Part shown: piece after piece, positions 1-64,000 of the stretch
Position numbering within the stretch: position 1 is the first letter of the stretch
Layout: every line of letters begins with the position of its first letter
NCBI GenBank assembly: GCA_021806045.1
Contig: JAJZDI010000008.1
Span: forward strand, 19,408-83,407
Direction: 5' to 3'
Origin: Actinomycetes bacterium
Lineage (GTDB): Bacteria; Actinomycetota; Acidimicrobiia; Acidimicrobiales; RAAP-2
Length of the DNA: 64,000 nt
The notes under the pieces: model-generated
What the model was told of the DNA's origin: nothing
Database searches by the model: none
What the model saw: only the letters and a program-made list of their open reading frames with translations
Position numbers and translations under genes: made by a program

Positions 1-196
1 TGAGCCAGAAGGTGCCACGACGCGAGGGTGACCGCGACGCGCTGGCTGGTGCCGGGGCGAGGGCCGATGCAGGTGTCGGGGCCAGCGGCGATGCGCCAGC
101 CGACCCAGGTGCCGACCCAGGTGCCGACCCAGGTGCCGACCCAGGAGGTGGGGCCGGCGGCGGGGCCGCACTGGTGACGGATCCGGCGGCCGGCTC

Positions 197-200
<4 letters not shown>
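1..200 (+). CDS. smc: Chromosome segregation protein SMC, C-terminal end (partial)
   Basis: The frame is open from the left edge to a TGA at 198-200 and begins with the codons for SQKVPRREGD. That resembles the conserved end of bacterial SMC proteins (a VSQ-basic motif after the second ATPase half). smc directly upstream of ftsY is a common actinobacterial arrangement. The stop overlaps the ftsY GTG start by 4 bases (GTGA), suggesting translational coupling. After the conserved motif comes a low-complexity Ala/Gly/Asp/Pro tail of about 50 residues containing an ADPG repeat. Only the tail is visible, so the assignment rests on this motif and on position. Confidence 0.65.
101..145 (+). repeat. 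12-bp tandem repeat (about 3.75 copies) in the smc tail
   Basis: The unit CGACCCAGGTGC is repeated three times exactly at 101-136 and partly at 137-145. Being a multiple of three it stays in frame and encodes (ADPG)n. It is a coding microsatellite-like tract that could vary in copy number without disrupting the protein. Confidence 0.9.
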
Positions 201-1465
<1,265 letters not shown>

Positions 1466-1608
1466 CGCTGACCGGGGAGCCGGGCCCCGTCTGTCCGCGG
1501 TGATCGAGGTGACCGCGATGCCGATGGTGGTGCCGCCACCACGTCCGGCACCGGTGCCCACGGGGGGCGACCGGCTCGCCGCCGCCGTCCTGTAGCCTCG
1601 GCAGTCGC

Positions 1609-3171
1609 ATGTTCGAGCGCCTGTCCGACCGATTCGAGGGGATCCTCGGCCGCCTCCGCAACCGGGGCCGGCTGACCGAAGCCGACATCGAAGAGGTCCT
1701 CCGCGAGATCAGGACCGCCCTCCTCGAGGCGGACGTCGAGATCGGCGTGGTGCGGACGTTCGTCGGTGCCGTCCGGGAGCGCTGCGTCGGCCTCGAGCTC
1801 TCCAGAGCCCTGAGCCCGGGCCAGCAGGTCGTCAAGATCGTCAACGAGGAGCTGACCGGCCTGCTCGGCGGCGAGTCGTTGCGGATCACCTACGCCAGCC
1901 GCCCGCCCACGGTGGTGCTGCTGGCCGGCCTCCAGGGCTCGGGCAAGACGACGACCGCGGCCAAGCTGGCCCGCTGGTTCAAGCAGCAGGGCCGCAACCC
2001 CATGCTCGTCGGAGCCGACCTCCAGCGCCCGGCCGCCGTCGAGCAGCTGCGGGTGCTGGCCGGCCAGATCGGCGTGACGGTGTTCTCGGAGCCGTCCGAC
2101 CCGGTGGCGGTGGCGCAGGCCGGCCTGGCCGAGGCCCGCCGGCTCGGGCGCGACGTCTGCATCGTCGACACGGCCGGCCGCCTGGCCATCGACGCCGAGC
2201 TGATGGAGGAGGTGCGGCGCATCGCCGAGGTGGTGTCGCCCGACTACACCTTCCTCGTCATCGACGCCATGACCGGCCAGGATGCGGTGTCCACCGCCAC
2301 CGCCTTCCACGAGACCCTCACCCTCGACGGCGTGATCCTGACCAAGCTCGACGGCGACGCCCGCGGCGGTGCCGCACTGTCGGTCAAGGAGGTGGTCGGC
2401 CGGCCCATCGCCTTCGCGTCCACCGGCGAGCGCCTGGAGGACTTCGACCTCTTCCACCCGGACCGGATGGCCGACCGCATCCTCGGGATGGGCGACGTCC
2501 TCTCCCTCATCGAGCAGGCGGAGCGGACCTTCGACGAGGGCACCGCGGCCAAGGCCGCCGCCGCCATGCTCGAGGGCCGCTTCACCCTGGATGACTTCCT
2601 CGAGCAGCTCCAACAGGTCAAGCGCATGGGACCACTCTCCGGCGTGCTGTCCATGCTCCCGGGACTGTCGAAGGACGTGAAGCAGGCGTCCTCCATGATC
2701 GACGACCGCCAGGTGGGCCAGGTGGAGGCCATCATCCGCTCGATGACCCCGGCCGAACGTGCCGATCCGTCGACCATCGACGGGTCTCGCCGGCTGCGCA
2801 TCGCCAACGGGAGCGGGACCACCACGACGGACGTCAACGCCCTCCTCAAGCAGTTCCGCGAGATGCAGAAGCTGATGAAGGGGTTCGGCAAGGGGGGCCT
2901 GGCCGGTGCCATGGGCGGGCTCGGCGGCCTGTTCGGCCGGGGCGGGCCCAAGCTGTCGCCGGCGGCCCTGGCCGAGCTGCAGGGCAGTTCCGACCTGATG
3001 GGTGGGCCCGGTGGCCCGCTGGCCGGCCTGCCTGGCGCCGGCGCCCTCCCCGGCATGGGCGGGGGCGTTCCCGGTGCCGCCGGTGGCCCGGTCCGGTCGT
3101 CGAAGGGGGCCAAGGGCAAGGGCGGTCGCAAGGGCAAGGGCGGCGGCCGGGTCACGCCGAAATCCCGGTGA
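1609..3171 (+). CDS. ffh: Signal recognition particle protein Ffh (SRP54)
   Basis: GTPase and signal-sequence-binding subunit of SRP, 520 residues. The N domain is followed by the G domain, with Walker A GLQGSGKT at residues 107-114, DTAGR from 187, and TKLDGDARGG. The M domain lies at about 300-435. The protein ends in an unusually long Gly/Pro/Met-rich and then Lys/Gly-rich basic tail (about 430-520), longer than the roughly 450-residue E. coli type. It sits between ftsY and the ribosomal/RNA-processing operon. Confidence 0.97.
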   Translation: MFERLSDRFEGILGRLRNRGRLTEADIEEVLREIRTALLEADVEIGVVRTFVGAVRERCVGLELSRALSPGQQVVKIVNEELTGLLGGESLRITYASRPPTVVLLAGLQGSGKTTTAAKLARWFKQQGRNPMLVGADLQRPAAVEQLRVLAGQIGVTVFSEPSDPVAVAQAGLAEARRLGRDVCIVDTAGRLAIDAELMEEVRRIAEVVSPDYTFLVIDAMTGQDAVSTATAFHETLTLDGVILTKLDGDARGGAALSVKEVVGRPIAFASTGERLEDFDLFHPDRMADRILGMGDVLSLIEQAERTFDEGTAAKAAAAMLEGRFTLDDFLEQLQQVKRMGPLSGVLSMLPGLSKDVKQASSMIDDRQVGQVEAIIRSMTPAERADPSTIDGSRRLRIANGSGTTTTDVNALLKQFREMQKLMKGFGKGGLAGAMGGLGGLFGRGGPKLSPAALAELQGSSDLMGGPGGPLAGLPGAGALPGMGGGVPGAAGGPVRSSKGAKGKGGRKGKGGGRVTPKSR

Positions 3172-3352
3172 CGGGGCCGGCCCGGCGGGCTGTGCACCGC
3201 ACCCCCCGAGATGGTGCGAGAATGTCGGGCGCCCCAGGGGGCGGCCGGCCCGCCGCCAGCCCCGGCGGCGTGACGAATGACCGTGCCGGGGCACCGGCTC
3301 GGCACGATGACGGATCGGATGGCCGGTCCGGGAGAGCGACGAGGAGTCCAAC

Positions 3353-3640
3353 GTGGCAGTGAAGCTCCGCCTGGTGCGGATGGGCAAGACGAAGCAGCCG
3401 ACCTACCGCCTGGTGGCGGCTGACAGCCGGTCGCCCCGCAACGGGCGGTTCATCGAGATCGTGGGCACCTACGCCCCCCGGGGACGGTCGCTCGCCGAGC
3501 CGGACGCGGTGGTCGAGATCGACAACGCCAAGGCGGTCAAATGGCTCTCGGAAGGGGCCCAGCCGACCGAGCGGGTGGCCAAGCTCCTCGAGCGCTCGGG
3601 GGCGATGGCCGAGTTCACCGCGGCCAAGGCGGCCAAGTGA
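3353..3640 (+). CDS. rpsP: 30S ribosomal protein S16
   Basis: 95 residues, the standard size for bS16. The N-terminus [18 protein letters not shown] and the following basic R-S-P-R-x-G-R-F-I-E-x-x-G-T-Y stretch are diagnostic. The start is GTG at 3353, preceded by a purine-rich GACGAGGAG about 10 bases upstream. Its TGA overlaps the next gene's ATG by one base (TGATG). The 181 bases between ffh and rpsP hold no gene and presumably carry the promoter of the rpsP-trmD operon, but no clear boxes were identified. Confidence 0.97.
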
Positions 3641-3987
3641 TGGCGGACGGGGCTGAACCGGTCGACGACGTCCAGGAGGACGGGGACGTCAACCGGGTGG
3701 ACGCCGAGGTGGCGGCGGACGACGACGCGGGGAACCGCCGTGCCGGGGGCACCTCGCTGGCCGTGGTCCGCTACCTACTCGACGCCATCGTCGCCGAGCC
3801 CGAAGCGGTGGTGATCGACACGGAGGAGCGGAGCGGCACCGTGCGCTTCCGCATCCACGTCGCTCCCGATGACATGGGCCGGGTGATCGGTCGTCGGGGG
3901 CGGGTGGCGCAGGCCATCCGCACCGTCGTGGCCGCTGCCGGCGCCCGCGACGGCGTCTCCACCTCCGTCGACATCGTCGACGACTGA
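3640..3987 (+). CDS. khpA: KH-domain RNA-binding protein KhpA
   Basis: 115 residues. The first 40 or so are acidic and low-complexity. The KH domain follows, with the nucleic-acid-binding GxxG loop visible as GRRGR after the segment DDMGRVI. KhpA proteins bind RNA and partner with KhpB/Jag in other bacteria; here it has its usual place between rpsP and rimM. The start ATG at 3640 overlaps the rpsP stop, which decides it over upstream in-frame codons. The acidic N-terminal extension makes it longer than the roughly 80-residue family norm. Confidence 0.9.
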   Translation: MADGAEPVDDVQEDGDVNRVDAEVAADDDAGNRRAGGTSLAVVRYLLDAIVAEPEAVVIDTEERSGTVRFRIHVAPDDMGRVIGRRGRVAQAIRTVVAAAGARDGVSTSVDIVDD

Positions 3988-4000
3988 CGGGGCCCCGCCG

Positions 4001-4477
4001 GTGGCCGGCCCCCTGCTGGTCGTGGGTTCGGTGGCCCGGACCCACGGGCTGGCCGGTGACGTCATCGTCGACCTGGTGACGAACCGCACCGAGCGGGTGG
4101 CGCCCGGCACCGAACTGGTGACGGACGACGGGCGGGTGCTCCGGGTGGCGTCGTCCTCGCCTCACGGCGGCCGCTGGCGCGTCCACTTCGACGGTGTCGA
4201 CGGCATCGACGCAGCCACCGCGCTGCGTGGTGCCACCCTACGGGCGGAGCCGCTCGACGACGCCGGGGAGCTGTGGGTCCACCAGCTGGTGGGGGCCCAG
4301 GTGGTGGACGCCACCGGTACCGTGCGGGGAACGGTGACCGGGGTCCAGGCCAACCCGGCCAGCGACCTCCTCGTCCTCGACACGGGGGCCCTGGTGCCGC
4401 TGCGCTTCGTCGTCGACCTCGTCCCCGGCGAGCAGGTGACCGTCGACGTTCCCGATGGCCTCTTCGACCTCGCCTGA
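4001..4477 (+). CDS. rimM: Ribosome maturation factor RimM
   Basis: 158 residues. The N-terminal RimM barrel begins with VVGSVARTHGLAGDV. A C-terminal PRC-barrel domain includes the GELWVHQLVGAQV region and the closing LVPGEQVTVD. RimM acts in 30S head assembly and binds S19. It starts with GTG 13 bases after khpA, and its end overlaps the trmD start by 23 bases, so the two are very likely co-translated. Confidence 0.93.
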   Translation: MAGPLLVVGSVARTHGLAGDVIVDLVTNRTERVAPGTELVTDDGRVLRVASSSPHGGRWRVHFDGVDGIDAATALRGATLRAEPLDDAGELWVHQLVGAQVVDATGTVRGTVTGVQANPASDLLVLDTGALVPLRFVVDLVPGEQVTVDVPDGLFDLA

Positions 4478-5276
4478 GCCCGCCGGCAGCCCGGCCGGGA
4501 CCGGGGCCGGGGCTCGCATCGAGGTGTTCACCATCTTTCCCGACCTGGTCGAGCACTACGCGTCCGGCTCCATCGTCGGTCGGGCCCGGCGGGGGGACCT
4601 GCTCGATCTGCGTGTGCACGACCTGCGGTCAGGAGCGCAGGACCCCCACCGCTCGGTCGACGACGCCCCCTTCGGCGGCGGCCCCGGCATGGTGCTCGCC
4701 CCCGACCCCGTCTTCACCGCCGTCGAGGCGGTCGAGCGGGGACCGGCCGGCCTGGCCCGCCCCCTCTTCCTCCTCGCCCCGTCGGGGCGCCGGTTCGACC
4801 AGCGGGTGGCCGAGGAACTGGTCGGGCTGGGCGCCTTCTCGCTGCTCTGCGGGCGCTACGAGGGCGTCGACCAGCGGATCGCCGACCACCTGGTGGACGG
4901 GGCCCTCTCGCTCGGGGACGTGGTCCTGGCCGGCGGCGAGCTCGCCGCCCTGGTCATCGTCGAGGCGGTGGTCCGGCTGGTGCCCGGGGTGCTCGGGAAC
5001 GAGGCCTCGGCCGGCGACGACAGCTTCACCACCGGGCTCCTCGAGTACCCGCAGTACACGAGACCAGCCGACTTCCGGGGATGGGAGGTCCCCGAGGTCC
5101 TCCGGTCCGGGGACCACGGGAAGGTTGCCCGCTGGCGCCGGGCCCGGGCCCTCGCCGCCACCCTCGACGCCCGTCCGGACCTGATCGAGGCCCGTGGCGG
5201 CCTGGCACCCGAGGAGGTGGACCTGCTGGCCGAGGCGGGTGAGCTGGAGCTGCTCCGCCGGCGCGGCTACCATTGA
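4455..5276 (+). CDS. trmD: tRNA (guanine-N1-)-methyltransferase TrmD
   Basis: 273 residues. TrmD methylates G37 of tRNAs using S-adenosylmethionine. The core starts at RIEVFTIFPDLVEHY. The SPOUT-knot motifs LLCGRYEGVDQRI and SLGDVVLAGGELAAL and the GLLEYPQYTRP segment are present. A low-complexity N-terminal extension of about 20 residues precedes the core; it results from the ATG at 4455 inside rimM, and the true start could be slightly downstream. The 126-base gap to rplS has no ORF of note. Confidence 0.95.
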   Translation: MASSTSPEPAGSPAGTGAGARIEVFTIFPDLVEHYASGSIVGRARRGDLLDLRVHDLRSGAQDPHRSVDDAPFGGGPGMVLAPDPVFTAVEAVERGPAGLARPLFLLAPSGRRFDQRVAEELVGLGAFSLLCGRYEGVDQRIADHLVDGALSLGDVVLAGGELAALVIVEAVVRLVPGVLGNEASAGDDSFTTGLLEYPQYTRPADFRGWEVPEVLRSGDHGKVARWRRARALAATLDARPDLIEARGGLAPEEVDLLAEAGELELLRRRGYH

Positions 5277-5402
5277 CGAACCCGCCGGTTCCGGACAGGG
5301 CCCGACGTGGCCACCGGGACCGTTCCGGTGCCCTGACGTGTCGTCGGCGCCGGGCAGCCGGCAGCGGGCCAAGACGACCGACAGCCGTGGAGAGACGCGC
5401 CC

Positions 5403-5756
5403 ATGAACCCCACCGACATCATCGACGCCGACAGCCTGCGCGACGACGTGCCCGAATTCCGGCCCGGTGACACGGTCAAGGTGCACGTGCGGGTCGTCGA
5501 GGGGAACCGCGAGCGGGTCCAGGTCTTCCAGGGCGTGGTCATCCGCCGCCAGGGGACCGGCGTGCGCGAGACCTTCACCGTCCGCAAGGTGAGCTTCGGC
5601 GTGGGGGTGGAGCGGACCTTCCCCGTGCACTCGCCGATCATCGCCAAGACCGAGGTCGTCTCCTACGGCGACGTCCGGCGGGCCAAGCTGTACTACCTGC
5701 GTGACCGGCACGGCAAGGCGGCGAAGATCAAGGAACGCCGGACCGTCACCACGTGA
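5403..5756 (+). CDS. rplS: 50S ribosomal protein L19
   Basis: 117 residues, the usual size for bL19. The signature is seen in [31 protein letters not shown] and the C-terminal [19 protein letters not shown]. The ATG is preceded by GGAGAGACG. It closes the ribosomal part of the operon. The lepB and rnhB genes that often follow rplS in actinobacteria are absent here. Confidence 0.97.
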
Positions 5757-5817
5757 TCGCCGTCGCCGTGCCCCCCGGCGCCCCGCCGGCCGGCGCCCCC
5801 CGTCCCGAGGTGGACCG

Positions 5818-6111
5818 GTGAGCGAGGAGGACCTCGAGCGCTACGAGTCGGAGATCGAGCTGGCCCTGGTGCAGGAGTACCGGGCCGTCCTCCCCATGTT
5901 CACCTACGTGGTGGAGACGGAGCGTCGCTTCTACCTGGCCAACCAGGTCGAGGTGGCCGTGCGGGAGGGGAGCTCGCCGCCGCTGATCGAGCTGACGCTG
6001 ACCGACGCCTGGGTGTGGGACATGTACCGTCCCGCCCGGTTCGTGCCGTCGGTGCGCATCCTCACCTTCCGGGACATCAACATCGAGCGGCTCCCCGACA
6101 AGGAGCTGTGA
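5818..6111 (+). CDS. DUF2469 family protein
   Basis: 97 residues, matching the actinobacterial DUF2469 family (Rv2901c type) in length and in the motifs SEEDLERYESEIELALVQEY, VVETERRFYLAN and DAWVWDMYRPARFV. The function is unknown. The GTG at 5818 gives exactly the family's N-terminus, so an earlier frame opening over rplS is not used. The gene lies between rplS and yraN as in other actinobacteria, and its stop overlaps the yraN start by 3 bases inside GTGA. Confidence 0.9.
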   Translation: MSEEDLERYESEIELALVQEYRAVLPMFTYVVETERRFYLANQVEVAVREGSSPPLIELTLTDAWVWDMYRPARFVPSVRILTFRDINIERLPDKEL

Positions 6112-6461
6112 CCGACCGGGCCGCCACCGGCGCGGCCGGCGAGGCGGCCGCGGCCGCCTGGTACGAGGCGCACGGCTACCAGGTCCTCGAGCGCAACTGG
6201 CGCCGACGTGAGGGTGAGCTCGACCTGATCGTCCGGTCGGGGCGCACCGTCGTCTTCTGCGAGGTGAAGACCCGGACCTCCGACCGCTTCGGCACCGGCG
6301 CCGAGGCGGTGACGGAGCCCAAGCAGCGGCGCATCCGGCGGCTGGCGGCACGGTGGTTCGCCGAGCTCACCCCGGCGGCGGGCCGGCGGGCGCTCACGGC
6401 CCGCTTCGACGTGGTCACGGTCGACGGCGGCGAGGTGTGCGTCATCGAGGGCGCCTTCTGA
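6108..6461 (+). CDS. yraN: UPF0102 family protein YraN (predicted endonuclease fold)
   Basis: 117 residues with the YraN/UPF0102 pattern: AAAAWYEAHGYQVLERNWR, then GELDLIV, CEVKTR and an arginine-rich helix. The E-x-D ... E-V-K arrangement is the restriction-endonuclease-like (PD-(D/E)XK) core seen across this family, whose role is not settled. The GTGA overlap with DUF2469 fixes the start at 6108. yraN often precedes comM and dprA in bacteria, and that neighbourhood is seen here with one crotonase gene interposed. Confidence 0.9.
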   Translation: MTDRAATGAAGEAAAAAWYEAHGYQVLERNWRRREGELDLIVRSGRTVVFCEVKTRTSDRFGTGAEAVTEPKQRRIRRLAARWFAELTPAAGRRALTARFDVVTVDGGEVCVIEGAF

Positions 6462-6499
6462 ACGGGGCGCCACGCCGGCCTGCCGGTAGGCTCCCCGCC

Positions 6500-7309
6500 A
6501 TGCCTGCGCCCTTCGACCCCACCACCTTCGAGACCGTGCTGGTCGACCGCACCGACGGGGTGATGACGGTGACCATGAACCGGCCCTCCCGCAAGAACGC
6601 GGCCAACGGTGCCATGTGGCGCGAGCTGCTCGCCACCTTCGACGAGGCGGCACTCGACCGCGACACCCGGGTGGTCGTCCTCACCGGCGCGGGCGACGCC
6701 TTCTGCTCCGGCGCCGACCTGAGCGCCACCGGGGACCTGGCCGGGCGCCCGGGGGATCCGTACCTGGTGCAGATGCGGGCGCTGGCCGACGTCGCCCTCC
6801 GGCTCCACCGCCTGCCCAAGCCGGCCATCGCCAAGGTGGGCGGCATCGCCGCCGGCGCCGGCATGAGCATGGCGCTCGGGTGCGACCTGGTCGTCGCGTC
6901 CGACCGGGCCCGCTTCTCCCAGATCTTCACCAAGCGGGGCCTGTCGGTGGACTTCGGGTCGTCATGGCTCCTGCCCCGCCTGATCGGCCTCCACCGGGCG
7001 AAGGAGCTCGCCTTCTTCGCCGACATCCTGTCGGCCGACGAGGCGGCGTCCTTCGGCATCGTGAACAAGGTCGTGCCCCACGACCAGCTCGACGCGGTCG
7101 TCGACGACTGGGCCGCCCGGCTGGCGGCCGGCCCGCCCCTGGCCCTGTCGCTCACCAAGACGATGCTCAACAACGCCATGGCCGTGTCGATGGACCAGGC
7201 CCTGGAGGACGAGGCGCGGGCCCAGGCGGCGAACTTCGGCACGGAGGACACGGTGGAGGCCATCCGGGCCTTCGTGGAGAAGCGCGACCCGGTCTTCACC
7301 GGGCGCTGA
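6500..7309 (+). CDS. Enoyl-CoA hydratase/isomerase family protein
   Basis: 269 residues, crotonase fold. The oxyanion-hole segments are LTGAGDAFCSGADLS and KVGGIAAGAGMSMALGCDLV. At the position of the second catalytic Glu of crotonase there is an Asp (RGLSVDFGSSWLLPRLIG). This Asp variant is common among PaaG-like and mycobacterial EchA proteins, so the exact reaction (hydratase or isomerase) cannot be assigned. The start ATG at 6500 is preceded by GGTAGGCTCC. The gene splits the usual yraN-comM-dprA neighbourhood. Confidence 0.85.
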   Translation: MPAPFDPTTFETVLVDRTDGVMTVTMNRPSRKNAANGAMWRELLATFDEAALDRDTRVVVLTGAGDAFCSGADLSATGDLAGRPGDPYLVQMRALADVALRLHRLPKPAIAKVGGIAAGAGMSMALGCDLVVASDRARFSQIFTKRGLSVDFGSSWLLPRLIGLHRAKELAFFADILSADEAASFGIVNKVVPHDQLDAVVDDWAARLAAGPPLALSLTKTMLNNAMAVSMDQALEDEARAQAANFGTEDTVEAIRAFVEKRDPVFTGR

Positions 7310-7555
7310 CCGACGGGGGCCGGTCGGGCAGCCGGCTGGCGGCCGGCCCGCCCCTGGCCGAGATCGGGACGTCGTAGGGGGAGCCGCCCGGGGGTGCAGC
7401 GGGCACGGAGGGCATCGCCGTCGGCGACGCGGCCGGACTCGAGGTCGCCCAGGCCCTCCGACATGGACTGCGGTGCGCCCGGGGTGGTGAGATTGTCGAC
7501 CGCTTGCTCGAGAGCAGCGAGGTCCTCGGGGGAGATCGACGTTGCCGTGTCGCAC
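7296..7555 (-). pseudogene. Decayed Phd/YefM-RelE-type toxin-antitoxin remnant
   Basis: On the minus strand a frame covering about 7536-7396 encodes SPEDLAALEQAVDNL and GLGDLESGRVADGDALRAR, the pattern of the C-terminal half of Phd/YefM antitoxins (SPxDLxALE, then xGxxDLxAGRxxDxDxLRAR). Just upstream, in another frame from GTG 7555, lies VRHGNVDL, resembling the antitoxin VTRHGKPVAVL strand. Just downstream, a third frame encodes YDVPISARGGPAASRLPDR and stops at 7296, resembling the start of a RelE/ParE toxin. No single intact frame joins these parts and the toxin would be under 30 residues long. I read it as a frameshifted, truncated module. The rest of 7310-7684 shows no gene. Confidence 0.45.
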
Positions 7556-7684
7556 CCTCCCCCTAGTGTCGTGGCCGTGCGATCGGCGCCTGCCCGCACC
7601 GCCTGATCGGCGATCACGGTCCGGCGACCGCGGCGCCCGCCCACCGTTGCCCCGCACGTGCGGGGCCGACCAGCGGGAGCTGCC

Positions 7685-9202
7685 GTGCTCGCCTCCATCC
7701 CATCCGCCGTCCTCCACGGAGTCGACGGGATCCCCGTGTCCGTCGAGGTCCACGTGTCCAACGGCCTGCCCGGCTTCACCGTGGTCGGCCTCCCCGACGC
7801 CGCCGTGCGCGAGTCGCGCGACCGGGTACGGGCGGCCCTCCTCTCCACCGGGCTGACGTGGCCGTTGCGACGCGTGACCGTGAACCTGGCGCCGTCCGGG
7901 GTGCGGAAGGGCGGTGCCGGGCTCGACCTCCCCATCGCCGTGGGGCTGCTGGTGGCGGCGGGGGAGCTCGCTCCGGCGTCGGTGGACGGGCTCTCCTTCG
8001 CCGGCGAGCTCGGGCTCGACGGGTCGCTCCGTCCCGTCCCCGGCGCACTGGTGGTGGCGGGCGCGCTGGCCGGCACCACACTGGTCCTGCCCGAGGCGAG
8101 CGCGGCCGAGGCTCTGGGGGCCACCGCCGGCGAGGTGCGGTGCGCCTCCCACCTGGGGGAGCTGGTCGGGCAGCTGCGGGGTCGCCGCCCGTGGCGCCAC
8201 CCCGATCCGCCGCCGCCCGTGGCACCTGTTGCCACCGAGCCGGCACCGGACCTGGCCGGGGTGCGGGGCCAGGCGCTGGGCCGGCGCGCCCTCGAGGTGG
8301 CGGCGGCCGGCGGCCACCATCTCCTCCTGGTCGGGCCGCCCGGCTCGGGCAAGACCATGATGGCCACCTGCCTGCCGGGGATCCTGCCCCCGCTGGCACC
8401 ACAGGTGGCCCTCGAGGTCCGCCGGATCCACTCGGCGGCCGGCCTCGGGCCGCCGGCCGGTCTGCCTGATCGCCCGCCCCTGCGCGCCCCCCACCCGGGC
8501 GCCTCGGCGGTGTCGCTGCTGGGTGGCGGCGCGCCCGGCATGCGTCCCGGCGAGATCAGCCTGGCCCACGGGGGCGTCCTCTTCCTCGATGAGATGGGGG
8601 AGTTCCCGGCCACCGTGCTCGACGCCCTCCGCCAGCCCTTGGAGGAGGGGCGTATCCGGGTCAGCCGGGCCCGGGCGACGGTCGACCTGCCTGCCCGCTT
8701 CCTCCTGGCGGGCGCCATGAACCCGTGCCCGTGCGGCGAGGGAGGGACACCCGGTGCCTGCCGCTGCTCCGAGTCGGCCCGGTCCCGCTACCACCGGCGC
8801 CTGTCGGGCCCCCTGCTCGATCGCTTCGACATCGCCGTGCGGGTGGAGCGCCCCGAGGCCGCCGCCCTGGTCGGGCCGGCCGGAGGCGAACCGAGCGCCC
8901 CGGTGGCCGGCCGGGTCGCCGCCGCCCGCCGGTTCGCCGCGGGCCGGAACGTGGAGTGCAACGCCCGGTTGGCCGCGGCCGAGCTCGACTCGGTGGCGCC
9001 CCTGACCACCGGCGCCTGCCGCATCCTCTCGGCAGAGGTCCAGCGGGGCGCGCTCACCGGCCGGGGGGTGGTGCGGGTGCGGCGGGTGGCTCGCACCATC
9101 GCCGACCTGGAAGGTGAGGAGGGGCCGGTCCGATCGCACCACATGGACGAGGCCCTCCTGCTGCGGTGCCGCCGGGACCTCCTGCTCGGGGCTGCTCGAT
9201 GA
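7685..9202 (+). CDS. comM: YifB/ComM family Mg-chelatase-like AAA ATPase
   Basis: 505 residues. The N-terminal ChlI domain (VEVHVSNGLPGFTVVGLPD, VTVNLAPSGVRKGGAGLDLPIAVG) is followed by an AAA+ domain with Walker A GPPGSGKT at residues 217-224 and Walker B GGVLFLDEMGEF. Next come a cysteine cluster (NPCPCG, CRCSE) and the C-terminal Mg-chelatase domain. ComM is a branch-migration helicase in natural transformation of Gram-negative bacteria. GTG at 7685 gives the conserved MLASIPSAVLHGVDG start. The stop overlaps the dprA ATG (ATGA). Confidence 0.93.
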   Translation: MLASIPSAVLHGVDGIPVSVEVHVSNGLPGFTVVGLPDAAVRESRDRVRAALLSTGLTWPLRRVTVNLAPSGVRKGGAGLDLPIAVGLLVAAGELAPASVDGLSFAGELGLDGSLRPVPGALVVAGALAGTTLVLPEASAAEALGATAGEVRCASHLGELVGQLRGRRPWRHPDPPPPVAPVATEPAPDLAGVRGQALGRRALEVAAAGGHHLLLVGPPGSGKTMMATCLPGILPPLAPQVALEVRRIHSAAGLGPPAGLPDRPPLRAPHPGASAVSLLGGGAPGMRPGEISLAHGGVLFLDEMGEFPATVLDALRQPLEEGRIRVSRARATVDLPARFLLAGAMNPCPCGEGGTPGACRCSESARSRYHRRLSGPLLDRFDIAVRVERPEAAALVGPAGGEPSAPVAGRVAAARRFAAGRNVECNARLAAAELDSVAPLTTGACRILSAEVQRGALTGRGVVRVRRVARTIADLEGEEGPVRSHHMDEALLLRCRRDLLLGAAR

Positions 9203-10404
9203 CCGCCGGCGGTGAGCCGGCTGTCGGGAGCGGCCGGCCGGTTCATGACGACGTCGCCTGCGCTGCGGCGCTGGTCGGGCTCCCGGGGATGACGCCGGTG
9301 CGCCTGGCCCGCCTCCTCCACGGGCGCCGGCCGGCGGCGGCATGGGCGGCGTTGCTCTCGGGAGCCGACCCCACTGCGAGCGACCCGCGGTGGACGGTCA
9401 TGGCCGCGGCCACCGATCCGGTCGAGGCCGCCGCCCGCTACCGCACCGCCGGCGTCGAGGTGATCGTGGAGGGCGACGACCGCTATCCCGATCGCCTGCG
9501 GGGCGACCCGGGTGCGCCGGCCGTGCTCCTGTGCCGGGGGGACATCGCCGTCGCCGGGGTGGGGCCGTCGGTGGCGGTGGTCGGCACCCGGTCGGCCACG
9601 CCCTACGGCGAGCAGGTCGCCGCCGAGCTCGGGCGCGATCTGGCGGCCGCCGGCGTCTCGGTGGTGTCGGGGCTCGCCCTCGGGATCGACGCCGCCGCCC
9701 ACGCCGGCGCGCTGGCCGCCGGCCCGGGGGCGCGCCCGCCGGTGGGCGTGGCCGCCACCGGCCTCGACGTCCCCTACCCCCGCGCCAACGCCCGCCTGTG
9801 GGACGGCGTCGCCCGAGCCGGGGCCGTCCTGTCGGAGGCGCCCCTGGGGTCGCCACCCCGGCGGGGCGCCTTCCCGGCCCGCAACCGCATCATCGCCGCC
9901 CTGTCCGACGTGGTCGTGGTGGTCGAGTGCCACCTGGGTGGAGGTGCGCTCCACACGGCCGAAGCGGCCGCCCGGCGTGGCATCCCGGTGGTGGCCGTTC
10001 CCGGCTCGGTCCGATCGCCGGCCTCCCGGGGCACGAACGGCTTGCTCGTCGACGGCTGCGCGCCCGTACGCGACGTCCATGACGTGCTGGTGGCGGTGTC
10101 GCTGGCCCGGGCCGGCCGGGACGCGCCGGCACCGGCCCTCCGGGCACGGACGTTCGTGGCCGCCACCGGACGGGACGTGGCCGGTGCGTTGCGGGCTGCG
10201 GGCGGGTCCGGCGACGAGCGGTGCCCCGTCGACGACGCCGCCGCCCGGGCCGTCTGGTCTGCGCTGGGTCCCGATCCGCTCACGTCGGCCGCGCTGGCCG
10301 AGCGGACCGGTCTGACTATCGGCGACCTGGCCCGGGCCTGCCGGCGCCTGCTGGGGGCCGGTGCCGTCATCGAGGGCCCGGGGTGGTGGCGCCGCCGGTG
10401 GTGA
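9199..10404 (+). CDS. dprA: DNA-processing protein DprA (Smf)
   Basis: 401 residues. A short N-terminal helical region is followed by the DprA Rossmann fold: VGTRSATPYG from residue 128, VVSGLALGIDAAAHAGAL, LDVPYPRAN, and the NRIIAALSDVVVVVE and GTNGLL segments. A C-terminal winged-helix domain (DPLTSAALAERTGLTIGDL) completes it. DprA loads RecA on single-stranded DNA and is also kept in non-competent bacteria. The ATGA overlap with comM indicates coupled translation. No com pilus or comEC genes are in the window. Confidence 0.93.
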   Translation: MTAGGEPAVGSGRPVHDDVACAAALVGLPGMTPVRLARLLHGRRPAAAWAALLSGADPTASDPRWTVMAAATDPVEAAARYRTAGVEVIVEGDDRYPDRLRGDPGAPAVLLCRGDIAVAGVGPSVAVVGTRSATPYGEQVAAELGRDLAAAGVSVVSGLALGIDAAAHAGALAAGPGARPPVGVAATGLDVPYPRANARLWDGVARAGAVLSEAPLGSPPRRGAFPARNRIIAALSDVVVVVECHLGGGALHTAEAAARRGIPVVAVPGSVRSPASRGTNGLLVDGCAPVRDVHDVLVAVSLARAGRDAPAPALRARTFVAATGRDVAGALRAAGGSGDERCPVDDAAARAVWSALGPDPLTSAALAERTGLTIGDLARACRRLLGAGAVIEGPGWWRRRW

Positions 10405-10421
10405 CGGCTACGGTCGTCGTC

Positions 10422-11243
10422 ATGACCAGTTCCGGCGGACCCGACGCCTCGGGTCGCAGCGGGCGGATCCCCGTCCGGGGCATCCTCCTGCGTGCGACCG
10501 GTGGTGCCGGCGGTGCCGTGCCGTCGATCGACGAGCTGTGCGAGGCGGCACGGCTGGCCGAGCGGGTCGGCGTCGACGGTATCTGGGTGGATGACGTCCT
10601 GGCCGATCCGGGCCGCGGTGAGGGTGGCGAGGGCTTCGAGGCGTTCTCCCTCCTCGGCGCCCTGTCGCAGGTGACGACCACCTGCGCACTCGGGGTCCTC
10701 CGCTCGCCGGTCGACCGCCGCCCGCCGGGGGTGCTGGCCAAGATCGTCACCACCCTCGACGCCCTGTGCGGCGGCAGGGCCGTGGTGGCACTGGCGGCAC
10801 CCTCGCTCGCCACCGACGATCCCGGCGGGGTCGTGGTCGAGTCCATCCAGGCGTTCCGCCTGGTGGCGACAGGTGAGCCGGCCACCTTCGCCGGCCGGCA
10901 CGTGCGCCTCGAGGGTGCGGTGAGCCGCCCGCCCGCGCACCACCCGGACGGCATCCCGCTCCTCGTCCACGCCGCCCCGGAGACGCTCGAAGCCGTCGCC
11001 CGTCCAGGAGTGGCCGATGGGTTGGTGGTCGACGTCGCCGGCGGGGATGGCGCCCTCGAGCCGCGGCCGGGCCCGGTCACCCTGGCCGTGGTGGGCGTCG
11101 GCGCCGATGGGACGGGCACGCTGGCGGCGTCGGCCGCCCGTGCCCGCGCTGGTGGGTTCACCGGTGTGGTGGTGCCGGTCGACGTCGCCGGACCGGGCGG
11201 CGGCTCCCGGGTGGAGGAGGCGGCCCGGGCCGTGACCGGTTGA
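10422..11243 (+). CDS. Luciferase-like (LLM-type) oxidoreductase, small and divergent
   Basis: 273 residues, shorter than typical LLM enzymes (300-350). The opening beta-alpha unit (SIDELCEAARLAERVGVDGIWVDD), LLGALSQVTTTCALG and VLAKIVTTLDALCGGRAVVALA follow the bacterial-luciferase TIM-barrel pattern. The glycine-rich C-terminal part is poorly conserved and the usual phosphate-binding segment is not obvious. It starts 17 bases after dprA. Whether it binds F420, FMN or nothing cannot be told. A weak hairpin lies between this gene and the convergent PPOX gene. Confidence 0.7.
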   Translation: MTSSGGPDASGRSGRIPVRGILLRATGGAGGAVPSIDELCEAARLAERVGVDGIWVDDVLADPGRGEGGEGFEAFSLLGALSQVTTTCALGVLRSPVDRRPPGVLAKIVTTLDALCGGRAVVALAAPSLATDDPGGVVVESIQAFRLVATGEPATFAGRHVRLEGAVSRPPAHHPDGIPLLVHAAPETLEAVARPGVADGLVVDVAGGDGALEPRPGPVTLAVVGVGADGTGTLAASAARARAGGFTGVVVPVDVAGPGGGSRVEEAARAVTG

Positions 11244-11298
11244 CACCCGGCTGGAATCCGGCTGACATCCGGGCGGCACCCGGGTGGCGTGAGCCGAC

Positions 11299-11700
11299 TC
11301 AGTCGGCAGGCTGCATGGGGATGGCCTCGGCGTCGAGGACGTACTTGACCCGCACCTCCCCGGGCTGGCGCATCGGGTACTCGTCGAGGCCCATGTACTT
11401 CTTCGCCAGGCGGTCGATGTGGGCGTCGGCGCCCTCCTCGACGGCCCGTGCCGTCCCACGCACGACGACCACGTTGAAGGCGTCGTCGGGGTCGACCACG
11501 GAGACGGCGATGTTCGGGTTGGCGGACAGATTGCGGTCCTTCACCCGTCCCCGGGCGGTGTTGAAGACGACGGCGCCGTCCTCCACGTCGACCCACACCG
11601 GCGTGATCTGGGGACGGCCCTCGGCGTCGACGGTCGCGACGTTGGCGATCACCGGGCGGTCGAGAAGGGTCCGGGCCTTGGCGGTCAGGGTGGCGGTCAT
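11299..11700 (-). CDS. PPOX-class F420-dependent enzyme (flavin/deazaflavin split-barrel)
   Basis: 133 residues. The pattern ATVDAEGRPQITPVWVDVED followed by FNTARGRVKDRNL and NPNIAVSVVDPDD is that of the Rv1155/Rv2607-like split-barrel family, many members of which bind coenzyme F420. The C-terminal GEVRVKYVLDAEAI forms the last strand. The substrate is unknown; biliverdin reductase or general F420-H2 reductase activity are both possible in this family. It is convergent with the preceding luciferase-like gene and divergent from nfo (124-base gap). Confidence 0.85.
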   Translation of the reverse strand: MTATLTAKARTLLDRPVIANVATVDAEGRPQITPVWVDVEDGAVVFNTARGRVKDRNLSANPNIAVSVVDPDDAFNVVVVRGTARAVEEGADAHIDRLAKKYMGLDEYPMRQPGEVRVKYVLDAEAIPMQPAD

Positions 11701-11824
11701 GGAGCGTCCTCCGTGAGGGTGGATCCGGTGGATGTCATCGGTCCGACCCTACCGGGACGGGAGGCTGGCCGGGCCGGTCGGATGCGGGCCCCTGGTAGCG
11801 TGCCGCCATGTCGATCGGGCCGCC

Positions 11825-12694
11825 GTGCTGATCGGGGCCCACGTGTCCGCCGGCGGTGGCCTCGTCCCCGCCCTGGACCGCGGGGCGGCCATCGGTGCCG
11901 AGGTCGTCCAGATCTTCACCCAGAGCCCTCGCGCCTGGAAGCCCTACCAGTACGCACCCGAGGTTCTCGCCGCCTACCGCGATGCCCAGGCGGCCCAGGA
12001 CGTGGTGCGGGCCACCTTCTGCCACGCCACCTACCTGATCAACCTGGCCACCCCCGACCGCGCCCTCGCCGATCGTTCGCGGGCGTGCCTCATCGCCAAC
12101 CTGGGGGTGGCGTCGGGCGTCGGGGCGGCCGGCCTCATCCTGCACGTGGGGAGCCATCGGGGCACGGGGCTCGACGCGGCCCTGCCCGGGGTGGTGGCCG
12201 GTCTGGCCGAGGCCCTCGCGTCCGTCGACGACGACCGTTCCTGCCCCATCCTCCTCGAGAACGCAGCCGGTGCCGGCGACACGGTGGGACGCAGCTTCGA
12301 CGAGCTGGCCGAGATCATCGATGCCACCGGCGGCCACGACCGCCTGGGTGTCTGCCTCGACACCCAGCACCTGTGGGCCTCGGGCGTCGACTACTCGACG
12401 GTCGATCGAGCTGATGCCGTCCTCGCCGACCTGGACCGGGCCGTGGGGCTCGACCGGCTGGCCTGCATCCACCTGAACGATTCGGCGGTTCCCTTCGGCG
12501 CCAACCGGGACCGGCACGCCAACCTGGGGGAGGGGACGATCGGCGAGAGCGGGCTGGCCGCCCTCCTCGGCCACCCCGCCCTCGATGGCGTGCCCGCCAT
12601 CCTCGAGGTGCCCGGGCACGGGGACGGCCCGGCCGGCTCCGACGTCGACCAGGCACGCCGGATCCTGGCCGAGGGGCGGGCGCTCCGGGCGTGA
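11825..12694 (+). CDS. nfo: Deoxyribonuclease IV (endonuclease IV, AP endonuclease)
   Basis: 289 residues, AP-endonuclease family 2. IGAHVSAGGGL opens the TIM barrel and FTQSPRAWKP follows. Zinc ligands appear in LHVGSHRG, LENAAGAG, CLDTQHLWASG, HLNDSAVPFG with RDRHANLGEG, and the closing EVPGHG. It incises abasic sites during base-excision repair. The start is GTG at 11825. An ATG at 11808 lies in another frame and stops after seven codons just across the nfo start, so it may only be incidental. Confidence 0.95.
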   Translation: MLIGAHVSAGGGLVPALDRGAAIGAEVVQIFTQSPRAWKPYQYAPEVLAAYRDAQAAQDVVRATFCHATYLINLATPDRALADRSRACLIANLGVASGVGAAGLILHVGSHRGTGLDAALPGVVAGLAEALASVDDDRSCPILLENAAGAGDTVGRSFDELAEIIDATGGHDRLGVCLDTQHLWASGVDYSTVDRADAVLADLDRAVGLDRLACIHLNDSAVPFGANRDRHANLGEGTIGESGLAALLGHPALDGVPAILEVPGHGDGPAGSDVDQARRILAEGRALRA

Positions 12695-12705
12695 CCGGCC
12701 CGGGC

Positions 12706-12750
12706 GCGCAGTGCCCAACGGCGCAGTGCCCGGCGGCGCAGTGCCCAACG
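12706..12750. repeat. Three tandem 15-bp repeats between nfo and the Fur-type gene
   Basis: The unit GCGCAGTGCCCAACG occurs at 12706-12720 and 12736-12750, with a two-base variant (CCGGCG ending) at 12721-12735. It fills the gap between two convergent genes and abuts the stop of the leftward Fur-family gene. It may affect termination; it does not form one long hairpin. Confidence 0.85.
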
Positions 12751-12754
12751 GCAC

Positions 12755-13177
12755 TCAGGCGCCGGCGCAGCGGGAGCAGGTCCCGAACAGTTCGACGTCG
12801 TGGTGGACGTCGGTGAACCCGTTGGCCCGGCCCATCTCCTCGGCCCAGCGTTCGACGGCGACCGACTCCACCTCCACCGCCCGCCCGCAGGCCACGCAGA
12901 CCAGGTGGTGGTGGTGGCCGGGGGTGCACCGCCGGAACTGCTGCTCACCGGCGTCGTCCCGCACCACGTCCACCTGGCCCGTGTCGGCCAGGTCCCGGAG
13001 CACGCGGTAGACGGTGGCCATCCCGACCGGCGTCCCCGCCGCCCGCAGGCGGGCGTGGATGGCCTGGGCGCTGGCGAACCCGGTGGCGCGCTCCAGGGCG
13101 CCCAGTACGGCACGGCGCTGGCGCGTGTCCCGCCGGCCTGGTGCCGGCCTGGTCATCTCCCGGGGCGGTGTGGTCAC
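12755..13177 (-). CDS. Fur-family metal-responsive repressor (Zur-like)
   Basis: 140 residues, Fur fold. The winged helix comprises TRQRRAVLGALE, AQAIHARLRAAGTPVGMATV and YRVLRDLADTGQVDVV. The metal-binding dimerisation domain contains HHHHLVC, a CVACG pair, DVHHDVELFGTC and a C-terminal CSRC pair. The two CxxC motifs fit a structural zinc site. Divergence from a ZnuABC-type operon suggests Zur function, but Fur itself is not excluded. GTG 13177 is the longest sensible start; ATG 13156 is an alternative. Autoregulation through the operator at 13295 is likely. Confidence 0.9.
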   Translation of the reverse strand: MTTPPREMTRPAPGRRDTRQRRAVLGALERATGFASAQAIHARLRAAGTPVGMATVYRVLRDLADTGQVDVVRDDAGEQQFRRCTPGHHHHLVCVACGRAVEVESVAVERWAEEMGRANGFTDVHHDVELFGTCSRCAGA

Positions 13178-13294
13178 GGTCGCTCCTCGTGCTGCGTGCA
13201 CCGGCTGGCCCTGATCACGGGCTCCCCGCCCGTCGGTCCCTGGGCGTCGGTCCCTGCCTGTCGGGCGGGCGGACGGCCGGTCTTCCATCAAGTA

Positions 13295-13313
13295 TAGAGT
13301 GAGAATCACTATC
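13295..13313. promoter_or_regulatory. Fur/Zur-box-like operator
   Basis: TAGAGTGAGAATCACTATC matches the classical 19-bp Fur box (GATAATGATAATCATTATC) at 14 of 19 positions and contains the inverted repeat AGTGA-gaa-TCACT (13298-13310). It is the only AT-rich stretch in the intergenic region between the leftward Fur-family gene and rightward znuA. It is well placed to repress both. Confidence 0.75.
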
Positions 13314-13405
13314 GATAACAGGCGGGAGCGTGGGTCGGGGGATGGACGGGGCCCGACCCGGCGGCGAGCGGTGGGCGACGTGCGGCGAGCGATGAGAGAC
13401 AACGG

Positions 13406-14407
13406 ATGAAGGAGCACCAGGTGGCACGGCCAGAGCGGGCGACGATCGGAGCGGGGGAGCGACGACCGTCCGGGAGACGCGCGCCGTTGCCGGCCGCCCT
13501 CGCCGCCCTCGCCGTCGCCGTCGTCGTTGCCGGGGCAGGCCTGACCGCCTGCTCCACCGGCCCGTCGACGGCCCAGCCCGGCCCCCGGGGGACGGTCTCG
13601 GTGGTGGCGGCCGAGAACTTCTGGGGCAGCATCGCCAGCCAGCTGGGCGGGACCCGGGCCACGGTGACCAGCATCATCGCCAATCCCAACGTCGATCCCC
13701 ACGCCTACGAGCCCACCGCAGCCGACGCCCGGTCGCTCGCCACCGCCCAGCTGGTGGTGGTGAACGGGATCGGCTACGACCCGTGGGCGACCACCCTGCT
13801 GGCTGCGGACCCGGCAACGGGGCGGACGGTCCTCGACGTCGGTAACCTGCTCGGCCTCCCGCTCGGGTCGAACCCGCACCGGTGGTACGACCCGAGCGAC
13901 GTCGACCGGGTGGTGGCGGCCATCGCCGCCGACCTGGCCCGCATCGACCCGGCCAGTGCCGCCTACTTCGCCGCCCGGGCCCGGACCTTCGTGTCGACCG
14001 ACCTGGCCACCTACCACGCCCTCATCTCCACCATCCGGTCCCGCTTCGCCGGTACGCCCATCGCCGCGTCCGAGAGCATCGTCAGCCCCCTGGCCGCCGC
14101 CCTCGGCCTGGACCTGGTCACGCCCCCGTCGTTCCTGAAGGCCACCAGCGAGGGGACCGAGCCCACCGCGGCGGACAAGGCGACGATCGACGCCCAGCTG
14201 CGTACCCGTGCGGTGGCCGTCTACGTGGAGAACACCCAGAACCTCACCCCCGACGTCGTCGCCCAGGTGCGCGAGGCGCGTGCGGTGGGCATCCCCGTGG
14301 TCGGGGTCACCGAGACGTTGACCCCGGCAGGGGCCACCTTCCAGGGCTGGCAGGTGCGCCAGCTCGACGCGCTCGAGGCGGCGCTGGCCGCGACGGGGAG
14401 GCAGTGA
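13406..14407 (+). CDS. znuA: Zinc/metal ABC transporter substrate-binding lipoprotein (ZnuA/TroA type)
   Basis: 333 residues. A basic start and hydrophobic core end in the lipobox LTAC with Cys49, so it is a lipoprotein. The TroA fold is shown by VVAAENFWGSIASQLGG and the metal-ligand segment NVDPHAYEP (His99). A second His lies in SNPHRWYDP (His158), and acidic candidates in ASESI and YVENTQNL follow. The His-rich loop typical of enterobacterial ZnuA is missing. Start ATG 13406 is preceded by GAGACAACGG; GTG 13421 is an alternative. It is first in a znuA-znuC-znuB-znuB operon under the Fur-box-like site. Confidence 0.92.
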   Translation: MKEHQVARPERATIGAGERRPSGRRAPLPAALAALAVAVVVAGAGLTACSTGPSTAQPGPRGTVSVVAAENFWGSIASQLGGTRATVTSIIANPNVDPHAYEPTAADARSLATAQLVVVNGIGYDPWATTLLAADPATGRTVLDVGNLLGLPLGSNPHRWYDPSDVDRVVAAIAADLARIDPASAAYFAARARTFVSTDLATYHALISTIRSRFAGTPIAASESIVSPLAAALGLDLVTPPSFLKATSEGTEPTAADKATIDAQLRTRAVAVYVENTQNLTPDVVAQVREARAVGIPVVGVTETLTPAGATFQGWQVRQLDALEAALAATGRQ

Positions 14408-14408
14408 C

Positions 14409-15332
14409 ATGAACACTCCCGACCAGACCGGGGCTGCGGGATCCTCGCCGGCCGGCGGTGGCGTCCTCGTCCTCGAGGGGGCGGCCGTGGCCGTGGGGGC
14501 GCGCACCCTGTGGTCGGGGTTCGACCTCCACGTGGGCGGCGGCGAGTTCGTGGCCGTGCTCGGGCCGAACGGGGTGGGCAAGTCGACGCTCCTCCAGGTG
14601 ATCCTGGGGACCGTCCCCCCCAGCGCGGGGAGCGTCCGGGTCCTCGGGGGGCCGCCGGGCAGCGCCAACGATCGCATCGGCTACCTGCCCCAGCGGCGGG
14701 GCTTCGACCCGTCGGTACGGATCCGGGGCGTCGACCTGGTCCGCCTCGGCCTCACCGGGACGCGCTTCGGTGTCTCGGTGCCCCTCCGGCCGGCCGCACG
14801 CCGGCGCCGGCGCGAGGACGAGGACCGGGTGGCGTCGGTGATCGAGCGTGTGGGTGCGGCGGCCTACGCGGACCGGGCCATCGGGCACCTGTCCGGGGGC
14901 GAGCAGCAGCGGCTGCTCATCGCCCAGGCGCTGGTCCGCCGGCCCGAGCTGCTCCTCCTCGACGAGCCGCTGGACAGCCTCGACCTGCCCAACCAGGCCG
15001 CCGTGGCCTCGCTGATCGGCTCGATCTGCTGCGACGAGGGGGTATCCGTCGTCATCGTGGCCCACGACGTGAACCCGATCCTCCCGTACCTGAACCGGGT
15101 CGTCTATATCGGCACGGCCGGGGTGGCCAGCGGACCGCCCGAGGAGGTCATCACCTCGGCCACGCTGAGCCGCCTCTACGGCACCCCGGTGGAGGTGCTG
15201 CACTCCGCCGGGGGGCGGCTGGTGGTGGTCGGCCAGCCCGACGCCCCCGGCCACCACCACGGCCACCACGGCGGGCTGATCGACGGCGACCACAGCGCTC
15301 CCGCCGACGAGAACGGTGGTGGAGCGTGGTGA
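14409..15332 (+). CDS. znuC: Metal ABC transporter ATP-binding protein (ZnuC type)
   Basis: 307 residues. Walker A GPNGVGKST, the Q-loop in YLPQRRGFD, signature LSGGEQQR and Walker B LLLLDEPLDSLD are all intact, followed by the His switch in VAHDV. The C-terminus is His-rich (GHHHGHHGG), a metal-binding tail sometimes seen in zinc systems. It starts one base after the znuA stop and overlaps the following permease by 4 bases. Confidence 0.95.
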   Translation: MNTPDQTGAAGSSPAGGGVLVLEGAAVAVGARTLWSGFDLHVGGGEFVAVLGPNGVGKSTLLQVILGTVPPSAGSVRVLGGPPGSANDRIGYLPQRRGFDPSVRIRGVDLVRLGLTGTRFGVSVPLRPAARRRRREDEDRVASVIERVGAAAYADRAIGHLSGGEQQRLLIAQALVRRPELLLLDEPLDSLDLPNQAAVASLIGSICCDEGVSVVIVAHDVNPILPYLNRVVYIGTAGVASGPPEEVITSATLSRLYGTPVEVLHSAGGRLVVVGQPDAPGHHHGHHGGLIDGDHSAPADENGGGAW

Positions 15333-16264
15333 CGGCGGTCCCGGCGCTGGCCGGGCTGCCAGGGGTCACCGGCCTGTCGGCCAACCCGTTCACCGACCTC
15401 TCGAACATGCTCGCCTACCCCTTCATGGTCAACGCCTTCCGGGCGGGGGCGGCGGTGGCCGTGGTGACCGGCGTGGTCGGGTGGTTCATGGTGCTGCGCC
15501 GGCAGAGCTTCGCCGGCCACACCATCGCGGTGGTGGGGTTCCCCGGTGCCGCCGGTGCCGCCGTGCTCGGCGTGGCCGTGGCCGACGGTTACGTCGCCTT
15601 CTGCCTGATCGCCGCGCTGGCCATCGCCGCCGTCCCGCCGTCCACCCGGCGCGCCTTCAGCGAGGAGAGCGCGGTGACCGGGACGGTCCAGGCGGTCCTC
15701 CTCGGGCTCGGCTACCTCTTCGTCACCCTCTACCACGGGTTCGTCAGCAGCGTCGACGCGCTGCTCTTCGGCAGCATGCTCGGCATCACCTCCGGCCAGG
15801 TGGTCGAGCTGGCCGTGGTGGCCGTCATCGGTGTGGTGGCCATCGCCGCGTTGTGGCGACCGCTCCTGCTGTCGTCGGTGGTGCCCGACCTGGCCGCGGC
15901 CCGCGGCGTGCCCGTCCGCCTCCTCGCCACCGCGTTCCTCGTGCTCCTCGGCCTGGCCGCCGCCGCTGCCAGCCAGATCACCGGGTCACTGCTCGTCTTC
16001 GCGCTGCTCGTCATGCCGGCAGCCACCGCCCAGCGCCTGACCGCCCGGCCGCTCGCCGGCGTGGTGCTGTCGGTCGCCATCGGGCTGGGGGTGACGTGGG
16101 CCGGACTGGCCATCGCCTACTGGTCCCCCTATCCCATCGGCTTCTGGATCACCACCCTGGCCTTCGCCGCCTACGTGGTCGCCCACGTGGCCGTGCTCGC
16201 CACCGACCGCCGGGCCCACCGGGCCCGCGTCCGCACCGGCCCGACCGCGGCGGTCATCCCGTGA
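15329..16264 (+). CDS. znuB: Metal ABC transporter permease (ZnuB type), first copy
   Basis: 311 residues, ABC-3 permease family with about 8 hydrophobic helices. The N-terminal MLAYPFMVNAFRAGAAVAV and GWFMVLRRQSFAGHTIAVVG segments and the coupling region AARGVPVRLLA are characteristic. GTG 15329 overlaps the znuC stop (GTGA); GTG 15326 one codon upstream is possible. It should pair with the adjacent second permease or act as a homodimer with the ATPase. Confidence 0.9.
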   Translation: MTAVPALAGLPGVTGLSANPFTDLSNMLAYPFMVNAFRAGAAVAVVTGVVGWFMVLRRQSFAGHTIAVVGFPGAAGAAVLGVAVADGYVAFCLIAALAIAAVPPSTRRAFSEESAVTGTVQAVLLGLGYLFVTLYHGFVSSVDALLFGSMLGITSGQVVELAVVAVIGVVAIAALWRPLLLSSVVPDLAAARGVPVRLLATAFLVLLGLAAAAASQITGSLLVFALLVMPAATAQRLTARPLAGVVLSVAIGLGVTWAGLAIAYWSPYPIGFWITTLAFAAYVVAHVAVLATDRRAHRARVRTGPTAAVIP

Positions 16265-17163
16265 GCGCCGGATGGGCTCTGGCTGATCCGCTCACCATGC
16301 TGTCGCACGGCTTCATGCGTGACGCCTTCCTCGCCGGCACCGGCATCGCTTTGGCCAGCGGGGTGGTCGGCTTCTTCCTGGTGCTGCGCAGCCAGGTGTT
16401 CACCGGCGACGCCCTCAGCCACGTGGCCTTCACCGGCGCGCTGGCCGCACTGGCCGCCGGGATCGACCTGCGCATCGGGCTGTTCGTCGCCACCGTCGGA
16501 GTGGGCCTCCTCCTCGGTGTGCTGGGACCGAAGGGGCGGGCCGACGACGTCGTCATCGGCAGCGTCTTCGCCTGGGTGCTGGGCCTGGGCGTCCTGTTCC
16601 TCGGCATCTACACCACCAGCAGATCGACGGGCGGGGGCAACGCCGGGGTGTCCGTCCTCTTCGGGTCCATCTTCGGGCTCGACACGACGAGCGCGCTCAC
16701 CGCCCTCGGCCTGGGGGCGTTCCTGGCCCTGGTGGTGGTCATGGCCGCTCGCCCCCTGGTCTTCGCCACCGTCGACCCGGCCGTAGCCTCGGCCCGGGGG
16801 GTGCCGGTGCGGCTCCTCGGGATCGGCTTCCTCGCCGTGGTCGGCGCCACCGCCGGCGAGGCCACCCAGGCGGTGGGGGCCCTGCTCCTGCTCGGCCTGC
16901 TCACCGCTCCGGCCGCCACCGCCCTCCACCTCACCGACCGACCGCTGGTGGCGCTGGGGGCCTCGGCGGGGATCGCGCTGGTGGAGGTGTGGGTGGGGCT
17001 CACCGTGGGCTACGTGGCCGGCTCGATCCCGCCGAGCGTGGCCATCGTCACCCTGGCCGCTGCCATCTACGCCGCGGTGGCCCTGGCCACCCGCCGTGCC
17101 GGCTCGGTCAGCCGATCGCCGCGTCCCAACCCGGGAACAACGCTGAGACAAAGCCGTTCGTAG
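16261..17163 (+). CDS. Metal ABC transporter permease (ZnuB type), second copy
   Basis: 300 residues, paralogous to the preceding permease: MLSHGFMRDAFLAGTGIAL, GFFLVLRSQVFTGDALSHVAF and ASARGVPVRLLG correspond motif for motif. The usual family His (DALSHVAF) is present here, whereas the first copy has GHTIAVVG at that spot. GTG 16261 overlaps the upstream stop by 4 bases. The C-terminal tail is Arg/Ser-rich. Together the two copies suggest a heterodimeric membrane channel. Confidence 0.9.
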   Translation: MSAGWALADPLTMLSHGFMRDAFLAGTGIALASGVVGFFLVLRSQVFTGDALSHVAFTGALAALAAGIDLRIGLFVATVGVGLLLGVLGPKGRADDVVIGSVFAWVLGLGVLFLGIYTTSRSTGGGNAGVSVLFGSIFGLDTTSALTALGLGAFLALVVVMAARPLVFATVDPAVASARGVPVRLLGIGFLAVVGATAGEATQAVGALLLLGLLTAPAATALHLTDRPLVALGASAGIALVEVWVGLTVGYVAGSIPPSVAIVTLAAAIYAAVALATRRAGSVSRSPRPNPGTTLRQSRS

Positions 17164-17184
17164 CGTCTCATCGTCTCCGGCGAC

Positions 17185-19146
17185 GTGCCGATAACACCGG
17201 TGATGGGGCGAGGACCCGACCTCCGGTTGGCGGTAGCGGCAGTCCCGGACGGTGACGCCCGGTCCGGTTGGCCCGGGGGCAAGGCCGCCCAACGGGCGGC
17301 GCTCGGCTCGGCGCTGGGGGCTCGCAGCGGCGACGTGCTGTCCAGCTGCCAGCGTGCCTACCGTGAGTACCACGTGGGGGAGGACGCGGCCCTGGTTCGC
17401 CGGGACCCGACGTGGAAGCTGATCGACCTGGCGGTGGGCGCCATCGCCCGGTGGCTCCAGACCGGACAGGCGGCGGACGCCGGCGTCCGGTCCGAGATCG
17501 CCTCACTTGGCCGGTCCGCCGCCCAGCAGCACAGCGTCCCCGGAGCCGTTCCCGCCACCGGGCCGGCCCGGCCTGGCGCGGCCGACGGTTCCCGGACGGG
17601 CGCCGGCGGCCGGAGCCAGGAGGCAGGGGTGGTCGGCCGCCAGCTCTCGGTGGCCATGTTCACCAAGCTCAACTTCTGGTGGAGCGACGCCACCTGCTCG
17701 GTCCTGGAGGAGGAGGGCTGCCGGCTGGGCATCGACGCGGACGTCGTGCGGGAGGCGACGAAGATGGTCATGCGGAGCAGTCAGGCAAGCCTGGTGGACA
17801 TGGCCGCCCGCTACGACGCCGAGCTCCAGGCCCTCCAGGACCACCTGGCCCACCTGGCCCGCCACGACCCGCTGACCGGGCTGGCCAACCGTGCCGTGCT
17901 CCTCGACCGGTTGGAGCGGTCCCTCGCCCGTCTGGCACGGCACGCCGAGGGGCTGGCCGTGGTCTTCATCGACGTCGACAACTTCAAGGCCATCAACGAC
18001 GTCCTCGGCCACGCCGTCGGCGACGCCGTGCTCCAGGAGACGGCGGACCGCCTCACCTCCGAGGTCCGTCCGGAGGACCTGGTGGCCCGGATCGGCGGCG
18101 ACGAGTTCGTCGTCCTCTTCGAGGACCTGGCCCGGCCGGGCGAGGAGGGGCTCCGCCTGGCCGAGCGGCTGCGGACGCGCACGGGCGCCCCCATGTCGGT
18201 GGGCGAGGAGCAGCTCACCCTGACCATCAGCGCCGGCGTGGCCGCCGTGCGCGGTCCGGGGCGGACGACCGAAGAGGTGCTGGCCGAGGCCGACTCGGCC
18301 ATGTACCGGGTGAAGCGGGCGGGGAGGAACCGGGTGGCGTTGGTGGAGCTCGGCTCGGGCGGGGGCCCGGCTCGGTTCGCCATGGCCGGCGGCCTCCACA
18401 CCGCCGTCGAGCGCGGCGAGCTGCGGGTCGTCTACCAGCCCCTGTGGGACGCCCGGACCAGAGGGGTGGCCGGCTTCGAGGCGCTGGTGCGCTGGGAGCA
18501 CCCGGAGCGGGGGACGATCATGCCCCGGGAGTTCGTGCCCATGGCCGAGGAGTCGGGCGTCATCTGGTCCATCGGGTCGTGGGTCCTGCGTGAGGCGTGC
18601 CGGCAGTCGGTGGCGTGGGCGGGGACGTCGCCCACCGGGCCGCGCATCGCCGTCAACGTGTCGGGTCGCCAACTGGTGGAGCCGGCCTTCGTGGACGAGG
18701 TGGCCGGGGCCCTGGCGTCGTCGGGGCTCCCCGCCGGCCGGCTGGTGCTCGAGGCCACCGAGAGCGTCCTGCTGGTCGAGCAGGACGCGTCCCGGGAGGT
18801 GTGCGCCGCCCTGGCCGCCATGGGGGTGCACCTGTCCATCGACGACTTCGGCACCGGCTACGCCTCGCTCGCCTACCTCCAGCGGCTCCCCGTCGACCAG
18901 GTGAAGCTCGACCGGGAGTTCGTGCAGGACGTGGCCGCCGGCGACGACATGCGGGTCATGGGGGCGGTGGTCGCCCTGGCCCACGACCTCGGGATCGAGG
19001 TGGCGGCCGAGGGCGTCGAGACCGAGGAGGAGTTGGCCGTGGTCCGGGCCCTCGGATGCGACGTCATGCAGGGATTCCTGCTCGGTCGCCCGGTGCCGGC
19101 CGAGGCCATGGAGGCAGCGATCGGCCGGCCGCGATCGGCCTCGTGA
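17185..19146 (+). CDS. Cytosolic GGDEF-EAL bifunctional cyclic-di-GMP protein
   Basis: 653 residues with no membrane segment. An N-terminal region of about 215 residues is unassigned: it has a helical part near LSSCQRAYREYHVGEDAAL, a low-complexity linker, and a second helical part (FTKLNFWWSDATCSVLEEEG ... VREATKMVMRSSQASLVDMA). The GGDEF domain has an intact GGDEF at 304-308, preceded by the inhibitory-site RPED five residues upstream. The EAL domain has EAL at 432-434, DDFGTGYASL from 553, KLDREF and EGVET, so the catalytic residues are present. Both synthesis and hydrolysis of c-di-GMP are possible. GTG 17185 is the chosen start. Confidence 0.93.
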   Translation: MPITPVMGRGPDLRLAVAAVPDGDARSGWPGGKAAQRAALGSALGARSGDVLSSCQRAYREYHVGEDAALVRRDPTWKLIDLAVGAIARWLQTGQAADAGVRSEIASLGRSAAQQHSVPGAVPATGPARPGAADGSRTGAGGRSQEAGVVGRQLSVAMFTKLNFWWSDATCSVLEEEGCRLGIDADVVREATKMVMRSSQASLVDMAARYDAELQALQDHLAHLARHDPLTGLANRAVLLDRLERSLARLARHAEGLAVVFIDVDNFKAINDVLGHAVGDAVLQETADRLTSEVRPEDLVARIGGDEFVVLFEDLARPGEEGLRLAERLRTRTGAPMSVGEEQLTLTISAGVAAVRGPGRTTEEVLAEADSAMYRVKRAGRNRVALVELGSGGGPARFAMAGGLHTAVERGELRVVYQPLWDARTRGVAGFEALVRWEHPERGTIMPREFVPMAEESGVIWSIGSWVLREACRQSVAWAGTSPTGPRIAVNVSGRQLVEPAFVDEVAGALASSGLPAGRLVLEATESVLLVEQDASREVCAALAAMGVHLSIDDFGTGYASLAYLQRLPVDQVKLDREFVQDVAAGDDMRVMGAVVALAHDLGIEVAAEGVETEEELAVVRALGCDVMQGFLLGRPVPAEAMEAAIGRPRSAS

Positions 19147-19253
19147 GGCAGGTGTAGGGTCGCCCCCGGCGTGCCGGAGGGTGCGCTGCCGCCCGTGCCC
19201 GCGCCACCGGTGCCGGAGCCCCGGGCGGCTCGGCGATCGGGAGGAGGCCCCGG

Positions 19254-20639
<1,386 letters not shown>

Positions 20640-20670
20640 GGCGTGGGCGCCGGACGGCGGGTCCGGTGCG

Positions 20671-21930
20671 GTGGGGGACGGCGCCGTCGACCTCGCCGCG
20701 CTGGACCTGGCCGACCTCGACCTGTTCGCCGACGGGTTCCCCCATGCCGCCTTCACCCGGCTGCGCAGGGAGGCGCCGGTGTGGTGGAACGGCCCGACCG
20801 CCCACACACCGGACGGGGTGGGCTTCTGGGTGGTGAGCCGCCACGCCGATGCCCTGACCGTGGCGGGCGACCCGGCCACGTTCTCCTCCGAGCGGGCTCC
20901 CGGCGCGGCCGGGGGTGGCACCATCCTGGCCGACCTCCCTTACGGGTTCGCGGCCGGCGTGCTCCTCAACATGATGGACGACCCGCGCCACCACCGGATC
21001 CGGCGGCTCCTGACCCCGGCGCTGGCACCGCGCGCCCTGGCCGAGCTGGAGCCCGAGCTCGAGGCGCGGGCGAACGCCATCCTCGACGGGCTCGACAGCC
21101 GGGACGAGTGCGACTTCCTGTCCGACGTGGCGGTCGAGCTGCCCCTCCAGGCACTGGCCGCGCTGCTGGGCGTGCCCGAGGGGGACCGCCACCAGTTGCT
21201 GGCCTGGTCGAACGCCACCCTGGACCATGAGGGTCGGGAGCTGGGGGAGGACAGCGACGCCGCCGCCGCCGCTGCCGCGGCCATGGCCGCCTACGGCAAC
21301 GCGTTCGTGGCCGAGCGCCGCCGGTGCCCGGCGGGCGACCTGACGTCGGTGATGGCGGCGGCGACCGTCGAGGGGGACGACGGCACCGCCCAACCCCTCA
21401 CCGAACTCGAGCTCCAGATGTTCTTCGCCCTGATGGTGGCGGCCGGCAGCGAGACGACCCGCAACTCCCTCGCCCTCGGGCTGGCCGCGCTGGTGGACCA
21501 CCCGGACCAGCTGGCCGCGCTGGACGAGGACCGCAGCCTGCTGCCCGGTGCGGTGGAGGAGATCCTGCGATGGACGAGCGCCACCCTCTACAACCGCAGG
21601 ACGGCCACCGTCGACACCGTCCTGGGGGGCCAGCCGGTGCGGGCCGGGGACAAGGTGACGGTGTGGTGGGCTTCGGCCAACCGGGACGAGGCTGTCTTCG
21701 CCGACCCGTTCCGCTTCGACATCACCCGTTCGCCCAACCCCCACCTGGCCTTCGGGTCCCGTACCCACCACTGCGTGGGGGCCGGACTGGCCCGCATGGA
21801 GCTCCGGGTGATGCTGGCCGCCCTGCTGGACCGGTTCGTGGCCTTCGAGCTGACCGGGCCGGTGCGCCGGGTGCGCACCAACAAGCACGCAGGCGTGGCG
21901 TCCATGCCGGTCGCCATGCGGCGGCGCTGA
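20671..21930 (+). CDS. Cytochrome P450 (CYP125/124/142-like clan)
   Basis: 419 residues, soluble bacterial P450. The I-helix motif AAGSETTRN, ExxR in EEILRW and the haem-binding FGSRTHHCVGAGLAR with ligand Cys368 are present. The NPHLAFG and ANRDEAVFADPFRFDITRS segments resemble the steroid- and branched-lipid-oxidising actinobacterial group, but no close family is claimed. It starts with GTG 31 bases after fumC. Redox partners are not encoded nearby. Confidence 0.92.
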   Translation: MGDGAVDLAALDLADLDLFADGFPHAAFTRLRREAPVWWNGPTAHTPDGVGFWVVSRHADALTVAGDPATFSSERAPGAAGGGTILADLPYGFAAGVLLNMMDDPRHHRIRRLLTPALAPRALAELEPELEARANAILDGLDSRDECDFLSDVAVELPLQALAALLGVPEGDRHQLLAWSNATLDHEGRELGEDSDAAAAAAAAMAAYGNAFVAERRRCPAGDLTSVMAAATVEGDDGTAQPLTELELQMFFALMVAAGSETTRNSLALGLAALVDHPDQLAALDEDRSLLPGAVEEILRWTSATLYNRRTATVDTVLGGQPVRAGDKVTVWWASANRDEAVFADPFRFDITRSPNPHLAFGSRTHHCVGAGLARMELRVMLAALLDRFVAFELTGPVRRVRTNKHAGVASMPVAMRRR

Positions 21931-21993
21931 GGCGGGGCCGGTCGGGCTGGGTTCTCACCAGCGCTCCCCCTCGTCGGCCGGGGCCGGCGACCA

Positions 21994-22025
21994 GGCAGGA
22001 CTGTCGGGCGGCAGGACTGTCGGGC
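21994..22025 (+). repeat. Two perfect 16-bp direct repeats upstream of the CYP142-like gene
   Basis: GGCAGGACTGTCGGGC occurs at 21994-22009 and again at 22010-22025 without a spacer. The second copy ends 6 bases before a TATGAT hexamer. Direct repeats spaced by 16 bp in this position could bind an activator or repressor. Confidence 0.8.
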
Positions 22026-22031
22026 GGGCAA

Positions 22032-22066
22032 TATGATGGTCCGTCAGAAGCTGGACAGCTGTCCAG
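22032..22066 (+). promoter_or_regulatory. Putative promoter -10 and 16-bp palindromic operator
   Basis: TATGAT at 22032-22037 is a one-mismatch sigma70-type -10 element. A perfect 16-bp palindrome, CTGGACAGCTGTCCAG, follows at 22051-22066, 42 bases before the ATG of the P450. A palindrome just downstream of a -10 is the classic placement for a TetR-type repressor site. The regulator itself is not in the window. Confidence 0.6.
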
Positions 22067-22107
22067 ATCCGTCCCGTCGCCCCCACCGGGGCACCCTGGA
22101 GGAACCG

Positions 22108-23313
22108 ATGACCACGCCCCCGGCCGAGCTGGAGATCGACCTCGTCGCGGGCTCGTTCTACGGTGGCGACCCGTTCCCGGCCTTCGCCTGGATGCGCGAC
22201 CACGCCCCCGCCTACTTCGACGAGCGCTCGGGGGTGTGGGGGATCACCCGGCACGCCGACGTGAAGGAGATCTCGAAGGACCCCGAGACCTTCTCCAACG
22301 CAGGCGGCATCCGGCCTGACGCGCCTCCCATCTCGATGATGATCGACACCGACGCGCCCGAGCACGTGCGGCGGAGGCGGCTGGTGAGCGAGGGCTTCAC
22401 CCCGCGGCGGATCCGGGACTACGAGGCCCGCATCCGGGCCATCTGCGACGGGATCATCGACGCCGTCTGCGAGCGGGGCAGCGCCGACTTCGTCGCCGAC
22501 ATCGCCGCACCCCTGCCCATGATCGTCATCGGGGACATGCTGGGGGTCACGCCCGAGGACCACGGCGACCTCCTCCGCTGGTCCGACGACCTGTTGAAGG
22601 CGCTCGGCTCGCCGGACGTGACCGCCATGGAGCGGGCCGCGGAGGCCTTCGTCGACTACACCACCTACATCACCCGGGTGATCGCCGAACGCCGGGTGTC
22701 GGGGAGCACGCAGGATCTGGTCGGCACACTCGTGCACGCGGAGATCGACGGGGAGCGGCTCGACGACGACACCCTCATCCACGAGACCCTGCTCATCCTG
22801 ATCGGCGGGGACGAGACCACCCGCCACGTCATCAGCGGGGGCACCTACGAGCTCCTGTCGGACCGGGCCCAGTGGGACCTGCTGCGCACCGACCGGTCGG
22901 TGCTCCCCACCGCGGTGGAGGAGATGCTGCGGTGGGTGTCGCCCATCAAGAACATGGCCCGCACCGCCACCCGCGACGTCGAGCTCCACGGCGAGGTGGT
23001 GCGGGCCGGCCAGAAGCTCCTGCTCCTTTACCCGGCGGCCAACCGCGATCCCCGGGTGTTCGAGGATCCGGAGCGCTTCGACGTCACCCGCCGCCCCAAC
23101 GACCACGTGGCCTTCGGTTTCGGTGCCCACTTCTGCCTGGGCAACCGGCTGGCACGGGCCGAGCTGTCCATCATGTTCGACCGCCTGCTGGAGCGCCTTC
23201 CCGACCTGGCCCTGGCTGACGCGGCGCCACCGCCCCTGCGCCCGGCCAACTTCGTCTCGGGGATCGAGCGCATGCCCGTCACCTTCACGCCGACGGCGCC
23301 GGTCGGTGGCTGA
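22108..23313 (+). CDS. CYP142-like cytochrome P450 (steroid side-chain hydroxylase type)
   Basis: 401 residues. The sequence follows mycobacterial CYP142 closely through FSNAGGIRPD, AAPLPMIVIGDMLGV, LRWSDDLLK, the I-helix LILIGGDETTRH, ExxR EEMLRW, haem loop FGFGAHFCLGNRLAR (Cys343), and the C-terminal LRPANFVSGIERMPV. CYP142 enzymes oxidise the terminal carbon of the cholesterol side chain; whether the substrate here is a sterol, hopanoid or other lipid is not known. ATG 22108 follows GGAGGAACCG. The dehydratase gene overlaps its end by 8 bases. Confidence 0.85.
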   Translation: MTTPPAELEIDLVAGSFYGGDPFPAFAWMRDHAPAYFDERSGVWGITRHADVKEISKDPETFSNAGGIRPDAPPISMMIDTDAPEHVRRRRLVSEGFTPRRIRDYEARIRAICDGIIDAVCERGSADFVADIAAPLPMIVIGDMLGVTPEDHGDLLRWSDDLLKALGSPDVTAMERAAEAFVDYTTYITRVIAERRVSGSTQDLVGTLVHAEIDGERLDDDTLIHETLLILIGGDETTRHVISGGTYELLSDRAQWDLLRTDRSVLPTAVEEMLRWVSPIKNMARTATRDVELHGEVVRAGQKLLLLYPAANRDPRVFEDPERFDVTRRPNDHVAFGFGAHFCLGNRLARAELSIMFDRLLERLPDLALADAAPPPLRPANFVSGIERMPVTFTPTAPVGG

Positions 23314-23653
23314 GCGGGTCCCGCCCCCGGTCCTGGGCGTCGGCGAGGTCGATGCCGCCCTCGCCCACCTGCCCGGGTGGCGCCGTTCGGGTGGGCGGAT
23401 CGTCGGTACCTACCGGTGCGCCGGGTTCGCCGGTGCCATCGAGCTGGTGGTGGCCGTCGCCGCGCTGGCCGAGGCGGCCGACCATCACCCCGACATCGAC
23501 GTGCGGTGGGACACCGTCACCCTCGCCCTCGCCACCCACGAGTCGGGGGGCATCACCAGCCGTGACCTGGACCTGGCCGCCGCCATCGACCGGCTGGAGG
23601 TCGGGGGAGCCGCTGCAACCGGCGGCGCCGGCGGCTCCGGGAGCGTCAGCTGA
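23306..23653 (+). CDS. 4a-hydroxytetrahydrobiopterin dehydratase (PCD/DCoH family)
   Basis: 115 residues. The family signature is seen in EAADHHPDIDVRWDTVTLAL followed by THESGGITSRDLDLA; the paired His residues are the catalytic ones. The N-terminal LPGWRRSGGRIVGTYR is also typical. It would dehydrate 4a-hydroxy-pterin, although no pterin-dependent hydroxylase is nearby and many bacterial copies have uncertain roles. GTG 23306 overlaps the P450 stop, and the 3' end overlaps the convergent pspAB gene by 8 bases. Confidence 0.88.
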   Translation: MAERVPPPVLGVGEVDAALAHLPGWRRSGGRIVGTYRCAGFAGAIELVVAVAALAEAADHHPDIDVRWDTVTLALATHESGGITSRDLDLAAAIDRLEVGGAAATGGAGGSGSVS

Positions 23654-24254
23654 CGGGCAGGTCCCAGAGGGGGAACCACCGGTCGAGCTCCGCCTCGATG
23701 GCCAGGTCGTCGGCCAGCAGGCTCTTGAGCTTCATCTCGGTGGCCGTGTCGCGCTGCTCGCCCCCGGCGGGCACGAAGGGGTAGAAGGTCCCCCGCTTGA
23801 ACAGGTACACGAGGTAGGCGGTGGACGGCTGCAGTGTCACCTCGCCACCGGTCGGCTCGCCCGCGTCGCTGTCGATCTCGCCGGCCAGCCCGAACACCGA
23901 GCACAGCAGCTGGGGACCCCAGCCGGCGTCAGACAGGGACGAGTTCACCACGTGCACCTGGTTGACCAGCTCGCCCACGTCGGTGTTGTCGATCACCACC
24001 CAGTGGTAGCCGTAGGCGTCGTCCGCGCTGCGCAGGGTCGACGTGCCGTCCATGGCCAGCAGCTTCTCCACCTCGGCCTGCATCTCGGTGAAGCCCTGGC
24101 CGCTCGGCGGCTTGTAGCAGACCCCGGCGTGACCGGAGACGGTCATGCCCGAGGCGCTCTCCAGGGTGATGGCAGCGGAGGGCAGCCCGAAGAGGGCGTC
24201 GAGGTCGGCCTGGACCGGCTTGGTCCGCCCGAGGAGGGTGTCGAACAGCCCCAT
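23646..24254 (-). CDS. pspAB: PspA-associated protein PspAB
   Basis: 202 residues. GLFDTLLGRTKPVQADLDAL at the start, the SGHAGVCYKP and YGYHWVVIDN segments, and the C-terminal DRWFPLWDLPVS match the actinobacterial PspAB family. The molecular role is unknown, and association with PspA-type stress systems is inferred from gene neighbourhoods. Here it is the last gene of a leftward pspA-htpX-pspAB operon, 16 bases after htpX. Confidence 0.85.
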   Translation of the reverse strand: MGLFDTLLGRTKPVQADLDALFGLPSAAITLESASGMTVSGHAGVCYKPPSGQGFTEMQAEVEKLLAMDGTSTLRSADDAYGYHWVVIDNTDVGELVNQVHVVNSSLSDAGWGPQLLCSVFGLAGEIDSDAGEPTGGEVTLQPSTAYLVYLFKRGTFYPFVPAGGEQRDTATEMKLKSLLADDLAIEAELDRWFPLWDLPVS

Positions 24255-24270
24255 CGTCGTCAGGCGGGCG

Positions 24271-25200
24271 TCAGGCGGCCCGGCCCAGCTCGGCCTCGAT
24301 GCGGGCGAGCTGGTCGAGGCGCTGCTGGAGGGGTGGGTGGGTCGAGAACAGCGTGGACAGGCTGACCCCGTTGTTGGCGATGGCCGGGGTGAAGTAGAAG
24401 GCGTTGAAGGCCTCGGCCGAGCGCAGGTCGCGGGTGGGGATCCGGGACATCTCGCCCGTCACCTTGACCAGGGCGGAGGCCAGGACCGACGGCTGGCCCG
24501 TGAGCAGGGCGCCCGAGCGGTCGGCGGCCAGCTCACGGTAGCGGGACAGTGCCCGGGTGAGCAGGAAGCTGATGGCGTACACGATGGCGGAGACGGCCAG
24601 GACGGCCAGCTCGATGAGGGCGGCGTTGTCGTTGCCCTGGTTGTCGCGGCTGTTGCCGAACCCGCCGATCATGCCCGTCCACAGCATCATGCGGGTGACC
24701 ATGCCGGCCACGATCCCGAGGAAGCTGGCGATGGTCATGACGGCCACGTCCCGGTGGGCCACGTGGGAGAGCTCGTGGGACAGGACCGCCTCGAGCTCGG
24801 GCTCGTCCAGCCGGCGCAGCAGTCCGGTGGTGGCGCACACCACCGCGCTGTTGGGGCTGCGGCCGGTGGCGAAGGCGTTGGGCACGTCGGTATCCGCGAT
24901 GGCGACGCGGGGCTTCTTCATGTCTGCCAGTGCGCACAGGCGGTCGACCACGCCGTGGAGCTGGGGTGCCTGCTCGGGGGTGACCTCGTGGCCGCCCATG
25001 CCGAAGAGGGCGATCTTGTCCGAGAACCAGTACTGGACGAACAGGATGACGGCGGCGATGACGAGCACCACCACGTAGGAGATGCCGACGGCGATGAGGA
25101 GCCCGATGACGGCGCCGTACAGGAGCACCAGGAGGAGCCCGGTGATGAACATGCGGGCGGTCAGCCCGTGATCGGGAGCGATCTTGCGTGCGGTGGTCAT
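24271..25200 (-). CDS. htpX: Membrane zinc metalloprotease HtpX
   Basis: 309 residues. Two N-terminal transmembrane helices (about 17-57) are followed by the catalytic domain with the zinc motif HELSH at 142-146 in a conserved SHELSHVAHRDV stretch. Two further hydrophobic segments and the downstream glutamate ligand region (RELAADRSGA) follow. HtpX degrades misfolded membrane proteins. Its place between pspA and pspAB supports an envelope-stress role. Confidence 0.95.
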   Translation of the reverse strand: MTTARKIAPDHGLTARMFITGLLLVLLYGAVIGLLIAVGISYVVVLVIAAVILFVQYWFSDKIALFGMGGHEVTPEQAPQLHGVVDRLCALADMKKPRVAIADTDVPNAFATGRSPNSAVVCATTGLLRRLDEPELEAVLSHELSHVAHRDVAVMTIASFLGIVAGMVTRMMLWTGMIGGFGNSRDNQGNDNAALIELAVLAVSAIVYAISFLLTRALSRYRELAADRSGALLTGQPSVLASALVKVTGEMSRIPTRDLRSAEAFNAFYFTPAIANNGVSLSTLFSTHPPLQQRLDQLARIEAELGRAA

Positions 25201-25265
25201 GGGAGTCGGCTCACCTGCCGTGGATGGTGGACGGTTGTCCCGTCCATTGTGCCGTAGCGGGCCGG

Positions 25266-26024
25266 TCAGCCGTCCGCGGGGCCTTCGTCGCCCCCGTCTG
25301 CCGCCGCCGGGGGCAGGGCGTCCGTGGTCCCACCCACCTCGGCCTTGAGGGCGGCGAGCTCGGCGTCGACCGACGAGGCGGTCGATGTCCGGTCCAGCTC
25401 GGCCTGGATGTCGTCGACCGGCTTGGTCAGGTCGGTGAGCGCGCCCGAGGCCAGGAGCTCGTCCATGGCCCCGGCCCGGGCCTGCATCGTCTCGATCTTG
25501 TCCCGGGCACGGTCCATGGCCATGCCGGCGTCGCCCATCGAATCGGAGATGCCCGCCACCGCCTCGCCGATCTTGGTCTGGGCCTCGGCCGCCGTGTAGG
25601 AGGCCTTCATCGTCTCCTTGCGGGTGCGGAACGCGTCGACCTGGGCCTGGAGCGTGCGCGCCGTGTCGATCAGCTTCTGCTCCTGCTCGGCGATCTGCTC
25701 ATGCTGGACCCGCAGGTCGTCGAGCTGGGAGGCGATGCCGGCCCGGCGGGAGAGCGCCTCACGGGCCAGGTCCTCGTTGCCCTGGCCGAGGGCCGCCTTG
25801 GCCTGCTGCTGGAGCTTGTCGGCCTGCTGGCGGAGCTGGCCGGCCTGGAGCTCGATGCGCTTCTTGGCGGTGGTCACGTCGGCCACGCCCCGACGTACCT
25901 TCTGCAGGCTCTCGAGCTGCTTCTGGTACGAGAGGTCGAGGGTCTCGCGGGGGTCCTCCGCCTTGTCGAGCAGTTTGTTGGCCTTCGCATGGGCGATGCC
26001 CGTGATGCGCTTGAACACGCCCAT
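25266..26024 (-). CDS. pspA: Phage-shock protein A (PspA/IM30/Vipp1 family)
   Basis: 252 residues, almost entirely helical and coiled-coil with many Gln, Lys and Glu. The N-terminus GVFKRITGIAHAKANKLLDK contains the membrane-binding amphipathic helix, and DPRETLDLSYQKQLESLQ is a family hallmark. PspA forms ESCRT-III-like polymers that stabilise damaged membranes. The Gly/Asp-rich C-terminus is actinobacterial in style. The PspAA partner is not encoded here. A 65-base gap separates it from htpX. Confidence 0.94.
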   Translation of the reverse strand: MGVFKRITGIAHAKANKLLDKAEDPRETLDLSYQKQLESLQKVRRGVADVTTAKKRIELQAGQLRQQADKLQQQAKAALGQGNEDLAREALSRRAGIASQLDDLRVQHEQIAEQEQKLIDTARTLQAQVDAFRTRKETMKASYTAAEAQTKIGEAVAGISDSMGDAGMAMDRARDKIETMQARAGAMDELLASGALTDLTKPVDDIQAELDRTSTASSVDAELAALKAEVGGTTDALPPAAADGGDEGPADG

Positions 26025-26088
26025 GGCGCTGTCCCTCCGTCGTTCTCGGCGTGGAGCTTACGCGCTCGCTGCCGGGTACCGTGAGCGT

Positions 26089-26970
26089 GTGGATCCCGCC
26101 CTCCGGTTGATGACCGTGCACGCCCATCCTGACGACGAGGCCTCCAAGGGAGCGGGGACCATCGCCCGTTACCGGGCCGAAGGGGTCCACTCCGCCCTGG
26201 TCTGCTGCACCGGGGGCGAGGAGGGCGACGTGCTCAACCCCGCCATGGACACGCCAGAGGTCCGGGCAGACCTGGCGGCCGTCCGGCGCCGGGAACTGGC
26301 CGACGCCACCGCCGTGATCGGCTACGACGAGGTGGTGATGCTGGGCTACCGCGATTCGGGCATGCCCGGATCGGAGGCCAACAGCCACCCCGACTGCTTC
26401 GCCATGGCCCCGCTGGACGAGGCGGTGGGCCGGCTGGTCGGCCACATCCGCCGGGTCCGCCCCCAGGTGCTCGTCATCTACGGCGACGAGCAGTCCGGCT
26501 ACCCCCACCCGGACCACCTGCGCGTCCACGAGGTGGGCCTGGTCGCCTACGACGCGGCGGGGGACCCGGACGCCTTCCCCGACGCGGGAGAGCCGTGGTC
26601 GGTGGCCAAGCTCTACTACACGGTCTTCTCTGTCGCCCGCTTCCGGCTCCTCCACCAGACCTTCCTCGACCTGGGGCTGGAGTCGCCCTTCGACGACCAG
26701 TGGCGGGCCCGGTGGGAGGGGGTGCCCGACGAGCCGGTGACCACCCGGATCGACATCGCTGAGGTGGCCGACGTGCGCCGGCGGGCCCTGCTCGCCCATG
26801 CCACCCAGGTCGACCCCCAGTCGAAGTTCTGGTTCGGGCTCCCGCCCGAGGTGATGGACGCCATCCATCCCTTCGACGACTACCGCCTGGCCCGGAGTGC
26901 GCCCGGCGTGCCGTGGCCGGCGGACGGCGAAGTGGAGGACGACCTGTTCGCCGGCGTACGGCCGGCCTGA
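26089..26970 (+). CDS. mca: Mycothiol conjugate amidase Mca-like (LmbE/PIG-L family)
   Basis: 293 residues. The LmbE zinc motif is AHPDDEASKG with the later SGYPHPDHLRVHEVG. The C-terminal SKFWFGLPPEVM and the overall length match Mca rather than MshB. Mca cleaves mycothiol S-conjugates in detoxification, which implies mycothiol as the cell's thiol. GTG 26089 gives MDPALRLMTVHAHPDDE; ATG 26110 is an alternative. It is divergent from pspA with a 64-base gap. Confidence 0.87.
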   Translation: MDPALRLMTVHAHPDDEASKGAGTIARYRAEGVHSALVCCTGGEEGDVLNPAMDTPEVRADLAAVRRRELADATAVIGYDEVVMLGYRDSGMPGSEANSHPDCFAMAPLDEAVGRLVGHIRRVRPQVLVIYGDEQSGYPHPDHLRVHEVGLVAYDAAGDPDAFPDAGEPWSVAKLYYTVFSVARFRLLHQTFLDLGLESPFDDQWRARWEGVPDEPVTTRIDIAEVADVRRRALLAHATQVDPQSKFWFGLPPEVMDAIHPFDDYRLARSAPGVPWPADGEVEDDLFAGVRPA

Positions 26971-27062
26971 GGCGGCACCGCGGGCAACGGGAGCCCTGCC
27001 GCCCGCCCGGGGCGTCCGGCGCACCCAGGGGCGTCCGGGCAGGCGGCGCTACCATCCCGGTG

Positions 27063-27425
27063 ATGCCTGCCTGGCCCGATCCCGCCTGGTTCGACGAGGT
27101 GTGCGCCGCCCTGGGGGGGCCGGTCCCCGACCTCGAGCCTTTCGATGCCCTGGTGGCGGTGGAGGTGGGCGGCGGCCCTGACGGCACCGTGGTGGAGCAC
27201 TGGGCGGTGGCCGGCGGGCGCCTGGCGGCGGGGGGGCCCGGAGCGCCGGACGGCGCCGATCTGGCGTGCACGGTGACGGCCACCGACCTGGTGGCCATGC
27301 ACGGGGGACTCCTCGACCCGGCCGTGGCGTTCATGCAGGGACGCCTCAAGGTGACCGGCGACCCCGGCCAGGTGGTGGCGCTGGTGTCGCTGGCCCACGG
27401 GCTGGCTGCGGCCGGCCGGTCCTGA
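27063..27425 (+). CDS. SCP2 sterol-binding-domain-like protein
   Basis: 120 residues. The pattern of a polar strand region (VEHWAVAGGRL), DLACTVTATDLVAMHGGLLD, then AVAFMQGRLKVTGDPGQVVAL is that of the SCP2 lipid-binding fold (FMxGxLKVxGD). It probably binds a lipid or acyl-CoA. ATG 27063 follows a CCATCCCGGTG stretch without a strong ribosome-binding site. It is alone between mca and a convergent hypothetical. Confidence 0.75.
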   Translation: MPAWPDPAWFDEVCAALGGPVPDLEPFDALVAVEVGGGPDGTVVEHWAVAGGRLAAGGPGAPDGADLACTVTATDLVAMHGGLLDPAVAFMQGRLKVTGDPGQVVALVSLAHGLAAAGRS

Positions 27426-27456
27426 GCTCCACCCTCAGTCGGCCCTGAGCACCGCC

Positions 27457-28212
27457 CTAGGCGGCCGCTCGGATCCCAGCCCCGACGAGGCGGGCCGGCG
27501 CGCTCGTCGGCTGGGTGCCGCCCAGGAAGTGGATGTGGATGGCGCCCGCGCTCTGCAGGAGGATCAGGGCGGCGACCACGGCGAACGTCACCATGGCCAG
27601 GATGACCACGAAGGGCTGGATCCGCTTCCAGGTGCTGGTGGGACGGAGCACGGTGGTCTCCGTCGGGGTGGCCACGGTCGTCACCGAGCCCGCTCCCGCC
27701 GGGCCCTGGTGGCCGGCGGCGGCCCCCTCGATGCCCTCGCCGATGGTCACCGGGTCGCCGTCGGGGACGAGGAACCGGTAGGTGGCCTGGGGCGACCGCA
27801 GGCTGATCAGCGCTCCGCTCAGGGAGCGGGGGAAGGGGCGGCTTGTCGCCCACGGGTCCACCACCGCGTGGCGCTCGGCCTCGAGCTCGGCGGCAGCGTC
27901 CCGCTCGAGCTCGGGATCGACCCACCACTCCGGCAGGATGCCGCCGTGCCAGGCCTCGACGGCATGCCCGGCCAGGAGCCCCCAGGGGAGGATCCGGATG
28001 GAGGCGTCGGCCCGGCGCCGCACGGCGACGCCGTCGTCACCGAACTGCAGGGTGATGCCGTCGACGACGGTCGGGTGGTCCAGTTCGCCGCCGAGGAGCA
28101 ACGCCCCGTCGACCACGTAGGTGGGCGCGTCCACCGACGGGACGGGGCGGGGCGGCAGGGCGCCGTGCCAGGGCGCAGTGACGGCGCTCCCTCGGTGGTC
28201 GTGATCGTCCAT
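27457..28212 (-). CDS. Hypothetical protein with C-terminal membrane anchor
   Basis: 251 residues, not recognised. The N-terminal two thirds is soluble with a strand-rich region (YVVDGALLLGGELDHPTVVDG, VAVRRRADASIRILPWGLL) that could be a PH-like fold. It is followed by a Gly/Ala linker and one hydrophobic segment (FVVILAMVTFAVVAALILL) near residues 205-225. Coding is supported by strong third-position GC and normal Asp/Glu/Val use. Its N-terminal theme resembles the larger anchored protein at 33654, but no homology is claimed. Confidence 0.7.
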   Translation of the reverse strand: MDDHDHRGSAVTAPWHGALPPRPVPSVDAPTYVVDGALLLGGELDHPTVVDGITLQFGDDGVAVRRRADASIRILPWGLLAGHAVEAWHGGILPEWWVDPELERDAAAELEAERHAVVDPWATSRPFPRSLSGALISLRSPQATYRFLVPDGDPVTIGEGIEGAAAGHQGPAGAGSVTTVATPTETTVLRPTSTWKRIQPFVVILAMVTFAVVAALILLQSAGAIHIHFLGGTQPTSAPARLVGAGIRAAA

Positions 28213-28266
28213 TGGCGTCGGTCAGCGTAGTTGCCGGCGACCGCCGGGATGGGTCCCTCCCCGACG

Positions 28267-29127
28267 TCAGGCCCGCTGCCGCATGACGTCGCGCAGGGTC
28301 CGGTAGCCGATGGGGGTCACGCCCGCCTCGTCGAACAGCTGGGTGACGCCCCGCTCATCGGCCAGGAGCACGTGGTCGTCCACCCGTGCCTCCCAGTCGG
28401 GGGTCATGGCCCGCAACTCGGGGGAGTCCGCCGCTGGCCGGAAGAGCAGCTCGGTGACGCCCGGCTCCAGCGAGGTGAGCACCTCCGCCAGCAGCCGGCG
28501 GGACGTCGTCCCTCCCACCGCCGGAAGGGCGGCGAAGGCGTCGGCGAAACGCACCCCCTCGTCGCCGGCGAGGAACCGGATGGGGAAGCCCGCGTGCGCC
28601 TCCACCTCGGTGGAGACGGCCCGGATCGGGAGCTGGAACTCGACGGCGAGGTCGAGGTAGATGTCGAAGAACTCGGGGCGCAGCAGCATGGCGTCGAGGT
28701 GGGTGGCCAGGTGGCTGATGTCGAAGCCCCACAGGACGGCCCGCTCGATCTGGGCCCGGCACTCCCGCCGCACCTCGTCCAGGTCGGCGTGGTCCCACAG
28801 GTCGGAGACTGTCCGGGGGAAGCCGCCGTCACCGTCGAGCAGCGACGGCGCCTGGGTGATGGGACCCCACCGGTAGAGGTCGTGTTCGGCGTTGAGGGAG
28901 AGGAGGACGCCGATGTCCTCGCCCCGGTAGAGGGCGGCGGCCTGGCGGGCCCAGGGAGCGGGGACCATCAGCGAGGCCGACGTGGCGCCGCCCGTCCGCA
29001 GCGCGCCGTACACGCCGACGTTCGCCGCGTGGCAGAACCCGAGCTCTGCGCACTCGACGACGACGAGTCGGGCGTCGTCCGGAAGGCCCAGTTCGGCGGC
29101 GACGGTCGTCTGGCGGCGGGCGGACAT
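28267..29127 (-). CDS. YdjC/ChbG-like polysaccharide deacetylase with altered metal site
   Basis: 286 residues. The fold is suggested by RLVVVECAELGFCHAANVGV, GEDIGVLLSLNAEH, HLATHLDAMLLRPEFFDIYL and GTTSRRLLAEVLTSLEPGVTELLF, all in the order of ChbG/YdjC N-deacetylases. However the usual DDFG metal motif reads AELG and the usual HLDxHxH reads HLDAML, so two ligand positions are lost. It may be a pseudoenzyme or use a different metal arrangement. The ATG at 29127 gives the family-like N-terminus. Confidence 0.7.
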   Translation of the reverse strand: MSARRQTTVAAELGLPDDARLVVVECAELGFCHAANVGVYGALRTGGATSASLMVPAPWARQAAALYRGEDIGVLLSLNAEHDLYRWGPITQAPSLLDGDGGFPRTVSDLWDHADLDEVRRECRAQIERAVLWGFDISHLATHLDAMLLRPEFFDIYLDLAVEFQLPIRAVSTEVEAHAGFPIRFLAGDEGVRFADAFAALPAVGGTTSRRLLAEVLTSLEPGVTELLFRPAADSPELRAMTPDWEARVDDHVLLADERGVTQLFDEAGVTPIGYRTLRDVMRQRA

Positions 29128-29167
29128 GCCATCGACGCTATCGCCCCGGCCCTGCTGCGGCGTCCGG

Positions 29168-29452
29168 TCAGGCGGCGTCCGGTCGGGCGAGGCGGGCCCG
29201 AGCCTCCGCCACGCCGGCCAGGCCGATCCTGCGGGTGCGCTCGTCGAGGCGCCATGTGTCCTCGCCATCGATCCCCGGGTTTGCTGACGTGGCGTGCGAC
29301 CCGGCGGCCGGGGGAGTCGAGGGGGGCGTGGGGGTCCGCCCGTCGATAGGCCCACCGACGGGCGCCTCGGCCAGGGGGAGGCGCTGCTGTTCGGGCACGG
29401 GCGGCTCGGTGGTCGCCGCTGTCTGGTGGCGGTCGGGACGAGCGTTCGTCAT
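29168..29452 (-). CDS. Small hypothetical protein
   Basis: 94 residues. The first 60 are Pro/Thr-rich and low in complexity. The last 35 (DTWRLDERTRRIGLAGVAEARARL) form a compact charged helix pair of a type found in many short actinobacterial hypotheticals. No function is known. It is encoded head-to-head with the luciferase-like gene at 29512, with 59 bases between them. Confidence 0.6.
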   Translation of the reverse strand: MTNARPDRHQTAATTEPPVPEQQRLPLAEAPVGGPIDGRTPTPPSTPPAAGSHATSANPGIDGEDTWRLDERTRRIGLAGVAEARARLARPDAA

Positions 29453-29511
29453 GGTCGCAGCATCGCCGCAGGGTGTAACAATGGGCATCGGACCGTGACG
29501 GAGGGGATCGG

Positions 29512-30498
29512 ATGGCCGCTGCAACCTGGGGGATCACCGTTCCCTTCGACGACGTCCCGCTGCTCGACCACCGCCCGCTCTTCGAGGAGCTGGCCGGGCT
29601 GGGCTACACGGACCTGTGGACGGCGGAGACCGACGGCTTCGACGGGCTGACGCCCCTCGCCCTCGCGTCCACCTGGGTGCCGTCGATGCGCCTCGGCGTG
29701 GCGATCCTCCCCGCCTTCACCCGGGGCCCCGCGCTCCTGGCCCAATCGGCGGCGGCCATGGCCGCCGCCGCCCCCGGGCGCTTCGTCCTCGGCGTGGGGA
29801 CCTCGTCGGAGGTGATCGTCCGCCGATGGAACGGGATCGAGTTCGCCGAGCCCTTCCGGCGGGCACGCGACGTGCTCCGGTTCCTGCGTGCAGCGCTGGC
29901 CGGCGAGCGGGTGGACCAGGCGTTCGACACGTTCGAGGTGAAGGGCTTCAAGCTGTCCCGGGTGCCCGACGTGCCCCCGCCCGTCTACCTGGCCGCCCTC
30001 CGCCCGGGGATGCTGCGCCTGGCCGGCCGGGAGGCGGACGGGGTGATCATCAACTGGCTGTCGGCCGAGGACGTGTCCACCGTCGTCCCCGAAGTGGGCG
30101 CCCCCCTGCCGGTGGCCGCCCGGATCTTCGTCCACCCCACTGAGGACGCCGACCTGGCGCGGGCCGTCGGTCGACGGATGATCGCCGCCTACCTGAACGT
30201 GCCCGTCTACGCCGAGTTCCACCGGTGGCTGGGTCGTGGCGGCGATCTCGACGAGATGTGGAAGCGGTGGTCGGCGGGGGACCGGAAGGGCGCCCTGGAG
30301 GCGATCCCCGACGAGGTCGTCGACGCGCTCGTCGTCCACGGCAGTCCGGAGGCGTGCCGAGCGCACGTGGAGCGTTACGTGGCCAACGGCGTGACGGAGC
30401 CGGTCCTCGCTGTCGTCCCCTTCGGGGTCGATCTGCCCGCCGCGCTGCGGGGGCTGGCACCGTCAGCCGGTGCACCAGCGGTGGGGGCACCGTCATGA
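29512..30498 (+). CDS. LLM-class F420-dependent oxidoreductase (Rv3520c-like)
   Basis: 328 residues, luciferase-like TIM barrel. It shows an opening strand (WGITVPFDDVPLLDHR), ELAGLGYTDLWTAETDGFD, the early bulge strand MRLGVAILPAFTRGPALLA, GRFVLGVGTSSEVIVRRWNG, and the phosphate-site segment PVYLAALRPGMLRLAGREADG. This resembles the Rv3520c subgroup that binds F420. The substrate is unknown. Its stop overlaps the slipin ATG by 3 bases within ATGA. Confidence 0.87.
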   Translation: MAAATWGITVPFDDVPLLDHRPLFEELAGLGYTDLWTAETDGFDGLTPLALASTWVPSMRLGVAILPAFTRGPALLAQSAAAMAAAAPGRFVLGVGTSSEVIVRRWNGIEFAEPFRRARDVLRFLRAALAGERVDQAFDTFEVKGFKLSRVPDVPPPVYLAALRPGMLRLAGREADGVIINWLSAEDVSTVVPEVGAPLPVAARIFVHPTEDADLARAVGRRMIAAYLNVPVYAEFHRWLGRGGDLDEMWKRWSAGDRKGALEAIPDEVVDALVVHGSPEACRAHVERYVANGVTEPVLAVVPFGVDLPAALRGLAPSAGAPAVGAPS

Positions 30499-31403
30499 CG
30501 GCGGCCCCGTTCGCTGCCGGCTCCGACGTCGCCGGCGTGGTCGTCGCCATCATCGTGCTCGGGCTGGTCCTCGGCGGCCTCTTCGTGCGGGGGAGCCTCC
30601 GGGTGGTCACCGAGTACGAGCGGGCGGTCTTCTTCCGCCTCGGCCACCTCCGGGACGAAGCGAAGGGACCGGGGGTCATCTTCAAGTGGCCGGTGGCGGA
30701 CAAGCTGGTGAAGGTGACCCTGCGGGTCGAGGTGGTGGACATCCCGCCCCAGGCCGTGATCACCAAGGACAACGTGACCGTCCAGGTCGACGCGGTCGTC
30801 TACTTCCAGGTGACCGACCCCGTGCGGGCCATCGTGGGGGTGGACAACTTCCGCTTCGCCAGCCAGCGGGTGGCGATGACGGCACTGCGCTCGATCGCCG
30901 GTCGGCACGAGCTTGACAACATCCTCGCCCACCGCGACGACGTGAACGACGAGCTGCGCACCACGATCGCCGCATCCACCCACGCGTGGGGCGTGGAGGT
31001 CCGTCAGGTCGAGATCCGGGACATCGTCCTGCCGCCGGAACTGCTCCGGGCCATGGCCCGACAGGCCGAGGCGGAACGGGAACGGCGGGCGAAGGTGATC
31101 GCCGCCACCGGCGAGCTCGAGGCGAGCCGTGAGCTATCGGAAGCGGCCGCCACCCTCTACGAGTCGCCCGGGGCCCTCCAGCTGCGGACCCTCCAGACGC
31201 TGGCCGAGGTGGCCACCGAGCACAATTCGACCCTGGTGTTCCCCCTGCCCATCGAGATCCTCACCGGGTACCTGCGGGGGCTCGGCGGCTCGGCAACCGC
31301 CCCGCCCCCGCCCGCGGTGGTGCCGCCCTCGGGGGGCACGGGCAGCGGAGGGACCGGGCCGGGCGCGCTTCCGGGCGGAGAGGACGGAGCCGGCCCCGGC
31401 TGA
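30495..31403 (+). CDS. SPFH/stomatin-like protein (slipin)
   Basis: 302 residues. One N-terminal membrane helix (about 13-33) is followed by the SPFH domain (EYERAVFFRLGHL, GPGVIFKWPVADKLVKV, DVVDIP-type strand, TKDNVTVQVDAVVYFQV). A helical region follows with AMARQAEAERERRAKVIAA, the coiled coil used for oligomerisation. The tail is Pro/Gly-rich. Slipins form membrane microdomain scaffolds. The NfeD protease partner often found beside slipins is not present. It is translationally coupled to the luciferase-like gene. Confidence 0.92.
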   Translation: MTAAPFAAGSDVAGVVVAIIVLGLVLGGLFVRGSLRVVTEYERAVFFRLGHLRDEAKGPGVIFKWPVADKLVKVTLRVEVVDIPPQAVITKDNVTVQVDAVVYFQVTDPVRAIVGVDNFRFASQRVAMTALRSIAGRHELDNILAHRDDVNDELRTTIAASTHAWGVEVRQVEIRDIVLPPELLRAMARQAEAERERRAKVIAATGELEASRELSEAAATLYESPGALQLRTLQTLAEVATEHNSTLVFPLPIEILTGYLRGLGGSATAPPPPAVVPPSGGTGSGGTGPGALPGGEDGAGPG

Positions 31404-31436
31404 GCCGGCCCGGCCGGCGTCGCCGCCCCCGGGGCG

Positions 31437-31928
31437 CTAGTCGGTGTAGCGGGCGCTGACCTCGGCATCCATGTCGCGGACCTGGTCGGCCAGCTCCTTG
31501 TGGAAGCGATCGAGGTCGGCGGCCAGGCGCTCGTCCCCCAGGGCGAGGATGCGCACGGCCAGCAGCCCGGCGTTGCGGGCACCGTTGACGGCCACGGTGG
31601 CGACGGGGATCCCCTTGGGCATCTGCACCATGGCCAGGAGCGAGTCGAGGCCGCCCAGGTTGGCCAGGGCGATGGGGACGCCGATCACGGGGATGGGGGT
31701 GGACGAGGCGAGCACACCGGCCAGGTGGGCGGCGCCCCCGGCGGCGGCGATGATCACCTCGATACCGGCGTCGGCCGCACCCCGGGCGAAGGCCAGCGCA
31801 TCATCGGGGGTGCGGTGGGCGGAGAGGACCCGCACCTCGACGTCCACCCCGAAGGTGCGGAGGATCTGGACGGCGTCGTCCATGATCGACGCGTCGGACG
31901 AGCTTCCCATGACGATGGCGACGGACAT
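31437..31928 (-). CDS. purE: N5-carboxyaminoimidazole ribonucleotide mutase PurE
   Basis: 163 residues, class I PurE. VAIVMGSSSDASIMDDAV, the catalytic SAHRTPD and the IIAAAGGAAHLAGVLA loop are intact. PurE converts N5-CAIR to CAIR in purine synthesis. The purK gene that usually adjoins purE is absent from the window. The start ATG 31928 is chosen because the conserved N-terminus follows directly. It is divergent from the next gene (103-base gap). Confidence 0.95.
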   Translation of the reverse strand: MSVAIVMGSSSDASIMDDAVQILRTFGVDVEVRVLSAHRTPDDALAFARGAADAGIEVIIAAAGGAAHLAGVLASSTPIPVIGVPIALANLGGLDSLLAMVQMPKGIPVATVAVNGARNAGLLAVRILALGDERLAADLDRFHKELADQVRDMDAEVSARYTD

Positions 31929-32031
31929 GGTGGAAGTCTGCCCCAGACGCGTGGCCGGCTCCAGCGAGCGGTTCCGGCCACGGCTACGCTGCCCACTCCG
32001 GCGGACCAGTCGGGGAGGGAAGGGGAACCGC

Positions 32032-32937
32032 ATGCAGATCGGTGTCATGTTCGATGTCGACCGGCCGTTCGATGACGTGCTCGCTCAGGTGCACCACCTG
32101 GCGGAGACGGGGATCGAGGCGGCGTGGACGTCCCAGATCTTCTCCTACGACGCGCTGACCCTGCTGGCCGTCATCGGGCGCGAGGTACCGGGCATCGCCC
32201 TCGGCACCGCGGTCGTGCCGACCTACCCCCGCCACCCGGTCATGCTGGCCGGTCAGGCTCTCACCGTGCAGGCGGCAACCGGGGGCCGGCTGCACCTCGG
32301 GATCGGTCTCTCGCACCAGGTGGTGATCGAGAACGTCTTCGGCATGTCGTTCGAGCGCCCTGCCCGGCACATGCGCGAGTACCTGTCCGTGCTCGTGCCG
32401 CTGCTGGCCGGTGAGCCGGCAGCCTTCGCCGGTGAGACCATCCGATCGACCACGTTCGGCCCGCTCGGCGTGCGGGCAGAAGCCCCGCCGGTGCTGGTGG
32501 CCGCACTGGGGGAGACCATGCTGCGACTCGCCGGCCGGATGGCGTCGGGCACGATCACCTGGATGACGGGCCCGCAGACGGTGGCGTCCCACATCATCCC
32601 CACCATCACCGAGGCGGCCGCCGAGGCGGGCCGCCCGGCCCCGGTCGTCGCCGTCGGCCTCCCCGTCTGCGTGACCGACGATCCGGACGCGGCACGGGCG
32701 AAGGCCGCCGAGGTCTTCGCCATCTACGGCCAGCTGCCCTCCTACCGGGCCATGCTCGATCGGGAGGGTGCCGCAGGTCCGCCCGACGTCGCCATCATCG
32801 GAACGGCGGACGAGGTCGCCGACCGGGTCCGCCACCTGGCATCGATCGGTACGACCCAGTTCTGCGGGGCGCCGTTCGGCACGAGGGACGAGATCGACGC
32901 GTCGATCGAGGTCCTGGCCGACCTCGTCGGAAGCTGA
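32032..32937 (+). CDS. LLM-class F420-dependent oxidoreductase (MSMEG_4879-like)
   Basis: 301 residues. MQIGVMFDVDRPFDDVLAQV opens the barrel. ALGTAVVPTYPRHPVMLAGQ, GGRLHLGIGLSHQVVIENVF and VLVAALGETMLRLAGRMASG follow the pattern of the TIGR03564 subgroup. ATG 32032 has a strong upstream purine tract (GGGGAGGGAAGGGGAA). F420 use is inferred from the subgroup. It is convergent with the DSBA-like gene. Confidence 0.87.
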   Translation: MQIGVMFDVDRPFDDVLAQVHHLAETGIEAAWTSQIFSYDALTLLAVIGREVPGIALGTAVVPTYPRHPVMLAGQALTVQAATGGRLHLGIGLSHQVVIENVFGMSFERPARHMREYLSVLVPLLAGEPAAFAGETIRSTTFGPLGVRAEAPPVLVAALGETMLRLAGRMASGTITWMTGPQTVASHIIPTITEAAAEAGRPAPVVAVGLPVCVTDDPDAARAKAAEVFAIYGQLPSYRAMLDREGAAGPPDVAIIGTADEVADRVRHLASIGTTQFCGAPFGTRDEIDASIEVLADLVGS

Positions 32938-32949
32938 CCCGCGCCCGCC

Positions 32950-33564
32950 TCAGCGGGCGACGCGGGTGTGCTTGAACTCGTTGAGCTCCGGGTGGTCGCC
33001 GATCAGGTCGATGATCCGCTCCACCGTGCGCTGCGCCTTGGCCCCGTCGCCGCCCGGGCGCTCCATCAGGCGGACGAACACCGCTGCGTCGCCGACGATG
33101 AAGGTGGGCACCCCGAAGACCTCGAGGTCGGCGACGACGCGTTCGTGCTCCTTGCGCACGACGTCACCCGGCCACCCGTCGTCCACCTCGGCCAGCACGG
33201 CCTGCGGGTCGACGCCGCCTCGCTCGAGAGCGGCCGACACCACCTCCCGGTCGCGGAGATCCCCGCCCTCGTCGTGCCGTGCGCGGAACAGGGCGCGGTG
33301 CACGGCGGTGAACTGGCTCGGGAACCGATCCCGGACGACCACGCCGGCGGCCAGCGCGTCCAGGTTGGGCCGGCGTGCCGGGTCCTCCCAGGCGGGAGGG
33401 GCGCCCTCGGCCACGTGGACCTGGTCGAGGAAGAAGGGGACGAACGACACATCCCACGGGGCACCGTTGTCGATGGCATCGAGCAGGTGCTCGTGGGCGT
33501 TGCGGGCGAACGGGCACCGGTAGTCCCACGTGACGGCGAAGGAGATGGGTCGTGTCATGGTCAT
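32950..33564 (-). CDS. DSBA-like thioredoxin-fold protein (FrnE/HCCA isomerase superfamily)
   Basis: 204 residues. WDYRCPFARNAHEHLLDA carries a CPFA motif with only the first cysteine of a CxxC. The helical insertion and the C-terminal VFGVPTFIVGDAAVFVRLMER (cis-Pro loop and last strands) are typical of the family. With one Cys it is more likely a glutathione- or mycothiol-type transferase/isomerase than a disulfide oxidase. ATG 33564 or 33558 are equivalent starts. Confidence 0.85.
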   Translation of the reverse strand: MTMTRPISFAVTWDYRCPFARNAHEHLLDAIDNGAPWDVSFVPFFLDQVHVAEGAPPAWEDPARRPNLDALAAGVVVRDRFPSQFTAVHRALFRARHDEGGDLRDREVVSAALERGGVDPQAVLAEVDDGWPGDVVRKEHERVVADLEVFGVPTFIVGDAAVFVRLMERPGGDGAKAQRTVERIIDLIGDHPELNEFKHTRVAR

Positions 33565-33653
33565 GACAACACCACCGCCGGCCTGGACATTCCGTTGCCG
33601 CCCGCCCGGCCCGCGGTGCTGCCGGTCGCAGGTCGGGGGCCTACACTGCTCCG

Positions 33654-35279
33654 GTGGTCGATGAGGTGACCAACTCGGGGGGGCCGGCCGGTGGGCATCC
33701 ATCGCCGGGTGGGACCCTGCGGATCGTGGGCGTGACCGTGACGGCCGCCGGCGCGGCGGAACGCCCGGTGACCGGACTCGCCGCGTTCGTCGACGCCGAC
33801 GGGATCGTGTTCGATGGTCCTGTGCCGGGCCAGCGCCGGCACGTCGCGTGGTCGACGGTGGTCGCCATCACCCCCGGGCCCGACGGGTACGGACCGGACG
33901 GGGTCCCCGCCTCCATGGCGCAGCTCGACCTGAACGACCGGTCGGTCATGGTGAGCGCGCCGCTCGGCGAGCTCGACGAGCCGCTCGCCGCCGTACTGGC
34001 CGCTCACCGTGCCCGGTGGGTGGCCGAGGTGGCGGGGTCGCCCGAGGAGCCAGCACTCCCGCCCCCGCCCCCCGAGGACCTGTTCGGGTACGCACCGGCG
34101 GATGCGGCTTTGCCGCTGGCCATCGAGGCGCCGGTCGCCACCCCACCGGATGCGGGGGCGCCCGGCGCCGGCACCGGTGCCGATGACGGAGCGGTCGAAG
34201 CGCAGGATGCCGAGGGCGAGACCGGTCCAGGCGTGGCGATCAGGGCCGGGAAGGCGGCAGAGCCGGGTTCGGCCGACGAGAGCGATTCGGCCGGCGGCGT
34301 GGCGGACGGGCCAGAGGATGGGGACGGGGGATCCCGCCAGGATGCCGCCACCGGCACGGCAGGCAGGCGGCCGCAGCGGCGGCCCGTCGCGGCGTTGGTC
34401 GCGGTGGTGGTCGTGGTCGTGGCCGGCAGCATCTGGCTGGGGACCCGGCACTCGTCCGGACCGGGCGGCGCCGGAGGAACGGGCGTTTCGGGAGTGAGCA
34501 ACCTGACGTCCATGGCGCCCCTGCAGGCTCTCCAGGCCGTGGTGGCGGCCGCGCACAGCGCCGGTTCGTGCCACCTGGTCGGGACGAGCTCGGTGCTCGG
34601 CCAGAAGGTCACGTTGAACGGCGACTCGTCGCCGAGCGCCGCCGACGTCACCCAGACGCGGGGCGCCGAGCAGTACCGGACGGTGGTGACCGGTGACCGG
34701 ACCTACGTGGAGGGCAACAGCCAGGCGCTGACGGCCGAGCTGGGCCTGACGGCGGCGGCAGCGGCGTCCAACGCGGGCCGGTGGATCGAGCTCGCGCCAG
34801 CCGACCAGCCGACAGCTGCACTCGATGCCGCCGTTCTGGGCCTGTGCGCCGCGGACGGCCAGCCGACCGCGGCGGGTCCGGGTGGTCCGCTGGCCCTGTT
34901 CGGGTTCGGGACCGCCGGAGCCGTTCAGGCGCCGATCGTCCGGCTGGCAGGTCCTGACGACACCGGTGGGAGGCGCACGATGACCGTGACCGTCACCGGG
35001 AACGCACCGGCCTCGGCGACGGGCACGGCGACCGGTGCTGCCACCGGCACCGCGGCAACCGGAGGTGCCGGCGCGCTCCAGGTCACGGCGGCCCTCGTCG
35101 TCCTGGCCGCCTCCCCCAACCTGCCGGTGGCCGAGCACGTGGCCTTCACCGGGAGCGACACCGGCTTTTCGGTCCACGTCGACGTGACAGCGGCGTTCGC
35201 TGCATGGGGGGAGCCGGTCGATCCGGCCACGCCGCCTGCGGCCGTCCCCTACGCCTCGGTGGCCCCGCCCGGCTCCTGA
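33654..35279 (+). CDS. Large anchored hypothetical protein with LppX/LprG-like exterior part
   Basis: 541 residues, not recognised as a whole. Residues 1-125 form a strand-rich soluble domain. A long Pro/Ala/Gly/Asp linker runs to about 240, followed by a single transmembrane helix (AALVAVVVVVVAGSIWLG, about 245-263). The outside part includes VTLNGDSSPSAADVTQTRGAEQYRTVV-style strands, like lipid-carrier LppX/LprG proteins in general layout, and a Thr/Ala/Gly repeat near 455-475. It has one cysteine pair (Cys near 305 and 400). It is probably a cell-surface protein of unknown function. Confidence 0.65.
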   Translation: MVDEVTNSGGPAGGHPSPGGTLRIVGVTVTAAGAAERPVTGLAAFVDADGIVFDGPVPGQRRHVAWSTVVAITPGPDGYGPDGVPASMAQLDLNDRSVMVSAPLGELDEPLAAVLAAHRARWVAEVAGSPEEPALPPPPPEDLFGYAPADAALPLAIEAPVATPPDAGAPGAGTGADDGAVEAQDAEGETGPGVAIRAGKAAEPGSADESDSAGGVADGPEDGDGGSRQDAATGTAGRRPQRRPVAALVAVVVVVVAGSIWLGTRHSSGPGGAGGTGVSGVSNLTSMAPLQALQAVVAAAHSAGSCHLVGTSSVLGQKVTLNGDSSPSAADVTQTRGAEQYRTVVTGDRTYVEGNSQALTAELGLTAAAAASNAGRWIELAPADQPTAALDAAVLGLCAADGQPTAAGPGGPLALFGFGTAGAVQAPIVRLAGPDDTGGRRTMTVTVTGNAPASATGTATGAATGTAATGGAGALQVTAALVVLAASPNLPVAEHVAFTGSDTGFSVHVDVTAAFAAWGEPVDPATPPAAVPYASVAPPGS

Positions 35280-35351
35280 GGCGGCCCGATCCGAGGGCGG
35301 TGCCGAAGTCCGTTCCGGGCAGGTACCGGCGTGGCGCCGGGGGTACTGGCC

Positions 35352-35933
35352 TCAGGTGCGGACGAACGCCCGCCCGATGAGGCCGAGGACCGTTCCGATG
35401 ACGGCGCCGCCGGCGACGTCGGAAGCGTGGTGGGCCCGCAGGTGGATCCTGCTCGCACCGACCAGGGCGGCCGCCGTGAACAGGAGGGCGTTGCCCGCCG
35501 GGTCGTCCCGCTCGGCGAGCGTCGTCGCGGCGCAGAAGGCGGCAAGTGTGTGCCCGCTCGGGAAGCTGCTGGTGCGCGGCTCGCGCAGGGGGACGATGTT
35601 GTCGCCGAGCCGGAGGTCGCTCCGGTCGGGACGGGGACGCCCGATGACGGCCTTCAACGCGGCGTTCACCGTGCTCGAGGCGACACCTGCCACGGTCAGG
35701 GCCCTGACGGCACGCGCCCGCCTGGCACCGGGCCGCCGGGCTCGCCACGCGGTGGCGACGGCCCAGACGAGGCCGCGGTCGCCGAGCCCGGAGATGACCT
35801 TCGCCGTCGCGTCGAGGGCGGCGTTGCCCCGCAGCGGCTCGAAGAGCGCGTCCACCCGCCGGTCGACGATCCGGATCGCGTCCGAGGGCGTCAGCGAGCC
35901 GAGATCGATACGGGGCTGGCGGACCGCGCTCAT
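35352..35933 (-). CDS. PAP2 superfamily phosphatase
   Basis: 193 residues. The three PAP2 motifs are KAVIGRPRP, SSFPSGHTLAAFC and SRIHLRAHHASDVAGG. Several hydrophobic helices suggest an integral membrane lipid-phosphate (undecaprenyl-PP or PA) phosphatase. Its ATG overlaps the stop of the nuclease gene upstream by 2 bases, so translation is likely coupled despite unrelated functions. Confidence 0.9.
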   Translation of the reverse strand: MSAVRQPRIDLGSLTPSDAIRIVDRRVDALFEPLRGNAALDATAKVISGLGDRGLVWAVATAWRARRPGARRARAVRALTVAGVASSTVNAALKAVIGRPRPDRSDLRLGDNIVPLREPRTSSFPSGHTLAAFCAATTLAERDDPAGNALLFTAAALVGASRIHLRAHHASDVAGGAVIGTVLGLIGRAFVRT

Positions 35934-43517: not shown

Positions 43518-45668
43518 TCACGCCCCGTCGCCCGCAGTGGCCACCTGGTTCCTGCCCGCCTGCTTGGCGGCGTAGAGAGCGCTGTCCGCCCGTGCGACGA
43601 GCGAGTCGGTGCTGTCGCCCGTGCGCCGTTCGACGATGCCGATGGAGCAGGGGCCGGGAGCGGCCAGGCGGAGCCGTTCGACCAGGGCGGCTGCTTCGCC
43701 GAGCGCACACCCCGGCAGGAGCAGGACGAACTCGTCGCCCCCGTAGCGGAAGAGAAGGTCGGTGGGCCGGACGCCGTTCCGCCACTCGTCGGCGAACCGG
43801 CGGAGGAGGGCGTCGCCCGCGTGATGCCCCGAGGCGTCGTTCACGTCCTTGAAGTGGTCGAGGTCGATCACGGCGACAGCGAGCGGGGTGCCGGTGCGTG
43901 TCGACACGGCGACGCTGCGCGCCAGCTCGCGCTCGAGGGCGGCGCGGTTGGGGAGACCGGTCACGGCGTCGATCCGGGCCTGTTGCTGGAGCACCTGGTT
44001 CAGGTGGCCGACGAGCACGCCGATGCCGGCGGCGGTGTACACGGTGAGGATTGCCACGCTCGCCGTGTTGTGGCTGACGGTCGAGACGACGAAGCCGATG
44101 GTGAACGCGGAGCCGAGTGCACAGTAGAAGGCGGCAAGGCGCCATGAGAAGACGGTGAATGCGTACATCCAGATCCAGGCGAAGATGCCGAGCGCGACGA
44201 TGCCCTCGGGGCCGCTCCGGGCGAGGATCGACCCCGTCGCTACCGCGACCATGCCCACCACCAACCCGATGTGGATGGCGGCCATCCCCACCTGGCGCGC
44301 CAGCCACCGTGCCCCGGCCGCCACGGCCGCACCGACGACCAACGCGGTCGCGGTGATGGCCGCAGCCGGGGCCACGCGGGCGCCGGGGATCGGGTCGAAG
44401 GTGATCTGGGGCAGGTAGATGGCTCCGGCGGCCACGTAGAGCATGCCCATCACCCGGACGAGGCGCACCACCCGGTCTGCGGTCGGTGACGGGCGGCCGG
44501 GGGCGGTCCGGCCGGTGCGGGTGCGCACCACGGTGGCCAGGGTGGCTGCTGGCACCACCGGTGCAGCCGTGCGTGCCGGTCCCACGTCGTCGCCGGCACC
44601 ATCGGGCCCGAGGACAGCGAGCACGGCGGCGTCGGGTGTAGCGGTGTCGGGTGCCTGGACCACCCGCCCCCGTCCTTCGCGCTTGGCGCGGTAGAGGGCG
44701 GCGTCGGCCCGGGCCAGGACCGTGTCGATCGGCTCGCCCGGTCGCCATTCGGCGACTCCGGCCGAACACGGGTGCCCGCCGGCCCGTCGGAGTTCGTCGA
44801 CGACGACGGCGGCCTGGGATGCGCTGAGCCCGGGCATGACGGCGACGAACTCGTCGCCGCCGTAGCGGGCGAGCGAGGCCTGGGGGTGGAGCATGCGGCT
44901 CCATGTGTCGGCTGCTGTCCGCAACACGCCGTCGCCAGCGTGGTGCCCGGCCGAATCGTTCACCTCCTTGAAGCGATCGAGGTCGAGCACGGCGATGGCC
45001 AGTGGCGCTCCTGTTCTGGTGGCGCCAGCTGCCTCCCGCTCCAGGATGGCCGGGAGCGCCTGGCGGTTGGGGAGGCCGGTGAGATGGTCCTCGATGGAGG
45101 TGCGGAGCAGGAGGGACCGGAAGTAGCCGGCGGTCAGCGATCCCGCGGCGATGGTGCCGACGACGTCGAGCGCGCACCCGACCGGGGTGACGGCGACGGT
45201 GGCGAGCACGAGGGCGATGCACAGCGCCCCCGCGGCAACAAGATGGGGGACCGCCTCACGGTGGGGCAGGTAGGCGAAGGCGACGAGCGGCAGCCACGCG
45301 AAGTACCCGAGACCCGCCAACGCGGTGGTCCCGCCGTGTCCGCACCACACGGCGACGGCGACGACTGCCAGTGCCATTGTCAGCACCCCGTGGACGGTGA
45401 GCCTGGACAGGCCCCGGCCGGTCCGCCGCACGTGGACGATGAGGGCGAGGGCGGTGACGACGGCCACACCGCCGACGGCCAGGGCGGGTACCCGCTCCGC
45501 CCCCGGCGTACGGTCGAGTGCGATGGCCACCATGCTGACGGCCGACGCCGACGCGAGCATCGCGCTGAGGACGGAAGCGACGCCGGTGCCCATGAACTCG
45601 GGACGGTCCCTACCGGAGCGTGGCCGCGCTGGCTCACGTGCGCGCTCGGTCCGCCACGGTGCCCCCAT
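43518..45668 (-). CDS. Tandem membrane diguanylate cyclase: two (6-helix membrane block + GGDEF) halves
   Basis: 716 residues. The first half has about six hydrophobic helices to residue 175 and a GGDEF domain (YGGDEF, 270-274). The second half repeats the pattern: about six helices (near 390-550) and a second GGDEF domain (643-647). Both halves share VLDLDRFKEVNDSAGHHAGD / VIDLDHFKDVNDASGHHAGD wording, so the gene looks like an internal duplication. The second domain has an RxxD inhibitory site (RPTD) five residues before GGDEF; the first has HPQA there and lacks it. The start may be the ATG at residue 26 rather than at 45668. Confidence 0.92.
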   Translation of the reverse strand: MGAPWRTERAREPARPRSGRDRPEFMGTGVASVLSAMLASASAVSMVAIALDRTPGAERVPALAVGGVAVVTALALIVHVRRTGRGLSRLTVHGVLTMALAVVAVAVWCGHGGTTALAGLGYFAWLPLVAFAYLPHREAVPHLVAAGALCIALVLATVAVTPVGCALDVVGTIAAGSLTAGYFRSLLLRTSIEDHLTGLPNRQALPAILEREAAGATRTGAPLAIAVLDLDRFKEVNDSAGHHAGDGVLRTAADTWSRMLHPQASLARYGGDEFVAVMPGLSASQAAVVVDELRRAGGHPCSAGVAEWRPGEPIDTVLARADAALYRAKREGRGRVVQAPDTATPDAAVLAVLGPDGAGDDVGPARTAAPVVPAATLATVVRTRTGRTAPGRPSPTADRVVRLVRVMGMLYVAAGAIYLPQITFDPIPGARVAPAAAITATALVVGAAVAAGARWLARQVGMAAIHIGLVVGMVAVATGSILARSGPEGIVALGIFAWIWMYAFTVFSWRLAAFYCALGSAFTIGFVVSTVSHNTASVAILTVYTAAGIGVLVGHLNQVLQQQARIDAVTGLPNRAALERELARSVAVSTRTGTPLAVAVIDLDHFKDVNDASGHHAGDALLRRFADEWRNGVRPTDLLFRYGGDEFVLLLPGCALGEAAALVERLRLAAPGPCSIGIVERRTGDSTDSLVARADSALYAAKQAGRNQVATAGDGA

Positions 45669-45780
45669 CGTCGTCAGATCGGCATCGTTCCTGGTCGGCT
45701 TGAGGAGTGCAGCCGGCTGGCGTCCCGTCGGCGACCGGGCCGACCGGGCCGGGCTGGAACCGGCGAGCTAGCGTGGGATC

Positions 45781-46632
45781 GTGGATCTGGGTCCCCTCGG
45801 CGTGTGGTGGAGCGGCACCTGGCGCTCGGCCGGCGATCCGGACGCCGACGTCGCCGCCGAGCTGGAACGTGCCGGGTACGGAGCGCTGTGGTCGTCCGGC
45901 GGGTTCGAGCCCGGCCTGGCGCCGAGGTTCGCCAGACTGCTGGCTTCGACGACGACGGCGGTGGTGGCGAGCGGCATCGCCAGCATCTGGGCGACCCCGG
46001 CCGACGAGCTGGCTCGAGCGGCGGCCGAGCTCGAGGCGGCGGCACCCGGCCGCTTCCTCCTGGGGATCGGGGCCAGCCACGAGCTCATCGTCGAGGGGTA
46101 CCGCCGGCCCTATGCGCACATGGTCGCCTACCTCGATGCGCTCGACGCCGCAGACCCGCCCGTGCCTGCTGATCGGCGGATCCTGGCCGCACTGGGCCCG
46201 AAGATGCTGGCACTGGCCGGCGAGCGATCGGCCGGAGCTCACCCGTACTTCGTGCCGGTCGAGCACACGGCCCGTGCTCGCGACATCCTCGGGCACGGCC
46301 CGCTCCTCGCTCCAGAGGTGACAGTCGTCCTCGAGGAGGAGGCGGGACGGGCACGGCAGCTCGCCCGGACCTTCACCACCGGCTATCTGGCCCTGCCCAA
46401 CTATGCCCAGAACCTGCGGTCACTCGGGTTCAGCGAGGAGGACCTGGCCGGCGGTGGCAGCGATCGGCTGGTCGATGCGGTGGTGGCGTGGGGGAGCCTC
46501 GAGCGGGTGGCGGCACGCGTGCGTGACCACCACGAGGCGGGTGCCGACCACGTGTGCATCCAGGTGGTGACGGACGCCGAGGGGTTCCCGCTCGAGTCCT
46601 ACCGGCGCCTGGCCGAGGCGCTGGCGAGCTGA
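45781..46632 (+). CDS. LLM-class F420-dependent oxidoreductase (MSMEG_4141-like)
   Basis: 283 residues. LGVWWSGTWRSAGDPDADVA, ELERAGYGALWSSGG, AVVASGIASIWATPADELAR, GRFLLGIGASHELIVEGYRRPY and ILAALGPKMLALAGERSAGAHPYFVP match the TIGR03620-type F420 oxidoreductases in order and spacing. GTG 45781 gives MDLGPLGVWWSG. The substrate is unknown. It is divergent from the tandem GGDEF gene. Confidence 0.87.
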   Translation: MDLGPLGVWWSGTWRSAGDPDADVAAELERAGYGALWSSGGFEPGLAPRFARLLASTTTAVVASGIASIWATPADELARAAAELEAAAPGRFLLGIGASHELIVEGYRRPYAHMVAYLDALDAADPPVPADRRILAALGPKMLALAGERSAGAHPYFVPVEHTARARDILGHGPLLAPEVTVVLEEEAGRARQLARTFTTGYLALPNYAQNLRSLGFSEEDLAGGGSDRLVDAVVAWGSLERVAARVRDHHEAGADHVCIQVVTDAEGFPLESYRRLAEALAS

Positions 46633-46654
46633 GGGTCTGCCGGTCGCCGGTGGG

Positions 46655-47695
46655 TCAGGGCCGCCGGTAGGAGAGCACGGTGCCGGCGGATGTGCCGGCC
46701 ATGCACCACCGGACGGTGGGGCACGACAGGGCGGTGATCGGGGTGCCGGCTGTGGCCGGTGCGGGTGCCGACCAGTCGGTTCCGTTCCACACCATTGCGT
46801 GACCGGTGCTGTCACCGGCCACGCAGAACTGTGGTGATCCGCACGAGATGGCCGTGAGCCTTCGTGGGGACGCCCCGGTCGTGGCGGGGTCGATGGTCCG
46901 TGGGGGCGACCACGAGGTGCCGTTCCACGTCATGTCGTTGCCGGCCGAGTCGATCGTCACGCAGAACGAGGTGCTCGGGCACGAGATGCCGGTGAACTGG
47001 CCGAGGGGGTCGCCGGTGTCGGGCTTGGACCACGACGTGCCGTTCCACTGCGACAGTCCGCCTCCGGCGGCCATGCAGAACGACGGGGAGACGCAGGAGA
47101 TGGCCGAGGCGCTGCCCCAGGCGTTGATCGCCGCCGACCACGACGATCCGTCGAACGTGAAGCCGTCACCGATGCCGTCGATGGCCGCGCAGAAGGATCC
47201 GGGCGCGCACCCGACAGCCTGGAGGGGACGGGCCCCGGGAAGTGGCGCCGGCGACGACCACGAGATGCCGTTCCACATCGCCACCAGGTTGGCGGACGGG
47301 ACGGCGATGCACAGGGAGGCTCCACCGCAGGCGAGGAGCGGGCCGGGCTGACCGGCCGGCGGAGGCGGGCCGACCGCCGGGTACTCGATCCAGCCTTTCG
47401 ACCCGAACAGGTACGGGCGGGCTGCCGCGTCGAGTGCGACGCAGTGGGTGGAGCTGGCACAGGCCAGCGCGGCGACGGCCACACCATTCGACAGCGTCGA
47501 CGGCGCCGACCAGCCGGCGGCGGCAGGTCTCGTGGTCGCCGGGTGCGGCCCGGCTCCACTCGTCGACGGGGACACGCCCGGGGTGCCACACCCGGCGGTG
47601 ATGGCAGCGACCAGGCCGAGGGGGGCGAGCGAGCGGAGCGCCCTGCCCCGTCGGTCCGTCGGGGCACCAAGGTGGGAGTAGCGGGAGCGGCTCAC
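46655..47695 (-). CDS. Lipoprotein with seven CX5C blades (predicted beta-propeller)
   Basis: 346 residues. A signal peptide ends in the lipobox TAGC (Cys36). A repeat follows seven times, each with a CX5C pair such as CASSTHC, CGGASLC, CAPGSFC, CVSPSFC, CPSTSFC, CGSPQFC and CPTVRWC. Most blades also have a WNGTSWSxP strand. Seven repeats with one cysteine pair each fit a seven-bladed propeller stitched by a disulfide in every blade. The ligand is unknown. GTG 47695 gives the clean signal sequence. It is followed upstream, on the same strand, by a large membrane protein. Confidence 0.75.
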   Translation of the reverse strand: MSRSRYSHLGAPTDRRGRALRSLAPLGLVAAITAGCGTPGVSPSTSGAGPHPATTRPAAAGWSAPSTLSNGVAVAALACASSTHCVALDAAARPYLFGSKGWIEYPAVGPPPPAGQPGPLLACGGASLCIAVPSANLVAMWNGISWSSPAPLPGARPLQAVGCAPGSFCAAIDGIGDGFTFDGSSWSAAINAWGSASAISCVSPSFCMAAGGGLSQWNGTSWSKPDTGDPLGQFTGISCPSTSFCVTIDSAGNDMTWNGTSWSPPRTIDPATTGASPRRLTAISCGSPQFCVAGDSTGHAMVWNGTDWSAPAPATAGTPITALSCPTVRWCMAGTSAGTVLSYRRP

Positions 47696-47791
47696 GGCGT
47701 GATCGTTGCACGCCCGGCCTGGGCCCGGCACACCTTCCGCCAGGCGCACCGGTTCGCGAGCGGTGGCCACCCGGCCGGTGACCATCGACGA

Positions 47792-49453
47792 TCAGCCCGA
47801 TCGCGGTGCTGGTGCCGACTGACCTGGAACGAGGGTGGCGACCGGCCGCCCGCGGGGGAACGTGACCCGCACCTGCCTGATGCCGGGCAGCGGCCCTGCC
47901 TGGGGCCCGATGCCGGCTGCGTACCACGCCGACATCCGGACGTCGTACCCCTGAGTGCGGGCCAGCCAGGCGACGCCGAGCGTGAGTAGGACGTTCGAGA
48001 GGCCCTCGAGGGTGGGCAACGCCGGGTCGGGAACAATGGTCATCTGCACCGGCTGGCGACCGAGCACCGGCCGCATGGCGGTGTCGATGGCGCGAGCCTG
48101 GGCCGAGATGCGTGCGGCCAGCGCCAGCGATGGGTCGTCCCGCTCGGCGGCGAGGGACGCCGGCACGCTGGCGGCCGCGGCCAACGACGCACCTATCAGG
48201 GCGATGGTGCCCACCTGCCGCCAGCGCGGGTGGCCTGCGGTGGCAGGGCGGCCCAGGCGCTGCTGTCGGTGCGCATGTCGCCACCGGACGGCGGCCTGGC
48301 AGCCGGTGATCCCGCCCCAGGTAAGGACCAGCCACGAGAGGATGCCAGCCGCATCCGCTGAGCGCAGCGTGTAGTGCAGGGCAAGGAACTGCCCGGATGG
48401 GAATCGGGCGACCGACACGACCACCCCGGCGTCGAGGGCGAGAGCGACGGCCGCGGCCGCACCCAGTGAGGTGTGGTGGGAGCGGAGCGCGCCGATCGCC
48501 ATCGCCAGCAGGAGCACGGTGACGACGACAGCCGCGCCCAGGTCCCCCTGGACGATGGCGCCGATGAAGGTGAAGAAGGGCATGGTGGCCAGTTGCTGCG
48601 TCCACAGTGGATGGGGACCGACGGCGGTCCCCAGGGCGCGGACAGCGTCCAGCCATCCGATCACGTGATGGCCGCCGGTGCCCTGGAGGATGGCGGTGAG
48701 GTTGCCCGGCCGACCTGTCAGTTGCTGGATGACGGTGGGCGTCCAACACGCCACTCCTATCGCGGTGGTAACCAGAACCGGACCGCGCCATGACCTGCGA
48801 GTTCCCGCTGGCGTGGCTGCCAGGCCCAGGCCGAGCGCCACGGCGACCACCCCGGGTACGGCGACGGCGAAGGACAGGTGGCACTGCGCAGCTATCGACC
48901 CGGCGGTGACCAGTGCCGGCAGCCACCGGCGTCGCCCGCTACCGACCGCCACCGCGCAGGCAGCCATGGCCACGTACCAGCACAGTCCGATGCTGGGGTT
49001 CCACGCCGGGTCGAGAGGCATCTCGGGGAGGGCAAGGGCGAGCACGGGGAAGACGGCAGCGGCGGCCAGGGCGCCCATCGGACCGCCCACCGCCCTGCCG
49101 GCGGTGACCGTCACCCCTGCAGCCACCGCGCACCACAGCGCCGCCCCCCACAGGGTGCCATGGGCCGGATCCAGGTGGACGGGCACGGTGAGCAGCCAGT
49201 AGAGGAGGGGGCCGAGGTCGAATGCGGTGTGCCCCGGCGATCGATCCAGCGTGATCTGTCCGACGAGCGGACCGTGGGTCGACAGCACATCGGCCGCCCG
49301 CCACGAGATGACGGCGTCGTCGCCGTACGGCAACCAGCCCCGAGTCGCGTCGAGCACTGCTCCGCCGGCGAACGGCGCCAGCGCCACCAGGTAGGCGACC
49401 ACGACGGCCACGTGTGCCGCTACCCGCCGGGGGCGGCCACCGGTGGTCGCCAT
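47792..49453 (-). CDS. Polytopic membrane protein, glycosyltransferase-39-like layout
   Basis: 553 residues with 10 or more hydrophobic helices. The early loop (GWLPYGDDAVISWRAADVLSTHGPLVGQIT) with paired Asp residues and the overall arrangement resemble GT-C mannosyl/arabinosyltransferases, but the family is not firm. The C-terminal 150 residues form a soluble domain with a MTIVPDPALPTLEGLSNVLL stretch. ATG 49453 is chosen; GTG 49696 would add 81 low-complexity residues. The stretch 49454-49759 otherwise holds no gene. The lipoprotein gene lies 96 bases downstream on the same strand. Confidence 0.65.
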   Translation of the reverse strand: MATTGGRPRRVAAHVAVVVAYLVALAPFAGGAVLDATRGWLPYGDDAVISWRAADVLSTHGPLVGQITLDRSPGHTAFDLGPLLYWLLTVPVHLDPAHGTLWGAALWCAVAAGVTVTAGRAVGGPMGALAAAAVFPVLALALPEMPLDPAWNPSIGLCWYVAMAACAVAVGSGRRRWLPALVTAGSIAAQCHLSFAVAVPGVVAVALGLGLAATPAGTRRSWRGPVLVTTAIGVACWTPTVIQQLTGRPGNLTAILQGTGGHHVIGWLDAVRALGTAVGPHPLWTQQLATMPFFTFIGAIVQGDLGAAVVVTVLLLAMAIGALRSHHTSLGAAAAVALALDAGVVVSVARFPSGQFLALHYTLRSADAAGILSWLVLTWGGITGCQAAVRWRHAHRQQRLGRPATAGHPRWRQVGTIALIGASLAAAASVPASLAAERDDPSLALAARISAQARAIDTAMRPVLGRQPVQMTIVPDPALPTLEGLSNVLLTLGVAWLARTQGYDVRMSAWYAAGIGPQAGPLPGIRQVRVTFPRGRPVATLVPGQSAPAPRSG

Positions 49454-49759
49454 CCCTGCGGCGTGCTCCCCGCTGTCCCGCCGGCCAGGCGACGAGCTGG
49501 TGTTCCCGGCAGGAACGGGAACAACGCCTGGCTGGCTTGCCTCTGTCGTCGCCACCACCGTTGACTCCCGTCTGGTCGCCCGATCCCGCCCCCTGCGGCA
49601 GGGGCGACAGCGTTGGCTGCTGGCCAGGTTCAGCTCGCCGTGTGGCGAGATCGTAGTGCCCCGCCATCCGGTGATCTGGTTGGTGTCCGTGCGCACAGCA
49701 CCGTCGCGTGTTCGGCATGTACCGATCTCGTCGCGCCGGCGGGACAGCCGGGTGGGGGG

Positions 49760-50869
49760 TCAGTCGGGGGCGAGGACGTCCCGACGGGTCCCGCCCAGCT
49801 CGGCCAGCGCGCCCTCGTCCACGGTGACACCGAGCCCGGGACCGGTTGGCACGGCCAGCTGGGACCCGGTGAGCTCGAACGGCTCGGTCACGTCGCGGTG
49901 GAAGTACCGGCTGGTGGCAGAGATGTCGCCCGGGTAGGTGAAGCCGGGCAGGGTGGCGAGGGCGATGTTGGCGGCACGGCCCACGCCCGACTCGAGCATG
50001 CCGCCGCACCACACCGGCACCGATCGTTCCCGGCACAGGTCGTGGAGCGACGCGCAGGCGAGCAGCCCGCCGACACGTGCCACCTTGAGGTTCACGATGC
50101 TGCAGGCTCCGGCGTCGATGGCAGCCGCCGCCGCCCGGGCAGAGGTGATCGACTCGTCGAGGCAGACCGGGGTCGCCATCTGCCGGGCGAGCGCTGCGTG
50201 GGTGGCCAGGTCGTCGGCAGCGAAGGGCTGTTCGACCATGAGGAGGCCGAAGGCGTCGAGTGCGCACAGGTGCTCGATGTCGGACGGGCCGTAGGAGGCG
50301 TTGGCGTCCACCTGGAGGGGCAGGTCGGGGAAGGCGTCGCGCACCGCCCCGACTGGTTCGGTGTCGAAGCCCGGCTCGATCTTGAGCTTCACCCGTCGGT
50401 AGCCCTCGTCCACGTGGCCCGCCACCACCTCGACCAGCGTGGCGACCGACCCCGTCATCCCCACCGACACTCCCACCTCGACGGCGTCGCGCACGCCGCC
50501 CAGGCGGTCGGCCAGCCGGGTGCCGGACGCCCGGAGCTCGGCATCGAGGAGGGCCATCTCCAGGCCGGCCTTGGCCGCCGGGTAGCCCTTGATCCGGGCC
50601 AGGGCCGGCCCGACGTCTGCGGCGGTGAGGTGGTCGGCGGCGGCCAGTGCGGGGACGGCGAACCGCTCGATCACCATGGCCGAGGCGTCCACGAACTCCT
50701 CGTTGTAGAAGGGCCCGGCCTGGGCGGCGACCTCGCCCCAGCCCTCGTCGTCGTCGGTCTCCATGTGGACGAGGAGGACGTCACGGTGGGTCTCCGTGCC
50801 GTACGAGGTCCGGAACGGCCGCACCAGGGGGAGGTCGACGCGCACCAGTTCGACGCGGCGGAGGGTCAC
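49760..50869 (-). CDS. menC: o-Succinylbenzoate synthase / N-acylamino-acid racemase-like enolase
   Basis: 369 residues, enolase superfamily, muconate-lactonizing-enzyme branch. The catalytic KxK is in RVKLKIEPG. Metal ligands appear in QVDANASY, MVEQPF and CLDESI, and the second Lys in NLKVARVGG. The GMLESGVGRAANIALA loop is typical of the MenC2/NAAAR group, in which OSB synthesis and racemisation coexist. No other menaquinone gene is in the window, so the physiological role is uncertain. The start is GTG 50869. Confidence 0.88.
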   Translation of the reverse strand: MTLRRVELVRVDLPLVRPFRTSYGTETHRDVLLVHMETDDDEGWGEVAAQAGPFYNEEFVDASAMVIERFAVPALAAADHLTAADVGPALARIKGYPAAKAGLEMALLDAELRASGTRLADRLGGVRDAVEVGVSVGMTGSVATLVEVVAGHVDEGYRRVKLKIEPGFDTEPVGAVRDAFPDLPLQVDANASYGPSDIEHLCALDAFGLLMVEQPFAADDLATHAALARQMATPVCLDESITSARAAAAAIDAGACSIVNLKVARVGGLLACASLHDLCRERSVPVWCGGMLESGVGRAANIALATLPGFTYPGDISATSRYFHRDVTEPFELTGSQLAVPTGPGLGVTVDEGALAELGGTRRDVLAPD

Positions 50870-50899
50870 CGGACCACCGTAGCCATCGGGCGACAGATC

Positions 50900-50923
50900 G
50901 CAGTGATGCAGGCAGTGATGCAG
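50900..50923. repeat. Two 12-bp tandem repeats upstream of menC
   Basis: GCAGTGATGCAG occurs twice in succession in the 145-base gap between menC and the repeat-protein gene. It is followed by GGGGGAAGGATG. No function is evident, and no other feature was found in this gap. Confidence 0.7.
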
Positions 50924-51014
50924 GGGGAAGGATGTTCCCGGCCGTAGAAGGCCGCAGGAATTGCTCGGACACTCTGGCCTGAGACGAATGGCAGTAGAGG
51001 AATCGACCGCTTCC

Positions 51015-52268
51015 TTACGTGATCATCCCCGCGACGTCCGCCACATCGTTACCGGCCAGGCTCCCGAAGTACGGGGCGCCGAAGGAGAAGATGCCGCCGT
51101 CCGAGGCAACGAGCCTGTATCCCTTGCCGTCTGGGGTCGCGGACATGCCGACGATCGGCTTGTTCAGCGGCTTTCCCCCCATCGATCCGAGGAATCTCGC
51201 GTCACCGAAGGCGAAGATGCCACCGTCCGATGCAACCATCCAGTAGCCATTGCCGTCGGGCGTCGCGGCCATACCGACGATCGGCTCGTTCAGCGGCGTT
51301 CCCCCCATCGATCCGAGGAATCTCGCGTCGCCGAAGGCGAAGATGCCGCCGTCCGAGGCCACGAGCCAGTAGCCATTGCCGTCGGGCGTCGCGGCCATAC
51401 CGACGATCGGCTCGTTCAGCGGCTTCCCCCCCATCGATCCGAGGTATCTCGCGTCGCCGAAGGCGAAGATGCCGCCGTCCGAGGCCACGAGCCAGTAGCC
51501 GTGACCGTCGGGCGTCGCAGCCATCCCGACGACGGGTTTGTCGAGCACGAGGTTCCCCGCCGAACCGAAGAAGGCGGCGTCGCCGAAGGCGAAGACACCG
51601 CCGTCCGATGCCGCCATCCAGTACCCACCATCGTCGGGCGTTGTGGCCATCGTCACGATCGGCCGATTCAACGACGTCAGCGTCAACGTGCCGAGGTACG
51701 ACAGGTAGCCGGTATTGCCGAACCCTTGAAGTTCTCCGCCGCTGCCGTAGAGGTAGTAGCCGTTCCCGGGGTCGGCGGGCAGGTTGAACGCGATCGTCCC
51801 GACCTCTACAGCGGACACGTATTGGTCGCTCACTGTGCATTCGAAATGCATCGCCGCCGATACCACCGTGGAGCCCGACACGGTGATGTCGTCGATACTT
51901 GCGTACCCGGTGTCACCCGTTGCGGTCGCGCACACCGGGTCGTGAGGCAATGCCGTGAAGACGGAAGCGGACGGGCCGACCGTATCGATGTACGTGCCGA
52001 CGGAGTAGTGCTCCTGATCCCAGTAGAACCTCAGTTGACCGCCGGCCACCGTCGCCGTGATGCCGCCGGACACGGTTGTGATCGTGGGAGTGGTGCTTCC
52101 GTTCAAAGAGGTCGCGAAGTAGCCGTAATTCAGCTGCGGCGCACTGACATGGGAACCCTCCGTCGCCGAGTTGACCGACGAAGCGCCAGCAGGTGCGGCA
52201 CCGAGAATCGACGTTGCGATCAGCACGACTGCAATTCCAGCAATTGAGCGGCGGAGTGATCGGTGCAC
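51015..52268 (-). CDS. Secreted protein with five 42-residue GYW/DGGIFAFGDA repeats
   Basis: 417 residues. A signal peptide (SIAGIAVVLIATSILGAAPAGA) leads to a Thr/Ser/Gly-rich N-terminal domain with several cysteines. Then come five repeats of about 42 residues with the pattern GMAATPDGxGYWLVASDGGIFAFGDAxFLGSMGG. Such repeats are common in secreted proteins of Acidimicrobiia and relatives and probably form a propeller-like surface domain. GTG 52268 has a good upstream AAGGGAG. The gene is visibly less GC-rich than its neighbours and lies next to tRNA-Gly. Confidence 0.8.
   Translation of the reverse strand: MHRSLRRSIAGIAVVLIATSILGAAPAGASSVNSATEGSHVSAPQLNYGYFATSLNGSTTPTITTVSGGITATVAGGQLRFYWDQEHYSVGTYIDTVGPSASVFTALPHDPVCATATGDTGYASIDDITVSGSTVVSAAMHFECTVSDQYVSAVEVGTIAFNLPADPGNGYYLYGSGGELQGFGNTGYLSYLGTLTLTSLNRPIVTMATTPDDGGYWMAASDGGVFAFGDAAFFGSAGNLVLDKPVVGMAATPDGHGYWLVASDGGIFAFGDARYLGSMGGKPLNEPIVGMAATPDGNGYWLVASDGGIFAFGDARFLGSMGGTPLNEPIVGMAATPDGNGYWMVASDGGIFAFGDARFLGSMGGKPLNKPIVGMSATPDGKGYRLVASDGGIFSFGAPYFGSLAGNDVADVAGMIT
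51079..51708 (-). repeat. 126-bp coding tandem array (five units)
   Basis: A recognisable CCGAAGGCGAAGATGCCGCC block recurs at 51079, 51205, 51331, 51457 and 51583, exactly 126 bases apart. The inner three units are nearly identical at DNA level, the outer two more diverged, as expected if units expand by recombination inside the array. Confidence 0.93.
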
Positions 52269-52675
52269 ATTGGCTCCCTTCGGAGTGGCGACAAGCTGTG
52301 AGAGAACCGTAGCCGATCGTTTTCTTCCGCTCGGCCGCCCTCCGCGGCGCTGATGCCTGATCGCATCCGTCCACACCGTCGTGATGGCGACGGGACCTTT
52401 CAATGCTCCACGAGTGGTGGGACGCGCTGCTCCACGAGTGGCAGTCAGGTGTAGTCGCCCTTCGCTTGCCCTGAGGATGTTGAGCCAGCCACGCTGCCGG
52501 GTGCCGGTTCCGGTACGTCGCCATCACGCCAGCCGGGACAGGGACAAGGCACTGGCCGGCCTTGCGACGGCGGCGCAGGGGTAGGCGGATTCGGAATGTG
52601 CGATATCTGTGCGATATCTGAGCCCCGACACGAAGGCAGCCGGGGCACGCACCCCGGCTGACCTGCGCATCCGTG
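52269..52675. other. Non-coding 400-bp stretch between tRNA-Gly and the repeat protein
   Basis: No convincing gene on either strand. It contains the direct repeat TGCTCCACGAGTGG (two copies, near 52404 and 52428), a contiguous 11-bp duplication TGTGCGATATC at 52597-52607 and 52608-52618, and the hairpin listed separately. The composition is more AT-rich than in most of the window. The promoter of the secreted repeat protein should lie near 52280-52330, but no clear boxes were called. Confidence 0.7.
52637..52660 (-). terminator. Hairpin downstream of tRNA-Gly
   Basis: The 9-bp stem CAGCCGGGG / CCCCGGCTG with the six-base loop CACGCA lies 16 bases past the tRNA 3' end on the minus strand. There is no clear T-tract, as is common for actinobacterial terminators. 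Confidence 0.65.
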
Positions 52676-52749
52676 TGGAGCGGGCGACGGGAATCGAACC
52701 CGCATGACCAGCTTGGAAGGCTGGGACTCTGCCATTGAGCTACGCCCGC
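52676..52749 (-). tRNA. tRNA-Gly (anticodon TCC)
   Basis: The minus strand folds into a full cloverleaf. The acceptor GCGGGCG pairs with CGCCCGC. The D-arm begins TAGCTCAATGGCAGAG. The anticodon loop CTTCCAA gives TCC, the T-loop is GGTTCGATTCC, and the discriminator is T. The 3' CCA is encoded (52676-52678). The TCC anticodon reads GGA and GGG codons. It stands alone, next to DNA of lower GC. Confidence 0.96.
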
Positions 52750-52861
52750 ACGGAGTGCACCAGGCACGCCGGACGCCACGCAGTGTAGGGGGCGGGCGGC
52801 AGGCCGGCGAACCACCGCAGCGTCCCGGCGGCGGAAGGACGCCGTCCCTCCGCCGGGCCGG

Positions 52862-53665
52862 TCAGTCGCGGAATTCGGGAGGACGGCCCTCCTTGCGGGC
52901 CCGGACGGCCTCTTCGAAGTTGCGGGTGGTGATGCGCACCAGTAGCTGGGCGGTGCCCTCGGCGTCCATGTGGGCCTCGAGGCTCGAGGCGTCCATGCTG
53001 CCCCACAGGGCGCGCTTGGTCAGCTCCACCCCCGGGCGGCTGAAGGCGGCGATGCGGTCGGCGACGTCGAAGCAGGCGTCGAGGAGGGAGGCGTCGTCGT
53101 GGACGGCCGACACCAGCCCGATGCGCTCGGCCTCGGTGGCGCCGACGTCCCGCCCGGTGAGCATGATCTCCGCCGCCCGGGCCGTGCCGACCGCCCGGGG
53201 GAGCAGGTAGCTGAGGCCCAGCTCGGCCGCGGTCAGGCCGTTGTTGATGCCCGCCGCCCGGAAGACGGCCTCCGGGCCGGCCAGGCGCAGGTCGGCTGCC
53301 AGGGCCAGGCAGAAGCCGCCCCCGATGGCGGGGCCGTTGACGGCGGCGATGACGGGCTGGTGGAGGCGGCGGATGGTGCGGATGACCTCGTCGAGGAGCT
53401 CCATCGACCGGAGGGCGATGGTGGGGAGGGTGAGGCCGTCGACGTGGGGGACCGAGCCCGGGTCCTCCAGGTCGGCGCCGGCGCAGAACGACGACCCGGC
53501 CCCGGTGACCACGACCACCCGGGTGTCGTTGTCCCGGCCGATCCCGGCCAGCGCGTCCCGGAGGGGGACCATGACGTCGAACGCCATCGAGTTCCGCCGC
53601 TCGGGCCGGTTGAGGGTGACCAGGGTCACGCCCGGGCGGGGCCGGTCGAGCTCGACGAAGCTCAT
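52862..53665 (-). CDS. Enoyl-CoA hydratase/isomerase family protein
   Basis: 267 residues, crotonase fold. VTGAGSSFCAGADLEDPGS and AAVNGPAIGGGFCLALAADLR are the oxyanion-hole segments. NNGLTAAELGLSYLLPRAVG carries a Glu at the second catalytic position, unlike the first crotonase at 6500. It probably acts in fatty-acid or steroid side-chain beta-oxidation together with the nearby acyl-CoA dehydrogenase. ATG 53665 gives MSFVELDRPRPG. Confidence 0.87.
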   Translation of the reverse strand: MSFVELDRPRPGVTLVTLNRPERRNSMAFDVMVPLRDALAGIGRDNDTRVVVVTGAGSSFCAGADLEDPGSVPHVDGLTLPTIALRSMELLDEVIRTIRRLHQPVIAAVNGPAIGGGFCLALAADLRLAGPEAVFRAAGINNGLTAAELGLSYLLPRAVGTARAAEIMLTGRDVGATEAERIGLVSAVHDDASLLDACFDVADRIAAFSRPGVELTKRALWGSMDASSLEAHMDAEGTAQLLVRITTRNFEEAVRARKEGRPPEFRD

Positions 53666-53723
53666 CGCGACGCGGTCCCGGCGCCGCGCCACGGAGCGAG
53701 GGGCAGCGGCGGGGTGGAGACCG

Positions 53724-54398
53724 TCACGCCCCCGCTCCGACGCCCGACCACAAGGGCTCTGACACCTCGAACCCGACCGGTGCGCCCCACCGGTTGCGGT
53801 GGGCCACCTCGTGGACGGGCCGGCGGGGCGCCACCCCCCAACGCCCGGTCGGGTAGCCGAAGCTGACGCAGCAGGCCATGATCCACCCCTCACCCGGAGG
53901 CACGCCGAGGATCTCGAGGCTCTCCTTCGGCCGGAAGAAGCCGAGCACGGCGGTCAGGGCACTGCCGATGCCCTCGGCCCGGGCGGCCAGCTGCGCGCTC
54001 CAGATGGCCGGGTAGATGGAGCCTCCCGTCGGGTCGCCCTGGGCGAAACCGAACAGGTACAGGGGGACGTCCTCGAAGTGGTCGGCCAGCCACTGGGCCG
54101 AGCGCTGGACCTTCACCATCTCGATGCTGGCCGGGTCGTCGGGGGCGGCCGCTGCCGCGGCCAGGCGATCGGCGTAGACGGTCTCCCACAGCTGGGCCAC
54201 CGCGTCGCGGTAGAGGGGACCGAAGCGGCCCTTCACCTCGGGGTCGTCGACCAGGAGGAAGCGCCAGTTCTGGGTGTTGCCCCCCGACGGGGCACGGATG
54301 GCCGCGTCGAGGATGCGGGCCTGGGCGTCCATGGGGATCGGATCGGGCCGCACCCTGCGCATGGCGCGCGTCGTGTACAGCGCTTCGTGGACGTCCAT
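53724..54398 (-). CDS. Nitroreductase family protein
   Basis: 224 residues. MDVHEALYTTRAMRRVRPDPIP, AAIRAPSGGNTQNWRFLLVDD and the C-terminal GVPPGEGWIMACCVSFGYPTGRWG follow the FMN-dependent nitroreductase fold. The Cys-Cys pair near the end is unusual. It is a flavin enzyme of unknown substrate; quinone, nitro-compound and dehalogenase-type activities are possible in the family. It lies between the crotonase and the acyl-CoA dehydrogenase on the same strand. Confidence 0.87.
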   Translation of the reverse strand: MDVHEALYTTRAMRRVRPDPIPMDAQARILDAAIRAPSGGNTQNWRFLLVDDPEVKGRFGPLYRDAVAQLWETVYADRLAAAAAAPDDPASIEMVKVQRSAQWLADHFEDVPLYLFGFAQGDPTGGSIYPAIWSAQLAARAEGIGSALTAVLGFFRPKESLEILGVPPGEGWIMACCVSFGYPTGRWGVAPRRPVHEVAHRNRWGAPVGFEVSEPLWSGVGAGA

Positions 54399-54477
54399 GG
54401 TTCCCCCTGGCAGATCGGTCGGTGTTCCCCCGGTGCCGACCGACCCTATCCGCCGCCCCGCCCGGGCACGCCCGGTC

Positions 54478-55713
54478 TCAGTTGCGCAGGGTGTCCTTCC
54501 AGGCGAGGTCCTTGTCCGGCTTGGGATCGCCCGGCAGTCCGAGGACCCGCTCGGCCAGGATGTTGCGCATCACCTCGGAGGTGCCGCCCTCGATCGAGTT
54601 GGCCCGCACCCGCAGGAACGCCTTGGTGATGTCGGTGGTGCCCAGGGCGACGTGCTGGGGCCGGATGTGGGGGTAGTCGGAGCTGTGGCGCATGCCGTCG
54701 GCGCCGAGGAGGTCGACGCACAGCTCGTAGATGCGCTTGTTCTCCTCCGCGTAGGCCAGCTTGGCCACCGACCCCTCCGGCCCCGGTGTGCCGGCCTTGC
54801 GGTTCTGCGAGGCCCGCAGGTTGGTCAGGCGGGTGGCCTCGGAGCGCACCCACGCCTGGAGGAGGCGGTCCCGCAGGACGGCGGCGTGGGGCCCCTCGAC
54901 CCCGGCCCACCGCTCGTTCCACACCCGAACGGCGTCGCCGATGGGACCCTGGCCCCGCCGGCTGACCCCGCCGCCGATGGAGACGCGCTCGTTCATGAGG
55001 GTGGTGATGGCCACCCGCCAACCGTCGCCGACGTCGCCCAGCCGGGCCGAGTCGGGCACCCGCACCTCGGTCATGAAGACCTCGTTGAACTCGGCCTCGC
55101 CGGTGATCTGGTACAGCGGGCGGACGTCGACGCCGGGCGCCTCCATGTCGAGGAGGAAGGCGGTGAGCCCCCGGTGCTTGGGCTGGTCGGGATCGGTGCG
55201 GGCGATGAGGAGGCCGAACTTGGCCAGGTGGGCCAGGGTGGTCCACACCTTCTGCCCGGTGATGATCCACTCGTCCCCGTCCCGCACCGCCCGGGTGGCC
55301 AGCCCGGCCACGTCGGAGCCGGCACCGGGCTCGCTGAAGAGCTGGCACCAGATCTCCTCGCAGGTGAACAGCGGGCGCAGATAGCGAGCCCGCTGCTCGG
55401 GGGTGCCGTGGACGGCGATGGTGGGGGCGCACATGCCGTAGCCGATGACGTTGATGAACCCCGGGTTGGGGGCGCCGGCGGCCTGGATGCGCGACACGAG
55501 CCGCTGCTGGAGGGAGGCGGGCCAACCCCGCCCGCCCTCGCCCTCGGGCTGTTGGACCCAGGCCAGGCCCCGGTCGAACTGGGCGCCGAGGAACACCTCC
55601 CTCGAGGTGGACTCCGGCGGGAAGTCGGCCAGGAGCTGGTCGACGGCGGCGTCGAGCTCGGCGGTCTCGGGCGAGGTGGCGTCAGGGGCGGCGGTGGCTG
55701 GCGAGGTGACCAT
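54478..55713 (-). CDS. Acyl-CoA dehydrogenase
   Basis: 411 residues. The FAD-binding SEPGAGSDVAGLATRAV and GQKVWTTLAHLAKFGLLIARTD, and the C-terminal IEGGTSEVMRNILAERVLGLP, are typical of mycobacterial FadE-type enzymes. It catalyses alpha,beta-dehydrogenation of acyl-CoA esters, with electron transfer to ETF. ATG 55713 gives MVTSPATAAPDATS. It is probably co-transcribed with the nitroreductase and crotonase downstream. Confidence 0.93.
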   Translation of the reverse strand: MVTSPATAAPDATSPETAELDAAVDQLLADFPPESTSREVFLGAQFDRGLAWVQQPEGEGGRGWPASLQQRLVSRIQAAGAPNPGFINVIGYGMCAPTIAVHGTPEQRARYLRPLFTCEEIWCQLFSEPGAGSDVAGLATRAVRDGDEWIITGQKVWTTLAHLAKFGLLIARTDPDQPKHRGLTAFLLDMEAPGVDVRPLYQITGEAEFNEVFMTEVRVPDSARLGDVGDGWRVAITTLMNERVSIGGGVSRRGQGPIGDAVRVWNERWAGVEGPHAAVLRDRLLQAWVRSEATRLTNLRASQNRKAGTPGPEGSVAKLAYAEENKRIYELCVDLLGADGMRHSSDYPHIRPQHVALGTTDITKAFLRVRANSIEGGTSEVMRNILAERVLGLPGDPKPDKDLAWKDTLRN

Positions 55714-55807
55714 CGCAGCAGTTTGCACCGTCGCCGTCGCCGGTGTCGAGGCAGGTGCCGGCGCCGGTGGCGAGGCAGGCCGCCACGTTCGGTGCCAGGC
55801 TGGGCCG

Positions 55808-56746
55808 ATGGAATTGCGCGTGTTCACCGAGCCCCAACAGGGCGCCACCTACCAGCAGCTGGTGCGGGTGGCGCAGACGGCCGAGCAGCTCGGCTACGGG
55901 GCCTTCTTCCGCAGCGACCACTACCTGGTCATCGGGCCGGGTGACGGGCTGCCGGGACCGTCGGACGCCTGGATCACCCTGGCGGGGATCGCCCGGGAGA
56001 CGGAGCGCATCCGGCTGGGCACCCTGGTGACGTCGGCCACGTTCCGGCTGCCGGGTCCGCTGGCCATCGCCGTGGCCGGGGTGGATGCCATGAGCGGCGG
56101 GCGGGTCGAGCTCGGCCTCGGCGCCGGCTGGTACGACGGGGAGCACGCCGCCTACGGCATCCCCTTCCCGCCGACGGGCGAGCGTTTCGACCGCCTGGAG
56201 GAGCAGCTGGAGGTGATCACCGGACTGTGGGCCACGCCCGACGGCGAGCGCTTCGACCACGACGGCCGCCACTACCGGCTCACGGGGAGCCCGGCCCTGC
56301 CGAAGCCGGTCCAGCGGCCGGGACCGCCGATCATCATCGGTGGCCACGGCCCCCGCCGCACCCCGCACCTGGCCGCCCGGTTCGCGGCCGAGCTGAACGT
56401 CCCGTTCTCGTCGCCCGACGACAGCGGCGCCCAGTTCGAGCGGGCCCGGGCCGCCTGTGGCGAGCTCGGCCGGGACCCGGCCACGCTCACCTTCTCGGTG
56501 GCGCAGACGCTGTGTTGCGCGGAGGACGAGGCGGAGCTGGCCCGGCGGGCCGCGGCGGCCGGGGGCAGCGTCGACCACCTGCGGGCCAACGGCCTGTGCG
56601 GTACCCCGGCGGAGCTGGTCGAGAGGCTGGGAGTCTTCGCCGAGGCGGGTGCCACCCGCGTCTATCTCCAGGTGTTCGACCTCGAGGACCTCGACCACCT
56701 GGCCCTGGTGGCGTCCGAGGTGCTGCCGGCCTGCCGCGACTGGTGA
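55808..56746 (+). CDS. LLM-class F420-dependent oxidoreductase (Rv1855c-like)
   Basis: 312 residues. MELRVFTEPQQGATYQQLVR, QTAEQLGYGAFFRSDHYLV, TLVTSATFRLPGPLAIAVAG, GGRVELGLGAGWYDGEHAAYG, PPTGERFDRLEEQLEVI and PPIIIGGHGPRRTPHLAARF are hallmarks of the TIGR03560 group. F420 is the likely cofactor. The ATG lies 94 bases from the divergent acyl-CoA dehydrogenase start. Confidence 0.9.
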   Translation: MELRVFTEPQQGATYQQLVRVAQTAEQLGYGAFFRSDHYLVIGPGDGLPGPSDAWITLAGIARETERIRLGTLVTSATFRLPGPLAIAVAGVDAMSGGRVELGLGAGWYDGEHAAYGIPFPPTGERFDRLEEQLEVITGLWATPDGERFDHDGRHYRLTGSPALPKPVQRPGPPIIIGGHGPRRTPHLAARFAAELNVPFSSPDDSGAQFERARAACGELGRDPATLTFSVAQTLCCAEDEAELARRAAAAGGSVDHLRANGLCGTPAELVERLGVFAEAGATRVYLQVFDLEDLDHLALVASEVLPACRDW

Positions 56747-56783
56747 CGTAGGCGTCGCCCGATGTCGGGCCGGATCCCCGCCG

Positions 56784-57842
56784 TCAGACGGCGACGGGCC
56801 GACCGGGCACCGGTGCCAGCCCCCATGCCTCGGCCACCAGGCGCAGTGAGCGGGCCCGCGGTTCGTGGGCGTGGGCCCGGGTGGAGAGCATGAGCTCGTC
56901 GGCTCCCGTCCGGGCGGCCAGTTCCTCGAGCCCGGCCACCACCTGATCGGGCGAGCCCACCAGGTGGGTGGCGGTTGCCGCCTCGACCACGGCCCGTTCG
57001 GTCGGTGTCATGGGGACGGCGGCGGCCTCCTCGGGGGTGAGGACCGGCGTGAGCCGGCCGGTCCGCAGCTGCAGCACGGTGACGGCGGACGGGCCGGCCA
57101 GCCACCGGGCCTCCTCCTCGTCGGGTGCGCACAGCACGGTGACCGCCACCATGGTGTGGGGCCGCTCCAGGAACCGGGAGGGCCGGAAGGTCGACCGGTA
57201 GGCGGCGACCGCCTCGTCCACCAGGCGGGGGGCGAAGTGGTAGGCGAACGAGAAGGGCAGGCCGAGCAGGCCGGCCAGCTGGGCACTGAAGGTCGACGAG
57301 CCGAGGAGCCACACCTCGGGGAGGTGGCCCCGGCCGGGCACGGGGGCCGGGTGGCGCTCAGGTCCGTCGTCCACCAGGAAGCTGAGCAGCTCGACCACGT
57401 CGTCGGGGAAGCGCTCGGCCCCCAGGTCTCCTGAGCGCCGCAGGGCCCGGGCGGTGGCGGGGTCGGTCCCCGGTGCCCGCCCGATCCCGAGGTCGATGCG
57501 TCCGGGGTGGAGCGCCTCGAGGGTGGCGAACTGCTCGGCCACGACGAGGGGCGCGTGGTTCGGCAGCATCACCCCGCCCGCTCCCACCCGGAGGGTGGAG
57601 GTGGCGGCGGCCAGGTGGGCGACCAGCACCGGGGGCGCCGAGCTGGCCACCGCGGGCATGGCGTGGTGCTCGGCCACCCACAGGCGCCGGTAGCCGAGGG
57701 CCTCGACCTCGCCGGCCAGCCGGGTGGTCTCGGCCAGCGCCTGGGCCGGTGAGGAATCGGTGGCCACGGTGGCCAGGTCGAGGACGGAGAGGGGGAGCAC
57801 GCCCCTACAACGCACGGGGGGCGCCAGGGCTTCCCGGGCCAT
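56784..57842 (-). CDS. Luciferase-like monooxygenase (MsnO8-type)
   Basis: 352 residues. LPLSVLDLATVATDS, GYRRLWVAEHHAMPAVASSAP, RVGAGGVMLPNHAPLVVAEQF, IDLGIGRAPGTDP and VWLLGSSTFSAQLAGLLGLPFSFAYHF follow the MsnO8-like LLM family, usually FMN-linked. ATG 57842 is one of several possible starts; a GTG near 57815 would give a shorter, more family-like N-terminus. It is divergent from the MarR gene, whose operator lies 53 bases from this start. Confidence 0.88.
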   Translation of the reverse strand: MAREALAPPVRCRGVLPLSVLDLATVATDSSPAQALAETTRLAGEVEALGYRRLWVAEHHAMPAVASSAPPVLVAHLAAATSTLRVGAGGVMLPNHAPLVVAEQFATLEALHPGRIDLGIGRAPGTDPATARALRRSGDLGAERFPDDVVELLSFLVDDGPERHPAPVPGRGHLPEVWLLGSSTFSAQLAGLLGLPFSFAYHFAPRLVDEAVAAYRSTFRPSRFLERPHTMVAVTVLCAPDEEEARWLAGPSAVTVLQLRTGRLTPVLTPEEAAAVPMTPTERAVVEAATATHLVGSPDQVVAGLEELAARTGADELMLSTRAHAHEPRARSLRLVAEAWGLAPVPGRPVAV

Positions 57843-57894
57843 GGCCGGGAGCCGGGAGCCTGGAGGTAGGAAGCCGGCGCGTACGGTCACCAAA

Positions 57895-57915
57895 ATCGTT
57901 AGGTAACCTAACGAT
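57895..57915. promoter_or_regulatory. 21-bp palindromic operator abutting the marR start
   Basis: ATCGTTAGGT-A-ACCTAACGAT is a perfect inverted repeat with 10-bp arms around one central base. Its last base immediately precedes the ATG of the MarR gene at 57916. The size and placement fit a MarR-family binding site, so the regulator probably represses itself and the coupled ABC exporter, and perhaps the divergent luciferase-like gene. Confidence 0.85.
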
Positions 57916-58428
57916 ATGCCCCGAGCCGGATCAGGAGCCGACAGCGCGCACCTGACCGTGTCGCCGCGGGCCGACGTGGCCCCTGTGGCACGGGACCGCC
58001 GGAGGGCGGGCCGGGCGGTGGCGTGGCTGTCGAAGCAGGCCGAGGTGGCCCTGGCCGGCGTCGACCTCACCCTGGCCCAGTACCGGGTGCTCGGCGTGCT
58101 GGCCGAGGGGAGCGCCATGTCGTCGGCCATCTCCGACCGGCTGGCCGTCCGGCCCCCGAGCGTGACCGCACTGGTCGACGGCCTGGTGGCCCGGGGCCTG
58201 GTCGACCGGCACGCCGACACAGGCGATCGCCGGCGGGTGGCGGTGACGGTGACCCCGGCCGGGCTCGACGTCCTCGCCGCGGCGGACGCTGCCGTCGACG
58301 CTCGCCTGGTCGGGATCGCCGGGTGGCTGGGGGACGACGACGGCGGCCTCGGCGCGCTGGACGACCTCGGTCGGTGGTCGGGGGCGTTGCGTGCCCGGCA
58401 CGCCGCCGAGCACGGGAGCGCCCGATGA
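57916..58428 (+). CDS. MarR-family transcriptional regulator
   Basis: 170 residues. The winged helix is seen in LTLAQYRVLGVLAEGSAMSSAI, SDRLAVRPPSVTALVDGLVARG and LVDRHADTGDRRRVAVTVTPAG, the last being the wing. It probably represses the coupled ABC exporter genes and responds to a ligand. The ATG follows the operator without room for a ribosome-binding site, so the mRNA is probably leaderless or the real start is downstream. The stop overlaps the ABC gene's ATG (ATGA). Confidence 0.92.
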   Translation: MPRAGSGADSAHLTVSPRADVAPVARDRRRAGRAVAWLSKQAEVALAGVDLTLAQYRVLGVLAEGSAMSSAISDRLAVRPPSVTALVDGLVARGLVDRHADTGDRRRVAVTVTPAGLDVLAAADAAVDARLVGIAGWLGDDDGGLGALDDLGRWSGALRARHAAEHGSAR

Positions 58429-60320
58429 CCGTCGCCACCGGCCCGGCACCGGTTCCCGAGGGACGGACGGTCGGCGCGCCGACATCGCGCTACGGCCCGC
58501 CGCGGGCGGCCATCGACCGGGACCAGAGCAAGTCGTGGCTCCGTCGCGCCATGCCCATCGTCTCGGCCCACCGGTGGACGTTCGCCACCGCCCTGGCGCT
58601 GTCGTTCGCCGGCCTGGTGATCCAGGTCCAGGTGCCCCAGCTGCTCAACCGGGCCATCTCGGACTCGATCGTGCAGCATTCCGTCCCCCTGTCGCACTAC
58701 GGGTGGTGGGTGGTCGGGCTGGGGGCGGCCGCCGGGCTGACCGGCTTCCTCTCCCGGCTGTTCCTGTTCAGGACGGCCTACGCCATGGAGTACGACCTGC
58801 GGAACGTGGTCTACGAGCACCTGACCACGCTGTCCTTCCCCTTCTACGACCGGGTGCAGGCCGGACAGCTCATCTCGCGGGCCAACTCCGACATCCGGTC
58901 GGTGCACCTGTACCTGACGTTCGCTCCCATGATCCTGGTGCAGAGCGCCATCGCCGTGGTCGCCTTCGGCTACATGCTCTCGATCAACGTGTTCCTGGCC
59001 CTGGTGGCCATGGTGACGATGCCCTTCGTCTACGTGATCGGCAGGAAGATGCGGGCGTCCATGTTCCCGGTCAGCTGGCTGATCCAGGCCCGCCTGGCCG
59101 AGGTGGCCACCGTGGTGGACGAGAACGTCAACGGCGTGCGGGTGGTGAAGGCGTTCGCGGCCGAGGAGAACCAGCTGCGCTCGCTGGCATCGGCCGCCCG
59201 CCGGGTGCAGTGGGCGACGGTGAAGGACGCCGACCTGCGCTCCCAGTGGGCGCCGTCCATCCAGAACCTGCCCCAGGTGGGCCTGGTGCTGGTCCTCCTC
59301 TTCGGCGGCTACCTGGTCATCCAGGGGAGCCTTGGCGTGGGGGCGATCCTCGCCTTCAACGCCTACCTCCTGATGATGCAGGCCCCCTTCACCATGCTCG
59401 GCATGCTGATCATGATGGGCCAGCGGGCGGCGGCCTCGGCCGGCCGCATCTACGAGCTCCTCGACGAGGAGCCGACCGTGGTCGACCGCCCGGGTGCCGT
59501 CGACCTCACCGGGTGCCGGGGGGACATCACCTTCGACGACGTCCGGTTCGCATACGGCGACGGGTCGGGGCCGGCCGTCCTCGACGGCTTCCGGCTCCAC
59601 CTGGACCCGGGGGAGACGGTGGCGCTGGTCGGGGCGACCGGGTCGGGCAAGTCGACGGTGGCCCGTCTGCTCACCCGCTTCTACGACGTGACCGGGGGTG
59701 CCGTCCGGGTGGACGGCACGGATGTCCGCGACCTGACGCTGACCAGCCTGCGGGCCAACGTCGGGGTGGTCCTCGACGAGCCGTTCCTGTTCTCGGCATC
59801 CATCGCCGAGAACATCGCCTACGGCGATCCCGGCGCGTCGCGTGAGCGGATCGTGGCCGCCGCGGTGGCCGCCGGTGCCGACGAGTTCGTCCGCGCCCTC
59901 CCCGATGGCTACGACACGGTGGTGGGGGAGCGGGGCTACACCCTCTCCGGCGGCCAGCGCCAGCGGGTGGCCATCGCCCGCACCCTGGTCGTCAACCCGC
60001 CCATCCTCGTCCTCGACGACGCCACCAGCGCCATCGATGTGCAGGTCGAGCTCCAGATCCACGACGCCCTCCGTCAGCTGATGGTCGGGCGGACGACGCT
60101 GGTGATCGCCCACCGCCTGTCGACCATCTCGTTGGCGGACCGGGTCGTGCTCCTCGACGGCGGCAGGGTGGTGGCCGACGGGACGCACGCCGAGCTGCTG
60201 GCCACCACCCCCCGCTACGCCGAGGTGCTGGCCCAGGCCGACGAGCACGAGGCGGCCCTGGCCGCCACTGCCGGGGCCACCGCCACCGCCGGTGCCGGTG
60301 CATCCGAGGTGCGGCCATGA
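58425..60320 (+). CDS. ABC exporter half-transporter with degenerate ATPase site
   Basis: 631 residues: an N-terminal membrane domain with six helices and a C-terminal ATPase. Walker A GATGSGKST is at 403-411 and signature LSGGQRQRVAIAR is intact. Walker B reads LVLDDATSAID, with Asp532 in place of the catalytic Glu, and the Q-loop reads VVLDEPFLF, with Asp451 in place of Gln. These changes mark the degenerate subunit of a heterodimeric type IV exporter (TM287/288, BmrCD type). It is coupled to marR upstream and overlaps the second subunit by 4 bases. Confidence 0.93.
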   Translation: MTVATGPAPVPEGRTVGAPTSRYGPPRAAIDRDQSKSWLRRAMPIVSAHRWTFATALALSFAGLVIQVQVPQLLNRAISDSIVQHSVPLSHYGWWVVGLGAAAGLTGFLSRLFLFRTAYAMEYDLRNVVYEHLTTLSFPFYDRVQAGQLISRANSDIRSVHLYLTFAPMILVQSAIAVVAFGYMLSINVFLALVAMVTMPFVYVIGRKMRASMFPVSWLIQARLAEVATVVDENVNGVRVVKAFAAEENQLRSLASAARRVQWATVKDADLRSQWAPSIQNLPQVGLVLVLLFGGYLVIQGSLGVGAILAFNAYLLMMQAPFTMLGMLIMMGQRAAASAGRIYELLDEEPTVVDRPGAVDLTGCRGDITFDDVRFAYGDGSGPAVLDGFRLHLDPGETVALVGATGSGKSTVARLLTRFYDVTGGAVRVDGTDVRDLTLTSLRANVGVVLDEPFLFSASIAENIAYGDPGASRERIVAAAVAAGADEFVRALPDGYDTVVGERGYTLSGGQRQRVAIARTLVVNPPILVLDDATSAIDVQVELQIHDALRQLMVGRTTLVIAHRLSTISLADRVVLLDGGRVVADGTHAELLATTPRYAEVLAQADEHEAALAATAGATATAGAGASEVRP

Positions 60321-62320
60321 CCATGTGGGGAGGCGGCGGGTTCGGGGGCCCGATGGGCGGGGGCCACACCCCGGGCCGTCCCGGCGGGAACCTGCCCTTC
60401 GCCGGCATCCCTTCCGAGCTGCAGGCGGGGGTCGACCGCCTGCTGGCCGAGGAGCCGGAGCACCCCGAGCCGGACGTCTCCTTCACCCAGGTCCCGCCGG
60501 CCGCCGACGAGCGGCGCCTCACGCTCGTCCGTCTGGTCAAGGCCCACCCCCTCCTGTTCGTCGGATCGGTGGCGCTGGTGGCCGCGGTGGCGACCGCCGC
60601 GCAGGCGGGCCCCAAGCTCACGGAGCTGGCCATCGACCGGGGTATGACCCCCGGCCACCACGACCTGGCCGTGGTCGGCCTGATGGCCGGGCTCTACCTG
60701 GTGGCGACGGTCGTCACCGCACTGTCCCAGCGCTGGCAGGCGAAGGTGTCCGGCCGGCTCGCCGCACACGTCCTCTACGACCTGCGGCTGCGGGTCTTCG
60801 CCCACCTCCAGCGGCTGTCGCTCGACTTCTTCACCGAGGAGAAGGCCGGGGTCCTCATGTCCCGGATGACCAGCGACATCGAGAACCTCCAGCAGCTCCT
60901 CCAGGACGGGCTGTGGCAGTTCGCCGTCCAGGCCCTGACCATGGTGGTGATCACCGTCATCCTCTTCACCATGGACGTCCGCCTGGCCCTCCTGACGGTG
61001 GCCATGGTGATCCCGGTGCTGGTGGCCATGTCGGTGTGGTTCCACCGGGCCTCCGCCCGTGCCTACCAGCGGGTGCGGGACGGGATCGCCGACGTGCTGG
61101 CCGACCTGTCCGAGAGCCTGCACGGCTTCCGCATCGTGGTGGCACACAACCGCCAGCGCCACAACGTCGTCCACCACCGCCGCGTGGTGGGCGAGTACCG
61201 CGACGCCAACGTGGCCACCGCCCGCATCGGCGCCCTCTACGGCCCCGGGACCCAGATGGTCGGCATCCTCGCCCAGGGGGCCCTGCTGGCCGTGGGGGGC
61301 ACGATGGTCATCGACCGGAGCCTGTCGCTCGGCGCGCTGGTCGCCTTCTTCCTCTACCTCAACCGGTTCTTCCAGCCCATCCAGCTGTTGGCCCAGCAGT
61401 ACAGCGCGTTCCAACAGGGAAACGCCTCGGTGTTGAAGCTGCGGACCCTCCTGGAGACGGCCCCCACCGTGGCCGAGGCGCCCCATGCCCGCCCCCTGCC
61501 CCCCATCGAGGGGGCCATCACCTTCGAGGGGGTGACCTTCGGCTACGACCCCGGCCGCCCCGTCATCACCGGGGTGGACCTGGCCATCGAGCCGGGGCAG
61601 ACGGTGGCCTTCGTCGGGCCCACCGGTGCCGGCAAGTCCACCCTGGCCAAGCTCATCACCCGCTTCTACGACCCGACCTCCGGCCGGGTGTGCATCGACG
61701 GCCACGACCTCCGGGACGTGACCCTCGACTCCCTCCGGCGCCAGCTGGGAGTGGTGCCCCAGGAGCCGTTCCTCTTCGCCGGCACGCTGCGCGACAACAT
61801 CGCCTTCGCCCGCCCCGACGCTCCCGACGACGAGGTGCGGGGGGCGGTGGCGGCAGTGGGGCTCACCGACCTGGTGGCGCGCCTGCCCGACGGCCTCGAC
61901 ACCGTGGTCCACGAGCGCGGCCAGTCCCTCTCGTCGGGCGAGCGCCAGCTGATCGCCCTGGCCCGGGCATTCCTGGCCCAACCACGGGTCCTCGTGCTCG
62001 ACGAGGCGACCTCCAACCTCGACCTGCAGTCCGAGACGCGGATCGAGGCCGCACTGGACGTGCTGCTCGAAGCGCGCACGGCCGTGCTCATCGCCCACCG
62101 GCTGTCGACGGCCATGCGGGCCGACTGGATCGCGGTGGTGGACGGCGGGCGCGTCGTCGAGCGGGGCAGCCATGCCGATTTGGTGGCGCACGGGGGGCGG
62201 TACGCGGCCATGTACGAGACGTGGATCCGCCAGGCGGAGCCGGAGGAGGACGGGCCGGCCGGCATCGGTCCGGCCGTCCCGGCGGGTCTGACGGCGCCGG
62301 TGGGCCCGGCCGGGGGCTGA
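60317..62320 (+). CDS. ABC exporter half-transporter with canonical ATPase site
   Basis: 667 residues, six membrane helices and an ATPase. A Gly-rich leader (TMWGGGGFGGPMGGG) precedes the first helix. Walker A GPTGAGKST is at 434-442, the Q-loop VVPQEPFLF is intact, and Walker B LVLDEATSNLD has catalytic Glu563. The signature deviates as LSSGE (538-542). This deviation pairs with the Asp532 site of the partner to form the degenerate ATP site, while the partner's LSGGQ pairs with this subunit's good site. It is probably a drug or lipid exporter, MarR-controlled. Confidence 0.93.
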   Translation: MTMWGGGGFGGPMGGGHTPGRPGGNLPFAGIPSELQAGVDRLLAEEPEHPEPDVSFTQVPPAADERRLTLVRLVKAHPLLFVGSVALVAAVATAAQAGPKLTELAIDRGMTPGHHDLAVVGLMAGLYLVATVVTALSQRWQAKVSGRLAAHVLYDLRLRVFAHLQRLSLDFFTEEKAGVLMSRMTSDIENLQQLLQDGLWQFAVQALTMVVITVILFTMDVRLALLTVAMVIPVLVAMSVWFHRASARAYQRVRDGIADVLADLSESLHGFRIVVAHNRQRHNVVHHRRVVGEYRDANVATARIGALYGPGTQMVGILAQGALLAVGGTMVIDRSLSLGALVAFFLYLNRFFQPIQLLAQQYSAFQQGNASVLKLRTLLETAPTVAEAPHARPLPPIEGAITFEGVTFGYDPGRPVITGVDLAIEPGQTVAFVGPTGAGKSTLAKLITRFYDPTSGRVCIDGHDLRDVTLDSLRRQLGVVPQEPFLFAGTLRDNIAFARPDAPDDEVRGAVAAVGLTDLVARLPDGLDTVVHERGQSLSSGERQLIALARAFLAQPRVLVLDEATSNLDLQSETRIEAALDVLLEARTAVLIAHRLSTAMRADWIAVVDGGRVVERGSHADLVAHGGRYAAMYETWIRQAEPEEDGPAGIGPAVPAGLTAPVGPAGG

Positions 62321-62333
62321 GCGCGCCCGGGCG

Positions 62334-62534
62334 TCACCGGGCGAACGCGTGCCAGCCCAGCCACATCCATCCGAGGAGCACGGCCCCTCGGGCCACGGGG
62401 TGGGAGGTGGCCGCCCGGGCCAGGCCGGCGAGGGTGGGCCACCGCCCCGTGGAGGCGATCGCCGCCACCTGGGTCGCGGCCACGCCGGCGGCCAGCACCG
62501 CCCACACCACGAAGGTGGCCGTCCGCCAGGTCAC
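62334..62534 (-). CDS. Small membrane protein
   Basis: 66 residues with two hydrophobic helices (ATFVVWAVLAAGVAATQVAAI and GAVLLGWMWLGWHAFAR) around a short polar loop. It resembles the end of the neighbouring 139-residue protein (LLGWYLVTR against LLGWMWLGWHAFAR), so the two look related in part. The start GTG 62534 lies inside the second copy of a 20-bp duplication. Function unknown. Confidence 0.7.
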   Translation of the reverse strand: MTWRTATFVVWAVLAAGVAATQVAAIASTGRWPTLAGLARAATSHPVARGAVLLGWMWLGWHAFAR

Positions 62535-62562
62535 CGGGTCACCCGCCAGGTCACCGGGTCAC
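62523..62562. repeat. 20-bp tandem duplication at the junction of two small membrane-protein genes
   Basis: CCGCCAGGTCACCGGGTCAC occurs at 62523-62542 and again at 62543-62562. The unit contains both the stop of the upstream gene and the GTG start of the downstream gene (minus strand), so the duplication has separated what was probably a GTGA stop-start overlap. Confidence 0.85.
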
Positions 62563-62970
62563 CAGGTACCAGCCGAGCAGCGCCCAGGCGGCGAAGGCGG
62601 CACCCCGACCGGCGTGGGTGGCGTCGAGGCTGTCGAGCATGGCACTGAGGGTGGGGTGAGCCGCTCTCGGCCCCTGCAGGTAGGAGGCCAGCTCGAAGGC
62701 GGCGACGATGCCCAGGCTGGCCGCCCACGCCAGCCACCGCCGGCCGAAGCGACGGGGCCCGCCCGCCACCGGGGACCGCCGGGCCACCACGCCCGGCACC
62801 GGTCCCGCGCGGCGTTGGGCCACCAGGGCGGCGGCCAGGCCGGCATAGGCGAGGGTGACGGCGACGTCGGCGGCCAGGGTGAAGGGCCGGGTGAAGGCGG
62901 CGGCGACCGACAGGGCCGTGATGGCCAGGGCGGCGGCGGCCGCACCGGGGGTGAGCCGGCGTGTGGTCAC
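62551..62970 (-). CDS. Small membrane protein (four-helix type)
   Basis: 139 residues with about four hydrophobic helices: AAALAITALSVAAAFTRPF, TLAYAGLAAALVAQ, LAWAASLGIVAAFELASYLQ and GAAFAAWALLGWYLVTR. Not recognised by name, but the layout is that of small actinobacterial membrane hypotheticals. GTG 62970 overlaps the MFS stop (GTGA), so it is coupled to the transporter upstream. Confidence 0.75.
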   Translation of the reverse strand: MTTRRLTPGAAAAALAITALSVAAAFTRPFTLAADVAVTLAYAGLAAALVAQRRAGPVPGVVARRSPVAGGPRRFGRRWLAWAASLGIVAAFELASYLQGPRAAHPTLSAMLDSLDATHAGRGAAFAAWALLGWYLVTR

Positions 62971-64000
62971 CGGGCGCCCTCGGTGTCCGGCCACAGGTCC
63001 TCGGGCTCCCGCCCCCTGGTCTCGGGCAGCCAGGCCAGGGTGGCGATGACGGCGACGGCCGGGAGGAAGGTGACGAGTGCGGCCACGCCGAAGCGGTTGC
63101 CGGCGTCGGCGATGGCGCCGAACACGACCAGCCCGGCGGCGGCGCCGATCACCCCGGCCAGCACCCACCAGCCGGCCACCGAGGCCCGCACCGGCGTGGG
63201 GAACAGCTCGTTCACCATGGCCCCTCCGGCGGGGGCGAACACGGAACCGGCCAGCACGCCGGCGACGTACCCGGTGACGAGGGCCCACGAGGAGCCGCTG
63301 TAGGCGAGGACCCCGCAGGCGGCCATGCCGGCGACGCCGATGGCCGCGGTGGGGCGCCGACCCAGCCGGTCGGCCAGCCACCTGCCGGCCAGGAGCCCGC
63401 CGAGACCGGCCACGCCGGCGCCGACCACCATGGCGGCGGTGACGGTGCCGGGCAGCCGCAGCACGTTCTGGGCGTAGAGGAAGGTGAAGCTGTTGGCCGG
63501 CCCGGTGACGACGGCGATACCGAAGGCCAGCACGGCCAGCAGGGCAAGGCGGCCCCGGAACCGCGGTCCCACCGGGCCGAGCACGGGCAGGGCGTGGTCG
63601 GACGCGGCGGCCACCACGAACCGGTCCGGTTCCGAGACCCACCGGGCCACGAGGGGCAGCAGGGCCAGGGGGACGACGGCCAGGGCGAAGATCCCCCGGA
63701 ACCCGAGGGTGGACGAGGCCAGGCTGTGGAGCACGGCGGTGGCCCCGGCGCCGACGCCGTAGCCGGCGGTCACCAGCGCGACCGCCTTCGCCCGATCGCT
63801 CGAGCCCGTGTGCTCGGCCGCTGCCACCTGGGACACGGCGTTGGTGGCGCTGAGGAACGGCCGGCCGCAGGCGAAGATGGCGACGAACCACCAGTAGCCG
63901 GGGCTGGCCGCCGCCGCCACGGTGAGGGCGAGCCCGGTGCCGGTGGTGAGGAGGAGCACGGCCCGCCGCCCGAACCGGTCGGCCAGCCCGGCCACGGGCA
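62967..64000 (-). CDS. MFS transporter (N-terminus beyond window)
   Basis: At least 344 residues, truncated at the right edge. VAGLADRFGRR and later GRWLADRLGRRP are the two MFS signature loops between helices 2-3 and 8-9. SSDRAKAVALVTAGYGVGAG and LFPTPVRASVAGWW follow the sugar/metabolite-porter layout. About ten helices are visible, so one or two helices and the start are missing. The substrate is unknown. It probably heads the operon with the two small membrane proteins downstream. Confidence 0.88.
   Translation of the reverse strand, partial: PVAGLADRFGRRAVLLLTTGTGLALTVAAAASPGYWWFVAIFACGRPFLSATNAVSQVAAAEHTGSSDRAKAVALVTAGYGVGAGATAVLHSLASSTLGFRGIFALAVVPLALLPLVARWVSEPDRFVVAAASDHALPVLGPVGPRFRGRLALLAVLAFGIAVVTGPANSFTFLYAQNVLRLPGTVTAAMVVGAGVAGLGGLLAGRWLADRLGRRPTAAIGVAGMAACGVLAYSGSSWALVTGYVAGVLAGSVFAPAGGAMVNELFPTPVRASVAGWWVLAGVIGAAAGLVVFGAIADAGNRFGVAALVTFLPAVAVIATLAWLPETRGREPEDLWPDTEGAR

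Follow-up and report, generated by a model that had tools for sequence, protein, structure and literature searches.

Background

The current picture of diguanylate cyclases is one of two like subunits that dimerize and are inhibited symmetrically by their product, and among the membrane-bound enzymes SadC has an architecture similar to that of single units composed of six transmembrane helices and a GGDEF domain (6TM-GGDEF). Catalysis needs two GGDEF domains placed face to face, with one GTP on each (PMC7288161). Inhibition in PleD and DgcR occurs when the primary inhibitory site (I-site; RxxD, joined by R390 in PleD) is cross-linked to a secondary arginine of the partner, reciprocally (PMC8041772, PMC7288161). 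The cross-linking ligand is a c-di-GMP dimer, and mutation of RxxD in DgcR raises the Ki almost 50-fold without lowering the activated kcat (PMC8041772). The RxxD motif is missing from a good share of GGDEF domains generally, and Dcsbis (PA2771) is an active diguanylate cyclase with natural relief of product inhibition (PMC4937426). Outside the GGDEF enzymes, mammalian membrane adenylyl cyclases carry two unequal halves in one chain, in the order 6TM-cyclase-6TM-cyclase, and membrane adenylyl cyclase derived from a one-unit bacterial 6TM form (relative Rv1625c/Cya) by duplication and fusion (PMC9552081, PMC9433096).

The protein described here has that layout, built from GGDEF domains. It is encoded in the window, the whole stretch of 64,000 nucleotides analysed from a genome of the order Acidimicrobiales, and its N-terminal (N) and C-terminal (C) halves each resemble the single-unit 6TM-GGDEF proteins of the same order (L137, L138, L143 and L022) in having a six-helix unit, a short connector, DxLTG and GGDEF. 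These relatives differ in that each chain has one unit, all carry RxxD and pairing must take place between chains. The C half shares the catalytic A-site and the primary I-site (RxxD, R390) of PleD, WspR and DgcR, but these are homodimers with two equal I-sites, whereas the tandem chain has none in one half. That loss came about by substitution, in contrast to Dcsbis, where the I-site is sterically covered by the GAF loop of the partner. The GGDEF-GGDEF heteromers of Escherichia coli pair dissimilar GGDEF domains, as we propose for the tandem, but they join separate proteins and involve above all degenerate domains (PMC5635695). The likeness to membrane adenylyl cyclases is one of layout only, an analogy and not membership: both catalytic domains of the tandem are GGDEF domains rather than class III nucleotide cyclase domains, the product is another, the two have no demonstrated sequence relation, and the altered site in the tandem is the inhibitory and not the catalytic one. 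Our preferred account, to which we give an even chance, is of a membrane diguanylate cyclase that descends, through duplication and fusion, from a 6TM-GGDEF gene of the kind common in the order and works as an intramolecular pseudo-heterodimer partly relieved of feedback.

A duplicated membrane and GGDEF unit in one chain

The gene is an open reading frame of 716 aa on the minus strand at 43518-45668 with an ATG start, and an alternative start is possible at M26 (position 45593). Its parts are as follows.

43518..45668, minus strand: tandem (6TM-GGDEF)x2 protein, whole gene, 716 aa (open reading frame, Pfam, self-alignment, two full-length homologous tandems in G022, a genome of another genus)
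45113..45593, minus strand: membrane unit of the N half, ~aa 26-185, six predicted helices, without Pfam match (hydropathy, low-confidence model)
44649..45089, minus strand: GGDEF domain of the N half, aa 194-340, A-site intact, without I-site (Pfam, alignment)
44478..44648, minus strand: linker between the halves, aa 341-397, Arg/Pro/Ala-rich (alignment of tandems)
43989..44465, minus strand: membrane unit of the C half, aa 402-560, six predicted helices (hydropathy, AlphaFold2)
43533..43970, minus strand: GGDEF domain of the C half, aa 567-712, A-site and I-site intact (Pfam, alignment, model)

Pfam returned GGDEF-type families alone for the protein, with two stretches matching PF00990 (E 2.7e-70 for the whole protein; 125.4 and 113.5 bits for the separate matches of the two halves), and the GGDEF motifs start at aa 270 in the N half and aa 643 in the C half. 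The initial annotation had read the chain as two copies of about six helices followed by GGDEF, and self-alignment bore this out almost end to end: the two halves aligned with a score of 572 against 47 ± 7 (maximum 74) for shuffled sequences, near gapless across ~340 residues. Taken separately, the GGDEF parts scored 406 (shuffles 32 ± 6) and the membrane parts 154 (shuffles 49 ± 8, maximum 80). The latter score lies far above the shuffles, and the two membrane units are therefore homologous copies rather than merely alike in composition. Collectively, these alignments confirm that, within the 716-aa protein, a unit of six membrane helices and a GGDEF domain has been duplicated. The linker is the variable part, differing in length and sequence among tandem relatives (19-27% identity).

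Hydropathy located 5-6 hydrophobic helices ahead of each GGDEF domain (aa 26-183 and aa 399-557), which, together with the homology of the membrane parts, upholds the view that both halves are membrane-embedded. AlphaFold2 predicted six helices ahead of the GGDEF domain when the C half was modelled alone (membrane pLDDT ~45-60) and, at low confidence, helices at residues 21-53, 59-83, 88-109, 116-131, 139-160 and 164-194 of the N half in the full-length model; GGDEF parts were of high confidence in these models, membrane helices of low (pLDDT about 45-60). A predicted count of six helices per membrane unit is thus supported by hydropathy and structure prediction alike. An even number of helices, with an Arg-rich N-terminus and linker, would place both GGDEF domains in the cytoplasm.

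None of 23 6TM units examined matched a Pfam membrane-sensor family (MASE and others), only GGDEF-type families recurring among them, and a known sensor domain as the 6TM unit was rejected on this count (0/23). A Foldseek search with the C-half model matched PleD, WspR and DgcB, the matches falling on the GGDEF part, with nothing convincing for the membrane part (pLDDT 45-60).

Distribution of the tandem

Relatives were sought in near genomes and then with a profile of the tandem against 172 genomes of the family. Full-length tandems were present in two of the 172, namely the window genome (one) and G022 (two), the latter belonging to another genus of the same family. In G022 the frames measure 750 aa (contig C339) and 837 aa (contig C258), and their full-length identity to the window protein is 48 and 44%, respectively. 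Among 76 GGDEF matches in four near genomes, same-frame pairs were confined to these three tandems; a protein-query scan of genome contigs and open reading frame scans otherwise recovered single-GGDEF frames only. No further tandem appeared in the class sample (296 genomes) or the phylum sample (296 genomes) at E <= 1e-75, nor, among the matches listed, another full-length tandem in the order sample (248 genomes, G022 not being part of it), and a plasmid search gave one partial match only. The intact tandem is rare within the genomes sampled. The initial annotation had allowed that the architecture might already be widely described as a fixed family; a search of open-access papers found no description of the tandem layout.

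Single 6TM-GGDEF units, 330-430 aa long, occur commonly throughout the order, and the closest relatives of each tandem half fall among 55 sampled single units. In one single-unit relative (L033:761-1969), some eleven residues are inserted after RxxD and before GGDEF.

Origin by a single fusion and decay in a sister species

A 43-unit maximum-likelihood tree placed the N halves in one clade (100/99) and the C halves in another (100/97), with the two clades as sisters (100/99), so that a single duplication and fusion predates both the split of the genera and the duplication inside G022. Two independent fusions are rejected by the same tree. An assembly chimera was likewise rejected: the locus is syntenic with that of a genome of the same genus (G001), where ammonium transporter, PucR regulator and luciferase-like gene flank it, and the two further tandems stand on separate contigs of G022.

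Unfused 6TM-GGDEF genes also occur as neighbouring pairs in the same direction, at L203:858-2984 (~60 bp apart), L187:1393-4131 and L049:2911-5325; in the last, from Trueperaceae, the second frame opens right after the stop of the first. Adjacent pairs of this kind are a plausible, and likely, state before fusion.

At the syntenic place in G001 (contig C151, L129:4266-5231) lies a decayed remnant of the tandem, which has lost much of the membrane unit of the N half, that of the C half entirely and the greater part of the second GGDEF domain; it carries internal deletions, and its end, within the second GGDEF, is frame-shifted. Most likely, then, the ancestor of the window's genus already had the tandem, with which one of its descendants could dispense.

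Catalytic sites are kept in both halves and the inhibitory site in one

The A-site residues (PleD D327, N335, H340, D344, GG[DE]EF and K442) are complete by alignment in both the N and the C half, and the earlier view that both active sites are intact holds. At the I-site position the N half reads HPQA and the C half RPTD, so that RxxD indeed stands in the second half only, an asymmetry common to all three intact tandems found. Pocket positions were placed through alignment with PleD and the descriptions in PMC7288161 and PMC8041772. In the C half of the window protein, R634, D637 and R665 correspond to PleD R359, D362 and R390, making the primary I-site complete; in the N half the same positions hold H261, A264 and E292. 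A secondary I-site arginine was sought in the tandem and not located, its position not being conserved between enzymes.

A survey of 61 aligned units (55 single units, three N halves and three C halves) set these residues against the family background. Equivalents of PleD D327, N335, H340, D344, D/E370, E371 and K442 are kept in 61/61 units. The R359-D362-R390 triplet is RDR in 52/55 single units and 3/3 C halves, the remaining three single units having K (two) or Q (one) at the last position (RDK/RDQ), and every single unit (55) and every C half (three) sampled has RxxD. The N-half triplets are HAE, GDG and QHA, with R359 and R390 gone in 3/3. By alignment, then, the N half no longer has the pocket, and there the substituted positions vary freely and the catalytic positions stay fixed. 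Because the family background is full retention, loss of RxxD in the N half is informative; it is most simply read as a single loss on the tree, inherited by three descendants, not as three independent observations.

These patterns bear on two other accounts of the protein. The fusion may have been a neutral duplication kept by drift, with no special function and an accidental I-site difference; the rarity of the tandem (2 genera, 172 family genomes) and its decay in the sister species G001 fit such a history. Yet all three tandems, from two genera and >50% diverged, are still full-length, with both A-sites and the same asymmetry, whereas a copy free of constraint should have lost residues of the A-site along with those of the I-site, which leaves drift very unlikely in our judgement.

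Alternatively, the N half might be mainly regulatory, binding GTP or the C half and tuning the latter with little catalysis of its own, like degenerate GGDEF domains elsewhere; in E. coli, such domains can associate with other GGDEF partners (PMC5635695). One G022 tandem makes this somewhat likelier, in that LPNR is replaced by LPGR, and the PleD R446 position is occupied by Gly, in its N half (C258, L127), which may be catalytically weak; the R446 position varies in single units too. By contrast, the N halves of the window protein and L128 hold every catalytic residue examined. Identity among the three tandems is 58-65% for the N GGDEF and 53-62% for the C GGDEF, and with the two equally conserved neither visibly drifts as a dead copy. 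A mainly regulatory N half is accordingly a reading that we regard as unlikely, if less so than drift.

Proposed mechanism

For the intramolecular pseudo-heterodimer that we favour, the two membrane bundles would associate as two copies of the single-unit ancestor would in a homodimer, and the flexible linker would tether the two GGDEF domains on the cytoplasmic side. Within one chain the GGDEF domain of the N half would come to face that of the C half, each carrying GTP, and the two would form c-di-GMP; such synthesis we infer from the residues kept at both A-sites. The membrane units probably sense a signal, possibly two different ones. Intrachain pairing would draw its strongest support, by analogy, from the layout of the membrane adenylyl cyclases.

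With no primary I-site in the N half, no more than one product cross-link of the usual two could form in an N:C pair, and product feedback on the tandem protein is probably weakened. Any residual feedback would have to come from the C half, by an intrachain half-lock or by a C:C cross-link between chains; for a complete product lock, the C halves of two chains would have to pair. The full-length AlphaFold2 model (pTM 0.38), whose alignment had limited depth and left out relatives from the genome search, gave no reliable placement of the halves.

Pairing could instead be homotypic, N:N and C:C in a dimer of chains, giving two cyclases on one scaffold, perhaps with separate signals, of which N:N would be uninhibited and C:C product-inhibited. 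Core catalytic residues are kept in both halves; the divergence between the N and C units is what interfaces specific to each homodimer would permit; and a C:C pair would find in its own half the complete inhibitory pocket that it needs. Against this, tethering of freshly duplicated identical halves would favour intrachain pairing at birth, and membrane adenylyl cyclases, which have the same layout, are pseudo-heterodimers (PMC9433096, PMC9552081). We rate homotypic pairing at about one chance in four.

Genomic surroundings and c-di-GMP complement

The tandem gene stands alone, convergent with a PucR-type regulator gene (41835-43451) and divergent from a luciferase-like oxidoreductase gene (45781-46632). 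An ammonium transporter gene (40490-41758) comes before that of the PucR-type regulator; the order from transporter to regulator is the same in G001, and nitrogen control is possible. Rfam and terminator scans around the tandem gene were empty, as was a promoter scan, from which almost nothing is expected in such GC-rich DNA.

Two minus-strand frames further along the window have no Pfam match at E 0.001: one at 46655-47785 with a lipoprotein-like stretch and repeated WNG-x-SW motifs, and one at 47792-49696 with many hydrophobic segments.

The window genome (G000) contains 16 GGDEF matches and ten EAL match stretches, the latter in nine reading frames. One of the GGDEF matches lies elsewhere in the window, at 17857-18333 (C2:37264-37740), in a 660-aa frame with an EAL match just downstream (C2:37801-38499). 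No PilZ domain match was found in the genome, and its c-di-GMP receptors are probably of a kind other than PilZ.

Significance

The tandem is genuine, rare and lineage-specific, a variation on an enzyme type already known, and its asymmetry is conserved and interpretable. Somewhat short of an even chance, in our estimation, is the fuller reading of it as a natural single-chain intramolecular pseudo-heterodimer with feedback confined to one half, and as an independent arrival at the (6TM-cyclase)x2 design of animal membrane adenylyl cyclases. The tandem may serve as a scaffold for a single-chain c-di-GMP synthase. If the fuller reading is true, it would provide an independent replicate of the membrane adenylyl cyclase duplication, for asking what such duplications buy, and the catalysis and feedback of each half would be separately changeable, which a homodimer does not permit.
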